From Sipunculus nudus (Eukaryota > Annelida > Sipuncula > Golfingiida > Sipunculidae): a stretch of DNA of 64,000 bases. The DNA lies in assembly GCA_026874595.1 (NCBI GenBank), contig CM049308.1, forward strand, positions 43,283,327-43,347,326, given 5' to 3'. The position numbers and the translations under genes are program-made. The notes below the pieces were generated by a model that was not told the DNA's origin, made no database searches, and saw only the letters and a list, made by a program, of their open reading frames with translations. This document shows positions 1-64,000 of this stretch, in pieces (the stretch's first letter is position 1; every line of letters begins with the position of its first letter).

Positions 1-105
1 ATCACTGTGTCCTTCTGTCTGTCTGCCTGATCATCTTTCTGTGTGTGTGTCAAATTTGTTTTCCAATGATAACTCCAGTTTGGATTGACATATTGATTTC
101 AACCT

Positions 106-165
<60 letters not shown>

Positions 166-700
166 ATAGATGTATAGATATATATGTATGGTCCACTTCC
201 AAAGCAAGAACTCTATTGATGTTTGGATCAAAGGTCAAGGTCACAGGAAAAACTTATTTAAAAATGTGTGGATGAATTTTAAGCCAAACTTTTCATCTCA
301 AACTTCTTCTACATTTTGCTCACCTACCAATAGTGGAAGAAACTTTTTGGATTTTGGGGTCACTAGGTCAGTGGTCAAGGTCACAGGAGCCATCATTCCA
401 CATATTTGTTTCCAAATGATAACTCAAGTTTGGATTAACATATTGGTTTCAAACTTGATTTATATATGGCCCAGCAATAAAGTAAGAATCCTTTTTATTT
501 TGAGGTCATGATGTCAAAGATCAAGGTCACAGGGGTGATCTGTCCACATATTGGTTTCCAGATGACAACACCACTTTGGATTAAAATATTGGTTTCTTAC
601 TTGACTTATATATGGCCCACCACTAAAGAAAGACCCCTATGATTTTGGGATCAAGAGGTCAGAGGTCAAGGATATCTTTAAAAAGATTTTCTGATGATGT
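1..700 (+). repeat. Fragment of AGGTCA-rich dispersed repeat with embedded (TA)n
   Basis: Segments starting near 61, 410 and 551 repeat each other (CCAAATGATAACTCAAGTTT and variants) and share phrases with 32340-33190 and 56500-57560: GGTCAAGGTCACAGG, ATGGCCCACCACTAAAG, AGCCAAAC, GCTCACCTACCAATAG. A TA run at 109-147 followed by TAGATA steps to about 185 sits where the sister unit has a short TTTATATATGG. A perfect-half-site DR1 with spacer G lies at 656-668. The ends of the element are not visible. Confidence 0.7.
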
Positions 701-1150
701 TGCTCTGGTGTATGTTTAACAAAGACAGGCAATACAAAGTGACCTTTGCTCAGTGTTTATTTAAAATAAATAGGTTATATCATTTGTTAAGCCTTATCAT
801 ACGTCACTGCTAACCTTGGTGGTAATGTAGGCCCACACAGTATTGTTACTCAATGCAGAGTGATGGCATGCTGGCTTTTTAAAACTTCTATAATAATTAA
901 GTGATTGTGATACCTGCAAATTTCATTAAAACAACCAAGAACAATACAGAATCCACAATATATTCAAGTAAGAGCAACATAAAATACCAGGATGTCCTGT
1001 CAAATAACGTATAGCCCAATAATTACAGCAAAAGATAATAGAGGGTCTTTTTAATATATAAGGTCAGAGAAAAAAGTGTTAAAATCGCTTTATTTCAAAC
1101 TCCTTTGTGGAAGAGGTAATGATATATGATTGATGTTGTGTTCTGTTTAG
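701..1150. other. Intron sequence upstream of exon 1, no feature seen
   Basis: AT-rich sequence without a convincing exon, repeat or RNA gene. It ends in the exon 1 acceptor. Confidence 0.6.
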
Positions 1151-1281
1151 GACTGTCCTTTACCCTAACGGAACACTGATAGTGGACCAGGTCAGAGAGA
1201 GGGATGCTGGGGTGTACAGCTGCGTTGGGATCAGCGAGTCAGGACCAGTACAAACATTTGTGTCAGAGCTCATTCTTTCAT
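1151..1281 (+). CDS. PTK7: PTK7 exon 1 of window: C-terminal half of Ig domain 3
   Basis: Encodes residues 1-43 and one base of codon 44. The acceptor is TTCTGTTTAG at 1141-1150 and the donor GTAAGT at 1282. The Ig signature Asp-Ala-Gly-Val-Tyr-Ser-Cys lies at residues 18-24, Cys24 being the second cysteine of the domain disulfide; Asn6-Gly-Thr is a potential glycosylation sequon. The exon begins with the last base of a split codon, so coding sequence continues upstream of the window. It is followed by a 24.4 kb intron, yet the phase (1) and the family alignment join it directly to exon 2, so no exon is missing between them. Confidence 0.9.
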
Positions 1282-1821
1282 GTAAGTTTACTTATATATT
1301 GTCTCTAAATGTCAGCAGGCATTCTTAATTATTTAGCTGTTTCCATGATTATCCCTCACATATGTGCACACTTAATTTTTGTGTATTTTACAGACACAAC
1401 ACAAAACCATTCTGTGTGTCCTCAACAAAATGTAACACATAGAGAGAGCTAAGGTATGGCAGAACATAGAGAGCTGGATGTCCAATATATCATGAGAGCC
1501 TGACAGATTGGCTTTCAATGTCTTATGACTTCTCTATTAATAGATACTTTATGCATAGAAAATCTTTGATCCAAAAGGCAGAATAATTACATAAGTTACT
1601 TGCCTTGTGAATTGCCATTGTCTTCATTCGTTGGGAGTGCCACCATCAACAAATTTTCATTAAAATCATTTTAGACACATTTATTGCACATTATATCAAA
1701 GATAGTGCAGTCATCAATATATATACCTGTCTTGGCCTATGTGATGCCCTTGACAGAGTATTCCACACAAAATATGATATGTCATTTTGGTTTCGATATC
1801 AGGTGGCTTTTAGCCTGTTAG

Positions 1822-2766
1822 CTAGGGCTGGGTATTGGTGAGTCTATTCATGTACAATCTGTATTGTAATACACTCAAAGTGATACCCGATATGTATTGA
1901 CGATACAGAGAGAGGGAGAAAGAGAGAGAATATTATCCTAATTTTAGGCCTAGATGAGCGAGCCACATGTCAGTACCGACATAAGAACTCAGTGTTGCTG
2001 TGTTCGCTTCATCAACTGGTAGGACTTATTTCAAATGGGCCTAATCTTTTGTTTCATAAATGGCCCAATATATGTAGTAATAAGGTTAACACCTGTTCCA
2101 TCTCATTTTTCCTTAGCCTCATATAAACTATTGGTATTGAAATCTTGATCTTGTTTTATAGTCCCTGCCTATCCCATTCCCTGGTAGGCCTATGTTTGCA
2201 TATTATGGGGCAGATTATAGGTATTAATTTATACACCATGTAATACAGATTTTTTGTATGTTTCTGAGAATCTGAATCCTGTAAATCACATTTCCTCTAG
2301 TAAACTAGTACTTAATTTTCCAGAAGGATTTGATAACTTATTTCACCTGTTATGCAACATGTAGTTCAAATTATGCAGGTATAGATGGACCTCGAGAATT
2401 GCTTTGATTACATTTAAACCACCAGAGATACAAATATCGGATTATAAAGTAAAATACTCTTTCTTCCGAGATTATGAATTGCAATAAATATTTAATGGTA
2501 GCAATATATAAGGTGATCACTGATTTCAACAATAATTACAATCATAGGAAAATATGTTATTTTATTTAAGTCTCAAATTACCAACATATATATGTAGAAA
2601 TATATGTGGAAATATAATTGGAGAAATATGAAGTAGATTTTAGTATTATAGTTCAGTATTTTCACTATATATGTCGGCAGCCATTGTGTTTAATCAGTAT
2701 GATGATACAGCTTGCATGTGGCGTATCAATGTGTGTCGATATTCTGGTATATTGATGCAGCCCTAG
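1822..2766. mobile_element. hAT-like non-autonomous element (MITE)
   Basis: Bounded by CTAGGGCTG at 1822-1830 and its exact reverse complement CAGCCCTAG at 2758-2766, 945 bp apart. Flanks CCTGTTAG (1814-1821) and CCTGTGTC (2767-2774) agree in the first five bases and may be a decayed 8-bp target duplication, the size used by hAT. The subterminal GATACCCGATATGTATTGACGA and GTCGATATTCTGGTATATTGATG stretches are of the CGATA-rich type seen in CTAGGGCTG elements of many animals. No transposase frame. Confidence 0.55.
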
Positions 2767-2786
2767 CCTGTGTCATAGTCACATTT

Positions 2787-3304
2787 TGGCTGTGATGGCT
2801 TGTTTCCAGTATCATGTTGTTATTTTGGCTGTGATGTCAGATGGCTTGTTTCCAGTATCATGTTGTTATTTGGCTGCTGTGTCAGATGGCTTGTTTCCAG
2901 TATCATGTTGTTATTTTGGCTTCTGAGTCTAATGGCTTGTATCCAGTATCATGTTGTTATTTTGGCTGTGATGTCAGATGGCCCATCATTTTGGCTGTAG
3001 TTTCAGATGGCTTGTTACCTGTGCAGTATGTCATTTTGGCTGCTGTGTCAGATGGCTTGTAGCGATGTCATGTTGTCATTTTGGCTACTGTGTCAGATGA
3101 CTTGTATCCAGTATCATGTTGTCATTTTGGCTGCTGTGTCAGATGGCTTGTATCCAGTATCATGTTGTCATTTTGGCTTCCGTGTCAGATGGCTTGTATC
3201 CAGTGTCATGTTTTCATTTTGGCTGCTGAATCTGATGGCTTGTATCCAGTATCATGTTGTCATTTTGGCTGCTGTGTCAGATGGCTTGTATCCAGTATCA
3301 TGTT
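2787..3304 (+). repeat. 46-bp minisatellite, left part
   Basis: About eleven units of a 46-bp repeat (core TTTTGGCTGCTGTGTCAGAT, GGCTTGTATCCAGTATCATG). Overlapping open frames across it share the same residues in different frames and are repeat artefacts. The array resumes at 5218 after an inserted element. Confidence 0.9.
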
Positions 3305-5217
3305 TTTAGCTCAGCTGACTATAAGTCATCTGAGCTATAGTCGTGGTCCATTGTCCGTCGTCTGTCCGTCTGTCCGTCCGTCCGTCCGTCCGTCCGTCCG
3401 TAGATGTGGCACGTTTTGAAACCGTAAGACCTAGGAATCCAAAATTCCGCATAATGTTAGATGTCCCCAAGATCTCCTACCAAGCCGAAAACTGGGTCTT
3501 TGCAACTTCGTTCCTTTGAGAAATTAAGGAAAAACCTCAATTTTTTATTAAAAACCTATTTTCACACTTCAGGACTGCCTAATATCAAAACCACTCATCT
3601 GTTTTTCCTCATATTTACCATAAATATTCCTCTATATAGTTCCTATGTACATGCCAGAAATTATGTCTGTATTATTTAATTTAAAAAAGTTATGGGCCCA
3701 AACATAATGCATTTTCTAAAAAATCAGGAAAGATATTTGATCACTTAACACAAAAAATGTTAAAGCTATCGACCTTTTTTCCAGTAATATAACTTTAATT
3801 AATCAAAATTAAATTGTATACCCAAAATTAGACGAAAATCTTTTAAATTTTCTAAAATATTAATAAAAATAAAAAATTGGTACCTTAAATTTTGCCCAAG
3901 TTTGACCATGGCACGTTTTTTTCCTGTAAGTACTATGGATTTAATTTTCACAGCATGTTTTTGTTAGCATTTCAACTGTTAACACCAAAAATTTGAAACC
4001 AGTTGATCAAAAACTGTAGATTTTAATAAGTTTTCAAGCACCATGTAACATATTGTTTACATCAAGCTAGTGCTATGCAGTTTGCAAGAGCTCAGCTCCC
4101 CAGCTTCAGCTCTTAGTTCCCTTAAATTCGGCATACAGTTAGATGTCTCCTAAATCCCCTACCATGCCAAGAATTTGGTCACTAGGACTTAATACCTTCG
4201 AGATATTAATGAAAAACTTCATTTTTCCATTAAAAACCCATTGTTACACTTCAAGACTGCCTAATATCAAAACCACTGATCTGACTTTAATCATAAATAA
4301 TATACATATTTTTCATTCTCTATGCACATGCCAGAATGATGTAAGTATTGCGTAATTGTTTTAAGATATGGGCCCAAACATAATGCACTTTGTAAAAAAT
4401 CAAGAAATATATTTACTCCCTTAACAAGGGCATTGCTGAAGCTAGAGATTTTTTTGTCAGGGATGTTACATTATTTAATCAAGATTCAATTGAATACCCA
4501 AAATTAGTTCTGAATTTTTCAAATTTTATAAGTTATTAGTATAAATATAAAATTAGTACCTTAAATTTTGCCCAACTGTGACCATGGCACGTTTGTGTCC
4601 TGTGAGCACTGTTGATATAATTTTCATATCATGCACACATTAGGATTTCAGCTTTTTAGTTTAGAAAGCTGAAAGAAATTGGCCAAAAATTGTAGCTTTT
4701 ATTAATGTTTTTTATGAGACCCTGTCAGACTTTGGCTCTCTCCAGCCCCTCTTGAGTCACCTGTATGTTGACCTTGTTGACATCAAATTATGCACGCTTG
4801 AGGCGAGGCATACAGGAATCCAGGCAGCTTATGGCCAGCCACAGTTGATCCAGGTGTCCAACCCAACTCATCTAGTAGTTTTAACCAACAACATAACAAT
4901 AAACAATAGATTAATAAATTTTTATTGGTTTTTAATAACAAATTAAAGAAAAATAGAAAAGGAATTTGTTAGTTAATAATAACAGGAAATTAACTTGCAG
5001 TTACTGATGATATAAGAATCTTGTATCAATGGGTAGAATGTCACATATTCCAAATAACACCATGCAGTCACCTATGGCATTTTTCAGTTCAATTTTAATG
5101 ATAAAGAAGTAAATCATATTATTCATTACTAATCATTAGGGATCATATGAAGGAAATTAATGATAATATTTTTTTATCATATATAACAGCTGAGCGTCGT
5201 GACCCATAGGTCCCTTG
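3305..5217 (+). mobile_element. Helentron/HINE-like element, copy A
   Basis: Inserted inside the 46-bp array. The 5' end TTTAGCTCAGCTGA has subterminal AGCTCAGCTG at 3308-3317; CAGCTGAGC at 5187-5195 is its complement, followed by a small hairpin GACC-CATA-GGTC (5201-5212) and the end CCCTTG. Next to the 5' end is a GTCCGTCC run (3352-3403). The interior holds a direct repeat of about 680 bp (from about 3440 and from about 4118). Subterminal inverted repeats, a 3' hairpin and insertion between T and T fit Helentron-associated (HINE) elements; no Rep/helicase frame is present. The assignment is inference. Confidence 0.6.
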
Positions 5218-5440
5218 TTATTTTGGCTGCTGTGTCAGATGGCTTGTATCCAGTATCAACTATCATGTTTTCATTTTGGCTGCTGTGTCAGATGGCTTGT
5301 ATCCAGTATCATGTTGTCATTTTGATTGTGGTGTCATATGGCTTGAAACCTGTGGCAGTATGTCATCTTTGGGTGCTGTGTCAGATGGCTTGTAACAGGT
5401 GTCATCTTGTCATTTTTGCTAGGTTTTCAGATGTCTTGTC
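5218..5440 (+). repeat. 46-bp minisatellite, right part
   Basis: Continuation of the array at 2787-3304: the same TTTTGGCTGCTGTGTCAGAT core, degrading toward the right end. Confidence 0.9.
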
Positions 5441-6475
5441 TACATTATGGTAATGTGCTTACCAAGGTATCAGACAGTCTGTGATCCTCTTTGTATACAA
5501 AGCTCGCCAGTTTGTCCATTCTGTGACTTGTACAGGGATGTGGAGGTGACATTGCCTTGTATCCTCTACCATTTCCCATTCTGGTAGTCCTTGTTCTGGT
5601 AGTCAGTGTTAGTGACTGAGCTGTGGATGAAGGGAAGGAGAAGCTGAGTTATGGAAGGTATGACAGGCAGCAACAATACTCTGCCCTGATGACTCACCAG
5701 TCTACGCAACAGTGGTTTAGGGTGGCCATAATTGAATTGTATTGAACAGCATCCATTGCTACTTTATTCCAGCCTATTCTATCTCTTGCATGCATCAGCA
5801 TGGTTTATTGCATTTGCATTTTCACCAGAGGGCGGCATCTTTGACTGCAATGGAATCATTGTGGTGGGATAATAGAGTAATTTGACTGGGACTCTTTTCT
5901 TCTCAGGAGGGGGGCAGCTTCACATGGTTAGAGTTACCCCATGACCAGCATCAAAGACTCTGGGTCCTGTCTGAGTCATGTCTTCATTTGTTTTGCTGGA
6001 ACCAAAGCAACACACATCTAGTCCCAATGGCCAGACCCGCTTATCTGCTTGTCAAAGGCAGTGTAGCAGAAAAACGATAATGCTTACTATGTAACTTTCT
6101 CTACTCAAATTTGACATTATAGGTTCTTGAATAAATGAAATTTTTCCTGTTGTTAAATTGCATGATATACATGTGGGGATATGTGATGTAATGACAGCAC
6201 TGCTGGCATGTCTTGTCAGAGAATAAATAAATCAATAACCAATTAATTGTTTCTCAGTATGAATGATTTATAATGTTAGACTGTAATAAGAGAAAGTGAA
6301 AATACACTGAGAGGTTAATACCTGCACGAGATACTATGGTTGGCTTCATATTCACATGGCGTTAGATTTCACAATAATTGTGACAGGGTTAAAACTGCCA
6401 ATAAAGAAGTATCTGTGAAGAAAACTACCCGTCACAAAGCTGAGCATTAATTTACACAATGACTGTGTTTGTCGC

Positions 6476-6497
6476 CTCACCTGTCATGACAGGTGAG
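6476..6497. repeat. Perfect 22-bp palindrome with two E-boxes
   Basis: CTCACCTGTCA followed by its exact reverse complement. It contains CACCTG and CAGGTG, inverted Snail/ZEB-type E-boxes separated by TCATGA. Cruciform or regulatory use is speculation. Confidence 0.6.
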
Positions 6498-6644
6498 TGT
6501 TTTTATTATAAAACATTGTCCGCTCATCAGTAACCTACTCTGTGCGTGCAGTTTGGACCAAACCACAAATGTGTGGATTAATTACCCTTTATAATGTTAG
6601 ATGTATGGAAATTAATGTTTGGAACAAGAGATACATATGTATAT

Positions 6645-7015
6645 ACTATTTATAAAGAGAAATTATATGAACAGATGCCAGAACATTAATCTTTTAAGGA
6701 GGGATACAAATGAACAGATTCATGGAAATCAAGTTTATAAAGAGAAATTATATGAACAGACTTGGGAACATAAATCTTTTAATGAGAGATACAAATGAAC
6801 AGATTCATGGAAATCAAATTTATAAAGAGAAATTATATGAACAGACTTGAGAACATAAATCTTTTAATAAGAGATACGGACAAACAGATTAATGGAAATC
6901 AGGTTTATAAGAGAAATTATATGAACAGATCCTGGAACATAAATCTTTGAATGAGAGATATGAACGAACAGATTAATGGAAAAACAGTTTATAAGAGAAA
7001 TTATATGAAACAAAC
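6645..7015 (+). repeat. About 85-bp tandem repeat, 4-5 copies
   Basis: Units containing AGAGAAATTATATGAACAGA, ACATAAATCTTTTAATGAGA and ATTCATGGAAATCA recur with a spacing near 85 bp; the last copies are shortened. Confidence 0.85.
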
Positions 7016-10000
7016 AAATATATGTTAAGGATTCATGGACATTAAGGCTGTATTTAGAGGTTGGCTAGAATTCTAAGTGTAGTTGAAGAGCTTCCTGATG
7101 CCTCTGGGAACATGAAGGTGTGGGGACTGTTTTGACAGCGGGGAACTGATTTTGACCGTGTTTGCCTTTAATTATCTGGCATTTAGAATTGACACCTGCA
7201 CACTGCTAGATGTGGAGTGCTTCTTGTCTGCTTATCACACTGAGTGCTTCTCTTTTAGGGACTGTATGATTCATGATTCAGCTTTGTTTGTCCATGAACC
7301 ATTAGTTGTTGACCGGATGAAATGGATCCATGTCACACCAGTGCTCAGGCCGCCTGATGAGCCACAAGTTTGTAATAACAAATGATACATGTCATGATTC
7401 CATCCAGGTTAATGCTTGTTCAGGTGATGCAGTTGCAACATGGCATTATAGTTTATAAGCCTTTTTATATACATAAAAAAAACACAAAAATAGTAAAAAA
7501 GTACATAGTGTGTAAATATTATCTTCCTTAATTAATGGTCTTTTCCAGATAATTTGGGAAAGCAAAGAGAGAATTACATTGAAACATGTCATCTGAAGAT
7601 TTTGCCATTATTGGTAACAAAAATAACACACACATCTGTGATTAAACAGGTCTCGGGTTATGCTGTATGGCATATAAACTGGCAGATCTTTATGCTAAAC
7701 GTTGTCTTACAGTCATTTCAAAGAAACCAGGACATGCATGAGAAATATTAAACTGACAGTCTGTCTGGCCGTGTGGCAGAATAAAAGCAGTATAAGCCAG
7801 AAGGTGGTCTGCTGCATTTATTCATGTTCTCAGGTCCACCAGTGTGAGAAATCTATTGACTAATGCAGGATTCACACCAGAGTAAAGCCGTGACACAGAT
7901 CAGATGGGACCCCTCTTATTATCTCCTGATAAAGCAGTCATTAGGATTTAAATGCATGGCATTTTTGTCCGGCTCCAGTGGTTGTATTGGCTCCTGACCT
8001 ACATAGCTTGTCGTGGTTGACTGGCTACAATTGTATGTACTTTCATTAATTTTTTACCAATGCTGATCATGTGGAAATATGTGGCGCCACCTGCATAGAA
8101 AACTTTTTACAAAGCTTATTCAGGGCACTCAACTACACAGTGAAAGTATTCAAGGGGTTGTTAGGGGTGTACATGTAAAAAAAAAAATAATTTGAAAAAT
8201 TATCTGGAATTTTTTTTTTACTTTTTTCAGCCATTCAAGAATCTGATAATACCTAGTTTATATACGAGCTGAAAAAGTGTACCAGTAAAAAGGAAATTGT
8301 GGGTGAGCATGGCTCTCTGATACCTTGTGGAACACAGCACCCTGGTTACTCTCATGTTTTGTAGAAGACAGGTTTCATTTCATTACAGCTATCTCTGGTA
8401 ATCATTTTACAGATTGATCTAGTTATTTACAGGAAATATTGGAGGACACTGGTATTCCTGGAGACATGATCATCACCTCCAGTGCAGTTATTTTGACCTG
8501 CAAAACCATGACACATCTTGCAGACATCCAGGTCTGCAGAATATTGTAAACCTAACTGGCTGAGGTGTGTCTGGATTACTGATGGTGACCCTTGGGAAGG
8601 TTTTATACAGTCAACACTTTGGTCTGTCAGGCTTGAGGTGACCAGTACAATTTGTTCAGTCTTCTGGTTACAGTAGAGAATTTAACAGAATAAACATGAT
8701 TTCAGGCAGTTCAATCAATGTTCTTCCAAACCACTGAAATATTGGACATCAGCAAATATGTGGTCTATATTCTGCAGAACAGTAATCAGTGAAATTACAG
8801 CTTATGTAGCAATTAAGGGAGCTAGTACACATAGTTACTACTGGACAATTGGATGCCATCATGCCTGCTGATCAGTTTTATGTTTCTAGTTTAAAAAATT
8901 AAACTGCTTGTCATTGGATTGAGACACTTTACATAGATTTTAAGGGAGTATTTTGAAATGTGAACTTACTTCTGATTAATTAGACTGAATTGTTTGTGAC
9001 ACATTGAAAACAGTAACATTTGAGTTCCACAACCTGATAACACAGTATGCGCTCTCTCTTTGTAAAACAGGTCTGACAGTTAAACAACCTGTAATTTGAT
9101 GACAGGACTTTGCTACAGGACAGCAGATAGACTGGTACCTCCTGTATTTTTATTCTGCTATTGCAGGGACCTATCCCTCATCTAATTGTCACATGTCTTT
9201 TAACGGCTTTACTGGGCTGACTGACAGATCCTCTGCAAGATTTGCACAAGTCTTCATCAGGTTCTTGTTTTGATGGCACTGCTTTTTTGTGCTGTTTGCA
9301 CATTATTAAGTTAACTGATCCTGAGTTCTTGACCATATGCATGTTTTGTCTGCTCATGGGAAGCCTTTTCTAACAGTTTATATTTGATAGATTTACCTAA
9401 AATCTTATTCAAACAGCTATTGTTGTGAAAAGCCAGCAACATTGAGCTTTGATGGCACAACCTCCATGTTTTTCAGTTTAAACAACTGTTGGCTACACGT
9501 GTGTTGTATTCCCAGCACATGGTATGTCTGTTATTTTATCTGCGGTTTGTCTATTAACTGCAGCTTTTCTCTGCAACATCAGGACAGAGCTTGTATGTAT
9601 GTGACTCTCTACCCAAGTGTGACTTATGTGGTGTTTGTGTGCACCTTTTTCATCTGTTTTAGAACATACTGCTTTAATCCAAGTATAAAAAGCTATTCTT
9701 CATCCCGGAATGCAAATGTATTCCTGTCATCATACAAAACACCACCAGTCCTTGCCAATGGAGTCATACAGTTCTAGCAGACTCTGTAAACTGAAAGATT
9801 TAGAAGTTGTATGTAGATCAGATAAATTAATCATCATTGTATTATTGCATATTGGAATAACAGTGGACCTGCTTATATGTGTAGCCTGAGTTTGGAGGAT
9901 GGCTCTGTGACTGTTTATTTTTGTAGGTTTGTGTGAGCTCCACCATGTTGTTTTCTGGCAATCTCTTTGCTCACTCACTAAGCCTATTTCCTGACATTAT

Positions 10001-10907
10001 CAGGCCTTAATTAATGACATGTTGAAAGCCACCTCCTTTCTATGGCTCTTGTTATGAAACAAAGCTTAGCCAAGTACTTTGACAAGTTGATTGCTTGGTT
10101 TCATCTCAAGTTTTGTAGTGTGGCAGACTTTTGATATGGAGCAATGTGGAGAGTGGTTGGGACACAAAGGGAAACATTTTGGACTGTTGACATGTGTGTG
10201 TTGACATCAAACAAGGCTTGTCTTTTTGTTGAAGGTAGTCATCTATAAGTGCATTATATTCAAGAAAATATAGTAGAAGTGATTTATAAACAATAGATAT
10301 TTATCTCTGCCCCGGGTTTTTTATATCCTAACAAATCCTATATTAAAATGATTCAAGGACTTAACATACATTCACATTACTTGGTTTTTCTTCATAATAA
10401 CTTTATTCAAATCACTTCTCTTACAAAAAGCAGATATTTTTTAAGGTGAGTTAACAAGATTGATCAGAAGGGAACACACTAGCCATATAATGCTGTACAG
10501 CACCCTACTGAGCCAGCAACCACTGTTACTAATAAAAAAAAACAACAAAGGCTTGAGATAGGCCTTCTTCTGAGTAACATGATCACAAATAAGGCAAGAC
10601 GGCCAATTGATAATTTCTTTTAGAATCCTTAGTTACAATTTAAACTACTAAGATTTTTCATTTGTATGTGGAAAAAACTGCTACCATACAAAATCACTGT
10701 TTCCAGGTGTCGTAAGTGTCATGTGACTGCAACAATTTTCGGCATCATCCTGAATGTCAGCATTATCAATTAACATTTCCTGACATGATACCACCATGAC
10801 CTGTTATAGCTTTTGAAATGTCATAATCATGTATGCCCTTTATAAATCATATGCAGTGGCTGATTGTCACAGTTTATTTTATTAACACCTATTGGAGAGA
10901 GAGATTA

Positions 10908-11610
10908 ACTTGTGAGCAAGTGTACAGCCTGTGTGTCAGGAACAGTGGGGTGGTATATAGCCTGATGTGTCAAGGACAGTTGGGTGGTATACAGGCTTAT
11001 GTGGCAGGGACAGTGGGGTGGTACACTGCCTGATGTGTCATGAAGAGTGGGGTGGTAAAAAGCCTGATGTTTCAGGGTCAGATGGGTTGTGTACAGCATA
11101 TTGTGTCAGGAACAGTGGGGTGGTGTACAGCCTGATGTGTCAGGGACAGTGGGGTGGTAAACAGCCTGATGTTTCAGGGACAGTGGGGTGGTGAACAGCC
11201 TGATGTTTCAGGGACAGTGGGGTGGTGAATAGCCTGATGTTTCAGGGTCAGTGGGGTGGTATACAGACTGATTTGGCAGGGACACTGGGGTGGTGTACAA
11301 CCTGATGTGGCAGGGACAGTGGGGTGGTGTACAGCCTGATGTGTCAGGGACAGTGGGGTGGCGTATAGCCTGTTAGGGACATTGGGGTGGCGTATAAGCC
11401 TGATGTGTCAGGGACAGTGGGGTCGTGTACAGCCTGATGTGTCAGGGACAGTGGGGTGGTGTATAAGCCTGATGTGGCAGGGACAGTGGGGTGGTTTACA
11501 GCCTGATGTGTCAGGGACAGTGGGGTGGCATACAGCCTGATGTTGCAGGGACAGTGGGGTGTTGCACAGCCTGATGTGTCAGGGACACTGGGATGGTTTA
11601 CAGTCTGATG
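10908..11610 (+). repeat. 34-bp minisatellite, about 20 copies
   Basis: Unit AGCCTGATGTGTCAGGGACA plus GTGGGGTGGTGTAC. Short frames on both strands come only from the repeat. Confidence 0.92.
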
Positions 11611-12660
11611 TTAGAGGGAGGTTGTCCACAGTTTAACAGTCTATGTGCATTAGGAGATTTTCCTTGCTTTTAAAATAATGGACACATGAACACAAAAGGG
11701 GAGCCTGATCCAGTGAAGACCAGTGGGATCTGACTGGAGCTTAGCTCCACATCCTGTACAGATGCCTATGTCTGGCTGGTACATTAAAACTCTTGAAACA
11801 CAGTGGGAGCCCAACACTAGTCATGTGTACCCTCTCAGGCCAGATTATATCTGATGCTTCATCGTCCGGGGAAATGTTCTAGGAAAATTACATGCAGTTC
11901 AGTGCAACTGTGGAGGAGATCACCCAAATATCAGTTAACCATCAGTTTCTTTTAACTCGCAGTCCTGGTGTATATATTTTAATTGACACATATATGTTTA
12001 TCATTTTCATTCATATAGAGTAGGATGTATATGTGAAAAGAAGAAAGAATTTTGAAAAGTCCAAAGTTTTCCTTAAACAAATACACTCTATTTTGTCATG
12101 GGACAATCTGAAGTTCTGAGAAGTTTTTAGAACCTTCCATTTTCTCAATTTTTCCATGTTTTGAAAACAAAAAATTCAAAATGCTTAGAAATTGTCTGGC
12201 CTGACCACTATAGTCAGCGCTAGTTACTTTAGCCTCAAACGTCTTAATGATAAATTCTCCCACTCCATATTTACACTAACTTAAACAATTTATTCCTGAA
12301 ATCTTTATCTTAACTTGCCTTAACCTTCTGTTTACCCACATCTCCACACACCAGCTAACAAACAGAGAGACAAATTTACAGACAGAAGGAGAGACCAGGA
12401 TGAAAACTGACCACTCATCCACAGAATACAGTTTGTAACTATTAGACAATATACTTGCTGTCTCTTATTTAAAGGTGCAGAATTCTGCATCTGTATTTTA
12501 ATATTTCGACCAAAGTTTTACTTCACAGGAAATTCTTCCTACTTCACTTCAGGTCCATTATGCTGAATATCAGTGCATAAATTAATGTCAAACAGAAACA
12601 TTTATGCTTTTTATTGTGTCCCTTTGTTGCTTGGACCTTGATTTAGTTGTCTGCAAGCAA

Positions 12661-13577
12661 GTTGCATGGGTATCATGCCAGTTTGCCGATTCCCATTTTG
12701 CAGAATCCCAGAATACCGAGTCCAGTTTGCCGAATCCCAGAATGCCGAATCTGAACTTTTTTTATATGAAATCGTCCGTTAATTTGATATATATTCATGT
12801 TTTTGGAGTGTCGGAGTATTCAGGGAATGAACACGACAAAAACAGTATTAAAAGGCATTGACTGAATACTAATTTCAGCATGTACAAACAAGAAACCCTC
12901 ACCCAAATTACCGCGTCTTAACAGCTACCAGTCGGCAACCTGCTGGCAACGAGTCACACATGATTTGTTATAGCCGACACTTTGAGGTCCCTGCAAACAA
13001 GCGACGGTTCATGATCTTCTCCTGGTGCTGCTGATGTAATCTCATTGCTTTTTATAATAATGATAGTTTAAGTTATGCATATTGTTTTTTGTATGAGGTT
13101 ACTATTGTTGTTTATAGTAATAACTAAAAAGACACACTTAGAACAGACAGGTCCTTTGCTCGATCCTGACTTAATCTCGTTGTTTGTTAGTAAAGATCGT
13201 TTTATATTCTGCTTATTGTTTTTTATTGGGTTAGTATTGTTGTTGTTCGTAATAACTAGCCCGATTCACTTAAACTTAACCCAACATACAAGTGGAAACG
13301 TGACAACACAATATATTCACACTTCTTACGTATGAAATAAATTACTTACCCATGCGAAACCACTCATCCAACGCGGACACCAAACTGTTCCTGAATAAAC
13401 AGTCTCATGGCGTATGTAAATTTATTGTATCAACATTATGCATATTATGTATCTTTTTCCCCGTTTTATTCTCAGATTATACTGTGTGTTTCTTTTTTGC
13501 ATTTTCTTTCTTTATGTATATCACTCTTAATTGCCTCCCCCTCTCTCTCTTTCTCTCTCTATCTTACCATTTTCACT

Positions 13578-13608
<31 letters not shown>

Positions 13609-14728
13609 CACATCGTACGTATAATGTTATTGACACAATGTTTGTTCATTAGAGACCTACTCAATTACCAAACAGGGAAGGAGGTGATAGTAGACTCAGG
13701 TTATTGTTATTACAGCATTAATTACATCAAAAGTAAAACAAAAGGCCTTTGATCATAAACTTTTTGTGTGCACGGTCTCTACACATGCATTTGATGTGGA
13801 TAGATTCCGTTTAACCAAACAAGAGTAAATGATTAATCGAAAAGTTCATAGTTCCATAAATAGCAAGGGCAAAAGCTTTGAAATGTGAAAATTGTTTAAA
13901 AGTTAATAAGTTTATTTAAAAAATTGGACTGTTATTTTCCACAAACAATATAAATAGGTGTTAAGGGCTGTCGCCCTGGTATATGCCGCTCAGAATCACC
14001 GTCCCTTTCCACCAGTCTCATGTGTTATGCATTATTCGGCGATTATAAAATGCACATGCATGCGAGCCCTTAAACAGACAAACATCATGCGCTCCATTGA
14101 AAATTTATTTATATTGGCACATTTTAATAGCTTTTGCTAAAATTATAAAACATCTCGTCATAGCCAAAAATTCCCATTTAGTCGGTCGTATGGCAGATTG
14201 ATTTAACCTGAGTATTAACAAGGTTCCGCTACCGTCATTTGTTAACTGCAACGGCACTCAATTGCAAAGGAGAAAAAAAAAAAAGAACAAGATTACAATA
14301 GGAGCAACACCATTTTTTTCACAGGGACCTGTCTGTTTTTCGTCAGTATAAAAGGTTGGTTATTACGATAAATAAGATTATTGACAATACACATAACGTT
14401 CTTTTATTGAATGTCGGCCAGTGCGGGACGAGGAAAAAAGACTGCTATGACGGCCATGACAAGTCATGCGTGACTTGTGGCATGGTGGGTTACCGACTGG
14501 TTTACCAGTACACACTGAAATTAGCCTTCCGTCAACATAATATTAAACTGCTTTGATCGTTTTTACTCCATAAATACTACGATCCCATTAAACATGAATA
14601 TATCAAATTAACGGACAATTTCATATTAAAAAGTTAACATTCGGTATTCTGGAATTCGGCAAACTGGACTCGGTATTCTGGGATTTGGCAGAATGGGAAT
14701 CGGCAGACTGGCATGTGACCGTTGCATG
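12661..14728. mobile_element. 2.05 kb TIR element with exact 8-bp target duplication
   Basis: GTTGCATG at 12661-12668 and again at 14721-14728 flank an element of 12669-14720. Its ends, GGTATCATGCCAGTTTGCCG and (reversed) GGTCACATGCCAGTCTGCCG, begin inverted repeats of about 85 bp with roughly 88% identity, themselves made of repeated CCAGTTTGCCGAATCCCAG / AATACCGAGT blocks. The interior has a partial direct repeat (about 13075 and 13200), a CT run (about 13537-13607) and no recognisable transposase. The 8-bp duplication fits hAT, P or Merlin types; the ends do not match the usual hAT CAGGG, so the superfamily is left open. Confidence 0.8.
13537..13607 (+). repeat. CT-rich microsatellite
   Basis: Interrupted CTCTCT tract inside the 2.05 kb TIR element; it produces Ser/Leu-rich false frames in all three phases. 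Confidence 0.9.
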
Positions 14729-14812
14729 ATTCAGAAATTCATTACAGGTACCAGTGAACTCTTTCATTAGTAACTCTTTTTGCCTGTGTGAAACATGTTA
14801 TGCACTTATTGA

Positions 14813-15860
14813 TTTTTAGCCCTCAGCCCTTAGGCTGATAGGCCATTGTCGTCACCCAAGCTGTCCGTCCCTCCGTCCGGCGTCCATCCGTCCGGCGTCC
14901 GTTAACTTTTACCTTGTGAGCTGGATATCTTGAAAAGGATTCACCGTCAGAATTTTATTTCCTCGGTAAAGATGAATATTGACAAAATCTCGGTCAAGTT
15001 CGAAGATGGGTGACCTTGACCTATTTTTCTACATTTTAGAGCTGATTCTAGAAAAACACTTAGATGCTTATTACTCAGGAACCATCTGGTGGATTTTCAC
15101 AAAACTTACTATGATTAATGGAACTGATAGTTTGTAGCTACTACACAAGTTTGGTGGCGCCACCTAAAATTTCTGATTTTTAATGAATTTTTATCGGATT
15201 TTTAAACTTTGGGCTTGTGAGCAGGATATCTCTAAAGAATTCACCATAGGAATTTTTTTTTTTCGGTGAAGATGTATATTGCCAAAATCTCGGTCAAGTT
15301 CGAAGATGGGTGACCTTGACCTATTTTTCTGCGTTTTAGAGCTGATTATAGAAAAAAACATTTAGAAGCTTATTTCTCAGGAACCATTGGGCAGATTTTC
15401 ACAATACTAACTATGATCATAGAGACTGATGGTCTGTAACTGCTGCACAAGTTTGGGGGCGCCACCTACAATTTCTGATTTTTAATGAATTTTTCTTGGA
15501 TTTTTCAGCTTTGGCCTTGTGAGCGGTATATCTCTAAAAGGATTCACAATAGGAATTTTATTTCTTTGGTGAAGATGTAAATCAACAAAATTACGGTCTT
15601 GTTCGAAGATGGGTGACCTTGACCTACTTTTCAAGGTCACAGAGCTTATAATAGAATAAAACTTAGAAGTTTATTTTTCAGGAAGCATTTGGTGGATTGT
15701 TATGAATCATGGTACATACCTCTCCATTTTGAATTTATAACTGAGACATGTACAGATATACATCCATGTGAGAACAGATATTTAGTACTTGTTACTGTTA
15801 CCACCTCTAAACACTGTTCTTTAAGCTGAGGCTTTTGTCAGCTTCTGCTGATATTCTAGT
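14813..15860 (+). mobile_element. Helentron/HINE-like element, second family
   Basis: The 5' end TTTTTAGCCCTCAGC has a subterminal repeat (14818-14827) nearly complementary to GCTGAGGCTT at 15825-15834; then come a hairpin TCAGC-TTCT-GCTGA (15838-15851) and the end ATATTCTAGT. Near the 5' end is a GTCCGTCC/CGGCGTCC tract. The interior is about 2.5 tandem monomers of near 300 bp, each with GGTGGCGCCACCT-like and TGACCTTGACCT stretches (15011, 15311, 15614). No coding capacity. Confidence 0.55.
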
Positions 15861-18800
15861 TAAAGTAAGGCAGGATTGTGACCATGTCAGTGTATACATA
15901 CATGCTGCTTTAAGTTTTGAGCATATCATATATGGAAAACCTTCTCTTCAGGCAAACCATGAAATTTATTTGAAAGGCAGCTGAGAATCAGTTATGAATG
16001 TTTTCATTTCTATGTGTAATACCAACCATTTCATCTGTGAGTGCAGATATGAGAAACTAGTATTTTTGTCCTGTGTAGAATTGAATGAGGCTTCCATATT
16101 CCCATTGGCAACAAAAATAGCTTCAAGGGACAGAGCCAATCATGGCTTTACATAACACATCTGCAGGGCAGATATTGAAGGCGGCCTGAAGAACAGGGCC
16201 CTTTGAAGCGGAGGCTTTGTGAGTACTCAGGCCAACTCCTGCTTCCAATTAGACCCATGTCAAATTAGTCTCGTGCTGATAAAAGTAGCTTCAGTCAAGT
16301 GAAATTGTTGTCCTTGGCCAGTGGTCAAAACCAAAGCAGGCATGTAAATTCTTGCTCCAATTTCAAGGAAAGGTCAGGAACCTACATGATTCGGTTTGAA
16401 GCAAAGAGAGACTATCTGAACATTTTCTTTTCTTAATCCTAGATTAACGAGGTTGGATTTTGCTTTTATTTTTTTATAATGTTGATAGTTCTGTGTGTAA
16501 AAGTTAACTCATCTTCACTTAAAGGCACTTTTATTAGCTCAGGTGATGTTGCTCACCTGGACAACCCATTGGATAATATGATTATTGGGAAAAAACACAG
16601 GTCATATAAGAAATTACAAGAACAGTCAAGAAAAATATAGAAAACTTTTCTTGCTTTAGAGTCTGCATTTGCAGCAATATTCTGTGGCATTTGAAACATA
16701 AAACATGAATTTCATGTTCAAAGTATTAAAATATGAGAGACTTTTGACATGATTCAATATTTTATATACTAATAACATATGACATGATAGATTGTCAACA
16801 TGTTTATGATAGAACATTCCATTAAATTTATATGATAAGTTTTGCTTCTCCTTCTGTTGTTATGAAGTATATACATGTCTGTATCAGTGAGAACCAAGCA
16901 CATGAGATACATTTCAGGTAGGAGGACCTTTGGGGGGGGGGAACCTATTAGAAACCACCCACACACAAGTAATGAGGAACCCCTTTAATAATTAGTGACC
17001 TGTGTATGATGAGATAAGACACCAAATGGCTGAATAGGTCAGTATAAACTACTCTGAATCATAAACATTGTGTGTTAAATGTGCATGTTATGTAACCTGA
17101 CTCCAGGTCAGCCATACATAGGCAGTCAGCACTAACCACCACAGAGACCCCCCCCTCTTCTAATTGACAGGTCCAATAAACAAGATCCTATAATTTCATA
17201 TTTTTTCTACACTGTTGGTAAATTTTGGAATTTTTCATAACAAAATAAATTTCCCAGTTTTAAATCCCATCTCTACTTATTTCAAATTAAAAATTATTAA
17301 TAACTAAATTAATATATACATATATAATATGAAAAAAATACTACATACTAATATTCATTAACACATTTTAAGGTTTTACAATGGCATTAAGACACCTATT
17401 CATTAACATTCCAATTTTTTGTGTATAATAAAATGCAAGTTTTCTGAAAGCTATATTTTAAATTTATAACTTTAAATTGTAAGGTGGTTAATCTGAATAA
17501 TGATATATTAAGGCCATGAGAGAAGGTACTTTAAGGCATTAGTTAAATGTTTTGAATCTGTTATCTCTTAAATTTTTTGTTAGGTTGATGTTTTAACTGA
17601 AATCTTTTAGAAAAAATGTTAATGAAATAAACCTTGCAATTTAGTGTACTTTGTAGCATTTCATTCATATCTGTTTAAAGCTGGCTAGGCCTTGCTGGAC
17701 ATTCAGTCAGGAATATTGGGCAAACTTTCCTGGATTTTAATTTTTTGCTCATTTGGCAATATGTATAACCTGTATTTAGTATTACTATGTATATGTACAC
17801 ATTTTTTGTTGATTAAATGTATTTTTTTGTTTAAATCTTTGGCCCATCATCATAGTTTCCTTACTGCAAAATTAAATCACTACAATGGTCATGTGTTACA
17901 CAGTACAGTTTATACATTATTTGCTTGTTTTAACATTCATGTCAGATTTAGGATATGCTCTTTTGAAAATAAAAAATTTTAACTTTTTACAGCATTTTAT
18001 TTCAGCTAATAAATTAAACATGTATTATTATTCTTCAGCTTATCTCCACTTTCTGCCTTATTCTATAAAATACCGTGTTTCATGCATTGCCAATCGGCAT
18101 TTTACACATATTTATACAGTGACAATCTGATGGTTTATTATTTAATTGTTAGAGGCTCCTACATGTTTTATGTGGTCCATAAAAAATTAAAATTGCATAG
18201 TCCACATGACAACTAGGATTTAATACAAATATTCTTATAATCAATTTCAGCGGAGAACTGTGACCAACAGTTTCCTTGTTTTATTTTACAATTTTATGCA
18301 GATAGTGGAATGGTTTTCATCTCTCTTATAAGATTCATGAGAGAGGCTATTATGTAAAGTGCAATATGTCAATGTATTCATCAAACTACCTTTAATTACA
18401 GTTTATGGCATAGTGATATATATCCCTGATTAAACATAGCTGTTACTGTTTTAGGTGGGATGTACTTTGGTCATCATTTTTGTCTTTTTAATAACACAGT
18501 CAAGCATATTCTGACAGATTGATTTGTTATTTCTTTTCTTGATGAGGTAAATGGTTGTGAGTTCTAAGTTAAGCCTTGGTTTATACAGTTTGCTCTCCAT
18601 GCTCTCCTATTTTTGTTGCAGAAATAAACAATGAATTCATTGATCATGCTGAACCTTGACCATGAACAATGATATGTTGAGCTGGTGTTTTGCCGCTCTG
18701 TGTACGTGCTTGGCAGATAGACAGACGTAAAAAAAAGTCAGCTGAGAAACACTTGAGAGTCCCAGTCAAAGACATGGAAATGTGAACCGTCACCGTGTGA

Positions 18801-19044
18801 AGTGTGTGCGTGATCCTGAAAAAACGTGTGACAGGCTGACATAATGCTTAGAATTGAAGTAGGTTTTACTCAGGGTTATATTGATGATTGCAGTCACCAG
18901 CAAATAAGAATTATTTATATATGTCAAAATGCAGTGCAGATATAAAAATTAGGATCTTCTGATGGAGTTACATTAGTTTATATTATTTATTTAATTTTTC
19001 ATAAGGGGTAGCCAGACAAAATGTCCGCGACCAAAACAACATGG

Positions 19045-20275
19045 AACATAATGTTCACTGACCAGGTATCCAGTAACATACAAGTCTAAACATAATGTTC
19101 ACTGACCAGATATCCAGTAACATACAGGTCTAAACATAATGTTCACTGACCAGATAACCAGTAACATACAATCTAAACATAATGTTCACTGACCAGATAA
19201 CCAGTAACATACAGGTCTAAACATAATGTTCACTGACCAGATAACCAGTAACATACAAGTCTAAACATAATGTTCACAGACCAGATATCCAGTAACATAC
19301 AGGTCTAAACATAATGTTCACTGACCAGATAACCAGTAACATACAGGTCTAAACATAATGTTCACTGACCAGATAACCAGTAACATACAGGTCTAAACAT
19401 AATGTTCACTGACCAGATATCAAGTAACATACAGGTCTAAACATAATGTTCACTGACCAGATAACCAGTAACATACAGGTCTAAACATAATGTTCACTGA
19501 CCAGATAACCAGTAACATACAGGTCTAAACATAATGTTCACCGACCAGATATCCAGTAACATACAGGTCTAAACATAATGTTCACTGACCAGATATCCAG
19601 TAACATACAGGTCTAAACATAATGTTCACTGACCAGATATCCAGTAACATACAGGTCTAAACATAATGTTCACTGACCAGATATCCAGTAACATACAGGT
19701 CTAAACATAATGTTCACTGACCAGATATCCAGTAACATACAGGTCTAAACATAATGTTCACTGACCAGATATCCAGTAACATACAGGTCTAAACATAATG
19801 TTCACTGACCAGATATCCAGTAACATACAGGTCTAAACATAATGTTCACCGACCAGATATCCAGTAACATACAGGTCTAAACATAATGTTCACTGACCAG
19901 ATATCCAGTAACATACAGGTCTAAACATAATGTTCACTGACCAGATATCCAGTAACATACAGGTCTAAACATAATGTTCACTGACCAGATATCCAGTAAC
20001 ATACAGGTCTGAACAAAATGTTCACTGACCAGATATCCAGTAACATACAGGTCTAAACATAATGTTCACTGACCAGATATCCAGTAACATACAGGTCTAA
20101 ACATAATGTTCACTGACCAGATATCCAGTAACATACAGGTCTAAACATAATGTTCACCGACCAGATATCCAGTAACATACAGGTCTAAACATAATGTTCA
20201 CTGACCAGATATCCAGTAACATACAGGTCTAAACATAATGTTCACTGACCAGATATCCAGTAACATACAGCTCTA
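19045..20275 (+). repeat. 44-bp satellite-like array, 28 copies
   Basis: The unit AACATAATGTTCACTGACCA / GATATCCAGTAACATACAGG / TCTA repeats for 1231 bp with very few changes. Left units carry mostly GATAACCAGT, right units GATATCCAGT, so two sub-blocks are separately homogenised. No unique spacers, so not CRISPR-like. Confidence 0.97.
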
Positions 20276-20704
20276 CAAGCCAAAGAGTAATTTGCTGCTT
20301 AGCTACAATGTGGTTATTTCTCATATTCTGTTTTTTTCTTTTGTTCTAGTTTTACAGTTTTGTGACTTAAAATGATTTATCTCATATCAGATACTACAGT
20401 AGATAAACTGGTCGGGTGGCTCCAATTCTTACCTCTTGTACATACCTGTAGTCAAAAATCTTGTTTATCAGCTTGAATATTCTCTGTTACACAACAGTTT
20501 TGATCTTAGTATGGTGTCAGATATTATACTCAGTTACACTTTTTGCACCCCTTTCCATTTCAGGTTGTAGATATTTTGTTCACCTAGAATAGAACACTGC
20601 AGATTTTATCCGTGGACATATCCTGTGGTCTAAATGTTTATAGACATTGTATCTTTTTGATTTACTGCCCACAGATGTTGTATATCCTGTGGACATTCTA
20701 TCCA

Positions 20705-21169
20705 TTGTGATCATATCATGTTGACTTTTTGTTCTTGGACCTTTGGACTTTATGCTGCGACAGTTGTCTCACATTTCGTTCATGGACATAATGCCACAGC
20801 GTTTGTGTGGTGTTGTTTAGTTCATGGACATTTTGTTGTGTGGCATTCATCACACATTTCTTTCATGGACTATATGCTGCGGCATTTGTTTCACATTTCA
20901 TTTATGGACATTATGCTGCAGCGTTTGTCTGGAATTTAGTTCATGGACATTTTGTCGTGTGGCGTTCGTCACACATATCTTTCATGGACTTCATGCTGTG
21001 ACAGTTTTCTCACATTTCGTTCATGGACATAATGCTGCGGCGTTTGTCTGGCATTTAGTTCATGGACATTTGTCGTGTGGCATTCGTCACACATATTTTT
21101 CATGGACTTCATGCTGCGACAGTTGTCTCACATTTCGTTCATGGACATAATATCATGTGGCGTTTGTCC
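20705..21169 (+). repeat. Degenerate compound repeat (TTCATGGACATAATGCTGCG)
   Basis: Subunits of about 35-45 bp all containing TCATGGAC, arranged in a higher-order unit of about 120 bp (TTTTGTCGTGTGGCGTTCGT, TTCATGCTGCGACAGTTGTC). All frames across it give His/Phe/Met-rich repeats. Confidence 0.85.
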
Positions 21170-21924
21170 ATGGACTTCTCATTTAAGTTTTGTGGTAAGG
21201 ATAACAGGTATGTTTGTGGTAGTGTTGTTGGGTGGGTGAGAGGCTGGTGGGGGGAGGGTTATCAGCAGTTTTCACCTGACTTGGCAGGTACTCATTCATA
21301 CCAAATTAAGGATCCAGTCAGAGACAGGTGCTATTAAGGGTTGTAGGGGAGGCTGTGTTTAGGCAGCCTGTGGAGACTGTCTGGTGTGAGAGTTGTGTGC
21401 TCTAGCCTCCCTACCTCTGTGTTTATCAGTTTTACTTATGGCTCATCTGCCCTTAATTTGAAAACCCTCGGCATCCTGCTTTTCTTACATTTAAAACACA
21501 TGGCAGAGATAGCAACAGCTATCACAGACAGATTCTGTGGCCATTAAGGAGGGTACGCTACAATAATAGACCTACAGGCATCAATATACCTGCAGAGGAG
21601 ACAAGTGATGTAGCGTCCTTTGCCTGCTAGTCAAACACTTGGGATTTACAATTGGACAACTACAATAACATGTTTGATAGTGATTCAGCGATATCATATA
21701 CCTGTCACACAGCATATACAAACCATTGTGGCAATGGTCCAAACACTCTCTGAGCATTCACATAGTAGTTCAAAGCAGTTAATAACCAGTTAAACCAAAG
21801 TTAAACCTAATTGTGAGATGGTGTCAAAATATTTTCTGATCAGTAAACCCTTACAGTGGAATTTGCCCAAATAAATGTTCCTAAAACCATTTTGCACACA
21901 TTCTAAAGAACCCTGACTGTTAAG

Positions 21925-22289
21925 CAGGGATCAGAATATTTTGAAATTTTCACCTTTTCAACGGAAAAGGCATTAATACAGTTTTGCCTTTCTGCAGAGA
22001 AAAATTGCCTTTCTGCTAAAGATGCATTCTTCCATGCATCCTATCAAACTTTTAGTCATACTTTTCTCAGTGTAAACCTGATTCTGCCATCTAACATGCC
22101 TTTTTTATATAGATAATATTGGAAAAATAGGGAGTCGGTGGAACGCCACATGTAAAATATTTTGTTTTTGTGTCATTGTTTGTTACTACTTATCAGCTGT
22201 TAATGTGGGAAACATCTAGGTGTTCACCTTTCCAACGGATTGGTACAAAATGAAAAATGCCTTGCAGAAAGGCTTTATAACGACCCCTG
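21925..22289. mobile_element. Possible hAT-like MITE (365 bp)
   Basis: The left end CAGGGATCAGAATA and right end (reversed) CAGGGGTCGTTATA share CAGGG-TC at the extreme end, as hAT elements do, with subterminal TTTCACCTTTTCAACGG and (same strand, right side) TTCACCTTTCCAACGG and GCCTTTCTGCA blocks. No clear 8-bp target duplication is seen, so the call is tentative. Confidence 0.4.
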
Positions 22290-22694
22290 GTAAGTGTCTA
22301 CATGTTGGGCCACATGAACAGCAAACATATTTTTGTCTAGCTGCCACCATAAGGTTTGGCTGGCTTTCCATTGGGGAATGATTTTCACCATCATGTAACA
22401 CGCAGGCTGTCAGGTGGGGCAGCACCCTTCCCTTCAACAGGATTTTCATGTGGGTCAGTTGGTGGTGCTGCAGTGTACATGCTTTTATCCATTGAACAAG
22501 ACTTGTGGTGCCACCTGCAGTCTTATTTCTGTTTAATCTCAACAATTTACATCTTGATAATGAACAATATAAATTGGACAACCTATGGAGCATGTCAGTA
22601 GGTTTGAATAGAGCCTATTTAAAATGGGCCTTTTTTAAAGGAATACTGCCAACATGTGGGGATACTATTGCATCATTGAGGTGTCCTCCCTCTG

Positions 22695-24215
22695 AAAAGA
22701 ATTCCATTGAGACAAACCCAAAAATCGACAACCTGTTGAGACGACTCTTGCATGAGACGAAGGGGTTTGTATACAGGAAAACCCACAGGCCAGTGGATTC
22801 CTGGTACTGGCTCTCACTAATACAAGTCATCCAAACAGAACAACTTTCATACTTAGTTATAAATTCAAAATATTTTCTTTTATTTTAAATAATTAATAAC
22901 TCCACTTCAATAACAAAAAATATGTTCCTCAGTTTGATTTTCATTCTTGTTGACACATTCAGCATATATGCCTGGAGCAAATTGACCTGACAACTGTGCA
23001 TTGTTTATGATATGGGGCTTTTAAGTGCCGAAAAAAGTACCCACTTGGACAGCATATGAAATGTTAAGCAGAACATTTTGAAAATGTTTCTCCAACATTG
23101 CCTAAAATGTTATATTTCTGAGTATTGCAGATGTTGAATAGGAAGTTTCTTGTTTACAACTTGTATGAAGCACTGTAGAAAAAATTTTTTTTTTCAGCAA
23201 ATTTAGATCATGCCCCGTAACGTTTATTGATGTTTAAAAAAATCTTTGTGTATGATTGTTATTTAAACACATTGATTTGACCACTGTCAGCTTTTATGAT
23301 ACATGGCTTTAACGTGCTGAAAATCATAACAAATGTACACTCATGCACACCATGTAAAATGTTTAGTTGCCCTCCCTTTTTTTATGACAATTTATATTTT
23401 CTCCCTTTCTCATAATTACAAACATTAATATCTAAATATAAGTATGAAATCAGTGACCTGTGACTAATGATCAACCCGTAATCGCTTTGTCATTTGTTTG
23501 GTGGGTTTCCTTATTATTGCAGGTGTTTGTGTCAGCTTTGTTCCGTATTTTGCTTGGTATCAGTGACCGAGATAAATTTAGATTATAGTTGCACCCAAAT
23601 ATCAAAATATGTCATAATACATAAATATGATATTTATATTATGGTTCCATAAATTTACAATTTAAACCCTCCCACATCAAAGACATACAGGGAAACATGG
23701 GTTACACAGAATACCGCAAATAGCTAACTTGTTGAGGAAATGTCCCAAATGGCCAACAGTTGCACCACTAAGGGATAACATGATTATATGGTTTATGCAA
23801 ATGTAATTCTCATCTGACTCGCCCGTTTAGTTTCAGTGGGAACCACAAACAAATAAATAGGAAAACAATCACAGAGTGAGTTATCATTTAAACATACCTG
23901 ACATGCGTCAATCTAGAGATTTCTATGTAGAGATATATACTGAATTATATCAACAAGACAATCAAACTGACTAAAATATTTTTGTTAACAAAGTGGCGTT
24001 ATTTATCAGGAAAAGTAAAAATAATATATACGTTTTGAATGTATAACCCAGTATAAAAGTTGTTCCATTTTGATGGTTCGGATTAGTGAGCGCCAGTACC
24101 GGGAAACCTCTGGGCCTGGGGTTTCCCTATGTAAACCCATTTGTTTCAAGCAAGGGTCGTCTCAAGGAGTTGTTGGTTTTCAGGTTCGTGTCAGCAGAGT
24201 GGAACCATCTCTGAC
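22695..24215. repeat. Imperfect inverted repeat pair, arms about 130 bp
   Basis: The reverse complement of 22695-22830 aligns with 24080-24215: CCAGTACCAGGAATCCACTG against CCAGTACCGGGAAACCTCTG, then TCGTCTCA-x-(A/G)GTTGT in both. The arms enclose about 1.25 kb of AT-rich DNA. Both arms keep short open frames with related residues, which may be a decayed duplicated coding piece or arms of an old element; I do not recognise the family. Confidence 0.6.
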
Positions 24216-25720
24216 AGTGTTTTCTCTGGACAGATGTGAATACAGTAGGTTTTAGGTTATGGCATGGTGAAAATTGGTTATAGTATAGGATTATCTCTCT
24301 GAAGAATAATTTTTTACTTCACAAGTGCTTAACTTCCTCGCATCTATGCTTTACACAGTTATATAAATTTTTTCTTGATTGACAGTTTAAAAATTAAGTT
24401 TATTTTGTTCGTTTCCTGGTGTCTTTAGTAGACTTGAGTCCCTGCTTATTCTATGCTTAAGGATGCAAGAAAAGATTTACACAATATTGTAAAGAAACAG
24501 ACTGGATGGACTAAATTTTCTGAACATAAATATTTCCTACTAAATTATTGATTCAGATATTGATAAACAAGAGGTATTAGTACTCATAATTAATTGTACC
24601 CATGACCCATTCACGCTTGTGGAGGGTTAAGATCTCTCTCAGGAAAGATAAATTTAAGACCTTCAGCCTAACATACAACAAGATTTGACAGGAACACATG
24701 TGTTTTGCATGTTGTTATATGCTCCAGAGAAGTGACTGATGGCTGGGTCATATTAAGGGCTGTTTCATGCTGGGCTGCAGCAGCCAGTCCCTGAAGGGCT
24801 ACTGGTTGACCCACCTGCTTCAGATTGCCTCACACCTGGAAGGGATAAGGGAGGCTGGGGGTTATGCTCATCTTCATCAATAATTACTTACCTGGTTATG
24901 TTAACTATCTGTATGTGTCAATCTTGTCTAGTGCCAAGCTGGCACGCATAAGGACACTTCTTAGACTGTAGTAGACAATACATGACTGTTTTTTCTGTAC
25001 TGTAGACCAGCCTTTAATCTAAATGCTTCATCTAATGTCTGCCCTGTCTGGCTGTACATAGCTTTGACAGTATAAAGCTGTTATTACAAAGGTTTTGTTT
25101 ATTGTGAAACACCATTTAGAAAAGTTTACTGTATATTCACTATTTAGAAAAGTTGTCTTTAACATTGCAAATTAGGTCACTGTGATCACTATGGTCACTG
25201 TGGTCTCATTTTTAGCCCAGGAGATGGTATGTTCTGACTCTTGTACTGCTGGCCAATCAGCCCTTAGACCAGCGACATCGGAAGTTACCTAGAGTACCAC
25301 AAAATATTAATCATAGGTGATAAGAGGTAACAAATTTCTAATTAGGTATCTCCCTAGAAACAGGTAAACTGGAAAACTCTGGATGTCTCTCAAAATTTAT
25401 TGTAAACATTAACCTAAAAATCATAAAGTGTCATAGATTGATTTCATTACTTACCAGTTATCAGACCACCAGAATAGTCAGAGGGATAGTTATTCTTAAA
25501 GACAATTCCTTGGTGTGATTTCATTTGTACACATCAGATCATAAACCTTATATATCTTTTAACTCTGAGGCTACAAACTTCTAATCTAACTTTAAACACC
25601 TTTTTGTTTTACTAATTAAAGTTCAGCTTGTCAGCTGAGCCATATGCCCCATGGTTTGCCAGGTTTGATTGTGTTTAACTGCTTGCTTGTATCATCATTG
25701 TCTTTTTCTCTTGTTTTTAG

Positions 25721-25850
25721 ATATAAAAAGCTTTACCCCAGATTCCTTCAAACCAAGACAGCCAGAGAAAGGCCCTAGTGTAATCCCTGTGAACAAGAAC
25801 TTTGAGATTGCATGTATACCACCCGAGGGACTGCCCACTCCACTGGCCAG
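25721..25850 (+). CDS. PTK7: PTK7 exon 2: first half of Ig domain 4
   Basis: Encodes residues 45-86 and parts of codons 44 and 87. The acceptor CTTGTTTTTAG ends at 25720 and the donor is GTAAGT at 25851. The first Ig4 cysteine is Cys75, in a stretch Ile-Ala-Cys-Ile-Pro-Pro-Glu-Gly-Leu-Pro that follows the vertebrate PTK7 pattern of Cys-Leu-Pro-Pro-x-Gly-Leu-Pro. The exon is isolated between introns of 24.4 kb and 19.8 kb and was recognised by splice sites, phase (1 in, 2 out) and family pattern. The phase-2 intron splits the Ig4 domain just before its core Trp. Confidence 0.9.
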
Positions 25851-26944
25851 GTAAGTTGTTTTCCCATTGTCAGTTATTTCATTGGGGTGTATGACTGAAA
25901 TAAGATTTCAGCTATATGATATTTGTTGTACATCACATTATTTTAATATTTGCCCATTAAATATCAAAATGAATTAAATATAAATCTAGATTCCTGGGGA
26001 TATGTACAACAATACAGCAGCAGTTGCTGGGTAATGAATAGAGGTTCCAAGGTCCCAGAGCTCCTGTCATAAAATTGTCTGCCATGTTGACTATACTGAA
26101 TCCATATTAACGAGCTCACCTGACATTTAAAATGGCTGGTTGTTCTAAAAGAGTATGACATCCTCCATAAATCACAGACACAACATTGATATCAGAAGAA
26201 ATGCAGAATAAATTCAGAAATAGAAATTGCTATTATATAGGTATTTTGTTTGTCTTATGAAAACTACTTTCATATATCACATACAGACCATTGTAGCTCA
26301 GGTGCCTGTCAGATTTATTCTTATCACTGTTATTGTTCGAATTTAACAATTTTGTTTTTGATAGGTCAGGAGAAGCCAGTAAATATAAAGATATGTGTCA
26401 TGGGAGAGTTTCTGTGTTATGGTAATTAGAGGCACATAGTACCAGTAGGTTAAAAGATACTACAATTTCAGTTCTGCTGTGAACTGGGGACCAATGATTT
26501 AGGCAAGATAGTAAACAATATCAAATATAACTGTTGGACAGATTTTATAGAAATTTTGCATATGCAGAGTTATTGGTCAGATAACAAAATCTATTAATTT
26601 TGTCTTCTAACATTTACTTTAGCTGACATTGACCTCGTTTTCACCAAATATTTGGTCAAAGTATCTGATCCTTAGGAATTTCCCCCATGGGTTTTCTCCA
26701 TATTTGGTACACCATTGGTCTTGCAGAAATAATTTTTGCTCAAGATTTGTGTAGCCATGTTAAATAATTTTTACTTTTTTACTGTCCCCCCCCCACAAAA
26801 AAAAGGAAGCAGAGAACAAATATATGTAGGCATTATAATTGAAATATTACTAAAAATGTGTGATTTTTTTCCATAGTCCGCATAAGAGGACTGGGTCTTT
26901 TCATATTAGTGATATGATCTTTATTTAGTGATCTGTTTTCACAG

Positions 26945-26997
26945 TGATGTGACAGTCTTGATGTGACAGTCTTGATGTGACAGTCTTGCCAGTTCAT
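26945..26997 (+). repeat. Short 18-bp tandem repeat, 3 copies
   Basis: GATGTGACAGTCTT repeated about three times in a row. Confidence 0.8.
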
Positions 26998-27479
26998 TTT
27001 ATCCAGTAACATGAGCAAGAACTGTCTGTGTTTTGGGATAATTAGGAGTCATTATCCTGGGTATGTGTAAACCAAAAGAGGATAACACTGACACAAGGGA
27101 GTGCCATCAGGCTAAAAAGGACCAGTGATATTTAGAAAGTACAAAGAAAAAAAAACGGATTTCTTCAGAGCATGGAGATTTGCCCCTGTGTCTGTCCAAA
27201 TAGGATTCATTAACTAAGAGATTTGAGCCAGGAGTTCTAGCGTGGTTGCATGCCAGTCAGTTCTCATCACACTGATACTTCCCACCCCCCCCCCACGCAC
27301 AGACCACAATGGACAGGCCTGCCATTTGATGGGTTCTATATTATATTGATCATTGTAACTGTAATCTCAACAGGTTAAACACAAACCTCAGGTTAACGAA
27401 TATCCAGGTAACCATCTTTGTTGACTGAGAAAATTTACCATTTGAAACAAGATATATAAAACCATGTAATCCAGGTTAC

Positions 27480-27834
27480 AGTAGTGTGAGTGTTGATAAA
27501 GGAAATGTGATAGGTAACAAAATAATTAGGTTTGGATAATGTTGATAAAGAAAATGTCCAAGGTAAGAAAATAATTATTAGGTAATGATAGTATTGATCA
27601 AGCAAATGACTAAGGTAACATAATAATCAAGTAATAATAGTGTTGATGAAGAAAATGTCCAAGGAAACAAAATAATCAGGTAATTAAAGTATTAACAAAG
27701 GAAATACCCAAGGTAACAAAATAATCAGGTAATTAATTAGAGTATTGACAAAGGAAATGTCCAAGGTAACAAAATAATCAGGTAATTATAGTGTCAAAGG
27801 AATAATCTAAGGTGACAGATTATTCAGGTGACAA
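27480..27834 (+). repeat. About 60-bp degenerate tandem repeat
   Basis: Five to six units with GGAAATGTCCAAGGTAACAA and AATAATCAGGTAAT, unit length drifting. Confidence 0.8.
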
Positions 27835-29139
27835 CTGGTGGTAACTGAGACATATCTTTGGTTGTAAAATAATCATGTTGGTGTTCCTAGCTTCTTGCGG
27901 TATTTGTGTTTTTGTGGGCTGGATTACTTATTCTTGGTGAGCTCTGCCAGCTTTGTTTGACCTGCTGGAGTCACAGGCTGTGACCAGACTCTGCTATATG
28001 AGTGTTCACACCGGGCAACTTGATTAGATTCTCGTTTACAAATGAAATGGCAGTGAACAGTGGTTCTTCCGTCAGCCAGTCCATCAGTGAGTCAGCACTC
28101 CCTTGGATTGTCACCAGTGTCACGGGGATATTTTGGTCATGCACTAACTTGCTGGTCTAATTTTCAAACCAGGCAGCTCCATGCTGGCCAGGAAGTCTTT
28201 GTAAAAAGTCTTTGCAGTATGGATTTTATATTTCTTTGTAATGAACAGACTGACAGACAGACAGAAGTTGTGTGGTGTTATTAATGTCAGCATTATTCTG
28301 TGACTGTTTGTCCCTTGCTGTATGATTTAGGTGTGCCATCGTTGATATATATGCTTTATGACATCTGTATATGAATGTTGTATGCTCGCTGACAAGCGCT
28401 TGGGGACAGCTGTTGGGTGGTTGTAGCGGTGATTTTTATCTTGGGGCAGCTAGGACAAATATCTCAATGTTTTCTGCAGAATGTTCTTTTAGATCTCGGT
28501 TAGATTTGTGGCCTTTTGCTTCAGTCCATCAAAAACTGGTTCTGCTTTCATGCTGAAGGACTGAAGCAATAACAGACTGTTCCTCCTGGGACTGCGCGGT
28601 GCTGGCGTTTGATCATGTGTTTGGAAAGAGAAGGTCCTGAGATGATAGACAGGGTCTCTGTGGACTGGACAAGAATCGTGTAATGCTTTAAAGTCAGGAG
28701 ACATGAGGGGAAGATGTCATCTCAAGCTGACTGTCACCGTTGTACACATGGACACTCCCTATTGATTGCTGTTTTGATGTAGCCACACTTTTTTAAATCA
28801 TTATTTCTTTGGCTAGGTCTTGCGGTACACTTCATAGAAGATGGATTTCTTATCAGCTTCTAGAAAGACTTTGAATTACCCGGTCCTGACTGTCCACAAA
28901 TATCTTCTTACCTTCATGTCAAACTGATTCTGTTAATATTTATTTAACCTTTGCTAACACACATAACTTGTTTATCACACCAATAGTGTGGATTTAATTA
29001 ACATTATATTCTATGTAATATGAATAAATTCTTTCTCAAACTCATATTAAAGATATAATAAGTTTCTTTTGTTTAATACCCTCACTTCATTTTTCATGTT
29101 CAGGGTAAGGTCATGTACTTCATTGCCATTACCTGGTTT

Positions 29140-29444
29140 CACTTGTCACTTTGGATGTAATGAGCTTTACTTATTATAGAAATTACTTCCTTATCACAGC
29201 TTACTGTGGATGTAATAAGCTTTACCATTTATAATAATTATTCCTTTATTAAGCCTTACTGTGCATGTAATGAGCTTTACTAAATATAATAATTTTGTTC
29301 TTATCACCCCTTACTGTGGATGTAATGAGCTTTACTTATTATAATGATTATTTCTTTATCACGCCTTACTCTGGATGTAATGAGCTTTACTAATTATAAT
29401 AATTATTTTATTATCACACATTGTGATATTATATATTACATTCA
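29140..29444 (+). repeat. About 55-60-bp tandem repeat
   Basis: Five units with CTTACTGTGGATGTAATGAG and CTTTACTTATTATAATAATT. Confidence 0.85.
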
Positions 29445-30847
29445 CAGAAGGGATGCAGTGAGCTTGGTTCTCAAAGAATATATCGCTTCAACTGTCAAAG
29501 ATTCTTATGTTCAGGGCGTCTATCTTGGTACAGATGTTTAAGAACATAATGAGCCCACTTCCACTGTATTTGTTGTGTGAGATGATTCCTACTGACTACC
29601 AAATATTAACAACTGGCAGACAGTACTTCGAGTCTTAAAGGTGAACTCCAGTGTCTGAAAATCACCTTAACAAATTCAGTCTCCTCAGTCAGAACTTTAT
29701 TAAGTTTGGATGAATGACTGGTAATGGTTTCCAGTTAACGAACATACTAATTACAAAAATTATAGTTATAATTCATAAAATTCACAGTACATTTCTACAC
29801 TGAAGAAAACTTTAACCCTTTTACATGTTTGGTACTCAGAGATATTTATGGGATTTACCATTTTAATTTGTTTTTTATTACCATGATGATTCACCTAATC
29901 TCTTCTGCCTGCTGTATGTATCATTAATACCAAGTAGAATGTTCAATTACCTTACGTCGCCTGTTTGGTGTAAGATAATTCAAGTCTTTATTTATAGAAG
30001 ATGTGTGAATCTGATAATATTCAATAATTCTAAAATTAGCAAGTGTGAAATGGATGAATCAGTGACAAATGTTGCTCAGACTATAATTTCAGCAACAAAA
30101 AGTACAGGGACATGTTATTTTGTGATTAAAACCATTGAAAGTAAAGTCATGTTTTTTGGAGAAGCTTTCAGAATAAGTCTTGGTCAGTGTTTGTTGTCTA
30201 TTAGAAACATCAAATTGCCATTGGTTTGATTTTAATTCAGCTGACAAAAAAATGAATACATTATATTAACCTACATTCTTTTTGTGTATTTATCTAATTT
30301 GGCTGTATATGTGTGATGAGTATATGGTGATGAGGCTGTATATTTTATGTTGTGGTAAGATTATTTATGAAGCAGTGGTGACATTCTGGGATTCTTACTA
30401 AAACAGGCATCATCAGTATTCAGGACATTTCTGTGTATAAACTGGTGAAATGTGAGACGCTGCTGAACATTAAGCACACTGAGCACAGAGATGGCTGGAA
30501 GACTGTAGTGGTTGAGTCAATAGTTTTTTAGAGTGTTGCTTTTAGTGGTGGTTCCACAATGTCTCCTGGTGAACTACAGGCTTGTTTTATATGTTCATCA
30601 GCAGATCCATCAGCAGTGATCAACCTCCAGCTGAGCAGTTTTGGCATTGATCCTGAATTAACCTCAGGTCTAGACGTAGATGACAAACCTCAAGTACCAC
30701 GGACACAATCCTCACTTGCACAGTTACTCTAGTCTAATGCTATGCCTTGGGTTCTTGCCTAGGTTGGAATGCCATCGTTGGGCAGGAATTCTTTTAGGTC
30801 TCAATATATCTTGAAGTGGGCATGGCCCCATAGCTGGAGTAGCTGAT

Positions 30848-31800
30848 TTTTAGCTCAGCTGACTATAAGTCAACTTAGCTAAAGGGATGGCCTCGGTATG
30901 TTGACTGTCCATCCGTTAAACTAGCACCTTTGGAACCGATTAGACCTAGATGAATCAGAAGATCAGCATACATATTTAAGACTTCCTGTCCACTGGTGCT
31001 TTTTTTTTTTTGCATATTTGGCATTGATATTTGATTAAATATTTCCTATGTACATGTCAGAAATTAGGTCAATATGGCATAAATTTAAGAAGCTTACGGA
31101 ACAGAGCATAATGTACATTGTCAAAACTTCTGGAAAGATATTTACCCACTTTACATGGTAAATGTTGAAGTTAGAGATTCTTTTTTACAAATATAATTAT
31201 ATCTAATTTTAGATTCAATTGTACACCAAAAATTAGACAAGAATGTTGTAAATATATATGTGTTTAATAGCATAAAAGTAATATAGGTACCTCAGACTTT
31301 GCTGGACTTTGATCTTGGCACATTATTTTCCTGTAATCACCATTAATTTAATTTTCACAGCATGTACTCTTCTTAATCTGAAACTTGAAAGCATTTGATA
31401 AAAACTGTAGCTTTTATTCAAGTTTTAGAAGACCTAGTCATACATAAATGTATTGTATAGATCAGTTGCAGTCAGTGTTGTAGGCAGCTCTCTGGACCCC
31501 CCTCCCCCCCCCCCCCCCCCCCTTCCCCCCTTGTTGAGATTCAGGACTTCAGAGTCGGTTAATATATGTGTTGTATAAATACTTTGACCATGTCATATCG
31601 AGCTGGTTGAACAGTATGTTCAAAAGGCTTTGGAGCATTTTTCTGTGTATACAGAATAAAATTGTACATATGTTGCATGTACAGTCATTGTAGCACAAGC
31701 GAACATTATGTACATGTATTTGGAACTAAGGGAAGGGGAAACTGTGTATGCAGGACAGACTTATTAATATGGCTGAGTGCCATTATTCATTGGTCCCTTA
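30848..31800 (+). mobile_element. Helentron/HINE-like element, copy B (degraded)
   Basis: Starts TTTTAGCTCAGCTGACTATAAGTCA like copy A and stays alignable to it to about 31480. The 3' end is recognisable but decayed: GGCTGAGTGCC then GGTCCCTTATT at 31771-31801, in place of CAGCTGAGC and GACC-loop-GGTCCCTTG. It holds a poly-C run at 31504-31522. Bases 31715-31770 match 62995-63055. Confidence 0.55.
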
Positions 31801-32102
31801 TTCATGTTACCTATATGTACATTTACTGACATGTCAGCACACTGGTTAGTATGCAGGGAATGATAGCATGTTGCAGGTTTCATCTCTTTATAGCTTATAG
31901 TATACTGATTATAAAATATTAAAATCTCACACTCGGGGGACGATTAACTCCTCCCTTCATCAGGCAATGCTGCCTCGTGACAGCCACTCCAGTTCAAGTT
32001 CTACACCACTGCAGTTTTAATTGAGTGCCATGACAGTTTCAGGTCTATATCATATTATTTCCAAGTACATTGACTGGAAGGGGACTGAATTTAAATATGA
32101 TT

Positions 32103-34524
32103 TTTAGCTCAGCTGACTTTCAGTTATGCTGGGCTTTAGCGATGGGTTTTTGTCCGTCGTCCTTCTGTCTGTCCGTCCGGCCGGCCGGCTGGCCGTCCAT
32201 TAGCAGGGCACAAATCGTAACCGTAGGGGCTAGGGCCATGAACCCTATGCAGTCTAAGAGGTTCTAAAAAGATCTCCTTGCAAACCTGAAATTAGGTCAC
32301 TGCGACCTATATTCTCAAAGTTATGGGGTGTGTTTGCACCCCCCAGAAATAATTCTTTTAGCCAAAATTTTCATCCCAAACCTTCCATCTTTCACATACA
32401 GCTCACCTACCAACAGGGGAAGAACCATAATTATTTTGAGGTCAAAGGTCAAGGTCACAGAACCAACTTCTTTGAAAAGCCTGTGGATGCATTTTAAGCC
32501 AAACCTTTCATCCCAATTCTTTGATCTTTCACATATAGCTCACCTACTAAGTGGGAGAAGAATCCTATAGATGTTGAGGTCACAAGGTCATAGATCAGGG
32601 TCACAGGATCCACTTATTTGAAAAGGTTGTGGACACATTTCAAGTTAGACCTTTCATTCCAAACCTTTCAGCACTGATATCGCTTCTCTGCCAACAGGGG
32701 AAAAGACCTGTTGATTTTGATATTTCAAGTTCACAGCACCCTCCTCTTGCGTAGAGTAATTTTCAGGCAAACTTTTCAATCTATACTTTTCATCTGTCAT
32801 ATATGGCTTACCTACCAATAGGGGAAGAAGCCTATTGATGTTGAGTTCAAAAGGTCAAAGGTCAAGGTCACAATATTGTTCTAAATGCTTGTGAACATAT
32901 TTCAAGTGAAATTGTTCAACCCAAACCTTTAGTCTTTCACATATGCCACATCTATGCATCACTCAGTGTGATTCAAACTTCATATTTATGGGTCTTTTTG
33001 CATGAAGAAATAACTAATTGATTTTAAGGTCAGCTGGTCAGGAGGTTAAAGGTTGCAGGTCTAAGTTATTCATTCATTGGTTGCCAAGATATTACACCCG
33101 GCCAGATGTAAGTGGTTAGTAGTTACCCATCATTTAGAAAGAATCCAGTTGATATGTGGGCAAAAGGCCAAGGTCATAGGTCAGGTCAACTTATTTTGTA
33201 GACCATCTTTATTTTTCTTGTATATATAAGCTTGCACTCTAGCTGGTACATCTCACCCTGTGGCTGTAATTGTGAGTGACACTGTTGACATATGACTCCT
33301 TTTTGTATCAGGCTATTAAGTGATAAGGCTGAGTGATAAGTACCTCGTTACTGCATAACAAAACACTGTTGTTGGAATACTTCAGCCAGGCATTAACACT
33401 ATGAGAATATAGAATTAAGGTTTAGCTACTGATTTATAAGATGATGGGAACATTTTGCAGTTTATTTTATGGAATCATAGCAATAAACTTAGTTTCCTAG
33501 AAATCTGAATATTTTAATATAAATCACCACATATAAAAGCAAGTGTTTGTTCTCATAATATGTGGATGTGTACTTGATTTAGGATGGCTTTATTTTATTA
33601 CAAGACTCTTAGTCATGCTTTCTGCATTTCTTTTCTTTCAGGTTTTCTAGTTTACCAACCCTGCTGACCCCATTGAAAAGCAAATTGATAATAAAAAATA
33701 TTGGACCTACACTTTTACATTTGCATATCTATAAATCTGATATGAGCGCCTGAACATGCCTTTTGAATTGTTTTGGACATTCATTACTGTAACATCATTT
33801 GGAGAATTTGCCCCAAGTTTGGTCTCTTATTGGAGGATGTGTGATATCAAATGTCGGACTTGTCAGAAATCCATTATGTCTGCCAGTTAGCCAACTTAGA
33901 AATCCTTTTTTCAGTGCAGTTTCAGTAATTTTCCTTCAATGTTTGGTCCGATTTAGAGAATGGTTGTTGTGTGATTTCAGACCTGTCAGAAGTCCAAAAT
34001 GGCCACCAGGCAACCATCTTAAAATTCCTTTTGATCATATTATCTAAAGAACTGTTAAAGTGAAGGCAGTCGGACGTATATTAATGTAATCTTGCAAAGG
34101 ATTGGGTCAAATATTTCTAAATAAATATTATCAACATATATGAAAGTGCAGTACAGTTGGCTTGTATTGAAAAAAAATTCATACAGAAGCACCTGTTTCT
34201 CAATAATTCTTTCATGGATTTCCTTGATTTTTTGCTATATATTTTGATCTTATATTTGCCCTATGTGGTGTTCCTTTTGAGACTGACAGGTATCAAGTAA
34301 GCTATGGGAATAGTTCTGGATACCTTAACAATCATACATTTTCCTCAGATCATCAATTCACTGTGTTTTAACCAGACATAGGTGATATATATTTCTGTTG
34401 TCGTAGAAAATTACAACGAATTGGCAAATTGGTTCTTCAAAATTTGACTGGAAGTTGAGAATCTCAGCCCATGATGTCGCAGGTCATGCTTGGCAGCTGA
34501 GCGTCATGACCCATGGGTCACTTG
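32103..34524 (+). mobile_element. Helentron/HINE-like element, copy C
   Basis: The 5' end TTTAGCTCAGCTGACTTTCA is followed by a GTCCGTCC/GGCCGGCCGG tract (32151-32193). The 3' end has CAGCTGAGC at 34494-34502, a palindromic hairpin GACCCATGGGTC (34508-34519) and CACTTG. The interior differs from copy A: from about 32340 to 33190 it is the AGGTCA-rich core also seen at 1-700 and 56500-57560, with DR1+DR0 motifs at 32439-32457 and 32852-32870. No coding capacity. Confidence 0.6.
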
Positions 34525-35640
34525 TTATTTCTTCCATTTTGGACCAGACTTTTTTTCTGCTGATTTTGCCATGTAATTTCTATAATATAAGCCACAATCA
34601 AGGAACTTATGTTAACTAACATCTGTTAACTGTTGTGTGTGTGCTGGCTCAGAGAGCATTCACTGGTATAATTTACCACTATGCTTTAAACACCCTTGGT
34701 ACAATTAGGCGAACCAGAGGGCACAGTATAATTTACACTTCTCCAAAATGTACTCAGACAATAGACTGGAGTATCGCAGGCATTAAGAGTTCATCATGAC
34801 CCATTAATAACTTGGTCAGGCTTACTGAAGGAACTTTCTTGTAAAAGGATTTATTTAGAATTTAGCTGTGTATATACCTGAACATGTTGAACAATTCCAC
34901 TGAGGCTTATAATGAAATTGAATTTCGAAAGATTTTTTAATGATTCAAGACTTTTGAATTTGGTATATATATAAAGCCCAGGGTTGTTGTCAAATCTATA
35001 GAGCTGGTTATTATATATATGCATATTGGAGCATATATTTATGGCATGCATCAGACTTGAGTGGTATACAGGTCTGTGTGGTAATGTGACAAATAAGGCT
35101 GACAATTCTGATTTGTTGATCCAACTAGAATTCAGTAAGGTGCCTGGCTCAGTGACATGGAGGTCCAGCTCTTACATTCATCACTTAATGGGATTTGTTT
35201 CTGTACAGCTGGCCTGAATATTTGAATCTGTGAGTGCAACATAATATTGTGGATCCTAAATGGAAGGAGGGTTTGTCTTATTTGCCATTGTAATGAGATT
35301 ATGTGTCAGAATTACTTGACTGTTTGGCTATCAAGTCCATACTGCCTCAAGTGCTTGTGATGTATTGTGAGCTAACCTGACTGAGTCAGGTCTGGGTTTT
35401 GTGTAAATGTTCCCAAGTTTACCAGCAGTTTACAGTCACCCGCATAATTAAAAGGATAAATTAGGGACACCTTGCACCAGGCCTTCGTCATTTTTTGTCC
35501 TTCTGCATTCTTGGTCTGTTAGTGGGTAATCAGGGTTGTCACATGTTGACTTAGATTCTGTATTAATTTTAAGAAAATTGAATATTTCCTCATGAACAAA
35601 CATGACATTCCCTGGTCCTGTCTTTATAGCTGGCAAGTAA

Positions 35641-35700
35641 TCATCTGAGCTCAGGTGGTCACTGTGCATCTGAGCTCAGGTGGTCACTGTGCATCTGAGC
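35641..35700 (+). repeat. 25-bp tandem repeat, 2-3 copies
   Basis: ATCTGAGCTCAGGTGGTCAC plus TGTGC repeated. Confidence 0.85.
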
Positions 35701-35879
35701 TGTAATCAGGCAATCTCTTGTAAAGAAGGTATATGGAAGTTCACACTTTTACCTCATTCTTTCAGATAAACAGTTTTACCTGTGTAGTAATAACTTACAA
35801 AACAAAACCAGTTCAGGGTAGCAACCCTTCATCCTCAGACTAGAATGCCTGATTAAAATCCTGAGCAGGTACACTGATA

Positions 35880-36057
35880 TGTGAACAGACATATAATCCT
35901 TATCAGACACTGTGCCTGATATCTGATATGATCCTGAGTAGCTACTCTGCAGACTGATACTGATGTGTTATCCTGAGTAGCTACCCTGCAGACTGATACT
36001 GATGTGTAATCCTCAGTAGCTACCCTGTAGACTGATATCTGATGTATGATCCTGAGT
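35880..36057 (+). repeat. 40-bp minisatellite, left part
   Basis: Units ATCCTGAGTAGCTACCCTGC / AGACTGATATCTGATGTGTA. The array breaks off at CCTGAGTA and resumes at about 40470. Confidence 0.9.
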
Positions 36058-37474
36058 ACCGTAAAATCTCCACTTAAAACCGCACTTCCGATTAAAACCG
36101 CACCCAGACTTCGCCGAAATTCCTGGTGAGACACCGCGAGGGGCTCAAATACTAAGAACCCCCCTTTAAAACCGCACCAACTTTCGCTACAGAATGATTT
36201 GACAAAAGACACAATCAAGCTATCATCTAGAAATGAACACGCGTAGGTTGCGACTCGGCCATTCCTGTCCACTTTAAAAATTCCTTGGGCATTTTATTTA
36301 AACACATCATAACACTTTTTTGCAGGGTCACTCAAGCAAGAAGTTTGGGAAGACGTAAGGGCCGGTGAACATCTGCCTGTTTATACAGATTTTATATTCC
36401 GTGCTGTATTCTTGTTTGCTACTGATTTATCATTATATTTTGGAAAAAATATTCTGCTGATCCATTTCAAGTCACTGTATATTTTATTTCTAAAAGTAAT
36501 ATTTTGAAATCTTCATTTTTGATGAAAATTACATTTTCTGGAATTACTCGGAAGATTCAAATCATTTTCATACCGGTTACTTCGGTATTATCATTGTCAC
36601 ATCTTACGTTGACATCGCTTAATGTCACAATTTGCTGGTGCGTTTGAAAACATCGCTGGTCAACTTAACTAGATATCAAAGTAACTGAAGTTACCTTGTC
36701 GAGTTTCGCACGTATAGGAAACATGACGCTTGAAAACGAGTGATTTTAAGGCAAAATTAAAGTGGCTAGTCGGAGTAAACAAGTTTTTTTCCTGAAGAAA
36801 GTTTCCGTGTGGGGAGCCATTTTGTCAAGGCAGTGTTCGCGCAAGGCACACTGGGACGAAATAGGTGGCTGTTCTGTTTACCATCCACCGCGTACAGCCG
36901 TTCAAAATATTCTAAGCAGAATACCGGGGCGTTCCAACACATTGCGGCACTCAGACTTGATTTTAAAACGATCGTCTGCCATTGTGTGACTCCTTACAAT
37001 GTCAGCTTTTTATTCATTTTACGTTTTAAACAAATAATCATTGCTAAATAAAACCGCAAATGGGTTTAAAGTCGGCTTTTATTTCAATTTTGCTTGACCA
37101 TGCCTAACGAAGTGGGCCGCTGTGTGTTACAGCAGGGTTGTTGTAAAGTATTATTTGGTGACAATCACCAAGATTTTATAACAAGTTATATATCCATGAA
37201 AACTAATCAGCAATATTTAATTTATAAATAACAAATTATCGTAAATAATACATTTATACACGGCTCCAATGCATGCGAGACTGCTGCTAAGAACGGCCTT
37301 CGAAAGTTCCAATATTATCGCCCACTCGCCGGCCCAAAAACGATGTCTGACAGGAAGATATATAGGAAACCCTTCTAGTATAAACCGCACAGTGCTTTCA
37401 GGAAATCAACCCGTTTTCAAGATTTTGAATTTCTTGATTAAACCGCGGTTTTAAGTGGAGATTTTACGGTACCG
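36056..37474. mobile_element. pogo/Tigger-like non-autonomous TIR element
   Basis: The left end CCGTAAAATCTCCACTTAAA-ACCGC (from 36058) and right end GCGGTTTTAAGTGGAGATTT-TACGG (to about 37470) are perfect inverted repeats of 25 bp or more, each bordered by TA. AAAACCGCA motifs recur inside each end. TA target and ends of this kind fit Tc1/mariner pogo/Tigger elements. Short frames inside (for example 36762-36989) show no transposase motif. Confidence 0.65.
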
Positions 37475-38008
37475 TAGATACGCGTTTTGCTGCTGCACGT
37501 CGTCTAATGGCCGCACCTCATGTTCGCAAAATATCTGGAAGGCTCCTTCACTGATGTAAAAAATTCCCAAAACCTTACTTAATGGCCGCACCACATTCTC
37601 AACACGTTTCTGCCGGATGGTGTATGGGAACACAACGAAAAAACATTCTTTTCTTGAACGCTAGGCTGCAGCTAGGGACGCTGCGGGATGCTGATCTGCG
37701 GTCAGGCATAACAGTTTTGGGGAAACAGTTGCAGTTGTGTGTGTTGCTTGGCTTTGCTAATTAATTAATTTAATTTATTGGTTAAACAGCCTGATCTACC
37801 CAATTAGAATAGATGACAATTTGTTGGGTTTATGACGACTCATCCAAGACGAATCCTAGTAGGGCCACAAAATTAATTTGACACATCACTGAATGTCAGA
37901 GAATTTTGCGCCTTTATCTTGGCTAATTAAAGTTCAATGGGACATCAAACCATTGTATGGCACGACTTTAATTTAAATATTATTTAGACATTATACATCG
38001 TTGGTCTG
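37475..38008. other. Inserted non-satellite DNA with TAATGGCCGCACC motifs
   Basis: Sequence unlike the flanking 40-bp array. TAATGGCCGCACC occurs twice (about 37505 and 37581). From about 37890 it is homologous to the unit at 39665-39920. No gene seen. Confidence 0.5.
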
Positions 38009-38157
38009 TTAACACATTCACTGCCAAGCCCATGTTCACCCCCAGTGCCAGGGCCATACACAGGGACCCCAGCAGCCCCGAGAGCTACAGTGGTACCAAG
38101 ACTAGGTGCTAATTACCTGATAAGAAGGTGTGACGGATAACACAGGGTAATAAAACT

Positions 38158-38158
<1 letters not shown>

Positions 38159-38188
<30 letters not shown>
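38159..38188 (+). repeat. 30-base G homopolymer
   Basis: Uninterrupted G run; it creates a false poly-proline frame on the minus strand. Confidence 0.95.
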
Positions 38189-38190
<2 letters not shown>

Positions 38191-38498
38191 CGTGTGAAGT
38201 TGGGCACTGAGCCAAATGACCTATAGTAGTCAAAGTATGGCACCGGTGGACTGGTCTCATTGCGTCTACATTGACACCAGCATAAAGCTAACAACTGATT
38301 CAAATAAAGATCTATATTTATCGTAAATGATGAACTAAATGAAAATGTGTATAATGGCGCAAATGCTGAATTGGGAAAAGGCAAATGACTGAGAGGCACT
38401 GACATATATAGGCCAATGTCTAAACAAAATAAATTTTATACCGGGCACGCACGATTTGTACACATTTGTAAATATAACCATAAACACAAGATTTGATA

Positions 38499-38600
38499 GG
38501 AGAGCTAGAATGCCGTAGTGGTTAGAATAGTTGGTCAACATGTGCTGTAGGGCATACCGCGTGAGTTCGAACCTGCGCGATGCCGATTTTTTTTTTTTTT
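38499..38600 (+). mobile_element. tRNA-derived SINE head or tRNA pseudogene
   Basis: Has an A-box-like TGCCGTAGTGGTTAGA and, about 45 bases on, a B-box GAGTTCGAACC, followed by a T run (about 38587-38600) that would end Pol III transcription. Acceptor and T stems do not pair well, so it is not a working tRNA gene. Confidence 0.5.
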
Positions 38601-39506
38601 ACAAACATGTAGTTTTTAGGGCTCAAACATACATTTTTACACTTTATAACGAACACAGCGATTCTACCAATCAATATAATTATATAAAAAATATTTTACA
38701 TTACACATGTAATTTTCAAACATAGTCATTATTGACATAGACTGTGTATAGACAATATACTGACATGCTTGAGCCTTGACGCAATTGACCTCGTCATTGT
38801 AACAGTCACACGAAACACGGAGATTATTTCAGTTTTGCAATTTAGGCGCACTTGTTTGTGAAGTTACTAATATATGCATATATCTATATATAAGTAAATA
38901 AGGAACATGAAATAAGCCGAAAGAATCATTTGGAGCCGTGTTCTGAATACACTGCCGAACTGTACGTGTGTCAATCATGTGGCCAGCGCCCTTTGTTGCT
39001 GATTGCGCAATACCCTGTCCAAGCGAGGCAATAAACCTGAACGATCTCACACCTCGCTATGGATTTCACACCTAAGGTGCAATCTATCACACCTCGGTCT
39101 CCCAACCGGGTCTCTCGTAAATAAATGGCCAAAACATGTTCTAATATCAAACTAGCTACATATTTTTACGATCCTCACTTTCGTTTGATTCAATGTAGTA
39201 TTCTTACAAGGAATCGTAAAGTTATTTCACGGCAATGGACCGGAGCCGTGGATTTTGTCACCATCTACACATCTCTCCTGCTTTCGAATGATGCAGTGCA
39301 CTGTTGAATAACAAACAATTCATTTTTCATACTGCGAGACTATTTTACAAATGGACTACTACTCATCTGCAAAGAATTTATTGATAAATTTATGAGAATT
39401 CCTGCTGAAAATGGCTTATAAATAAATGACGTGTATACACATGCTTGGCACTGGGGGAATCATAATTATGGACGTGTATACACGTCATTGGCAGCGAATG
39501 TGTTAA

Positions 39507-39920
39507 CAACAAAACATTTTAATAAACGACACCCGCGTCGGTGATCATATTGCCAGAACACCTTGGGTTGCGCTGATCATAATATATGCAAAATGGTGTC
39601 TGAACCATCAACCGGCAAAACATGCCACATAAAATGATTACGGAACTAGCGGCCATGGGGTACCTTGCGCTTTACCCTGGCTTATTAAACATCAAAGCTG
39701 ATGGTACTCTTTGTGATGCCTTTTATTTACACTGTATAAAACATCAGTCAATTAACAACCTTGACAAAACCTTTGAATAAATGAATCCCGCGTCGATGTT
39801 CACACACCCTGTACACGTACTCCCAGGGTCCTGCGGATCATAATATATGCACACTGGTGCCCGAACTGTCTGCTAGCAATACGTGCCATATTAAAAGATT
39901 ACGGAACTAGCTGGTGAGGT
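39507..39920 (+). repeat. Tandem pair of about 255-280-bp units
   Basis: 39511-39660 and 39763-39915 are related (CCCGCGTCG, GATCATAATATATGCA, GATTACGGAACTAGC). The first unit continues to the left of the piggyBac-like insertion (from about 37890). Confidence 0.65.
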
Positions 39921-40469
39921 TATGACCTTTGAGCGCCATCTATTGACAATTTGATGAACGAAGAAGTATCTGAACGTGAACGCAGGTTTAATTGCCAAAG
40001 AACGTATGGTCTTTGGTTATCTTTTGTTTTAAAGTTTATTTTAAAAGAAAAGATATGTTCGAGAAATATCTTAAAATAATGTTTTACCGGTATTGCAGCC
40101 ATACTCAAATACAGGTACAACCGTTAGTCTGGTTAGAGTGCATAATTTGGTAAGTGAATATCGATCTTTTATCAATCATTGCGTGAAAATGGCCGTGGTA
40201 TATAACTGACTCAGTTTTATAATACATATAAGCCTGTTAAAAATATTAATTTTACATTTTATAAAATTAACAGTGAATAAAATTAATATACAAATATGCA
40301 GTATCATAAAATATACATTCTCAGTATTCACTTCCTCCTTCCTCAGCCTATTATATAAACTTATTTATTTTACATGGATTGTTCAAATAGTTATTATAAC
40401 TAATCGAGGCACTCTCCATGGCTCCGGTGATGGCGTTCGGTAGTCTGCAGAGTTGGAGGAGAAAACCAT
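39921..40469. other. Right end of the inserted block, no feature seen
   Basis: AT-rich DNA up to the resumption of the 40-bp array; no gene or terminal repeat matching the left side was found. Confidence 0.5.
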
Positions 40470-40690
40470 GAGTAATCCTGAGTAGCTACCCAGCAGACTG
40501 ATATCTGATGTGTAATCCTGAGTAGCTACCCAGCAGACTGATATCTGATGTGTAATCCTGAGTAGCTACCCTGCAGACTGATATCTGATGTGTAATCCTG
40601 AGTAGCTACCTTGCATACTAATATCTGATATGTAATCCTGAGTAGCTACCCAGCAGACTGATATCTGATGTGTATACCTGAGTAGCTAAC
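40470..40690 (+). repeat. 40-bp minisatellite, right part
   Basis: The same unit as 35880-36057 (ATCCTGAGTAGCTACCCAGC), five to six copies. Confidence 0.9.
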
Positions 40691-40924
40691 CAAGCCTTTG
40701 ATATGAGTCTCTGTAATTCAGATAGATATCTGGAGGCCTTGGTTATTGGTCTCTGTAATTCAATTGGACATCTTGAGGCCTTAGTTACTGGTTTCTATAA
40801 TGCAAATGGATACATACCTGTTTGACTTGGTTACTAGTCTCTGTAATTTAGATTGAAATGTGTATCAATTCAGTACAAGTAGTTAATAGTAATACTTTAT
40901 AGCATTTTACTGATGGTCAAGGCT

Positions 40925-41270
40925 TCTTGTCAGATGACATGTATAAATATCTACCAGTAACTAATATGTAGAGTGTTACTGATGGTCAGGCTGTTTGTTA
41001 TAGGACATGTAGGTATAAAGTTGTAACTAGTCTATAAGGTGTAACTGAGGGTCCAGGCTGTTTGTTATAAGACATGTAGTTATCATGTTATAACTAGTTT
41101 GTACGGTGTAAATGGTGACCCAGGCTGTTTGTTATAGGACATGTAGGTATTAATTTGTAACTAGTCTGTACGGTGTAAATGGTGGCCCAGGCTGTTTCTT
41201 ATAGGACATGTAAGTATCAAGTTGTAACTAGTGGTTATGGTGTAACTGAGGATCCAGGCTGTCTGAGCAG
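40925..41270 (+). repeat. About 66-bp tandem repeat, 4-5 copies
   Basis: Units with CCAGGCTGTTTGTTATAGGA, CATGTAGGTAT and GTTGTAACTAGT. Confidence 0.85.
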
Positions 41271-42124
41271 GTGAAGCTGACCTGAATTCTGAGTGATGCT
41301 GGTCTGACCAGAGGTGGCCAGCCAGATGGTCATTTGTCTTGTCACTTCATCCCAGCCAGCAGAAAGGAGTGTCCTCACCTCCAAGGTCACTGGCCCATCA
41401 CAGACCAGAGCTTCAGATCTAATCTTAGCAAACCAAATAAATATGTATATGAATGAGAAAGGTCTGTTTACATGCACCTGTTGGTGAGTGTGAGGATATC
41501 TGCCATAACACTGTCACTGTGCTTGATACATACACACCAGGCCAGCAAACTGTCTAACATCACAGTTATAATCACACACAGACAATCAATACACCTCCAC
41601 ACCTTGTGTTGCAGGTTGTCCTTCAGGTGAACACAGTGTGAAGACCTGAATGGTCCTTTGTTTGCGGATACAGTCATAAATTTCAACAAAACATGTCATT
41701 GTTGGCTTAATAAACCGTGTTAATTATAGATATAAACTCTAAGTAGTCACAGCAAGAATTAATTGTCTTTTTGTTTCCCCTTCCTTCAAAGGCTTGTGTG
41801 CCACCAACATCTGTTTATGTGTACCATTTTTTTCTTTCTATTTTTCACACCGACAACAGGGTCAAAGTTTGAAAAAGAGAATGTTTTATTTGATTAGCCT
41901 GAAAAAATTTTATACTAATATCCTTGCTAAGTATGATCCTGAAATAAAGTAAAGCTGGATTCATGGTTCAGAACACTTCAGAACACTGTGAGTGCCAATC
42001 ACTGAGGGTGTATTTTCTGTAAAATAATATCTTTCATTCCTCTGGTTCTGTGTGATAGGATTGTCCCTGATAAAGTTGATCCAAAATTTGTACACTGATT
42101 TTATTGCGATGGCACCTGAAATTA

Positions 42125-43460
42125 CAGGCCTGATGTGATGGTGGTTGTATTATACACCCTGGGCCTGATGTGATGGTGGTTGGTATTATACACCCTGGGC
42201 CTGATGTGATGGTGGTTGTATTATACACCCCGGGCCTGATGTGATGGTGGTTGTATTATACACCCTGGGCCTGATGTGATGGTGGTTGGTATTATACACC
42301 CTGGGCCTGATGTGATGGTGGTTGGTATTATACACCCTGGGCCTGATGTGATGGTGGTTGGTATTATACACCCTGGGCCTGATGTGATGGTGGTTGTATT
42401 ATGCACCCTGGGCCTGATGTGATGGTGGTTGTATTATGCACCCTGGGCCTGATGTGATGGTGGTTGTATTATACACCCTGGGCCTGATGTGATGGTGGTT
42501 GGTATTATACACCCTGGGCCTGATGTGATGGTGGTTGAATTATACACCTTGGGCCTGATGTGATGGTGGTTGGTATTATACACCCTGGGCCTGATGTGAT
42601 GATGGTTGGTATTATACACCCTGGGTCTGATGTGATGGTGGTTGAATTATACACCATGGGCCTGATGTGATGGTGGTTGGTATTATACACTATGGGCCTG
42701 ATGTGATGGTGGTTGAATTATTCACCCTGGGCTTGATGTGATGATGGGTGGTATTATACACCCTGGGCCTGATGTGATGGTGGTTGGTATTATATACTAT
42801 GGGCCTGATGTGATGGTGGTTGAAATATACACCTTGGGCATGATGTGATGATGGTTGGTATTATACACTATGGGCCTGATGTGATGGTGGTTGAATTATA
42901 CACCTTGGGCCTGATGTGACGGTGGTTGGTATTATACACCCTTAGCCTGATGTGACGGTGGTTGGTATTATACACCCTTAGCCTGATCTGATGGTTTACA
43001 GGGTTATACACCCTGGGCCTGATGTGACGGTTCACAGGGTTATACACCCTGGGCCTGATGTGATGGTTCACAGGGTTATACACCCTGGGCCTGTGTGATG
43101 GTTCACAGGGTTATACACCCTGGGCCTGATGTGATGGTTCACAGGGTTATACACCCTGGGCCTGTGTGATGTTTCACAGGGTTATGCACCCTGGGCCTGA
43201 TGTGATGGTTCACAGGGTTATACACCCTGGGCCTGATGTGATGGTTCACAGGGTTATACAGCCTGGGCCTGATGTGATGGTTCACAGGGTTATACACCCT
43301 GGGCCTGTGTGATGGTTCACAGGGTTATACACCATGGGCCTGATGTGATGGTTCACAGGGTTATACACCCTGGGCCTGATGTGATGGTTCACAGGGTTTT
43401 ACACCCTGGGCCTGATGTGATGGTTCACAGGGTAATACACCCTGGGCCTGATGTGATTGT
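42125..43460 (+). repeat. 36-bp minisatellite with two blocks, about 37 copies
   Basis: All units share GGGCCTGATGTGATGGT and TTATACACCCT. Up to about 42975 the middle is GGTTGGTATTA; from about 42985 it is TCACAGGGTTA. Because 36 is divisible by three, long His/Asn/Pro-rich and His/Pro/Val-rich frames stay open on both strands; these are not genes. Confidence 0.95.
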
Positions 43461-43930
43461 TACTGATATTGTAAATAGGCAGGGTGATTGTACAGATTTT
43501 TGGATTCCCGTAAAGCCTCATTAATTCCTCAGTCAGCAATATGTTGCCTGTTGATGAACTGGATATTAAGGCTGGACATAGATGAAGGTATCAACAGCTA
43601 GCAAGAGATTTATGCTTGCTGTCACAGCAACTGTGCTGTTATGTCAGGCTGTGTAAAATTAAATTATCCAGCAGACAATGTACTTGTCAAGACCCATTGT
43701 GGATGATTTGCCATGTTTGACCTAAGGTCTTTTGCCCATGCCCAAAAGAACCCTGAGAACTGAGACTGACAGGGGCTGGCCTCATTTCCTGTGCCTGTGT
43801 CATGTGCTGGTTCAGTCAGTAAATCATTGCTGTAGCCTTCTTCAACCAGCTGTAGTGTTTGCTTACTCTGTTTCTTCCTGAGCATAAAATCATGACACTG
43901 TAATCATTTACAAAAGCTTGACATCTGACG

Positions 43931-43952
43931 CTGTTATATACGTATATAACAG
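43931..43952. repeat. Perfect 22-bp palindrome (CTGTTATATAC...)
   Basis: CTGTTATATAC followed by its exact reverse complement, with outer TCTGAC / GTCAGA extending the symmetry imperfectly. Confidence 0.65.
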
Positions 43953-44154
43953 CCGTAGGTCAGACTCTACCAGTAGTTATCTCACACATACAGTAACTAC
44001 ACGGGACTTACTGGACAAGCACATGATTCATGGACAAGGATTTCTGACTGCCCATGTGACTGCCAGTTTGACCTTAGCTCACTAGATTGCAGTATACTGT
44101 TTATTAATACTGCAAAAGAATGTCTGAAAGAATAAGTGCAGCAGGACAAATTTA

Positions 44155-44620
44155 CCAGAGTCAATATGTCACAAGATAAAATTACTACAGAATGTCATAG
44201 GACAAAATTAAAATGGACAAAATGCTACAAGGTAAAATTACCAGGACAAAATTAAAACAGATAAACTGACACAGGACAAAAATTAAATGGACAAAATGCT
44301 ACAAGGTAAAATTAACAGGACAAAATTAAAAGAAATAAACTATCAAAGGACAAAATTAAAATGGACAACATGCTACAAGGTAAAATTACCAGGACAAAAT
44401 TAAAACAGATAAACTGACACAGGACAAAAATTAAATGGACAAAATGCTACAAGGTAAAATTAACAGGACAAAATTTAAACAAATCCACTATCAATGTACA
44501 AAATTTAAATGGACAAAATGCTAGTTAAAAATTAACAGGACAAAATTAAAACAGATAAACTGTCACAGGAAAAAAAATTAAAATGAACAAAATACCACCA
44601 GGTAAAATTATCTTAGACAA
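44155..44620 (+). repeat. Compound tandem repeat (ACAGGACAAAATTAAAA)
   Basis: Units combining GGACAAAATTAAAA, TGGACAAAATGCTACAAGGT and AAAATTAACAGGA in varying order; grades into the 28-bp array. Confidence 0.85.
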
Positions 44621-44639
44621 AAGGCCTCACCAAAAAATG

Positions 44640-45225
44640 TCAAAGTATAAAGTTACCACAGAAAAATGTCACAGGACTAAATTACCACATAAAAAATGTC
44701 ACAGAACAATTACCACAGAAAAAATGTCACAGAACAATTACCACAGACAAAATGTCACAGAACAATTACCACAGAAAAAAATGTCACAGAACAATTACCA
44801 CAGACAAAATGTCACAGAACAATTACCACAGACAATGTCACAGAACAATTACCACAGACAAAATGTCACAGAACAATTACCACAGACAAAATGTCACAGA
44901 ACAATTACCACAAATGTCACAGACAAAATGTCACAGAACAATTACCACAGACAATGTCACAGAACAATTACCACAGACAAAATGTCACAGAACAATTACC
45001 ACAAGTGTCACAGACAAAATGTCACAGAACAATTACCACAGACAATGTCACAGAACAATTACCACAGACAAAATGTCACAGAACAATTACCACAGACAAA
45101 ATGTCACAGAACAATTACCACAGAAAAAAATGTCACAGAACAATTACCACAGACAAAATGTCACAGAACAATTACCACAAATGTCACAGACAAAATGTCA
45201 CAGAACAATTACCAAAGACAAAATG
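44640..45225 (+). repeat. 28-bp minisatellite, about 20 copies
   Basis: The unit ACAGAACAATTACCACAGAC / AAAATGTC recurs with deletion variants. It contains no stop in any forward frame, so frames of 170-215 residues rich in Gln, Asn and Thr remain open; the three frames show the same peptides in rotation, as repeats do. Confidence 0.95.
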
Positions 45226-45698
45226 CCTGAAGTAGGGTGGACAGAAACATACACAGAGATTATTTACAATTAAACACTTAATTTGTTCTCATTCTCTTTC
45301 TTTATTTTCACCAATAATCTTTGGTTTTGTGTTTACTGAGAATTAAGTTTAAATGGATAAATCTTAAAAGCAGAATCCTGAGCTTTTGGTTCATCTGTGG
45401 ATGTGTTGATCTGTTGTTCATATATGATCATACATTGATTAGGTCAGTTTCATTTGATCTTTCCAGCCAAGGGGTCCTATTTTGATAATCCTATAATGTT
45501 TTCTTTCTAATGTAATCCAATTCAATATTTTAGGACTTTTTATGTTAAAATATAAAGAAAGCCTCATGCCGCTCAGTTAAAGCGGTGGACATGCATGTAC
45601 ATCAGATTCATTAGATAAAAAAATTTTGCACAGATACAGTACAGATACATAAGCAGAGCAAGCAGCCAGGGTCATATCTGTTGATTTACCTTTTGTAG

Positions 45699-45868
45699 AT
45701 GGGAAAATCCAAAAGGGGAGATGGTGAGGAATGACAATATTCGCGTGAGAGTAAACAACAGCAGACTTATGATTGAGAATGCCGTGCCGGGTGATGGAGG
45801 TCGTTATACCTGTGTGGCAGAGAACATGGCCGGGCAGCAGAGGGGATCCATTGAGATTGTCGTCTCTG
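45699..45868 (+). CDS. PTK7: PTK7 exon 3: second half of Ig domain 4
   Basis: Encodes residues 88-143 with parts of codons 87 and 144. The acceptor TACCTTTTGTAG ends at 45698; the donor is GTAGGA at 45869. Core Trp88 is followed by Asp119-Gly-Gly-Arg-Tyr-Thr-Cys125, which closes the Ig4 disulfide with Cys75 of exon 2. The Asn-Met-Ala-Gly-Gln-Gln stretch after Cys125 resembles the vertebrate PTK7 Asn-Leu-Ala-Gly-Gln-Arg. Asn106-Asn-Ser is a sequon. Reading on into the intron gives a longer frame to about 45957, which is intron read-through and not a separate gene. Confidence 0.93.
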
Positions 45869-47946
45869 GTAGGATATTTTTCACCATCCTTCTTAATGCC
45901 ATTGATGGTTTTTCAGATGAAAAATTATTTCTGTGTAAAACTTTACAACTTTACTGATGAATAGTGTTAGTTATGAACTGCAGATCAACTGAGCAATCAC
46001 TGTCATTCCTTTATCTGTCATTTATATATCACAACCACCAGAGCTAAAACTTAATTAAGAATTGTTTAATTGCCCAACCAACACTAAAAGTATTGGATAG
46101 AGATCACTTAAATCATAAAAGAAATGAACTTATACACCAAGAAGCTCTTTTGTAAATAAATGTTAATGTCAACATTACATACCATATATTTACTACAGAT
46201 TGACTGGTATAAATTGAGTGGGAGTGTTCATGTCCTGGGGGCTTTTTTTATAATTGATGAGAGACAGTTTGTAATGGTATCAGTACCCAAGTGCATCATT
46301 ATCAAGCAAGATGTATTGTTGTACGTAACAGTTGCTTTCAAATAGGATTCCTACTGGGTAGTGTGTGAGGGACTCTGAATCAGTCTGAGACTGTGGGATA
46401 TTAAGAGAGGGTTGGATAACTAAAATGCTTGGTCTGTTTTGACGTAGTGCCCTCCTGGGCAGCTCAGCCTTAATAAGCAGTGTCCCAGCCGAGATACACT
46501 CTCCAAATAGGAACCACATGTCACCATAGTGATGCTGTGTAAGACTGGAATGCATCACCCAGCAGGGCCAGTCTTCAGGCCTGGGAGGTGTGCTATATAC
46601 TGCCAACTTATTGTATAGATGACCCCTGAGCCTGCAGGAAGGGAGAAATCACCCCCAGGCTCCAGCTTATGAGGTGAAAATGGTGGCGGTGGTGTTACCA
46701 TGGTGGTGGGGCGGCTCTGCTTTGTGTTTCCTGGGTATCAACAAGCCAGATTCAGAGCCCCATGTTGAGCCTTATCTCAAGGACTTCCTATGATTTGACA
46801 TATTTATGACCCTGGCTTTGCAGTTGACGGGTAATCACATCCCCATTATTGTGTTTTAACACCAACATACTCAGGACCATCACTGGTCTGGTACCCCTGC
46901 TCCAGGGATATTAGTGAAAGTGATTGTTGAAACACACTTACTTTATATTGCATAATAAGCAGTGAATTATTGTATATAACATAGTCAGCCTACTGACAAA
47001 TAGCTGTACATCTGGGAATGGGAGTATTACTCCAGGGAAACACATTACTGCCATTTTTTTTATCTCTATGTATCAATAGCCGAAGCAACATTTATAGTAT
47101 GATTTCTTTATTATCAATAAATATCCAAATAATATTTGAATATATTTTGAAAAAAATAAGATTTGGAACAAACAATTGAAATAACTGCATGTTCTAAACC
47201 ATTTTCCCACTGTTACTGCTTTTCTCACATATTTAATTGTGAAATTAAATTAACTATTGGTTTTACACAAGAAACAAGAAAATGTCAAAACAAGAACCAG
47301 ATACAGTATGTATACTCCAGAAATCATTAAATTAATTTTGATTCATCTATTTATATGGAAGATATATCTTGAAAGATTTACTGTACATAAGTCTATTGTT
47401 GGTGTTAACTTATAGTCTGATACCACCATAAATTTGAGACTTTCATCATCAAAAAGATGCCTGTGCTTCATTACATTTACGTAATGATATTATTAAAATG
47501 ATTTATTAAAATTCATAATCATGATTTGAAATTTTAATCTTAATTCTCTCAGAATTTTTATGTCTAAACTTCACAACTTTTAAGCTTGGAGCACAACTGA
47601 TATATATGTAGTTGGACTTTAAAAGTCAACTATAAGGATCATTAGAATTAGTGGGCATTTAAACATGCTGTGACCTCTCTCAGATACTTTATTTCTGTTT
47701 AAGCATGGGGATTTTCTTGAGGTATTTTATTTTAGATATTCTTGCATATATTGGTGAGATATATTCCAATCAAATAAATCTCACAATCCCCCCCCCCACC
47801 CCCCACCCCCTTGCTGTCCATCATCATCATGGAGGTTTAGATAATGTCATCATGCATAAACTCAGAAATATTGTCTGCTAAGTCAGTGATTGATGATTCA
47901 TTGATTATTCTTCTAAGTAATTGCTCTATTATCATTTGTGTCTCAG
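45869..47946 (+). other. PTK7: Intron 3, no feature seen
   Basis: Phase-1 intron between Ig4 and Ig5. AT-rich, with a C-rich tract near 47789-47812 and no supported gene or element. Confidence 0.8.
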
Positions 47947-48089
47947 TGCCACCAACTATTGATGCTGCACGACGTCCGCGCCCAACGGAGGTGGAAGAAG
48001 GGATGACAGCATCATTTGAGTGCGGCTTTATTGGCTCTCCTTACCCAATTACCACCATATCATGGTACAAGGACGACAAACCAATCAAT
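47947..48089 (+). CDS. PTK7: PTK7 exon 4: first half of Ig domain 5
   Basis: Encodes residues 145-191 plus two bases of codon 144. The acceptor ATTTGTGTCTCAG ends at 47946 and the donor is GTTAGT at 48090, a slightly weak donor. The first Ig5 cysteine is Cys169, after Glu-Glu-Gly-Met-Thr-Ala-Ser-Phe-Glu; the core Trp183-Tyr-Lys follows. The exon ends in phase 0, in the middle of the domain. The proline/arginine-rich start (residues 145-157) is the linker between Ig4 and Ig5. Confidence 0.92.
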
Positions 48090-48500
48090 GTTAGTATTTT
48101 GTGTCTAGGAAAGATGTATTCTAAAATGGACAACCAGCTTGCCTGAAGCCATGACAGTAACTTGCATGTCCCTGGAACTTAAAATTACAACATGTTATAT
48201 TTTTTGTTTTATTTTGCATTAATAAATATTTTCACGTGGGCTTGACTTGCACAAGGGTTAAATTTGACATAATTTCCTCAGCATGAAAATTATTCTTGTC
48301 TCTCTCAGGATTATGGTAATAGTTACAATTCCTGACACCAGAGGGCAGTGGGTGCCTATGGCCTAGGTTAAGATGATGACAAACTTTTAGATATGGATAC
48401 AACTTGAATTTCCTGTCTGTGATTACAAGTGGACATGAATTTTTTAATCACATGTTTTTTATCAAACTTTTTATATCATTAATAATTTGATATTTTTCAG
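48090..48500 (+). other. PTK7: Intron 4, no feature seen
   Basis: Phase-0 intron inside Ig5; nothing recognisable. Confidence 0.8.
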
Positions 48501-48651
48501 TTGTACCACAAGCGCTATGAAGTGAAGCCTGCAGAGGGCATTCTTCAGATCAACAAAGTGGAGCTAGAGGATCGTGGAATGTATGCGTGCAGCGTTAACA
48601 CCACAGGACATCCAGTTGTCCGGTCAAGTAGTGCCGCCCTCACAGTCAAAA
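48501..48651 (+). CDS. PTK7: PTK7 exon 5: second half of Ig domain 5
   Basis: Encodes residues 192-241 and the first base of codon 242. The acceptor GATATTTTTCAG ends at 48500; the donor GTAGGT starts at 48652. The motif Leu-Glu-Asp-Arg-Gly-Met-Tyr-Ala-Cys places Cys221 as partner of Cys169 in exon 4. Asn224-Thr-Thr is a sequon. It ends at the Ig5/Ig6 border in phase 1, as the other domain borders do. Confidence 0.92.
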
Positions 48652-48985
48652 GTAGGTTGGCTTCAGTCAAACTCAGCAGATTCAGTGTGACCTTCAAAAT
48701 TTGCTCATATGTAATTTTTAATGGAAAATTTTATCTTTGATGTTGATTTGATTTGATATTTCTGATACATGGCAGCTTAAAATTAATAAACACTGCCATT
48801 AATAAATGGAGCACCTGTACATAATGTTAGAATATACACAAATCATTAACATATGGAATACTACCAAAATCATTTGATCACCTGTATTTATTAACATGAA
48901 TTGGTAGAAATTTATTGGTTTTGTGGACAGTATAAAAAAGGTGCCAGTATAATTATCACTACCCCTTGTTTTCTTGTTTCAACAG
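48652..48985 (+). other. PTK7: Intron 5, no feature seen
   Basis: Phase-1 intron between Ig5 and Ig6; nothing recognisable. Confidence 0.8.
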
Positions 48986-49255
48986 AAAAACTCAAGTTTA
49001 AATCCCCATTACGGAATGCTAAGCTGGATTTGGGCCTGAAAGGCAAAGTTAACTGTATTGTTGAGGGAGAAAGTTTGCCAATTGAAATTACCTGGTCCAG
49101 GAAAGAACATCCATCCCTACCTGATCATGTGACCCAAGATGAACATGGGACCCTTCATTTTGATCCAGTAAAACGCAGCGATACAGGAGAGTACACCTGC
49201 GAGGCCAAGAACAGTCAGGGCGTGATCGCTAAGTCCATACAAATCACTGTAGTAG
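48986..49255 (+). CDS. PTK7: PTK7 exon 6: complete Ig domain 6
   Basis: Encodes residues 243-331 plus parts of codons 242 and 332. The acceptor TTGTTTCAACAG ends at 48985; the donor GTATGT starts at 49256. The whole Ig6 domain sits in one exon: Cys265, core Trp278 and Asp-Thr-Gly-Glu-Tyr-Thr-Cys313. The opening Glu/Lys-Leu-Lys-Phe and the Gly-Thr-Leu-His-Phe stretch (295-300) are shared with vertebrate PTK7 Ig6, which makes this one of the strongest pieces of family evidence. Confidence 0.94.
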
Positions 49256-49612
49256 GTATGTCACTGCCAGGTCTTTCTGCGTATTTTGTTGAAAATCACA
49301 ACTCATGACAAAATATCACAAGAAGTTTCCTTTTTACGTGCTAATTAAGTAAGTAAAAGTTTCAGTGCCTTTGCAAAACAGCCACAATTCAGAAACTATA
49401 TCAAAGTTTGCTGAATTCAAAAGTTGTCCAGAAAAACGACCCTGAGCTCAGCAGACTATAAGCTTATAGATAAAGGTTTACAAAATCTTTTGATAATGTT
49501 ATAAACTGTCAGCACATATTAAGATTCATCAGTTCAGTTTTGCTTCTATTTTTGTATAAGAACTTTAATGTCCTTGGGGGTTTTATAACATTTTTTTTCT
49601 TTCTGTTTATAG
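49256..49612 (+). other. PTK7: Intron 6, no feature seen
   Basis: Phase-1 intron between Ig6 and Ig7; nothing recognisable. Confidence 0.8.
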
Positions 49613-49764
49613 TTCGACCTCAGTTTCGACAGAAACCAGTGAATACGACAGCATATGCTGGTCGCTCGGTGATGTTCACATGCTCTGTGAAGGGGGATCC
49701 ACAGCCGACAGTCACCTGGTACAAGAAGAGCACCAACATGCCCTTTGATGAAGAGAGGTTTAAG
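49613..49764 (+). CDS. PTK7: PTK7 exon 7: first half of Ig domain 7
   Basis: Encodes residues 333-382 plus two bases of codon 332. The acceptor TTCTGTTTATAG ends at 49612; the donor GTATGG starts at 49765. Cys355, followed by Lys-Gly-Asp-Pro-Gln-Pro and core Trp367-Tyr-Lys, is a textbook I-set Ig pattern. Asn342-Thr-Thr is a sequon. The intron is phase 0 and fills at once with a 39-bp TATA-rich tandem array, so frames reading on from the exon are artefacts of that array. Confidence 0.93.
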
Positions 49765-49854
49765 GTATGGTCAACAGAGGTCTATATAAGGGTGTTATAT
49801 ATTCTTCAGGGTATGCTCTATGTAAAGGCCCATTAATGGTTTTAGGTACAAGCC

Positions 49855-50660
49855 TACAGTGTGTGCTCTATATATTAATGGTTAATATAAAAACCTACAA
49901 AGTTTGCTCTTTATAAGAGGTTTATATAAAAACCTACAGAGTGCACTATATAAGGGTTTTATATAAAAACCTACAGAGTGTGCTCTATATAAGGGTTTTA
50001 TATAAAAACCTACAGAGTGTGCTCTATATAAGGGTTTTATATAAAAACCTACAGAGTGTGCACTATATAAGGGTTTTATATAAAAACCTACAGAGTGTGC
50101 TTTATATAAGGGTTTTATATAAAAATCTACAGAGTGTGCTCTATATAAGGGTTTTATATAAAAACCTACAGAGTGTGCTCTACATATTAATGGTTTATAT
50201 AAAAACCTACAGAGTGTGCTCTATATAAGGGTTTTATATAAAACCTACAGAGTGTGCTCTATATAAGGGTTTTATATAAAATCCTACAGAGTGTGCACTA
50301 TATAAGGGTTATATATAAAGGTTTCCAGGGAGTGATCTACATTAGAGGTTTATGTAAGTCTACATATTGTGGTCTGTATCAGGGGATTATATATAATTCT
50401 ACTAGACTCTGCTCAATATAAGTGGTTTATATTTTCTGTAGGGTGTGCTCTCTATTAAGGCCCATTAAGAGGTTTATATATAGGCCTACAGAGTGTGCTC
50501 TACATGAGGAGTTTATATATAATCCTACAGAGTGTGCTCTACATAAGGGGTTTATCTGTAAGTCTATACATATTGTGCTCTGTGTATTGAGTTTTATGTA
50601 AGTCTACAAGACTGCTTTATATAATGGGTTTACATATAAGTCTATTTATGTACAGATTGT
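49855..50660 (+). repeat. 39-bp TATA-rich tandem array in intron 7
   Basis: The unit AAAAACCTACAGAGTGTGCT / CTATATAAGGGTTTTATAT is near-perfect from about 49930 to 50330 (ten units) and degraded to about 50660. Each unit carries TATATAAGG, a TATA-box-like string. Its length is a multiple of three, which keeps a false frame open. Confidence 0.9.
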
Positions 50661-53613
50661 GTTCTATATAATTTGCCCCTCTTATTCTATGAACATATTT
50701 GCCTGGATATAAGCTGTTGCATTTTCTTCATCAATATTATTTCTTACCGCTATTTTGTTTAAATTTAATTCAGATTTATTAATGATTGAATTTAAAGATG
50801 CTTTACAATAAATTTAACATACATTAATACCATACATCGATAGAATAAAAATTGGGGTAATAATTCAACCTTTTTTGTAAGATGGCAAAACTAAGCTAAA
50901 CAAATGCAATAATAAATGAAAAAAAAAAACTATACCATGTAATTATTCATGTTATGTAAATGAAATGCAAGACAGACAGGCACCCTATGTCATCTGAGCC
51001 CCCCCCCCCCCCCCCCCCCCCCCCCGTCATTTTCATCATTGTCATACATGTATATATGAAAATTAATTCAAATGGGATTTGAAAGGTCTTGCAGATAGTG
51101 TAGCAGTCCCCCTCACCTCCTAGATCCTCCACTGACACCAGGCTCGTGTTAAGATGTTAAGTGATTGTGTTTCATTACAGGTAGAGCAGGTTGTTTTTAC
51201 AGTTATCTATAGTTGTACATTTTCCATTATTCTGTTTTTTTCTACTGTCAGTTTGGATTTGGTCTGTCTGAGCTGTCATATAAATCCTCATAAATTTTCA
51301 TAAGTGCCGTTTGTTGGAGATTGCTGTGCTGATTGTGAAGCAGGGTGTTAGAGGGACTGATTGCCGGGGCTGCTGCTCAGGCCACACTGTGGGCCACACT
51401 GTGCTGATTTATGCCAGCATTAGAAGCAAGTAAACTTAATTAACAAAGCCTCATAAAGCATGAGCAGGAGGGGGCATGATCCAGCTCCCGGGGCTGGTCG
51501 TAAACAAACAACAGATGACTCACCACTGACCAGTTTTATGTGGTCAGGTTTTGTTCTGCACCCTCTGGATATTTTATCCTTCTTCACTTTCCGTGTATGA
51601 CCTTGGCACATCTATGACAGTCATTCACAAGGGGCTCATCATATTGAACTACTTACAGGACAACTGCTGACACTACTTCCAAATGCAGATGCTCAAAACA
51701 AATTAGAATCAAGACATATGCACAAGTCAATTCTTTATAATGTGTATTAGTAGGAACAGGAACATATATGCTTTCAGATGTTAGTGTTTTAAAGCCATTT
51801 TATACATAGAGTAAATTTAAAAAGTATATAGTTACTGTAAAATAATTTGCTACCCATCATATATAATAGTCATTGAAAATAATTAAACCAATTTAACAAA
51901 ATAATATGTACAATGTTTAGTGATCATTAATCCATGAATATATTGAATACTTCTAACAGTGGATGTGTATAAATGTTGTGCCATGACTTTTGTATAGCTG
52001 AGCTTCCTTTTTGGGCATGTGTTACTTGTTCAACACTGGTACTGATCAGTATCCACAGGAGTTGTTTTTGTGGGGGAAAAGTCATATTATTCACTGTGAA
52101 CTAAAATTACATTTAACATTTTGCTGGACTTTGACACCTTGAAAGTTTAAAAATGTGAGGGTGTCTTTTCAGAAGGATTTATTTTAGAATAATTGTCCTT
52201 TCATAACTGGATGTTCACTCAGGTGTCAGATATGACTGGGTATTGTATAGAAATATGTGATCAGCTGTTGGGGGGGGGGGGGGGTAGCATAATATGTGTC
52301 TTATCATGAACACACTCAAAACATCCTACTTGAACATGATAAGCCCTGCCAGCTATACCTGATTAATGGTACCAGCTACAGCCACAGTATTTATAAGCTA
52401 TAGGTACTCTCAGAACAGTTCCAGAACTGTAATGTGATGTTCCTAAAATGTACATGGTCCTGATGGAAATTCAGAGATTGCAGCATTACTGTGAGAAGGC
52501 TGTATCAACTATCAGGCTTGTGATAAGAATGATGGCAGTTCTTTTGATGTTAACCAAGTGGTTTGATTTATAAAATGTACACATGATTTATAAGATATAC
52601 TGAGAGGAAACGTTTGATATATTGCCAACTCCACTGGAAGACCACTTGAGGAGTTTTGTCAGTTGACTGAATAATTAATGAGGTCAACTACAGGTCATCA
52701 TGTCTAGTGATTGCACCTTTCATTCCATTTGTCACAGACAGTGTTGGATTATGACAGAGAACTTCAGTTGGTGATGTCTCTGGTATCTCAGGACCCAAGA
52801 ATAATAAGTCACAGGGGTCAAAATGGTCAAAGCTGACTAAACATCACAGTTTTCTGTCATACTACACATGTGAACCATTGTTGAACAGTGTGAGTTTAAC
52901 CATTTTCCACCTGAATTTCTTTGCTTTATGTTGATGCTGGTTTGATGATTAAATGATTACAATTTTATCTCAAATGACCCTAATACTCTAGAGGTACACC
53001 CTCAGTCCTTCAGTATACCATCTATCCTGTAGACTCAGATAATCCACAGCCAGCAGTGTCAGCTGTCTAAACCCTTGACATTCTAGACCTTTAGCAGCCA
53101 ACAATGCTTCAAACTTATGTTTAACAAAATAAAAAAAAAATCAATGTTTGAAAGCTGTATCACGATACGCATTATTGAATCACTGTATTATGGTATAAGA
53201 ATATATCGATAATATCACACACCCTAGTGGCAAACATTTTTTCAGATTCATTGCAAAGGGTTCATTTAAAACAACAAAGTTAAACATTGTTTTAGGTAAT
53301 TAAACTTTAGTGAATGATCTCATTAATTTAAATAATTGATAATCACAGATAACTTGGAAGCTGTTCAGTTCATTTTTTTATCAATATTTTATTAAATATA
53401 CTACCTCCTATGGACTACTTTGAAGTGGCACAACATTTCAGTTGATATAGAAATTACTGAAAAATGAAAATATTCACCAAAAACCCATGCTTCAATGATG
53501 ATGAGAACTTCATTATGTGGTCAATGACCAGTTTTTTTTCCAACTGGTAATTACTAGTTTAACATATTACTCTAAATTAGCAATGTTTGAAGAGAGTCAA
53601 CATTTATTTTCAG
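50661..53613 (+). other. PTK7: Rest of intron 7, no gene seen
   Basis: Contains a 27-base C run (50999-51025), a 15-base G run (52270-52284), and near 53150-53225 a CGATA/TATCGATA-rich piece ending CACCCTAG that may be a hAT-like relic. No exon candidate fits the phase. Confidence 0.7.
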
Positions 53614-53734
53614 TTCCTCAGTAATGGATCTATGTATATAAAAGAGGTGTATATGGAAGATACAGGGAAGTACCGCTGTGTGGCCGCTAACAAAGGGGGC
53701 ATCATTGAAGAAGTGGTCTACCTGTTTGTTGCCA
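53614..53734 (+). CDS. PTK7: PTK7 exon 8: second half of Ig domain 7
   Basis: Encodes residues 383-422 and one base of codon 423. The acceptor CATTTATTTTCAG ends at 53613; the donor GTAAGT starts at 53735. The pattern Asn386-Gly-Ser-Met-Tyr-Ile is the strand following the exon 7 half (a sequon as well), and Glu-Asp-Thr-Gly-Lys-Tyr-Arg-Cys404 pairs with Cys355. It is the last extracellular Ig half; the next exon carries the stalk and membrane helix. Confidence 0.92.
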
Positions 53735-54189
53735 GTAAGTATCTAGTTGCATTTGACTTTTCTTCTTTGCTTTCACTGGTGTTGATCTTGGCTAATTTTA
53801 AGTCAGCTCAGCTAAGTAACCATTTTAAGTATTTTTATCCTGTATTAATATCATTTTGTTGTGCATGCTGGAGTGTACCTGGACAAGACAGTAATTTATT
53901 TCAAGCACCTGCTGTTGGGTTGATAAAAAGCACTATTTAGCTGGAACAGTTTTAGTCACATATAACAAGTCTCTAAAATCTAAATTAAAATGTGAATATG
54001 AGGGAGATTATAGCCAAAGTATTTTTCAGAGAGAAAGAGAGAGAGAGGGATATCAGTGGATGGGATAAGTAATCTGAACCCTTGTATATTAAGAGGATCA
54101 AGACATATTATACCCATTCACATAGGTACTGTTCATTCCCTACAGAAAATCTTATCTCATTGTATCCACCAAAACAGAGTTTTTTATGC
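53735..54189 (+). other. PTK7: Start of intron 8, no feature seen
   Basis: AT-rich sequence with a GAGA tract near 54035; no supported feature. Confidence 0.7.
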
Positions 54190-55215
54190 CATCTGTTCAT
54201 CTTAGTGATTTGTTCAATATATTGGGCTGAAATTATGCATTTTCATAGATCTTGGATACTTCCATCTTGTACTCAAGACTGGTGGTGCCATCTGCAATAG
54301 ATTTTTGGGTTGCATCTATCCCTGTGTTTTCTTTGTGTGATATTGCACAGGAGTGGTTCAGTATATTGCATTGAAATTTTGCATGTCCATCCATCTTGGA
54401 TACTTCCTTCTCATACTAAAGACTGGTGGTGCCATCTATAATCATTCTTGCCTGGCATTCATCCATGTGTTTGCTTTAGGTGAAAATTGCTCATATCTCA
54501 GGAGTGGTTAAATTTATTGGTCAGAAATTTGGCATGTCCACCCATTACGGAGAGTTTTCTCGTAGACCATACAGGTGCCCCACCTACCTTCCTGTTTTTG
54601 TAGAATACATTGATGCCCTTTCCTCAGGAGTGGTTTGCCGTATTGGCCTGAAATTGTGCAAGTTCATAGATCTTGGATACCTCCATCTTGTATGCAAGAC
54701 TGCTGGCACCATCTGCAATTGTTTTCGCATGGTGTCCATTTGTCCATTTGCTTTGGGTTAAATTGCTCATATCTCAGGAGTGGATGGATGTATCAGCCTG
54801 AAATATTGCATGTTTATCCGTCTTGGATAGCTGTGTTGTAGACCAGATAGGTGGCGCCACCTGCTGTTTCGGTTTTATAGAATACATTGATGCACTTTTT
54901 CTCAATAGTGGATTGGGGTCTCAGCCTGAAATTTTGCATGGTGTATCCATCTGTAGATTTGATGACAATTGCACATATATGAAGATTTCAATTGGCATCA
55001 CTAATGCCACAAATTTTGAGTCATGTCCTGTTAGAAACATTCCATGCCTTACTTTATCCATGCCTCTGTGATTTGGTGGATACACATAGTTGAATATCCG
55101 TATTCTAGTTTTATATTGATGACAATTATTGACATCACCAACTCTGTTGCATATATTTTACACTGATAACAGTTCAACAAAAGAACAGCAGATGGCGCCA
55201 CATGCTGTGATTTGT
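54190..55215 (+). repeat. Degenerate dispersed-repeat array in intron 8
   Basis: Related segments at about 54190, 54340, 54620, 54770 and 54900 share TCAGGAGTGGTT, TTGG-CTGAAATT(T/A)TGCA, ATCTTGGATACTTCCATCTT and GGTGCCATCTGCAAT or GGTGGCGCCACCTGCTGT. The last phrase also occurs in the monomers at 14935-15520. No terminal structure seen. Confidence 0.65.
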
Positions 55216-55273
55216 ATGCAGATTTTTATGGATATTCTCATTAAGATACATTAATTACATTCCACTTTTACAG

Positions 55274-55435
55274 GACCAAATGATGATGAAGGAATAGGGA
55301 TGATGAAGACTGTTATAATAGCAGTGTGTTGTGCTGTGGCGTACCTGGGTATTGTGATCGGCCTGACTATCTACTGCAGCCTGAGACTCGTACGGGCAAA
55401 GAATATGAGGAAGGCTCGACAAGCAGCATGTGAAG
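55274..55435 (+). CDS. PTK7: PTK7 exon 9: stalk, transmembrane helix and stop-transfer
   Basis: Encodes residues 424-476 plus parts of codons 423 and 477. The acceptor CACTTTTACAG ends at 55273; the donor GTCAGT starts at 55436. A short acidic stalk (Asn-Asp-Asp-Glu) precedes a hydrophobic helix at about residues 435-457, rich in Val, Ile, Ala and Cys, followed by the basic stop-transfer Arg-Leu-Val-Arg-Ala-Lys. This fixes the topology as type I: Ig domains outside, kinase-fold domain in the cytoplasm. The Ala-Val-Ala-Tyr centre of the helix recalls the vertebrate PTK7 helix. Confidence 0.92.
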
Positions 55436-55789
55436 GTCAGTCATCAGCTCACGATATACCAAACATGTGTAATAGCTCAAAGACCAGGAGAACCAATTCT
55501 GTAAAATACTTGGCATAAAGAATACCTAAAGAGTCTGAGTTGTCATATTTAAGTGTTCTTATTCCTTAAACAGTGGACTACTTTTCATGTCAGTGAGGCT
55601 GAAGTGTTATTTAATACCTGTGGTTATACATCAAACTTTCTCCAGATTAAAAGCTTATAACTCTGTCAGACATAGATCTTTTGAATGTAAACACTGAACA
55701 TGTATGTAAAGTATAGGCCAGTTCAAGTGCACATTCACAGATGATCACACTATTTTTTGTGGGGGTTATGTTCCATATGGTAAAAAAAA

Positions 55790-57800
55790 TAACCATGGTC
55801 TGAGCTCCTGTTTAATTATTTCTGCTGTTTTGTATGTGATGGTCTGTTTAATTGTATACCCAGACAAAGTCAGGGATACTATGGTTTCCCGACGGTCTGG
55901 CCGCCGCCGCCGAAAAACCTTGTGAGCAGGATAACTCAAAAAATATTTCACTGATCTTTTTCAAACTTTACATTTGTATAGATATAGGTAAGGGGACGAA
56001 GCCTATTTAAAATGGGGTCATGACTTTTGCTAGGAGAGTGACCTTGACCTTGAATAGGTCCATTTTTACTGAAAATAACACAAATTCTTAAATATCTCAA
56101 GTAAGCTTGCATGGACTGGTCCAAAAATCAAGGTGACCGAAGATCTTTGATAGCCTTATGATATACCGGAAACTGGTGGCACCACCTATTATCCTTTTCT
56201 TGTTTTTACGCCTTTTAATACCCCCATAATTGCCACTTGACAGTACTGTAAGCATTATAAGTCAAAAACTAATGGAAAGATTTCTTTCATTTTATGCACA
56301 TGTAGAGAGATGGTTTATGGGATGAGGTCTATTTACATTTGGGTCATGACCTTTACCATGAGAGTGGCCTTGACCTTTAATGTGTCCATATTTGGTGAAA
56401 ATCACACACCTCTTATGATATCTCCAGTGTTGATGGCCATATGGATTTCAAACGTGACTTATGTATGGCCCACCACTAAAGTAAGAACCCTATAGGTTCT
56501 AGGGTCATGAGGTCAAAGGTCAAGGTTACTGGCCTCGCATCTTAAAAGATACTGTGGATGCATTTTAAGCCAAACTTTCATCCCAGGTCTTCCATCTTGA
56601 ATATATAGCTCACTTGCCAATAGTGGATGATCCATATCAATTTTGGGGTCACAAGGTCAAAGGTCAAGGCCACAGGAGCTATCTGTCAAAAATTAGTTTC
56701 TGGATGACAATTCCTGCTTTTATTGATGTATTGATTTCAAACTTGATTTATATATGTCCCATTGAAAAAGCAAGACTCCAGTTGATTCTGGGGTCATTAG
56801 GTCAAAGGTCAAGGTCACAGGACACATCTTTAAAAAGATTGTGGATGCATTTTCAGCCAAACATTTCATCTCAGACCCTTCATCTTGCACATATAGTTCA
56901 TCTGCCAATAGAGGAAGACCCCTATCAATTTTGAGGTCACAAGGTCAAAGGTGAAGGTCACAGGAGCCATCTGTCCAAAAATTAGTTTCTGAATGATAAT
57001 TCCTGCTTTTATTGATATATGGATTTCAAACTTGACTTGTATATGTCCCATTGGAAAAGCAAGACCCGAATTGATTTTGGGGTCATGAGGTCAAAGGTCA
57101 CAGGACACATCTTTAAAAAGATTTTGGATGCATTTTCAGCCAAACAATTCATCTCAGATCTTTCATCTTGCACATATAGTTCACCTGCCAAGAGTGGAAG
57201 ACCCCTATCAATTTTGAGGTCACAAGGTCTAAGGTGAAGGTCACAGGAGCCATCTGTCTAAAAATTAGTTTCTGGATGAAAATTCCTGCTTTTATTGATG
57301 TATGGATTTCAAACTTGACTTGTATATGTCCCATTGGAAAAGCAAGACCCCAATTGATTTTGGGGTCATGAGGTCAAAGGTCAAGGTCACAGGAAGCTAA
57401 GAGAGTGATCTTGACCTTGAATAGGTCCATTTCTGCTGAAAATTACACAAACTCTTAAATATCTCAAGTTCGTTTGCATGGATTGGTCCCAAAATCAAGG
57501 TGACAGAAGATCTTGGATAGCCTTGTGATGTGCCAAAAGGTCAAGGTCACAGGACCAACATCTTCAAAAAGATTGTGGATTGATAGATGGAAGAAACAAT
57601 AATTGCTTGCCAAGTGTCAGTATATGCTACTAAAAATGGGGGCGTATTCTTAAATGGGGGGGGGGGGGGCGTACTATGTCTGGGGATACTCTGGCACCTG
57701 CAGTGCCAAGAAACGTCTAGTTATTTTGCTGTTTTGTATGTGATGGTCTGTTCAATTATTTCTGCTGTTTTGTATGTGATGGTTTGCTGTTTTGTATGTG
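55790..57800 (+). repeat. About 37-bp minisatellite split by an inserted element
   Basis: ATTTCTGCTGTTTTGTATGT and GATGGTCTGTTTAATT occur before 55853 and in about two and a half copies after 57721; everything between is inserted. Confidence 0.75.
55853..57721 (+). mobile_element. Helentron/HINE-like element, third family, AGGTCA-rich core
   Basis: Subterminal GTATACCCAGACA (55854-55866) is complementary in 12 of 13 bases to TGTCTGGGGATAC (57677-57689). A hairpin GGCAC-CTGCA-GTGCC (57693-57707) and the end CGTCTAGT follow. The interior has tandem units of about 290 bp with GGTCACAAGGTCAAAGGTCA, AAAAAGAT-TTGGATGCATTT and CTTGCACATATAGTTCACCT. Perfect DR1 motifs lie at 56510, 56654, 56799, 57088 and 57371. 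A G run (57656-57669) is present. It is in the intron after the membrane exon. No coding capacity. Confidence 0.6.
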
Positions 57801-57864
57801 CTCTGTCATCAGGGCTTTAGGTATATAGCCTGAACAGGGTTCATATTGTGTCCTCTTCTTGTAG

Positions 57865-58107
57865 AGAAAGCAGAGAATGGTGACATTCCTCATGAGCAGC
57901 AAGAGTTGATGGATAAAAAAGAGCGAGATTCCTCGTTCCTGTTGAAGAGTGATGATTCTCGCTCACACATATCTGGGATCAGCTCACAGCCCTCACATTC
58001 ATCACACTCACACTCTAACCAGTCTAACCAGTCAGGATTAACAGCCAGACTGCCCTACGACAAGTACAACTTTCCTCGTCAGATCCTACAGAACTTGGGT
58101 GTTATCG
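57865..58107 (+). CDS. PTK7: PTK7 exon 10: juxtamembrane region up to the glycine loop
   Basis: Encodes residues 478-557 plus parts of codons 477 and 558. The acceptor TCCTCTTCTTGTAG ends at 57864; the donor GTAGGT starts at 58108. The sequence is polar and low complexity, with a Ser/His/Asn/Gln-rich run at residues 516-532, and probably unstructured. The end, Tyr-Asn-Phe-Pro-Arg-Gln-Ile-Leu-Gln (544-552), matches the family pattern His-Phe-Pro-Arg-x-x-Leu-Gln just before the kinase fold, and Gly558 of the glycine loop is split across the next intron. Confidence 0.92.
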
Positions 58108-58154
58108 GTAGGTTTTGTGCAGCAGCACCCTGATTTTGTTTAACTTTTATATTT

Positions 58155-58532
58155 TAGAGGGTAATTATATCAATGTGTTTTGTGTGTTTCAGGTTAAAAT
58201 GAACAGATAAATGCGTTTTGTGTGTTTCAGGAAAAAGAAAACATATGAATGTGTTTTGTGTGATTCAGGGAAAAGAAACCATATAAATGTGTTTTGTTTG
58301 ATTCAGGTAAAAGAGAACATATAAATGTGTTTTGTGTGATTCAGGTAAAAGAGAACATATAAATGTGTTTTGTGTGATTCAGGTAAAAGAGAACATATAA
58401 ATGTGTTTTGTGTGATTCAGGTAAAAGAGAACATATAAATGTGTTTTGTGTGTTTCAGGAAAAAGAAAACATATAAATGTGTTTTGTGTGTTTCAGGAAA
58501 AAGAGAACATAAATGTGTTTTGTGTGTTTCAG
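58155..58532 (+). repeat. 38-bp tandem array of splice-acceptor-like units
   Basis: TTCAG ends at 58192, 58230, 58268, 58306, 58344, 58382, 58420, 58458, 58496 and 58532: nine exact 38-bp steps except the last, which is 36. Each unit reads AAATGTGTTTTGTGTG(T/A)TTCAG followed by GTAAAAG (58306, 58344, 58382, 58420), GTTAAA (58192), GAAAAAG or GGAAAAG. The tenth is the real acceptor of exon 11, whose exon starts GTAAAGG. The array fills intron 10 from about 58155 to the exon. Confidence 0.95.
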
Positions 58533-58765
58533 GTAAAGGTGTATATGGAGACGTGTTCCTGGCCCGCATGCACGGTGTCAGAGACGGGGACCAGGATATG
58601 CTGGTCGTGGTCAAGTCTTTGTTATCCAGAGATGAGAATCATCACTTTGAATATCGGCGTGAAGTGGACATGTTTGGCAAACTGAACCATGATAATGTTG
58701 TACATCTTCTTGGGGTGGCTAGGGAAATCGAACCTCAGCTCATTATTACAGAGTATTGTGAATGG
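58533..58765 (+). CDS. PTK7: PTK7 exon 11: N-lobe of the pseudokinase domain
   Basis: Encodes residues 559-635 plus two bases of codon 558. The glycine loop Gly-Lys-Gly-Val-Tyr-Gly-Asp-Val is at 558-565, Val-Val-Val-Lys585 supplies the nucleotide-contacting lysine, Arg-Arg-Glu601 the alphaC glutamate, and Met-Phe-Gly-Lys-Leu-Asn-His (604-610) is a PTK7 family block. The exon begins GTAAAGG directly after TTTCAG; this acceptor is the last of ten similar ones in the 38-bp array upstream. The start at 58533 is chosen because it restores the loop in frame with exon 10. Donor GTAAGT at 58766, phase 0. Confidence 0.93.
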
Positions 58766-59114
58766 GTAAGTTCACTTCAGTGCTACACTTTAAACATGGC
58801 AAGTGTCAAATTCAATAAGTGTCATAACTCATTGCTTTTTACTGGCAATGATGCCAGATACTTGTTTATGTCAAAACTTTTGAGGACTGCATACCTGTTT
58901 CATTTTTAATTGGAAAATGGTGCTGTTATACCTTTGCTATTATGTCACACTATAATGATCCAAAATTCATAGACAGTTTTACTATACAAAAGAAATTAGA
59001 TCTCCTAATAAATGGTTTTCGAACACAGATCTGTCAAGTGTTTTACCATGCTGTAACCAGGTGTATTTTGGTACAATAGATAAACAGATAATGATTGAAC
59101 ATTTGTGTTTGCAG
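58766..59114 (+). other. PTK7: Intron 11, no feature seen
   Basis: Phase-0 intron inside the pseudokinase domain, at the hinge; reading on from exon 11 gives a stop near 58907. Confidence 0.85.
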
Positions 59115-59696
59115 GGTGACCTGAAGCAGTTCTTGTGGGCAATGAAGAAAGACATGGGGAGACTCCAGAACGTCAAAGTGCCTCCACTGACAGTGGCACA
59201 GAAGGTCGCCATGTGCAACCAGGTGGCGCTGGGAATGGAGCACCTGGCCCACCATCGCTTCGTACATAAGGATCTGGCTGCTCGTAACGTGCTGCTCTCG
59301 CCCAGCTTGGATGTCAAAATCACGTGTCTCAGTCTCTGTCGTGATGTTTATGCGGCAGAATATTTTCTGTTTCACCAACAGATGATTCCGTTGAGGTGGA
59401 TGCCGGCAGAAACAGTAATGGAAGATGATTATTCCACTAAAAGTGATGTATGGGCCTTTTCAATATTTTGCTATGAGGTGTTCACACTTGGCGATGTTCC
59501 CTACAGAAATAGAACTAATGAGGAGGTGCTGAAAGGCCTAAAAACAGGAAGCCTCGAGCTGGATCCTATGCCAAACTGCCCAGAGGAAATGCTGACTCTA
59601 TTGGCAAAGTGCATGGCAGATAGTCCCAAGGACAGGCCATCGTTTAGTGAAATTGCTCTGTCAATGAGTGAAATGACTGTGGATAGTGATGTTTAG
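59115..59696 (+). CDS. PTK7: PTK7 exon 12: hinge, C-lobe and stop codon
   Basis: Encodes residues 636-828 and TAG at 59694-59696. The acceptor ATTTGTGTTTGCAG ends at 59114. It opens with Gly-Asp-Leu-Lys-Gln-Phe-Leu, as in PTK7. His-Lys-Asp-Leu-Ala-Ala-Arg-Asn is at 686-693, so catalytic-loop Asp688 and Asn693 are present. Residues 706-708 are Cys-Leu-Ser where active kinases have DFG (vertebrate PTK7 has Ala-Leu-Gly). Arg-Trp-Met, Ser-Thr-Lys-Ser-Asp-Val-Trp-Ala-Phe and Pro-Lys-Asp-Arg-Pro-Ser-Phe-Ser-Glu-Ile follow, and the protein ends Thr-Val-Asp-Ser-Asp-Val, close to the vertebrate terminus. One exon carries the whole C-lobe. Predicted catalytically dead; a signalling scaffold. Confidence 0.95.
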   Translation, partial: GDLKQFLWAMKKDMGRLQNVKVPPLTVAQKVAMCNQVALGMEHLAHHRFVHKDLAARNVLLSPSLDVKITCLSLCRDVYAAEYFLFHQQMIPLRWMPAETVMEDDYSTKSDVWAFSIFCYEVFTLGDVPYRNRTNEEVLKGLKTGSLELDPMPNCPEEMLTLLAKCMADSPKDRPSFSEIALSMSEMTVDSDV

Positions 59697-60840
59697 GGAC
59701 CAGAAGGTCTGAGGAATAAAGGGTAAAAAATAAACCATTAATATTCATGGGATAAAAAAGCTTGTATCAAATACAAAGTGGAGAGCCAAAGCTGATGAAC
59801 CCAGTGATATCAGTCTGTGACCAGAACTGATCTAACGTTAATAAGCAGCCTCCACCAGTAGCTTTTGATCGCGAGTATTGATGGTATGTGATGCACATGA
59901 GGATGATGATCCTGTGACTACAAAGAAAGGCCAAAAACTATGCATGCACACCAGCACACTCCACCCACTCCAACAATCACACAATGTTCTTATTTTCTCC
60001 TGCTGCCAAGTCAGTCATGCCATGACCGCTCCTCATGATGACGACTGTCCCTAAGGTGGCTGTACTTACATCAGATATTTGATGTTTTAGTGTGTATACC
60101 TGATGCTAAAATGATTCATTTATGTTTTAACTGTACATGTGGATATTCACCTAATTTATGCAAAGAATGTACAGAGATGCACAATGAGCAGTTGTGTATG
60201 TTTTAACCAGAATTTTTGTATTTTATGCAAATTTGTGAGGAGGCCTTTGTCCATTATATTATGGTATGTTCATCCTGATACAGAATGAAGCCATTATTGG
60301 AGAGAGCTTTCATGACTAAATCAACCATGACACACACATACAACACACACTACTGTGCTCAGGCTGACACACACATACAACACACACTACTGTGCTCAGG
60401 CTGACACACACATACAACACACACTACTGTGCTCAGGCTGACACACACACCCACGCAACTGTGCTTAGACTGATGCAACATAAACACAGGTGCACTGTGG
60501 CTTTAGTGTGGCTAATGTAAATTCTGTATTTCTGCATTATGATTAGAGGAATAAAATTCCAGCAAGAATAATATGCAAAATTACAGTTTTAGATACATCT
60601 ATGACAGATATTTTTAAGAGGTGTTTCATTTCATTAAGGTATTTAGTTCCCATATTTGCAAGAAGTAGGAAAGGCAAAAATACTCTGATGTCATAGTTGT
60701 CAGACAAGGAATACACTGGATACTGATCTTATCTCCTACTTTTTACATCTCAGATTCCAATTTTTTTTTTAATTGTAATTATCCTACAAGGAAATAAAAA
60801 CTATAAAGAAAATAAAATTGCCTTTATTTGGATGCAGCCA
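59697..60840 (+). other. PTK7: Probable 3' UTR with candidate polyadenylation signals
   Basis: After the stop there is no further coding signal. AATAAA hexamers lie at 59715-59720, 59729-59734, 60550-60555, 60793-60798 and 60811-60816. The first two are only 19-38 bases past the stop and would leave almost no UTR; the pair near 60800, followed by a T-rich stretch, is a plausible main end. Which one is used cannot be decided from sequence. Confidence 0.45.
60328..60440 (+). repeat. 37-bp tandem repeat in the 3' UTR region, 3 copies
   Basis: TGACACACACATACAACACA / CACTACTGTGCTCAGGC repeated three times almost exactly. Confidence 0.9.
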
Positions 60841-62994
60841 AGGAATATTTCTACAATCAATATACCAACGTTCCTGGCATTCCTAACTTTGGTGCTGTGA
60901 AACATGATTTAAAAACTTTACATCACAATTTATTCTTTAAACAGGTCCTCTTTTCAAACCTAAATTCAATAGGTCTGGCACAAACAGACATTAATCATGT
61001 ATTTTAAACATTTGAAAGTTTTGTTAGTTTGTCTGACATCCATCTATCCGGCATCCATCCATTGTGTTCTAAATTTTGAACCTGCATGTTGATCCTCCTG
61101 AGATACCAACTTTCAGTGATGAAAAGTTCATTCCATACATTTTGTGAAAATTGCATTATTCTATGTTGCAGGGGTGCCAGGTGACCACACTGTCAGTGAC
61201 CTTCTGGTTTAGAGATTTAAATAGCTGCAGTATGATCACAGGCTCCAGTCCTGTTTGTCCTGAATCACTGTGCTTATACACAGCCAGTAAAAAATGATGC
61301 TGATCAGTGGAGACAGGTGCCACCTGCATTATGACAGGTGGTTTAATAAGTGACAGCTGTGTCATCTTGCAGCCTTTTTAATACTCTGTTAAGCTCCTTT
61401 TATATGTAGATTTTTAATTAGAAGATTTTCAGAGATGATCAGTTAATTTCAAGTGTTTGTACTGTTTGGTAAAATGAAGACACCTTTGTTTTACAACTTT
61501 GACATCAGCTCATTTCTGCATCTGTTGTGTGGAGAAGGGACAGGACTCTGCCCTTTAGAACAACTTTTAGTTAAGTTTTGTGAATTAGACATGAACCTTG
61601 ATGCTCCATCACATAATACCTGATCAGTGGTACAGGTATTCCAAGGATAACTACAAATAAGAACGATCATACAGTGTTTTATTTGACTAGAAACATAATC
61701 AACAAAGGTTAAATATTAAGGGTAAATGTGAATGCATTAACAGATGTGGTATTTATTACAATTTTACCTCCCTTGGGTAAAACTGCCATGGCTTTTATAT
61801 ATTATGATTTTAAAAATTGTCATCATTTGAATGATTGATATATTTTATATGTCCCTTTATTTTCATTAACATTCATTTTTTGTTTTATACAACATTAGAA
61901 AGTAGGAATTCCAATTTTAAGTGATGACACATTTTCATGAGTAACTAAATGTAAGTTGTTGGAGTGACTTTGCATTAACATACTCATGTTTGACACTTTA
62001 TATGTACATTATGGTCACACAAGGGGTGAACTGAATGGTGGTCACATGCATGTGCCCTTTCAGCACATGCAAATTTGGTGCAAGCTTATGCAATGTTTTT
62101 GGATAGACCAATATCTGTGATCAAGCTTACCAGCATATGTTGAGTGACTTCAGCTGTCTGTAATCCTTGCTTACAAATAGAAACTTGTAATGCAGCATTT
62201 TTGTCTTTAACCTTACTCTGCTTATTCAGTGGATCCTGAATGGCTTTATCTGGTTAAATGCCTGCTAATAGTGACACTGTCTGTTAGAATAATTCTTATA
62301 TTTTTGTCTCGTAGAATATCTAACAGTTAGTATGAGATTCATTGTCACAGAACTGTCTGTCAGTCCTTTCCTGACATGCTGTGCATCTTCATCATATGGC
62401 CATTAAGTGCTGCTTATAGATGTCATATACATGTAAACTATATACTGTTGAGCTTCATGCTGTCAGGGGGGGGGGGACAAGTCTGTGAGAGTTCAGTAAA
62501 TCAGGGCACTGGCAGGATTTCCCTTCATGTAAATATCCAGATTCTCACAGAAATAATGACCTAATGACTGTTAGTTTCTCAGAATTGCTTGCCAAGTTTA
62601 TTCTGTTATGTAAAGCACATTTTGTTTGCTGCCTTGCTCAACTGAAGAGCAGTATTTTCCATTTAAAAAACTTTTGGTACAATTCACCACTAATTTTCAG
62701 ATATATGATAAAAAATAGGATCTCTAATATAATCATGTATTCATTATTTTCCTGCCTCAGCAGAATGGGAAATACATCAATAAGCTCAGTCTTTCCATAT
62801 CTCTGTCCATCTTTAAATATTTGATCATTAAGAATCAACTCCTATCTTCTAGTTATTTTTATATTACAATTTTAATTTGCTTTAAAAACTGAAAAAAAAC
62901 AATTGATATGAGAAAAAAATTGTCATCTTATACAAACATAAATTCATTATTCACCCGCCTCAGCATGTATGATCATCTTAGGTGCCAACATTTC
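60841..62994. other. Downstream intergenic DNA, no gene seen
   Basis: AT-rich sequence with a G run near 62466-62475. Short frames lack any family similarity. Confidence 0.6.
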
Positions 62995-63187
62995 CTGTAT
63001 TTGGAACTAAGAGAAACTAGACTTAACATGCAGGACAGACTTTATAATAATATTGCCAAATGGCTGTGGCAATTTGATTTGAATTTTTTAAAAAATATAA
63101 AAAAAATAAACTTTTCTGTGTGCCAGAATTTGATAAATTTATGTCATAGGGAAATTCAGCTGAGCCCTGTGACCCGTAGGTCCCTTG
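62995..63187 (+). mobile_element. 3' end fragment of the copy A/B/C element family
   Basis: CAGCTGAGC at 63157-63165, hairpin GACC-CGTA-GGTC at 63171-63182 and the end CCCTTG match copies A and C. The start matches 31715-31770 of copy B (TATTTGGAACTAAG, CAGGACAGACTT). The 5' part is missing. Confidence 0.6.
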
Positions 63188-64000
63188 ATTCTTTATAACC
63201 GGTGTTGTCTATTGTCCAGTCACAGAGGGGTAAGAATACCTGGGGTGAATGTGTATGTCACCACTGAGAGGAAACAATTTTGCAATATATTAGCAATAGT
63301 TATGTAAAATTGACAGCAAGTGCAATGCTAATGATTACTAGGTAAAAGGACCACTATGTCTACATGCTTGTTCCACTGTTTAGCAGCCTTTCAGAGTCAC
63401 TGGTTATATTTCCATTATTGTTGAATTACACTACTGATGTTTGAAAACTCCACTGTTTGTGCTTTTACAAATAATAGTGTATTTGTAAGTATTAAATGAT
63501 TTGTTAACAATGTTTTTATTGGAAGTTGAAGAAAACTTTGGTAGCAGGTTATCCTAGTCAGAAATATTTTTGTCTAGACAGCTCCCTAGATCACTCTAAT
63601 TCACTAATGAGAAGGACTTTACTGTCTAGTATTAAGCAGAAATTGTCATCTTCATATTGGAAGGTGTACTGTGCTGGTGCTACAACAGAATTCCAACCAT
63701 TTAGTGGTATGAGTTTGCTGATAATCAGTATTCTGTGTGTACTAGCTGTGATAGAGTAACTGGTTACATTGTTACTGGTATCTACGTCTGCTGCTCTGTT
63801 ATGGACCAGTCACCGGACCTCTCATTTTCTGACTGTACATGTACTTGCAAAACTTTTATCAACACACATGTAAGATAGCACCAAATGAAAGGAAAATGTC
63901 CCATGTGTCGTTTTCCTTTTGTTGCAGCCATTATTGTGAAAGTTAATTTTGATGTTGGGGTCTTTCTATAAAAGAATATGCGATGCAAGACAAATTATAC
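63188..64000. other. Intergenic DNA, no feature seen
   Basis: No supported gene, RNA or repeat up to the window end. Confidence 0.55.

Follow-up and report, generated by a model that had tools for sequence, protein, structure and literature searches.

Minisatellites that span intron-exon borders have been described in amphioxus, where they were termed 'mirage' minisatellites and occur in the Adh3, TnC, globin and PGBD5 genes (PMC3087553, PMC3902484). According to the available text of these reports, the repeats cross the border at either end of the intron and many units carry AG/GT signals. The arrays evolve in concert and have diverged edges, and canonical splicing is reported for them (PMC3087553, PMC3902484). 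Splice signals are supplied by tandem duplication also in the Rogers model of intron gain and in the potato RdRp gene, where the duplicated piece itself has an intron-exon structure, as far as the accessible part of that source describes it (PMC4974935). At the ratchet points of Drosophila, an acceptor is directly followed by sequence beginning with GT (PMC8605326, available text). Finally, the minisatellite VNTR6-1 in an intron of TERT has a 38-bp unit and was linked to splicing (PMC11830802, available text).

The array described here has the same unit length of 38 bp and lies in front of a kinase exon of Sipunculus nudus, within a window of 64,000 nucleotides that was analysed as a whole and to which the position numbers below refer. 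Its units span the intron-exon border, with 19 of 20 positions matching the intron end and 17 of 25 the exon start. They carry copies of the splice signal (TTCAG in 10/10 units) and show signs of concerted evolution with a diverged edge, as identity to the unit is 0.84-0.89 for the four intron-side units and 0.92-1.0 for the three exon-side units. Judged by these anatomical features of its letters, the array is probably a mirage minisatellite. It differs from the described ones in that it was found in another genome (1.43 Gb) and is known here from sequence alone. The unit length falls within the 10-72 bp given for amphioxus Adh3 and below the 150-160 bp given for globin in the available text. 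Unlike in potato RdRp, as far as that gene is described in the source (PMC4974935), no new intron is seen; many short copies extend the 3' part of an existing intron. For the TERT repeat, the accessible text gives no sign of an exon-border make-up (PMC11830802).

The host gene encodes a receptor pseudokinase and is read on the forward strand, like all features of the array and its exons. The upstream juxtamembrane exon (57864-58107, 5' limit approximate) ends with a split codon (G/GT) and is followed by the donor GTAGGT at 58108. It is separated by a 425-bp intron containing the array (58108-58532) from the 234-nt exon of the pseudokinase N-lobe (58533-58766; Pfam PF07714, PDB 6vg3). The last coding exon (59116-59693) encodes the C-lobe, as seen in the joined translation and its matches to Pfam and 6vg3, and is followed by the stop codon. 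When joined, the three exons form a single open frame with the degenerate catalytic motifs VHKDLAARN and KITCLSLCRDVY, so that HKD stands for HRD and DFG is absent. The best match among solved structures was inactive tyrosine-protein kinase 7 (6vg3, E 9.1e-95), followed by a runner-up with 7.3e-54. Upstream, six of ten scanned ORFs gave matches to the Ig family. On these sequence grounds the gene is regarded as a PTK7 ortholog. A close paralog was considered and rejected: the kinase exon matches four places in the 1.43-Gb assembly, and the other three are only 32-33% identical. Human PTK7 aligns across the exon border without a gap (IGKG vs LGKS), and 58532 can therefore be taken as the conserved acceptor. 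The exon begins with GTAAAGG, as originally predicted, because its codons GGT AAA GGT code for the glycine loop.

Splitting the array at TTCAG gave ten acceptor-like ends at 58192, 58230, 58268, 58306, 58344, 58382, 58420, 58458, 58496 and 58532; the first eight intervals measure 38 bp and the final one 36 bp. TRF reported a repeat of period 38 at 58167-58537 with 9.8 copies, 91% matches and a score of 581. Both agree with the original prediction of ten tandem acceptor units. The first unit (58155-58192) is half-degenerate, since 23 of its last 24 nt agree with the functional acceptor and its 5' part is unlike the unit. It is followed by nine units ending in TTCAG (58193-58532), namely eight of 38 bp and the last one of 36 bp (58497-58532). 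Over their last 24 nt, the ten sites share 22-24 positions with the functional acceptor 58532, and the sites 58458, 58496 and 58532 have the same sequence there. Three central units are identical to one another. In site order, the AG is followed by GTTAAA, GAAAAA, GGAAAA, four times GTAAAA and twice GAAAAA, and by GTAAAG at the exon. The donor-like start claimed for five upstream units was thus found in five of nine (GTAAAA in four, GTTAAA in one), while the other four lack the GT (GAAAAA in three, GGAAAA in one). Position +5 is never a G in the units. Variable columns made up 3/18 in the acceptor half and 9/20 in the exon-like half (p 0.086; 8/20 without an indel, p 0.16). Together with the ten intact AGs, this is a weak hint of constraint in the letters.

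The unit resembles the exon that follows it. The first 25 nt of the exon (58533-58557) share 17 positions with the unit consensus; this length was picked after inspection, in a register that was not. This score was matched at only 4 of 63,514 other positions in the window and reached in none of 2000 shuffles, and the similarity ends beyond nucleotide 25 (2/13). From this likeness, the unit appears to be composed of about 13 nt from the end of the intron and about 25 nt from the start of the exon. A tandem duplication over the exon border thus probably gave rise to the array. This had been proposed in the original prediction and is supported by the similarity at this locus and by the fact that 8 of 14 exon-abutting arrays of the genome, the present one among them, show strong similarity. 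The exonic part has drifted (68%) and the acceptor part has been kept (19/20), which would fit homogenisation that reaches the acceptor while selection protects the exon. The array itself was found once in the 1.43-Gb assembly. A genome search with it, by a method that skips very common words, returned its own place and two stretches of a 39-bp satellite on C8, with identities of 67 and 69%. A dispersed element was rejected as its source, as the unit of the C8 satellite is a different sequence with a merely similar T/G-rich stretch.

The genome of S. nudus was surveyed for places where a perfect acceptor motif occurs three times at the spacing of a repeat, and exons were called by eye and not blind. 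Thirteen of 36 acceptor-motif arrays ended at an apparent exon compared to none of ten arrays of the reversed motif (Fisher p 0.042, pooled). Without the GTAA set the ratio was 8/30 vs 0/10 (p 0.17), and for TTTTCAG alone 4/10 vs 0/10 (p 0.087). Among the TTTCAGGTAA arrays, five of six ended at an apparent exon that shared the acceptor of the last unit. The remaining one (C2:96494k) was rejected as such a case, since by eye neither its 3' end nor the sequence upstream shows an exon. Pfam supported three of these exons, namely with Ion_trans (E 4.4e-13), a 5'-nucleotidase C-terminal domain (0.0014) and a galactosyltransferase (3e-19), and gave no match for two. TTTTCAG with any following sequence led to an apparent exon at four of ten places among the matches listed for the first 21 Mb of C1; the exons matched MMS19_N (5.4e-13) and Na_Ca_ex (4.3e-6), and two were unsupported. 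For TTTGCAG, this was the case at four of 20 places among the matches listed for C1 and 84 Mb of C2, with an EF-hand (7.2e-7), a weak UCH match (0.05) and two unsupported exons. Over all 13 survey exons, six had a Pfam match below E 0.01, one a weak match (0.05) and six no support. Beyond Pfam, the survey exons presumably include DTL-, PUS1-, USP39- and KChIP-like ones, among others. All ten TTTTCAG and all 20 TTTGCAG places listed were fetched at their 3' ends, and four arrays that extended beyond the fetched stretch (L063 with TTTTCAG; L084, L085 and L090 with TTTGCAG) were counted as having no exon. Two of the 13 cases are loose: the last unit of L056 is irregular, and in L091 the units lost the AG that matches the real acceptor. 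In the latter array (C1:52804480-52805130), which stands before the EF-hand exon, the acceptor-matching position has no AG, and another TTTTTGCAG is repeated upstream.

The reversed motif GACTTTT occurred at 14 distinct places among the matches listed for C1 and 6 Mb of C2. Ten of them were fetched at both ends and four were dropped, belonging to the same dispersed family as C1:10683451; one control array (C2:4693514, L080) ran beyond the fetched 5' end. By eye, no exon border lay inside a unit in the ten fetched control arrays. Three had exons near but not at their edge, at a distance of about 100 bp (L073), about 200 bp (L075) and some hundreds of bases on the opposite strand (L076). Genome-wide, 2738 matches were counted for TTTTCAG and 1373 for its reverse, compared to 556 and 600 for TTTGCAG. 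Because long arrays account for most of these matches, the counts are not taken as a sign of enrichment. A crude extrapolation, based each time on a single stretch, leads to about 270 cases in the genome from the four TTTTCAG cases in 21 Mb or about 30 from the four TTTGCAG cases in about 195 Mb.

Similarity between exon and unit was compared in 14 arrays including the PTK7-like one. It was strong in eight (at most 2 of 2000 shuffles), marginal in two (31 and 50 of 2000) and not significant in four; the MMS19-like exon was identical to its unit over 25 of 25 positions. The outermost unit or units were among the most diverged in eight of nine phased arrays, with B4GALT as the exception, whose units are poorly phased owing to the higher-order structure of that array.

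The reading preferred for the PTK7-like locus, with a probability of roughly 75%, is a mirage minisatellite that was seeded at the exon border and in which splicing mostly passes over the upstream acceptors. A tandem duplication across the 3' end of the intron would have copied a stretch of about 38 bp, of which ~13 nt came from the end of the intron and ~25 nt from the start of the exon. The upstream copies, then intronic, would have expanded and been homogenised. In most transcripts, the upstream exon would be joined to the last copy, which is proposed to be chosen by exon definition, because no other acceptor stands directly before an exon that is intact and has a donor of its own. The sites upstream would yield at most minor and largely nonsense products, possibly with a little of an in-frame isoform from 58496. 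More generally, the arrays at exon borders in this genome are most likely harmless repeat growth and not a special splicing machine.

The branch-site candidates speak against a simple use of the last acceptor. Matches to yUnAy with the A at 58133, 58143 and 58149 lie in a stretch (58133-58159) that also holds an additional acceptor-like TTTTAG, which ends at 58157, 35 bp 5' of the first TTCAG site. A fourth match lies inside the array (A at 58301). Three of the four thus precede the array, and no yUnAy match was found 12-60 nt before 58532; a weaker UnA stands 20 nt upstream of each acceptor site. Given branch sites before the array and the identical 24 nt at 58458, 58496 and 58532, simple scanning for the first AG would favour early sites.

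Translation bore out the expected outcome of the upstream acceptors. Use of 58496 adds 36 nt, open in frame, which means 12 extra codons in the glycine loop, and this is the only one of the nine upstream acceptors that yields an open product. The sites 58268 and 58382 are in phase but run into stops, and the other six shift the frame and then meet a stop. For the seven acceptors from 58192 to 58420 stops follow within about 20 codons, while 58458 leads to a frame shift with a later stop. The last unit with its 36 bp is a multiple of three by a one-in-three chance and was not counted as evidence of selection.

Several acceptors could be in use instead, with the length of the array setting the ratio of canonical, +12-codon and nonsense products. 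Near-identical acceptors with all ten AGs intact, the open insert from 58496, the somewhat less variable acceptor half and, by analogy, the splicing-linked TERT repeat (PMC11830802, available text) all speak for such tuning. Eight of the nine upstream sites would nevertheless give a product with a stop, and amphioxus mirages are reported to splice normally in the available text (PMC3087553, PMC3902484). At the PTK7-like locus 10/10 units retain the AG, compared to 38/40, 73/77, 7/10, 14/14, 16/25, 7/8, 7/9 and 15/17 in eight other arrays. On average the AG was better conserved than the other columns in six of these nine arrays and less well in three, and it shows no clear constraint, since the arrays were found by that same motif. 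Splicing tuned by copy number is considered unlikely.

That the repeat is a coincidental intronic minisatellite which happens to adjoin an exon, with GTAAA present in both by chance, is very unlikely. The window is indeed rich in minisatellites, as 20 arrays with periods of 20-120 make up 12.9% of its bases. However, the similarity extends beyond GTAAA, as only 2 of 97 window positions with this start equal the score of the exon over the next 20 nt. The functional acceptor keeps the register of the array, and this anatomy recurs at other exon borders; chance similarity was dismissed on these three points. Recursive splicing, in which the CAG/GTAAAA units would act as successive zero-length exons that regenerate a donor and are corrected step by step, was judged extremely unlikely. 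The resemblance to ratchet points noted in the original prediction is present in the letters of five of nine upstream units but is not required as a mechanism. Of the eight exon-abutting arrays that were found without asking for GT, four have units starting with GT and the other four start with CA, CC, GC or TG, so that ratchet splicing was rejected as a general reason for the arrays. The GT is well kept inside several arrays (e.g. 39/40, 62/77 and 14/14), and four survey arrays combine GTAA units with a GTC or GTT exon, although those were selected by the GTAA pattern. By a simple count of GTRAGT matches, the units were more donor-like than the exon only in L056 among the eight. At the PTK7-like locus, the missing GT in four upstream units and the lack of a G at +5 in any unit argue against ratcheting, as does the short intron of 425 bp, compared to the mostly long introns of Drosophila ratchet points described in the available text (PMC8605326). 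The locus differs from those ratchet points also in its repeated array. With GT in 5/9 units here and in 4/8 arrays, ratchet splicing is possible, but not needed.

Under the preferred reading of a border-seeded mirage array, the PTK7-like repeat is of an already known kind, and the additional result is its recurrence in this genome. The survey suggests that exon-border minisatellites, which a literature search found so described only for lancelets, recur in S. nudus as well. With its ten almost identical acceptors, of which three do not differ over 24 nt, the intron is a natural experiment on 3' splice-site choice: sequence strength can hardly decide between such sites, so position, branch site or exon definition must. 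Its value lies in this experiment and in the class of arrays, not in evidence for a new mechanism. Should the copy number vary between individuals, this would connect repeat instability with splicing and with the origin of new introns or exon extensions. It appears rather unlikely that the arrays form a genome-wide class, crudely of hundreds, in which many functional 3' splice sites co-evolve with expandable repeats and allelic copy number continually alters acceptor use. If true, this would mean heritable splicing variation in genes like PTK7, and in-frame arrays would add peptide repeats.

Further arrays were observed close to exons. At C6:39698700-39701900 (L048, L106, L049), a 39-bp array stands before the 5'-nucleotidase-like exon, and its upstream acceptors would add 13-residue repeats. 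The exon-proximal units are near-identical and open in one frame, and the outer units have diverged. Near one of the control arrays (L073, C1:43484130-43484700), an apparent donor-side mirage repeats the end of an exon, which we take to be aminopeptidase-like, and its GTAAGT/GTGAGT donor 6.9 times at 54 bp; it is open in one frame across the fetched stretch. At L055 (C1:1727000-1728100), an apparent exon is read from the opposite strand, and a 41-bp array lies about 10-20 bp past its donor. A possible donor-side case was also seen in the window itself, where sequence resembling a 39-bp minisatellite by eye (49780-50319; TRF 49834-50319) starts about 15 nt past 49765, the likely donor of an Ig exon in the PTK7-like gene. 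The array content of the window stands beside 2.2% of bases in 32 exon-centred kinase-exon loci, a comparison that is not like for like. Two further arrays of the window (35916-36058 and 40468-40692), which are 4.4 kb apart, share a nearly identical 39/40-bp unit.
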